DNA from: Candidatus Zhuqueibacterota bacterium
GTDB lineage: Bacteria > SM23-31
Reading direction: 5' to 3'
Length of the DNA stretch: 7,390 nt
NCBI GenBank assembly: GCA_022562855.1
Contig: JADFON010000081.1
Location: 1 to 7,390, forward strand
Below are positions 1-7,390 of this stretch, piece by piece. Within the stretch, counting starts at the first letter, position 1; each line of letters begins with the position of its first letter. The notes beneath the pieces are model-generated. The model ran no database searches. It saw only the letters and a list, made by a program, of their open reading frames with translations, and was not told the DNA's origin. Both the position numbers and the translations under genes were made by a program.

Positions 1-306
1 TGCCGGATGTTTTGCGGACTTTATAATAAAATCGACATAACTATAGACCCGCTGCAACGGATCGGTTTCTTTTTGGAAACCCGATTTCTCCGCCAGTTTC
101 CTGCCGATATTTACAAAGTTATCAAGCGTTTGCTTCGCGAGATCTTCTTTGCTCCGGAAATAATGAAAAAAACTCCCCTTTGTGAGACCGGCTTTTTGAC
201 AGATCTCGTCGATAGTCGTTGCTGAAAACCCCTTTGATTGCATAAGCTCCTGTGCTTTGTCAAGGAGTCTCGCTTTGGCAGGAGTGTTTTTTGGAATTTT
301 GTTCAT
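1..306 (-). CDS. TetR/AcrR-family transcriptional repressor, C-terminal part outside window
   Basis: Reading leftwards from the ATG at 306-304 there is an open frame of 102 codons with no stop before the window edge, so only the DNA-binding half and the start of the ligand-binding half are visible. The protein begins MNKIPKNTPAKARLLDKAQE. Residues about 10-57 form the TetR helix-turn-helix: helix 1 with KARLLDKAQELM, then GFSATTIDEICQKAGLTKG, followed by the hallmark SFFHYFRSKEDL (residues 45-56). Family members are dimeric repressors, normally about 190-210 residues, that leave DNA when a small ligand binds the variable C-terminal domain. The gene lies 83 bases downstream of the dehalogenase stop on the same strand with no visible terminator between, so co-transcription and self-regulation through the palindrome at 1355-1390 are likely (inference). 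The ribosome binding site is weak (GGAAA). The inducer cannot be read from the sequence. Confidence 0.9.
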   Translation of the reverse strand, partial: MNKIPKNTPAKARLLDKAQELMQSKGFSATTIDEICQKAGLTKGSFFHYFRSKEDLAKQTLDNFVNIGRKLAEKSGFQKETDPLQRVYSYVDFIIKSAKHPA

Positions 307-389
307 GATCGATATTTCCGCACTATCAATACATCGTGAATTATTCAGACTAACGAATTAATTTAGTTCATATTTTATTCTTGAAAAAC

Positions 390-1274
390 TTATAATTTTT
401 GAAACCACTCTGCCAGTTCGGAGCCTATCAGGTGCGGATTATCTTCCTGGAGGTAATGGATACCTTTGCCTATATCTACTGTTTTTAAATTCCGGAAATT
501 CTTTTTGCACCAATCTACAACAGGAGGTGGAATTATTGCACCCGGTGACGCATGAAACAGAAGCATAGGGAGGTCCGAATCCAGGAGTTTTTTATGATAC
601 GTTTCCACTGCCAGATGAACATTTTCCGGCTCACCGTCAATCGGCAGTTCATTGGGCCAGCGCCAGACCGGTTTTCTGCTCTCCGGTTTCTTAAACGGTT
701 CGCGGTAATAGTCCATTTCCTTATCGGTCAATTTTCTAACAATTGCCTGTGGAAGGACTTGTTCGATAAATATATTTTTGTTTACGATCATATCCCAGCC
801 TACTTCGGGTGTTCGAAATGCCTTTAACATTTCAACAAATCCGGCGGGCAAAGTTTCCCATGATACGGGCTTCAGGATGGCTTCCATGAAAGCAAGACCA
901 CGAATATTTTCCTCATGGCGCATCGCATAATGAAAACCTAATGCGGAACCCCAATCATGTATAACCATGGTTATATGCTGTAACTTCAATCTTTCAATAA
1001 ATCCCTCCACGTAATCGACATGATCAAAAAAGGTGTATTCTATATCGGGTTTATCCGATTTTCCGAAGCCGATCAAATCAAGCGCGATACACCTGCCGTA
1101 ATCGGTTACATGGGGGATGATATTGCGCCACAGGTAAGACGAAGTAGGTTGCCCGTGGATAAACAGAATCGCGTCGCCATATCCCTCCTCAATGTAGTGC
1201 ATTCGTGAGCCTTTTACTTCAACGAATTTTGATTCGAATGGAAAATCCGGAGAAATTTCATTTTTGGACGTCAT
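390..1274 (-). CDS. Haloalkane dehalogenase, HLD-II (DhaA/LinB-like), alpha/beta hydrolase
   Basis: This 294-residue protein has the usual length and colinear motifs of subfamily II haloalkane dehalogenases, cytoplasmic enzymes that hydrolyse a carbon-halogen bond to give an alcohol and halide. The visible motifs are HGQPTSSYLWRNIIPHV (40-56), DLIGFGKSDKPD (66-77), IHDWGSALGFH (105-115), EPFKKPESRKPVWRWPNELP (192-211) and GIHYLQEDNPHLIGSE (271-286). By alignment from memory with DhaA, the catalytic triad is Asp107 (nucleophile), Glu131 (acid) and His273 (base), and Trp108 is one halide-stabilising residue. The other halide ligand, normally Asn in HGNPTSS, is Gln42 here, which is odd. The N-terminal cap edge and C-terminus are complete. 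The start is backed by AGGAAAA about 7 bases upstream (near 1279-1285). No signal peptide is present. It is probably the first gene of an operon with the TetR gene and controlled by the operator at 1355-1390. A related hydrolase with another substrate is possible, but the motif agreement makes the subfamily call strong. Confidence 0.92.
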   Translation of the reverse strand: MTSKNEISPDFPFESKFVEVKGSRMHYIEEGYGDAILFIHGQPTSSYLWRNIIPHVTDYGRCIALDLIGFGKSDKPDIEYTFFDHVDYVEGFIERLKLQHITMVIHDWGSALGFHYAMRHEENIRGLAFMEAILKPVSWETLPAGFVEMLKAFRTPEVGWDMIVNKNIFIEQVLPQAIVRKLTDKEMDYYREPFKKPESRKPVWRWPNELPIDGEPENVHLAVETYHKKLLDSDLPMLLFHASPGAIIPPPVVDWCKKNFRNLKTVDIGKGIHYLQEDNPHLIGSELAEWFQKL

Positions 1275-1293
1275 GAACTTTTCCTGATAAATA

Positions 1294-1329
1294 GGTTCTT
1301 AAGTTATGGTAAGTTATGAAAGAAGAACC
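1294..1329 (-). promoter_or_regulatory. Possible leader hairpin with tandem octamer in dehalogenase 5' UTR
   Basis: GGTTCTT at 1294-1300 is the exact reverse complement of AAGAACC at 1323-1329, giving a 7-bp stem with a 22-base loop in the predicted untranslated leader. The loop holds two tandem copies of AAGTTATG (1301-1308 and 1311-1318, period 10). The stem ends about 9 bases before the ribosome binding site of the dehalogenase. A role in RNA stability or translation is possible, but the large loop makes the hairpin weak and chance is a fair explanation. Confidence 0.25.
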
Positions 1330-1354
1330 GGGCATCCGACTTAAACGTGGAGAG

Positions 1355-1390
1355 GTATATTACATACCAACCAGTTGGTATGTAATATAC
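1355..1390. promoter_or_regulatory. Perfect 17-2-17 inverted repeat, probable TetR-type operator
   Basis: The left arm gtatattacataccaac (1355-1371) and right arm gttggtatgtaatatac (1374-1390) are exact reverse complements with a CA spacer. The core ACCAAC-CA-GTTGGT has the size and symmetry typical of operators bound by TetR-family dimers. It overlaps the -10 box and predicted transcription start of the dehalogenase promoter, so a bound protein would block RNA polymerase. The best candidate ligand is the TetR protein encoded downstream (inference). It could form a hairpin in RNA, but transcription probably starts inside it, so a terminator role is unlikely. Confidence 0.85.
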
Positions 1391-1412
1391 AATGACAGCA
1401 TATTTTTGTCAA
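1384..1412 (-). promoter_or_regulatory. Sigma-70-like promoter of dehalogenase-TetR operon
   Basis: On the minus strand a perfect -35 box TTGACA (1412-1407) is followed by exactly 17 bases and the -10 box TATATT (1389-1384). Initiation would be near 1377, inside the inverted repeat, leaving a leader of about 100 bases before the dehalogenase ATG. The match is close to the bacterial housekeeping consensus. The -10 box lies wholly within the right arm of the operator. Confidence 0.8.
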
Positions 1413-1491
1413 GAGAAAATTTGCTGTCGATAAAATGAATGACGTTCCCCTGAACTAAAAAAATTGACTACTGATTTCACACAAAAAACAC

Positions 1492-1520
1492 TTGCATATT
1501 CCTGACGTATCCCGTACTAT
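1492..1520 (+). promoter_or_regulatory. Candidate sigma-70-like promoter of the amidase gene
   Basis: TTGCAT (1492-1497) and TACTAT (1515-1520) are separated by 17 bases, each matching four or five of six consensus positions. Initiation would be near 1527, giving a leader of about 48 bases. It is about 100 bases from the dehalogenase operator, so the two genes are divergent but probably not controlled by the same site. Confidence 0.5.
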
Positions 1521-1561
1521 AAGACTGGTGTTCGAGGCAATTTAGTTTATAGACCAATTAC

Positions 1562-1568
1562 AGGAGGT
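1562..1568 (+). promoter_or_regulatory. Strong Shine-Dalgarno site fixing a GTG start
   Basis: AGGAGGT lies 6 bases before the GTG at 1575 and decides this non-ATG start. The next in-frame ATG is codon 12, inside the signal peptide, and has no such site. Confidence 0.85.
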
Positions 1569-1574
1569 ACTAAA

Positions 1575-2558
1575 GTGAAACGTGCATTCAGGAACACATT
1601 GTGTTTGATGTTGACATTACTTTTGTATCAACCGTTGTTTTCGCAAAACATTATCCGGTTTACTCAAACCCCGGGAACCGGATCGCAGGCATTTAAAGTG
1701 CGTGAGCCGGTACTGAGATTAAAACCCGGTGACACGCTTATCAGCCAAACATTAATGGGAGATTATTATACAGCCGAAGGCGGCGCTTGGCCCGGAGAGG
1801 TGGGACCCATATATATTGAGGGCGCTACTCCAAACGATCAGCTTGTAATCAAGATTATTAAAATCCGTCCTAACCGACAGTACGGACCCGCACGCATTAA
1901 CCCTGATTTTGGCGGATTGACAAGCGACGTAAGAATGCGTTTATTAAATCCAAAGAGCCCGGATGAACGGTTTCTCTGGCGTCTGGACCATGATAAAAAC
2001 ACCGGCACCCTGGATCTTCCCCGCAGCAGAATGGGAAGAATAGAGGTGCCGCTTGCTCCAATGCTTGGACGGGTTGCTGTCGCACCGCGAAACGAGGAGT
2101 CGTTTCCCGGATTATGGCCCGGTGATTTCGGCGGGAATATGGATGCACCGGAAATCCGGGAGGGAGTTACCGTATACCTTCCAATTTTTCATGATGGAGC
2201 GTTATTTTATTTCGGCGACGGGCATGCATTACAGGGAGAGGGTGAAATCGCAGGAACCGGACTTGAAGCGACTATGGATGTTGAAGTGCAATTTGACCTT
2301 ATCAAGAATAAACCGATTGATTGGCCCCGGATCGAAGACGACGACTATATCATGGTTGTGGGCAGCGCCCGTCCTTTGATCGATGCGTTCCGGTTGGCGC
2401 ATGTCGAATTAGTAGAATGGATGGTGGATGACTATGGGTTTGACAAATGGGAAGCTTACCAGGTGCTGGCGCAGCTTGCCACTTCTACGGTAGCCAACAT
2501 AGTAGACCCTCTGTACACCGTCGTCGCAAAATATCCGAAGGCGTTTCTGCCGAGATAG
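1575..2558 (+). CDS. Exported acetamidase/formamidase-family protein
   Basis: This 327-residue protein belongs to the FmdA/AmdA family, whose characterised members hydrolyse short amides such as formamide or acetamide to ammonia and the acid. Residues 1-24 form a Sec signal peptide: basic MKRAFR, hydrophobic LCLMLTLLLY, and probable cleavage after LFSQ. The mature protein would be periplasmic or secreted. Family motifs are visible: PGDTL (51-55), GPIYIEGATPNDQL (77-90, usually GATPGD), WPGDFGGNMD (181-190), YLPIFHDGALFYFGDGHALQGEGE (201-224) and a C-terminal DYGFDKWEAYQVLAQLA stretch (286-302). Length is typical for the family plus a leader. The gene starts with GTG under a strong ribosome binding site, stands alone and ends before a hairpin shared with the convergent hydrolase gene. 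The family is confident; the substrate is not, because many members with leaders are uncharacterised. Confidence 0.9.
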   Translation: MKRAFRNTLCLMLTLLLYQPLFSQNIIRFTQTPGTGSQAFKVREPVLRLKPGDTLISQTLMGDYYTAEGGAWPGEVGPIYIEGATPNDQLVIKIIKIRPNRQYGPARINPDFGGLTSDVRMRLLNPKSPDERFLWRLDHDKNTGTLDLPRSRMGRIEVPLAPMLGRVAVAPRNEESFPGLWPGDFGGNMDAPEIREGVTVYLPIFHDGALFYFGDGHALQGEGEIAGTGLEATMDVEVQFDLIKNKPIDWPRIEDDDYIMVVGSARPLIDAFRLAHVELVEWMVDDYGFDKWEAYQVLAQLATSTVANIVDPLYTVVAKYPKAFLPR

Positions 2559-2596
2559 AAACAGAATTATTAGTATTTCGAAAAATCAGTACCACA

Positions 2597-2634
2597 ATTA
2601 TAAAGGGGCATGGAAAACCATGCCCCTTTATAAT
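2597..2634. terminator. Bidirectional hairpin terminator between convergent genes
   Basis: TAAAGGGGCATGG (2601-2613) pairs perfectly with CCATGCCCCTTTA (2618-2630) around an AAAA loop, and four further A-T pairs extend the stem to 2597-2613/2618-2634. It lies 38 bases after the amidase stop and 39 bases beyond the stop of the convergent hydrolase gene. The T-rich ends on both strands suit intrinsic termination in either direction, though neither uridine tract is long. Confidence 0.85.
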
Positions 2635-2673
2635 AATCAACTGTCAGCGCAAGTAAATACCGCTTTTTACAGA

Positions 2674-3525
2674 TTATTTGATACTGTTAAAAACAATCTC
2701 TATCCACCTGTTCTGATCTATAAAACCGCTTCCCCAGTCTTCATATTTTGCAGGCAGTCCGCGATTCCGGATTTCTTCGAGACTCATGCCGTCTGCTTTT
2801 CTCTCTTTTATTATACCGATCGTTTCTTCCAGCATAGCGTGATACGTTTTCAGATCATCGACGTCGGCGAGAGGTCCGTGACCGGGGATAATTTTTACGT
2901 CCGCAGGAAACGTTGCTATTGCCGTTTCAATATTCTTGAGCAGACCTTCGGCGTTTCCTCCTCCTGCGATATCAACGTATGGAAACCTGCCGACAAAAAA
3001 ATCATCTCCCATATGTACGACATTCGATTCCGTAAAGAAGATGATCAGGTCGCCGTCGGTATGCCCGGTCGGATAATGGACGGCTTTTATCTCTTCACCG
3101 TTAAAATGAATAGACGCGGCGTCATCAAACGTAATGACAGGTATCGCACTTTTCGGTTGATCGAGCAGTCGTTTTCTTGTATTGGTATGTGATATGATCG
3201 GCGCAGTTTTACCGAGGATTTCATTACCACCGGTATGATCGCCGTGATAATGTGTATTCAATATGAACTGCAGTTCCCCGCTGTTCAATTTATTCAAAGC
3301 GGCAATAATTTTATCCGTAAGCGGTGCAAACTGGTCGTCAACTATCAATATGCCGTCAGGTCCTGCTGAAACACCTATGTTACCACCGCTGCCCTGAAGC
3401 ATATAAACGTTACCGGCTACATGCGTTGTCGTAATCTGAACATTGCTGAAATCCTGTTGAGCGTATGTATTGCTAAAAACCAATACAACCACTAATACCA
3501 GTGCATATGTTAGAATTCGTTTCAT
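2674..3525 (-). CDS. Exported metallo-beta-lactamase-fold hydrolase
   Basis: This 283-residue protein starts with a Sec signal peptide (MKRILTYALVLVVVLVFSNTYAQ, cleavage around residue 22 or 23), so it should act in the periplasm or outside. The MBL fold follows: DGILIVDDQFAP (57-68), the metal motif THYHGDH (91-97, giving His92, His94, Asp96 and His97), PTGHTDGD with His155, HMGDDFF with Asp174, and IIPGHGP with His216. This is a complete dinuclear metal site. Substrates in the superfamily vary widely (beta-lactams, lactones, thioesters, phosphoesters), and nothing here selects one. The lack of recognisable lactamase-specific features makes antibiotic hydrolysis unproven. The start has AGGAGG (3532-3537) 6 bases upstream. 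It is convergent with the amidase gene and not obviously in an operon with anything. Confidence 0.9.
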   Translation of the reverse strand: MKRILTYALVLVVVLVFSNTYAQQDFSNVQITTTHVAGNVYMLQGSGGNIGVSAGPDGILIVDDQFAPLTDKIIAALNKLNSGELQFILNTHYHGDHTGGNEILGKTAPIISHTNTRKRLLDQPKSAIPVITFDDAASIHFNGEEIKAVHYPTGHTDGDLIIFFTESNVVHMGDDFFVGRFPYVDIAGGGNAEGLLKNIETAIATFPADVKIIPGHGPLADVDDLKTYHAMLEETIGIIKERKADGMSLEEIRNRGLPAKYEDWGSGFIDQNRWIEIVFNSIK

Positions 3526-3566
3526 GTGTTTCCTCCTATGAATTCACTTATGTTTAGTTTATTGAA

Positions 3567-3572
3567 ATTATA
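3567..3572 (-). promoter_or_regulatory. Candidate -10 box of the MBL hydrolase gene
   Basis: A consensus TATAAT reads leftwards at 3572-3567, about 42 bases before the ATG. No good -35 box is found 16-18 bases upstream, so this is a weak call in AT-rich DNA. Confidence 0.3.
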
Positions 3573-3942
3573 AGTACTTCTGAATAAAAGACACCATTTA
3601 ATACAGGGAAGTCTACTTTTAGTACAACAATGTCTTTTGATCTAATTCGAAATACGAAGTATGTTAAACAAAACTTGTTAAGTCTATTATAGAAGCGGAA
3701 CTGATAAAATAAAACAAATTATACAATGAAAAAGTGTCTTAAACAAGATATTTTGCATATTAATCACGAGTAGGAAATGCTTGAGATACGAATTAGAACG
3801 ATTTGAAAGTAATTTATTCATCAAAAAATCGTAATTTAAATATCGGGTCTTTAGAGAAAATGTTATTAATTCACGGTATAGAAATGAATTCGCAATGAAA
3901 CTACTATCACAATAAGTAGTTAAATACATTTCCACCCTTAAT

Positions 3943-3971
3943 TTGCTCCTCTCCGAATAGGTAAATATGAT
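3943..3971 (+). promoter_or_regulatory. Candidate promoter of the DUF3078-like gene
   Basis: TTGCTC (3943-3948) and TATGAT (3966-3971) are separated by 17 bases. The -10 box matches five of six consensus positions and the -35 only three. Initiation near 3978 would give a leader of about 64 bases. The ribosome binding site is TGGAGA at 4029-4034, 7 bases before the ATG. Confidence 0.4.
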
Positions 3972-4041
3972 ATTGTGATACATAGATGCATCTTTTCAAC
4001 ACATGAAAAAGCAGAAATCAAAATAGAATGGAGACTAAACA

Positions 4042-4974
4042 ATGAAAGCTATACAAGTAATCAGACTGATATTTTTTCCTGTTCTGCTTTTTTCATCCGC
4101 GCTTTTTGCACAGACCCCTCAGCAAGCAACCTCTCAACAGGAGGAACCATTTAAGGCGTCATGGGTCTTCAATAATCTGAAACCGAGCTTTACATTAAAC
4201 CAAATCTATCAGAATAACTGGTTAAAAGGTGGGGAAGACGCACTTACTTATAATATTATTTTGGATAACGACTTTGAGCGCAAGGGCAAACGGTCTGATT
4301 GGGGTAACGAAATCCTTCTAAAATTCGGGCAGTCAAAAATCGGAAAAGGAGAAAGAAACAACACGCCTAACTCAATAAATATTCGTACTGATCTCAAGCT
4401 GAACTTTGGCAAACAAAGATATTTTAAACCCTTTATTGGAGGTTCTTTAAAAACTCAGATAGCTACCGGTTATAAATTCAGTAAGGATAAACCCAGAGAA
4501 GCGCAATCGGATTTTTGGGACCCGGTTAAAATTGCATACCGGTTCGGAGTTGATCTTAGTTTGGTCAAAGATCTAAAAATTCAAATCAGTACAGACTATA
4601 TAATAGAAAAGGGTAACAAATATGTTCAGATTCATAATATTGACAACAAGAAAACCCCAGACATAATTGAAAAAAGAAAGATTACAAAAAAAATGAGCGT
4701 TTATGTAAAATTCAACAGGAGATTCACCATAAAGGACAGAACTATATCTATCAATTCGAAGATAAATATAAAATCAGCTTTTAAGAATTTTGAAGAGACA
4801 TTTATAGACTGGGCAAACATCTATGACATAAATCTCATCGAATTCGTAAGTTTAAGGATAGATATGCATTACATTTACAACCGCAGCAAATCAAAGCAAG
4901 GGCAATTCCAATATCTTTTGGGAATCACGTTTGCATATGATCTAAAGGATATTTTTTCTAAAGATGAAAAGTAA
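4042..4974 (+). CDS. DUF3078-like outer-membrane beta-barrel protein
   Basis: This 310-residue protein has a Sec signal peptide (hydrophobic IRLIFFPVLLFSSALFAQ, cleavage after residue 24). A Gln-rich linker follows, then repeated amphipathic strands with alternating aromatic and polar residues to the C-terminus, as in outer-membrane barrels. The segment FTLNQIYQNNWLKGGEDALTYNI (50-72), with Trp60 and Lys-Gly-Gly at 62-64, resembles the N-terminal signature of DUF3078 proteins common in Bacteroidota relatives. No function is established for that family, and none is proposed. The Lys/Asn-rich composition and AT-rich codons contrast with the neighbouring ATPase gene. It ends in tandem TAATAA stops, 16 bases from the convergent ATPase stop, with no terminator visible in the gap. 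The barrel assignment is fairly sure; the exact family is less so. Confidence 0.75.
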   Translation: MKAIQVIRLIFFPVLLFSSALFAQTPQQATSQQEEPFKASWVFNNLKPSFTLNQIYQNNWLKGGEDALTYNIILDNDFERKGKRSDWGNEILLKFGQSKIGKGERNNTPNSINIRTDLKLNFGKQRYFKPFIGGSLKTQIATGYKFSKDKPREAQSDFWDPVKIAYRFGVDLSLVKDLKIQISTDYIIEKGNKYVQIHNIDNKKTPDIIEKRKITKKMSVYVKFNRRFTIKDRTISINSKINIKSAFKNFEETFIDWANIYDINLIEFVSLRIDMHYIYNRSKSKQGQFQYLLGITFAYDLKDIFSKDEK

Positions 4975-4990
4975 TAAATTCAACCGAGTT

Positions 4991-7183
4991 TTACGTTTTT
5001 CCGTCCAACAACCGCAGGCTGTTCATTATTACTACAAACGTCGCCCCCATATCCGCGGCAATTGCCATCCAAAGACTCGCCATTCCGAGTAATGCCAGAA
5101 CAATAAACACAAACTTCAACCCCAGGGCAAAGGCAATGTTCCGTTTGATTATGCGGAGAGTCCTTCGGGAAAACCCCACCAGCCAGGGAAGTTTCGAGAG
5201 GTCATCGGACATCAACGAGATATCGGCAGTTTCTATTGCGGCGTCGCTTCCTGCAGCGCCCATAGCAATGCCCACAGTCGAAGTCGCCAACGCAGGTGCG
5301 TCGTTTACACCATCGCCTATCATAGCTACTTTTCCATATTGATCCATGAGTTGTTTTACAATATCGACTTTTTCTTCAGGCAGAAGATCGGATTCGAACC
5401 TGTCTACGCCAATTTCTTTGGCGACTGTTTCCGCAGTCCCCCTGTTATCACCGGTAAGCATTACAATGTGTTTGATACCCAGTTTTTTGAGTGCTGTTAT
5501 AACCGATTTTGTTTGGTCTCTGATTTTGTCTTCCAAACCGATTATTCCGCACACATGGTCATCCGTACCAATAGCGACCACCGATTTCCCCTCGGCTTCC
5601 AATGCTTCGGCTTTATCATGAAATTCCGGGGTTTCCATACCCTTTTCATGCATGAAACGGTGACTTCCGATCCAATAATTTTTCCCGTTCACGACACCTT
5701 CTGCGCCTTTTCCCTGAATAAGGGAAAAGGCATCTGCCGGTTTGACCGGAATTCCCAACGACTCAGCTTTATCTAAAATTGCCGTCGCAAGCGGGTGAGT
5801 GCTGTGAGCTTCAAGAGAAGCGGCGCACATCAGGAGTTCGTCTTCAGTGTGGTTATCCATCGTAATAATTTCCTTCACAGACGGCTTTCCGTAGGTCACT
5901 GTTCCTGTTTTATCAAGCGCCACGGCTTGCAAATGAGCCGGCGCTTCGAGAAATGCCCCGCCCTTTACCAGGACTCCCGACCGCGCCGCAGAGGTTAAAC
6001 CGGCTACGATACTTACCGGCGTCGAGATAACCAGGGCACAGGGACACGCAATAACCAATATTACAAGGGCTTCATAAAACCACTTACTCCATCCGCCGCC
6101 CGTTATTACGGGCAGAGCCACCGCTATAAACAGCGATAACACTATCATTGAGGGAGTGTAATACCGGGCGAATTTTTCCACCCATTGCTCTGACGGAGCT
6201 TTCCTCGACTGCGCCTTTTCCACCATCTTTATTATGCGGGCGATAGTCGTATCCTCTGCCTGCTTTACAGAGCGAAATTCAATAGATCCGTCACCATTGA
6301 TCGTTCCGGCAAAAACCTCGTCACCTTCAGACTTTTCAACCGGCATCGGCTCCCCGGTAATAGGAGCCTGGTTAATCCTCGTAGCGCCCTTTGTAATTAC
6401 TCCGTCAAGAGGAATTTTTTCACCCGGTCTTACAACAACGGTCGACCCCACGGGGACTTCCGCAACAGGCTTTTCGATCAGATCATCTTTTCCGGGGTAT
6501 TTGAATCTTGCCACGAGGGGAGACAGGTTTGCCAAAGCTTTTATTGCGTTTCTGGCGCGCCCGATGCTCCACGATTCAAGCAAAAGGGATGCAGCAAACA
6601 GGAACGTAACAGCCGCCGCTTCAAGATATTCACCCAGTATTATCGCGCCAATTGCTGCAACCGACATCAGTAAATTCATGTCCGGGCGAAACCTGCGCGC
6701 CGATAATACTGCTTTAGGCGCAATATACCATGCACCGGATGCAACTGCGCCGAGATATAATGCAATAGACAATGCCGGATATATGCTTTCCCCCGCCGCG
6801 CCCGGAGCTAAAGCGGTAAGAAAACTGTTTGAAGCGGTATGATTCAAAAAACCCCCGATTATGAGTATCCCGCTCAAACCGCACATAACCGCCCTGCCGT
6901 GACGCTCCCTGAAGCTTTCATCCTGATTTCCGTCCTTTTGCCTGTCGTCTACCCACGGTTCCGCTTTTAATCCTGCGGCGGCTACCGCTTTTTTGATTTC
7001 TTCATCGCCTACCGGGGTATCAGCCGGAAACGTTATCTTTAATTTCGCATTGATCAGATCAAATTCAAGATTGTCCTCAGATCCGACAAGCGGCTTCAAT
7101 TCTTTCTTAAGGGCAACGACTTCCTCATTGCAGTCCATCCCCTTTATGTGAAAATTCTTTTCAGTCATATTATTCCAAAACAT
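4991..7183 (-). CDS. P1B-type heavy-metal-translocating ATPase, Zn/Cd/Pb class
   Basis: This 730-residue inner-membrane pump uses ATP to export divalent soft metals, probably Zn, Cd or Pb. An N-terminal HMA-like domain (about 6-76) carries GMDCNEE, with one Cys (18) followed by acidic residues instead of CxxC. Membrane segments start near residue 100. Core motifs are TGEP (276-279), CPC (380-382) in the transport helix, phosphorylation site DKTGT (Asp424), HP (463-464), TGDN (577-580) and GDGVNDAP (623-630). The last two helices hold Asn682-x7-Lys690 and Asp711-Met-Gly, the signature of the ZntA/CadA class rather than copper pumps. Length is complete. Two starts compete: ATG 7183 has no ribosome binding site, whereas ATG 7168 (residue 6) follows a weak GGAA and leaves the HMA domain intact; I slightly favour 7168. 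It is monocistronic in this window; its regulator is not visible. Confidence 0.95.
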   Translation of the reverse strand: MFWNNMTEKNFHIKGMDCNEEVVALKKELKPLVGSEDNLEFDLINAKLKITFPADTPVGDEEIKKAVAAAGLKAEPWVDDRQKDGNQDESFRERHGRAVMCGLSGILIIGGFLNHTASNSFLTALAPGAAGESIYPALSIALYLGAVASGAWYIAPKAVLSARRFRPDMNLLMSVAAIGAIILGEYLEAAAVTFLFAASLLLESWSIGRARNAIKALANLSPLVARFKYPGKDDLIEKPVAEVPVGSTVVVRPGEKIPLDGVITKGATRINQAPITGEPMPVEKSEGDEVFAGTINGDGSIEFRSVKQAEDTTIARIIKMVEKAQSRKAPSEQWVEKFARYYTPSMIVLSLFIAVALPVITGGGWSKWFYEALVILVIACPCALVISTPVSIVAGLTSAARSGVLVKGGAFLEAPAHLQAVALDKTGTVTYGKPSVKEIITMDNHTEDELLMCAASLEAHSTHPLATAILDKAESLGIPVKPADAFSLIQGKGAEGVVNGKNYWIGSHRFMHEKGMETPEFHDKAEALEAEGKSVVAIGTDDHVCGIIGLEDKIRDQTKSVITALKKLGIKHIVMLTGDNRGTAETVAKEIGVDRFESDLLPEEKVDIVKQLMDQYGKVAMIGDGVNDAPALATSTVGIAMGAAGSDAAIETADISLMSDDLSKLPWLVGFSRRTLRIIKRNIAFALGLKFVFIVLALLGMASLWMAIAADMGATFVVIMNSLRLLDGKT

Positions 7184-7189
7184 TGCTGG

Positions 7190-7201
7190 TTCTGTTCAGA
7201 A
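7190..7201. promoter_or_regulatory. Small inverted repeat in ATPase leader, possible metal-sensor site
   Basis: TTCTG-TT-CAGAA is a perfect 5-2-5 palindrome just downstream of the ATPase promoter, and it includes TGTTCA, reminiscent of ArsR/SmtB operator half-sites. The known 12-2-12 sites are longer, so this is only a hint. Confidence 0.25.
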
Positions 7202-7202
7202 A

Positions 7203-7236
7203 TGTATAATATACAATAATTTATTATTTTTTACAA
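7203..7236 (-). promoter_or_regulatory. Candidate promoter of metal ATPase with overlapping palindrome
   Basis: On the minus strand TTGTAA (7236-7231) lies 17 bases before TATATT (7213-7208), predicting initiation near 7201, a few bases before the coding start. The -10 box is inside the palindrome TGTATA-A-TATACA (7203-7215), which could be a regulator site but may simply reflect AT-rich sequence. The 17-base spacing argues against classical MerR/ZntR control, which uses a 19-20 base spacer. Confidence 0.5.
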
Positions 7237-7283
7237 AATTGTTACAATTATGGCGCCTTAAATTGTAGTATTTTATCTACGTG

Positions 7284-7312
7284 TTGACAGTTTTAGATGT
7301 TTAACGTACAAG
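7284..7312 (+). promoter_or_regulatory. Candidate rightward promoter leading off the window
   Basis: A perfect TTGACA (7284-7289) is followed after 17 bases by TACAAG (7307-7312), four of six matches. Initiation near 7319 would fall inside the 26-bp palindrome. A second possible pair, TTGCAT (7343-7348) and TACTGT (7366-7371), also has a 17-base spacer. Confidence 0.4.
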
Positions 7313-7334
7313 GGATAGGCTAGCCTATCCCTTG
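7309..7334. promoter_or_regulatory. Perfect 26-bp palindrome, candidate operator
   Basis: Left half CAAGGGATAGGCT and right half AGCCTATCCCTTG are exact reverse complements without spacer, centred between 7321 and 7322. The site begins within the candidate -10 box, the same geometry seen at the dehalogenase operator, which suggests repressor control of a gene to the right. It could instead be the hairpin of a terminator (11-bp stem, CTAG loop), but no T tract follows on either strand. Confidence 0.6.
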
Positions 7335-7379
7335 AGAATCGCTTGCATAATTGTTGGCACTTTTGTACTGTTTTGTTTC

Positions 7380-7384
7380 AAGGA
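7380..7384 (+). promoter_or_regulatory. Shine-Dalgarno-like AAGGA at window edge
   Basis: AAGGA followed by six bases reaches the end of the window, so a rightward start codon may lie in the first few bases beyond 7390. This is inferred from spacing only. Confidence 0.35.
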
Positions 7385-7390
7385 AAAACA

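Follow-up and report, generated by a model that had tools for sequence, protein, structure and literature searches.

Gene content of the locus

The window, i.e., the whole stretch of 7,390 nucleotides that was analysed, which is also the whole of its contig, carries on its minus strand a gene for a haloalkane dehalogenase of the HLD-II type (positions 390–1274; NCBIfam NF002938, 414.5 bits, with the cut-off at 241), with a possible ribosome-binding site, AGGA, that can be read from the sequence 7 nt 5' of the dehalogenase ATG (1282–1285, minus strand). It is followed on the same strand by the N-terminal 102 residues of a TetR-family repressor (1–306; Pfam TetR_N, PF00440, 61.6 bits against a cut-off of 24). 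These scores uphold the gene calls of an earlier sequence-only reading of this DNA, in which a TetR-family gene follows one for a haloalkane dehalogenase. From its start at position 306, tetR runs off the contig end, and a search for a contig continuing it found none. The gap between the two genes is 83 nt, in which the promoter scan detected no separate tetR promoter, and which could conceal one belonging to tetR.

The nearest Protein Data Bank matches of the dehalogenase are the ancestral enzyme AncHLD5 and DhaA variants. The residue alignment identifies the nucleophile Asp107, the adjacent Trp108, the acid Glu131 and His273, and this Asp-His-Glu triad with a Trp beside the nucleophile, together with the family score, places the enzyme in HLD-II. 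In the same alignment the second halide-stabilising Asn usual in HLD-II is absent and is replaced by Gln42, which is common to the Chloroflexi relatives L004 and L005, at 71% identity. DmxA of Marinobacter sp. ELB17 is an active natural HLD-II enzyme with Gln in place of the halide-stabilising Asn (PMC6920932), a likeness drawn from the residue description. Because of this active precedent, Gln42 does not exclude the window's dehalogenase from HLD-II.

The repressor fragment contains the TetR_N helix-turn-helix that defines the TetR family, with the recognition helix LTKGSFFHYF, and its best NCBIfam match is AcuR, far under the cut-off (57 versus 247 bits).

Anatomy of the palindrome and promoter

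Upstream of the dehalogenase, the repeat scan identified an inverted repeat, GTATATTACATACCAAC-CA-GTTGGTATGTAATATAC (1355–1390, no strand), in which two arms of 17 nt with 100% complementarity are separated by a spacer of 2 nt. The longest arm obtained by chance was 12 nt in 60 Markov-simulated whole windows and 11 nt in 2000 simulated intergenic regions of 300 bp, and the analytic expectation for such a palindrome is about 1.7 × 10−5 per window; the palindrome is thus beyond chance. At its centre lies a 20-bp core, CATACCAAC-CA-GTTGGTATG (1363–1382, no strand), which is common to distant TetR relatives (see below). The promoter scan placed on the minus strand a −35 box TTGACA (1407–1412, read 1412 to 1407) and, after 17 nt, a −10 box TATATT (1384–1389, read 1389 to 1384), agreeing with the consensus at 11 of 12 positions and with the −10 box lying entirely within the right palindrome arm. 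The two scans therefore confirm the earlier description of a perfect 17-2-17 palindrome that takes in the −10 box of a promoter of the form TTGACA-17-TATATT. By itself the promoter string is unremarkable: the scan counted 20 promoter-like sites in the window, where shuffles lead one to expect 17 ± 4.2. What makes the promoter plausible is where it lies with respect to the palindrome and the gene.

The host assembly, of 2.5 Mb and about 80% completeness, contains no second match to the core at up to two mismatches, and the sole site with three mismatches lies within a coding gene. The uniqueness of the core suggests that the TetR protein is a regulator dedicated to the dehalogenase–tetR unit. 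A literature search with the operator half-sites returned mostly PCR primers.

A core shared with distant TetR relatives

Among the plasmid TetR relatives, a site like CATACCGACTGGTTGGTATG lies 16–32 bp upstream of the TetR start in four of the seven examined first. The set was extended to Chloroflexota and Acidobacteriota genomes and further plasmids, each relative being scored by its best core match, over the 18 non-central positions, in the 300 bp upstream of the helix-turn-helix; near-duplicates and loci chosen by the motif were left out, which gave 39 distant relatives. A core match of at least 13/18, a threshold picked after inspection, is present in 12 of the 13 relatives with the helix TKG(A/S/T)FF(H/Y)(H/Y)F and in 5 of the 26 others (Fisher p = 1.7 × 10−5). 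The helix-bearing relatives are also closer overall, which confounds helix and ancestry in this test, and the link between helix type and core operator is to be taken as an association, not proof. All 18 non-central bases are found upstream of the TetR gene in an acidobacterial locus (L105) and 15–17 of the 18 in many other relatives, and CATACCRACYRGTYGGTATG-like sites lie just upstream of the carrier's own TetR gene in alphaproteobacterial plasmids and Acidobacteriota, so that the core and the recognition-helix type co-occur across phyla. The match in L112 (TATACCTTGGGGTTGGCATG) may be spurious.

A search starting from the DNA site, with one mismatch allowed, found it in 9 of 395 genomes of one phylum and in none with the reversed control; a TetR gene starts beside the site in four of these nine genomes (L061, L062, L065, and L066). 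The searches labelled as the phylum of G016 and the phylum of G023 sampled the same genomes, and represent one phylum, not two. In G004, a near-match with two mismatches was seen with no TetR gene in the listed frames. Core matches on viral contigs were rejected as operators, there being no TetR gene in the locus and several of them looking like coding sequence.

From these comparisons, the core is predicted to act as operator for a TetR subgroup that can be recognised by the helix TKG(A/S)FFHHF together with the operator CATACCRACYRGTYGGTATG (L100–L105, L085–L087, L091, L122–L124, L127, and L128), and to which we assign the window by its LTKGSFFHYF helix and the occurrence of CATACCAAC-CA-GTTGGTATG near its TetR gene. 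One of the relatives (L101) also has a C-terminal TetR_C_13 domain. The neighbouring genes of the subgroup members code for SRPBCC, VOC, DoxX, GyrI-like, and SnoaL-like proteins, the last two names being read from sequence. In several relatives the site directly follows a TTGAC element, indicating that overlap between operator and promoter is probably usual in the subgroup. The same element is part of the −35 box in the window, but there the core starts directly after the −10 box, and the site is found before the dehalogenase gene, whereas in the relatives it is found before tetR. Beyond the 20-bp core, the outer arms are weakly symmetric in the relatives (55 of 168 pairs versus 42 expected, p = 0.026), and their perfect symmetry is peculiar to the window.

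Proposed control of the dehalogenase–tetR unit

To the dehalogenase loci fetched by the dehalogenase itself (32) we added 16 from a family search in one phylum, and removal of L035, which holds only a distant hydrolase, and of the duplicates L020/L023 and L027/L078 left about 45 distinct loci, three of which have almost no upstream DNA. Among these ~45 loci there is no TetR of the window's subgroup, and the core is matched at no more than 13/18 anywhere, which is the chance level for scanning several kilobases. A TetR gene directly adjoins the dehalogenase only in L009 (2251–2841) and L081 (2385–2990), in both cases upstream and of another subgroup, which suggests that such pairings arose repeatedly and independently; TetR-like genes lie farther from the dehalogenase in L015 and L032. 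A conserved pair of adjacent TetR and dehalogenase genes is therefore ruled out and, since only scattered loci carry both, the dehalogenase is paired with TetR occasionally and not as a fixed unit. The sequence-only reading had expected the palindrome to be conserved wherever the gene pair is, and the motif does recur on the TetR side, whereas on the dehalogenase side this expectation cannot be applied, as the two genes do not form a conserved pair.

In all likelihood the neighbouring TetR gene encodes the repressor for which the palindrome is the operator, and the palindrome overlaps the promoter of the dehalogenase–tetR unit; the best overall explanation, which we consider highly likely, is that the TetR protein represses this unit through the palindrome and is released by a ligand. 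A repressor dimer would cover the −10 box together with the predicted transcription start, with two dimers possible given the 36-bp length of the site, and would thus block the promoter of the whole unit, the repressor's own gene included, until a small ligand releases it. TetR binding, repression, co-transcription of the two genes and autoregulation are all inferred here, and the self-regulated switch of the sequence-only reading is in this sense well supported, by the overlap of palindrome and promoter and by the core shared with TetR relatives. In QacR a second dimer binds to the operator, and one might guess by analogy that the perfect outer arms also serve a second dimer.

As reconstructed here, the system is an ordinary self-regulating TetR switch, a further example of a familiar type, and by comparison with other family members its predicted operator is a palindrome at or near the regulator's own promoter. 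In the DhaR-DhaA system of Rhodococcus, too, a haloalkane dehalogenase gene has a TetR-type regulator for a neighbour, but gene order and host differ from those of the window. AcuR of Rhodobacter sphaeroides is a TetR repressor whose gene belongs to the operon it controls, and whose operator, an inverted repeat, overlaps the promoter (PMC3017554), as is predicted for the window; in contrast, its operator is TAATAGAC-N6-GTCTATTA, acuR is the first gene of the operon, and the ligand is acrylate. PaaR of Burkholderia cenocepacia is also a TetR-family repressor, and its operator, ACCGACCGGTCGGT, overlaps the core promoter and has a core that fits the same ACCRACYRGTYGGT pattern as that of the window, a likeness of operator pattern (PMC2770484, PMC9493321). 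PaaR differs in controlling the phenylacetate genes in answer to phenylacetyl-CoA, and in having its operator between the −35 and −10 boxes (PMC2770484, PMC9493321).

The TetR protein could instead mainly control a gene past the contig end, 3' of tetR, the dehalogenase being just one of the genes in a longer unit. Any further genes would lie outside the contig, which stops within tetR, and in the relatives the TetR gene comes first with its partners downstream, but the only operator match with up to two mismatches in the assembly precedes the dehalogenase, the first gene of the unit, and we regard this arrangement as possible but doubtful.

Self-repression as proposed above could also be a dedicated organohalide response, with a haloalkane, or the alcohol or aldehyde formed from it, as the ligand. 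In favour of this, the unit as far as it can be read holds only one gene besides tetR, a dehalogenase whose catalytic triad is intact; the uniqueness of the site in the genome makes the regulator look specific to the unit; and a Gln in the halide-stabilising position can go together with activity, DmxA being an example (PMC6920932). Against it, the dehalogenase–TetR pair is not conserved, the other members of the subgroup adjoin genes for small ligand-binding proteins and not dehalogenases, and the ligand domain of the TetR protein is absent from the contig. We find such a response rather unlikely, and slightly more so its evolutionary version, in which a TetR of the CATACCRAC subgroup would have been recruited to a Gln-type dehalogenase as an organohalide sensor, with a natural halogenated compound or product as ligand. 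The responsiveness to halogenated compounds put forward in the sequence-only reading is thus unsupported: about 45 dehalogenase loci lack the subgroup and the site, the ligand domain lies off the contig, and the neighbours of the relatives differ. Were the ligand an organohalide, the system would supply a new sensor part of natural origin.

Additional control of the divergent FmdA/AmdA-like gene (1575–2558) by the predicted operator appears improbable; the two divergent genes have one common intergenic region, but the operator lies 185–220 bp upstream of the FmdA/AmdA-like start codon, and a promoter-like TTGCAT-17-TACTAT, seen by eye and missed by the scan, is much closer to it, at about 1493–1521, and off the operator. 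A long perfect inverted repeat can also fold in RNA, but the reading of the palindrome as an RNA hairpin or terminator was ruled out by the repeat structure, with a centre of only 2 nt, no T-run and the −10 box spanned, and by the lack of any Rfam match for the palindrome, and it becomes highly improbable when we consider that the core is found again ahead of TetR genes in different phyla and that the terminator-like hairpin of the window sits elsewhere (2597–2634).

The self-repressing dehalogenase–tetR unit, as proposed, would provide a testable operator–repressor pair from a little-sampled phylum, which is represented by only 6 genomes in a 97,973-species collection. This count also bears out, by inference, the placing of the host outside the actinobacterial and proteobacterial cases. 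More generally, the rule that joins the TKG(A/S)FFHHF helix to CATACCRACYRGTYGGTATG could predict operators for many TetR genes that are at present unannotated.

Three further features of the window were observed. A second inverted repeat with perfect 17-nt arms, the only one besides the palindrome, is located at 2597–2634, in the space between the FmdA-like and the metallo-beta-lactamase-fold genes, which converge on it; with its GC-rich stem and 4-nt loop it resembles a terminator hairpin and is probably a bidirectional terminator. The gene at 4042–4974 codes for a DUF3078 protein with a signal-like N-terminus and no NCBIfam match. Finally, a perfect 13-0-13 palindrome, CAAGGGATAGGCTAGCCTATCCCTTG, is found at 7309–7334, about 130 bp upstream of a heavy-metal P-type ATPase gene, and is a possible operator or terminator.
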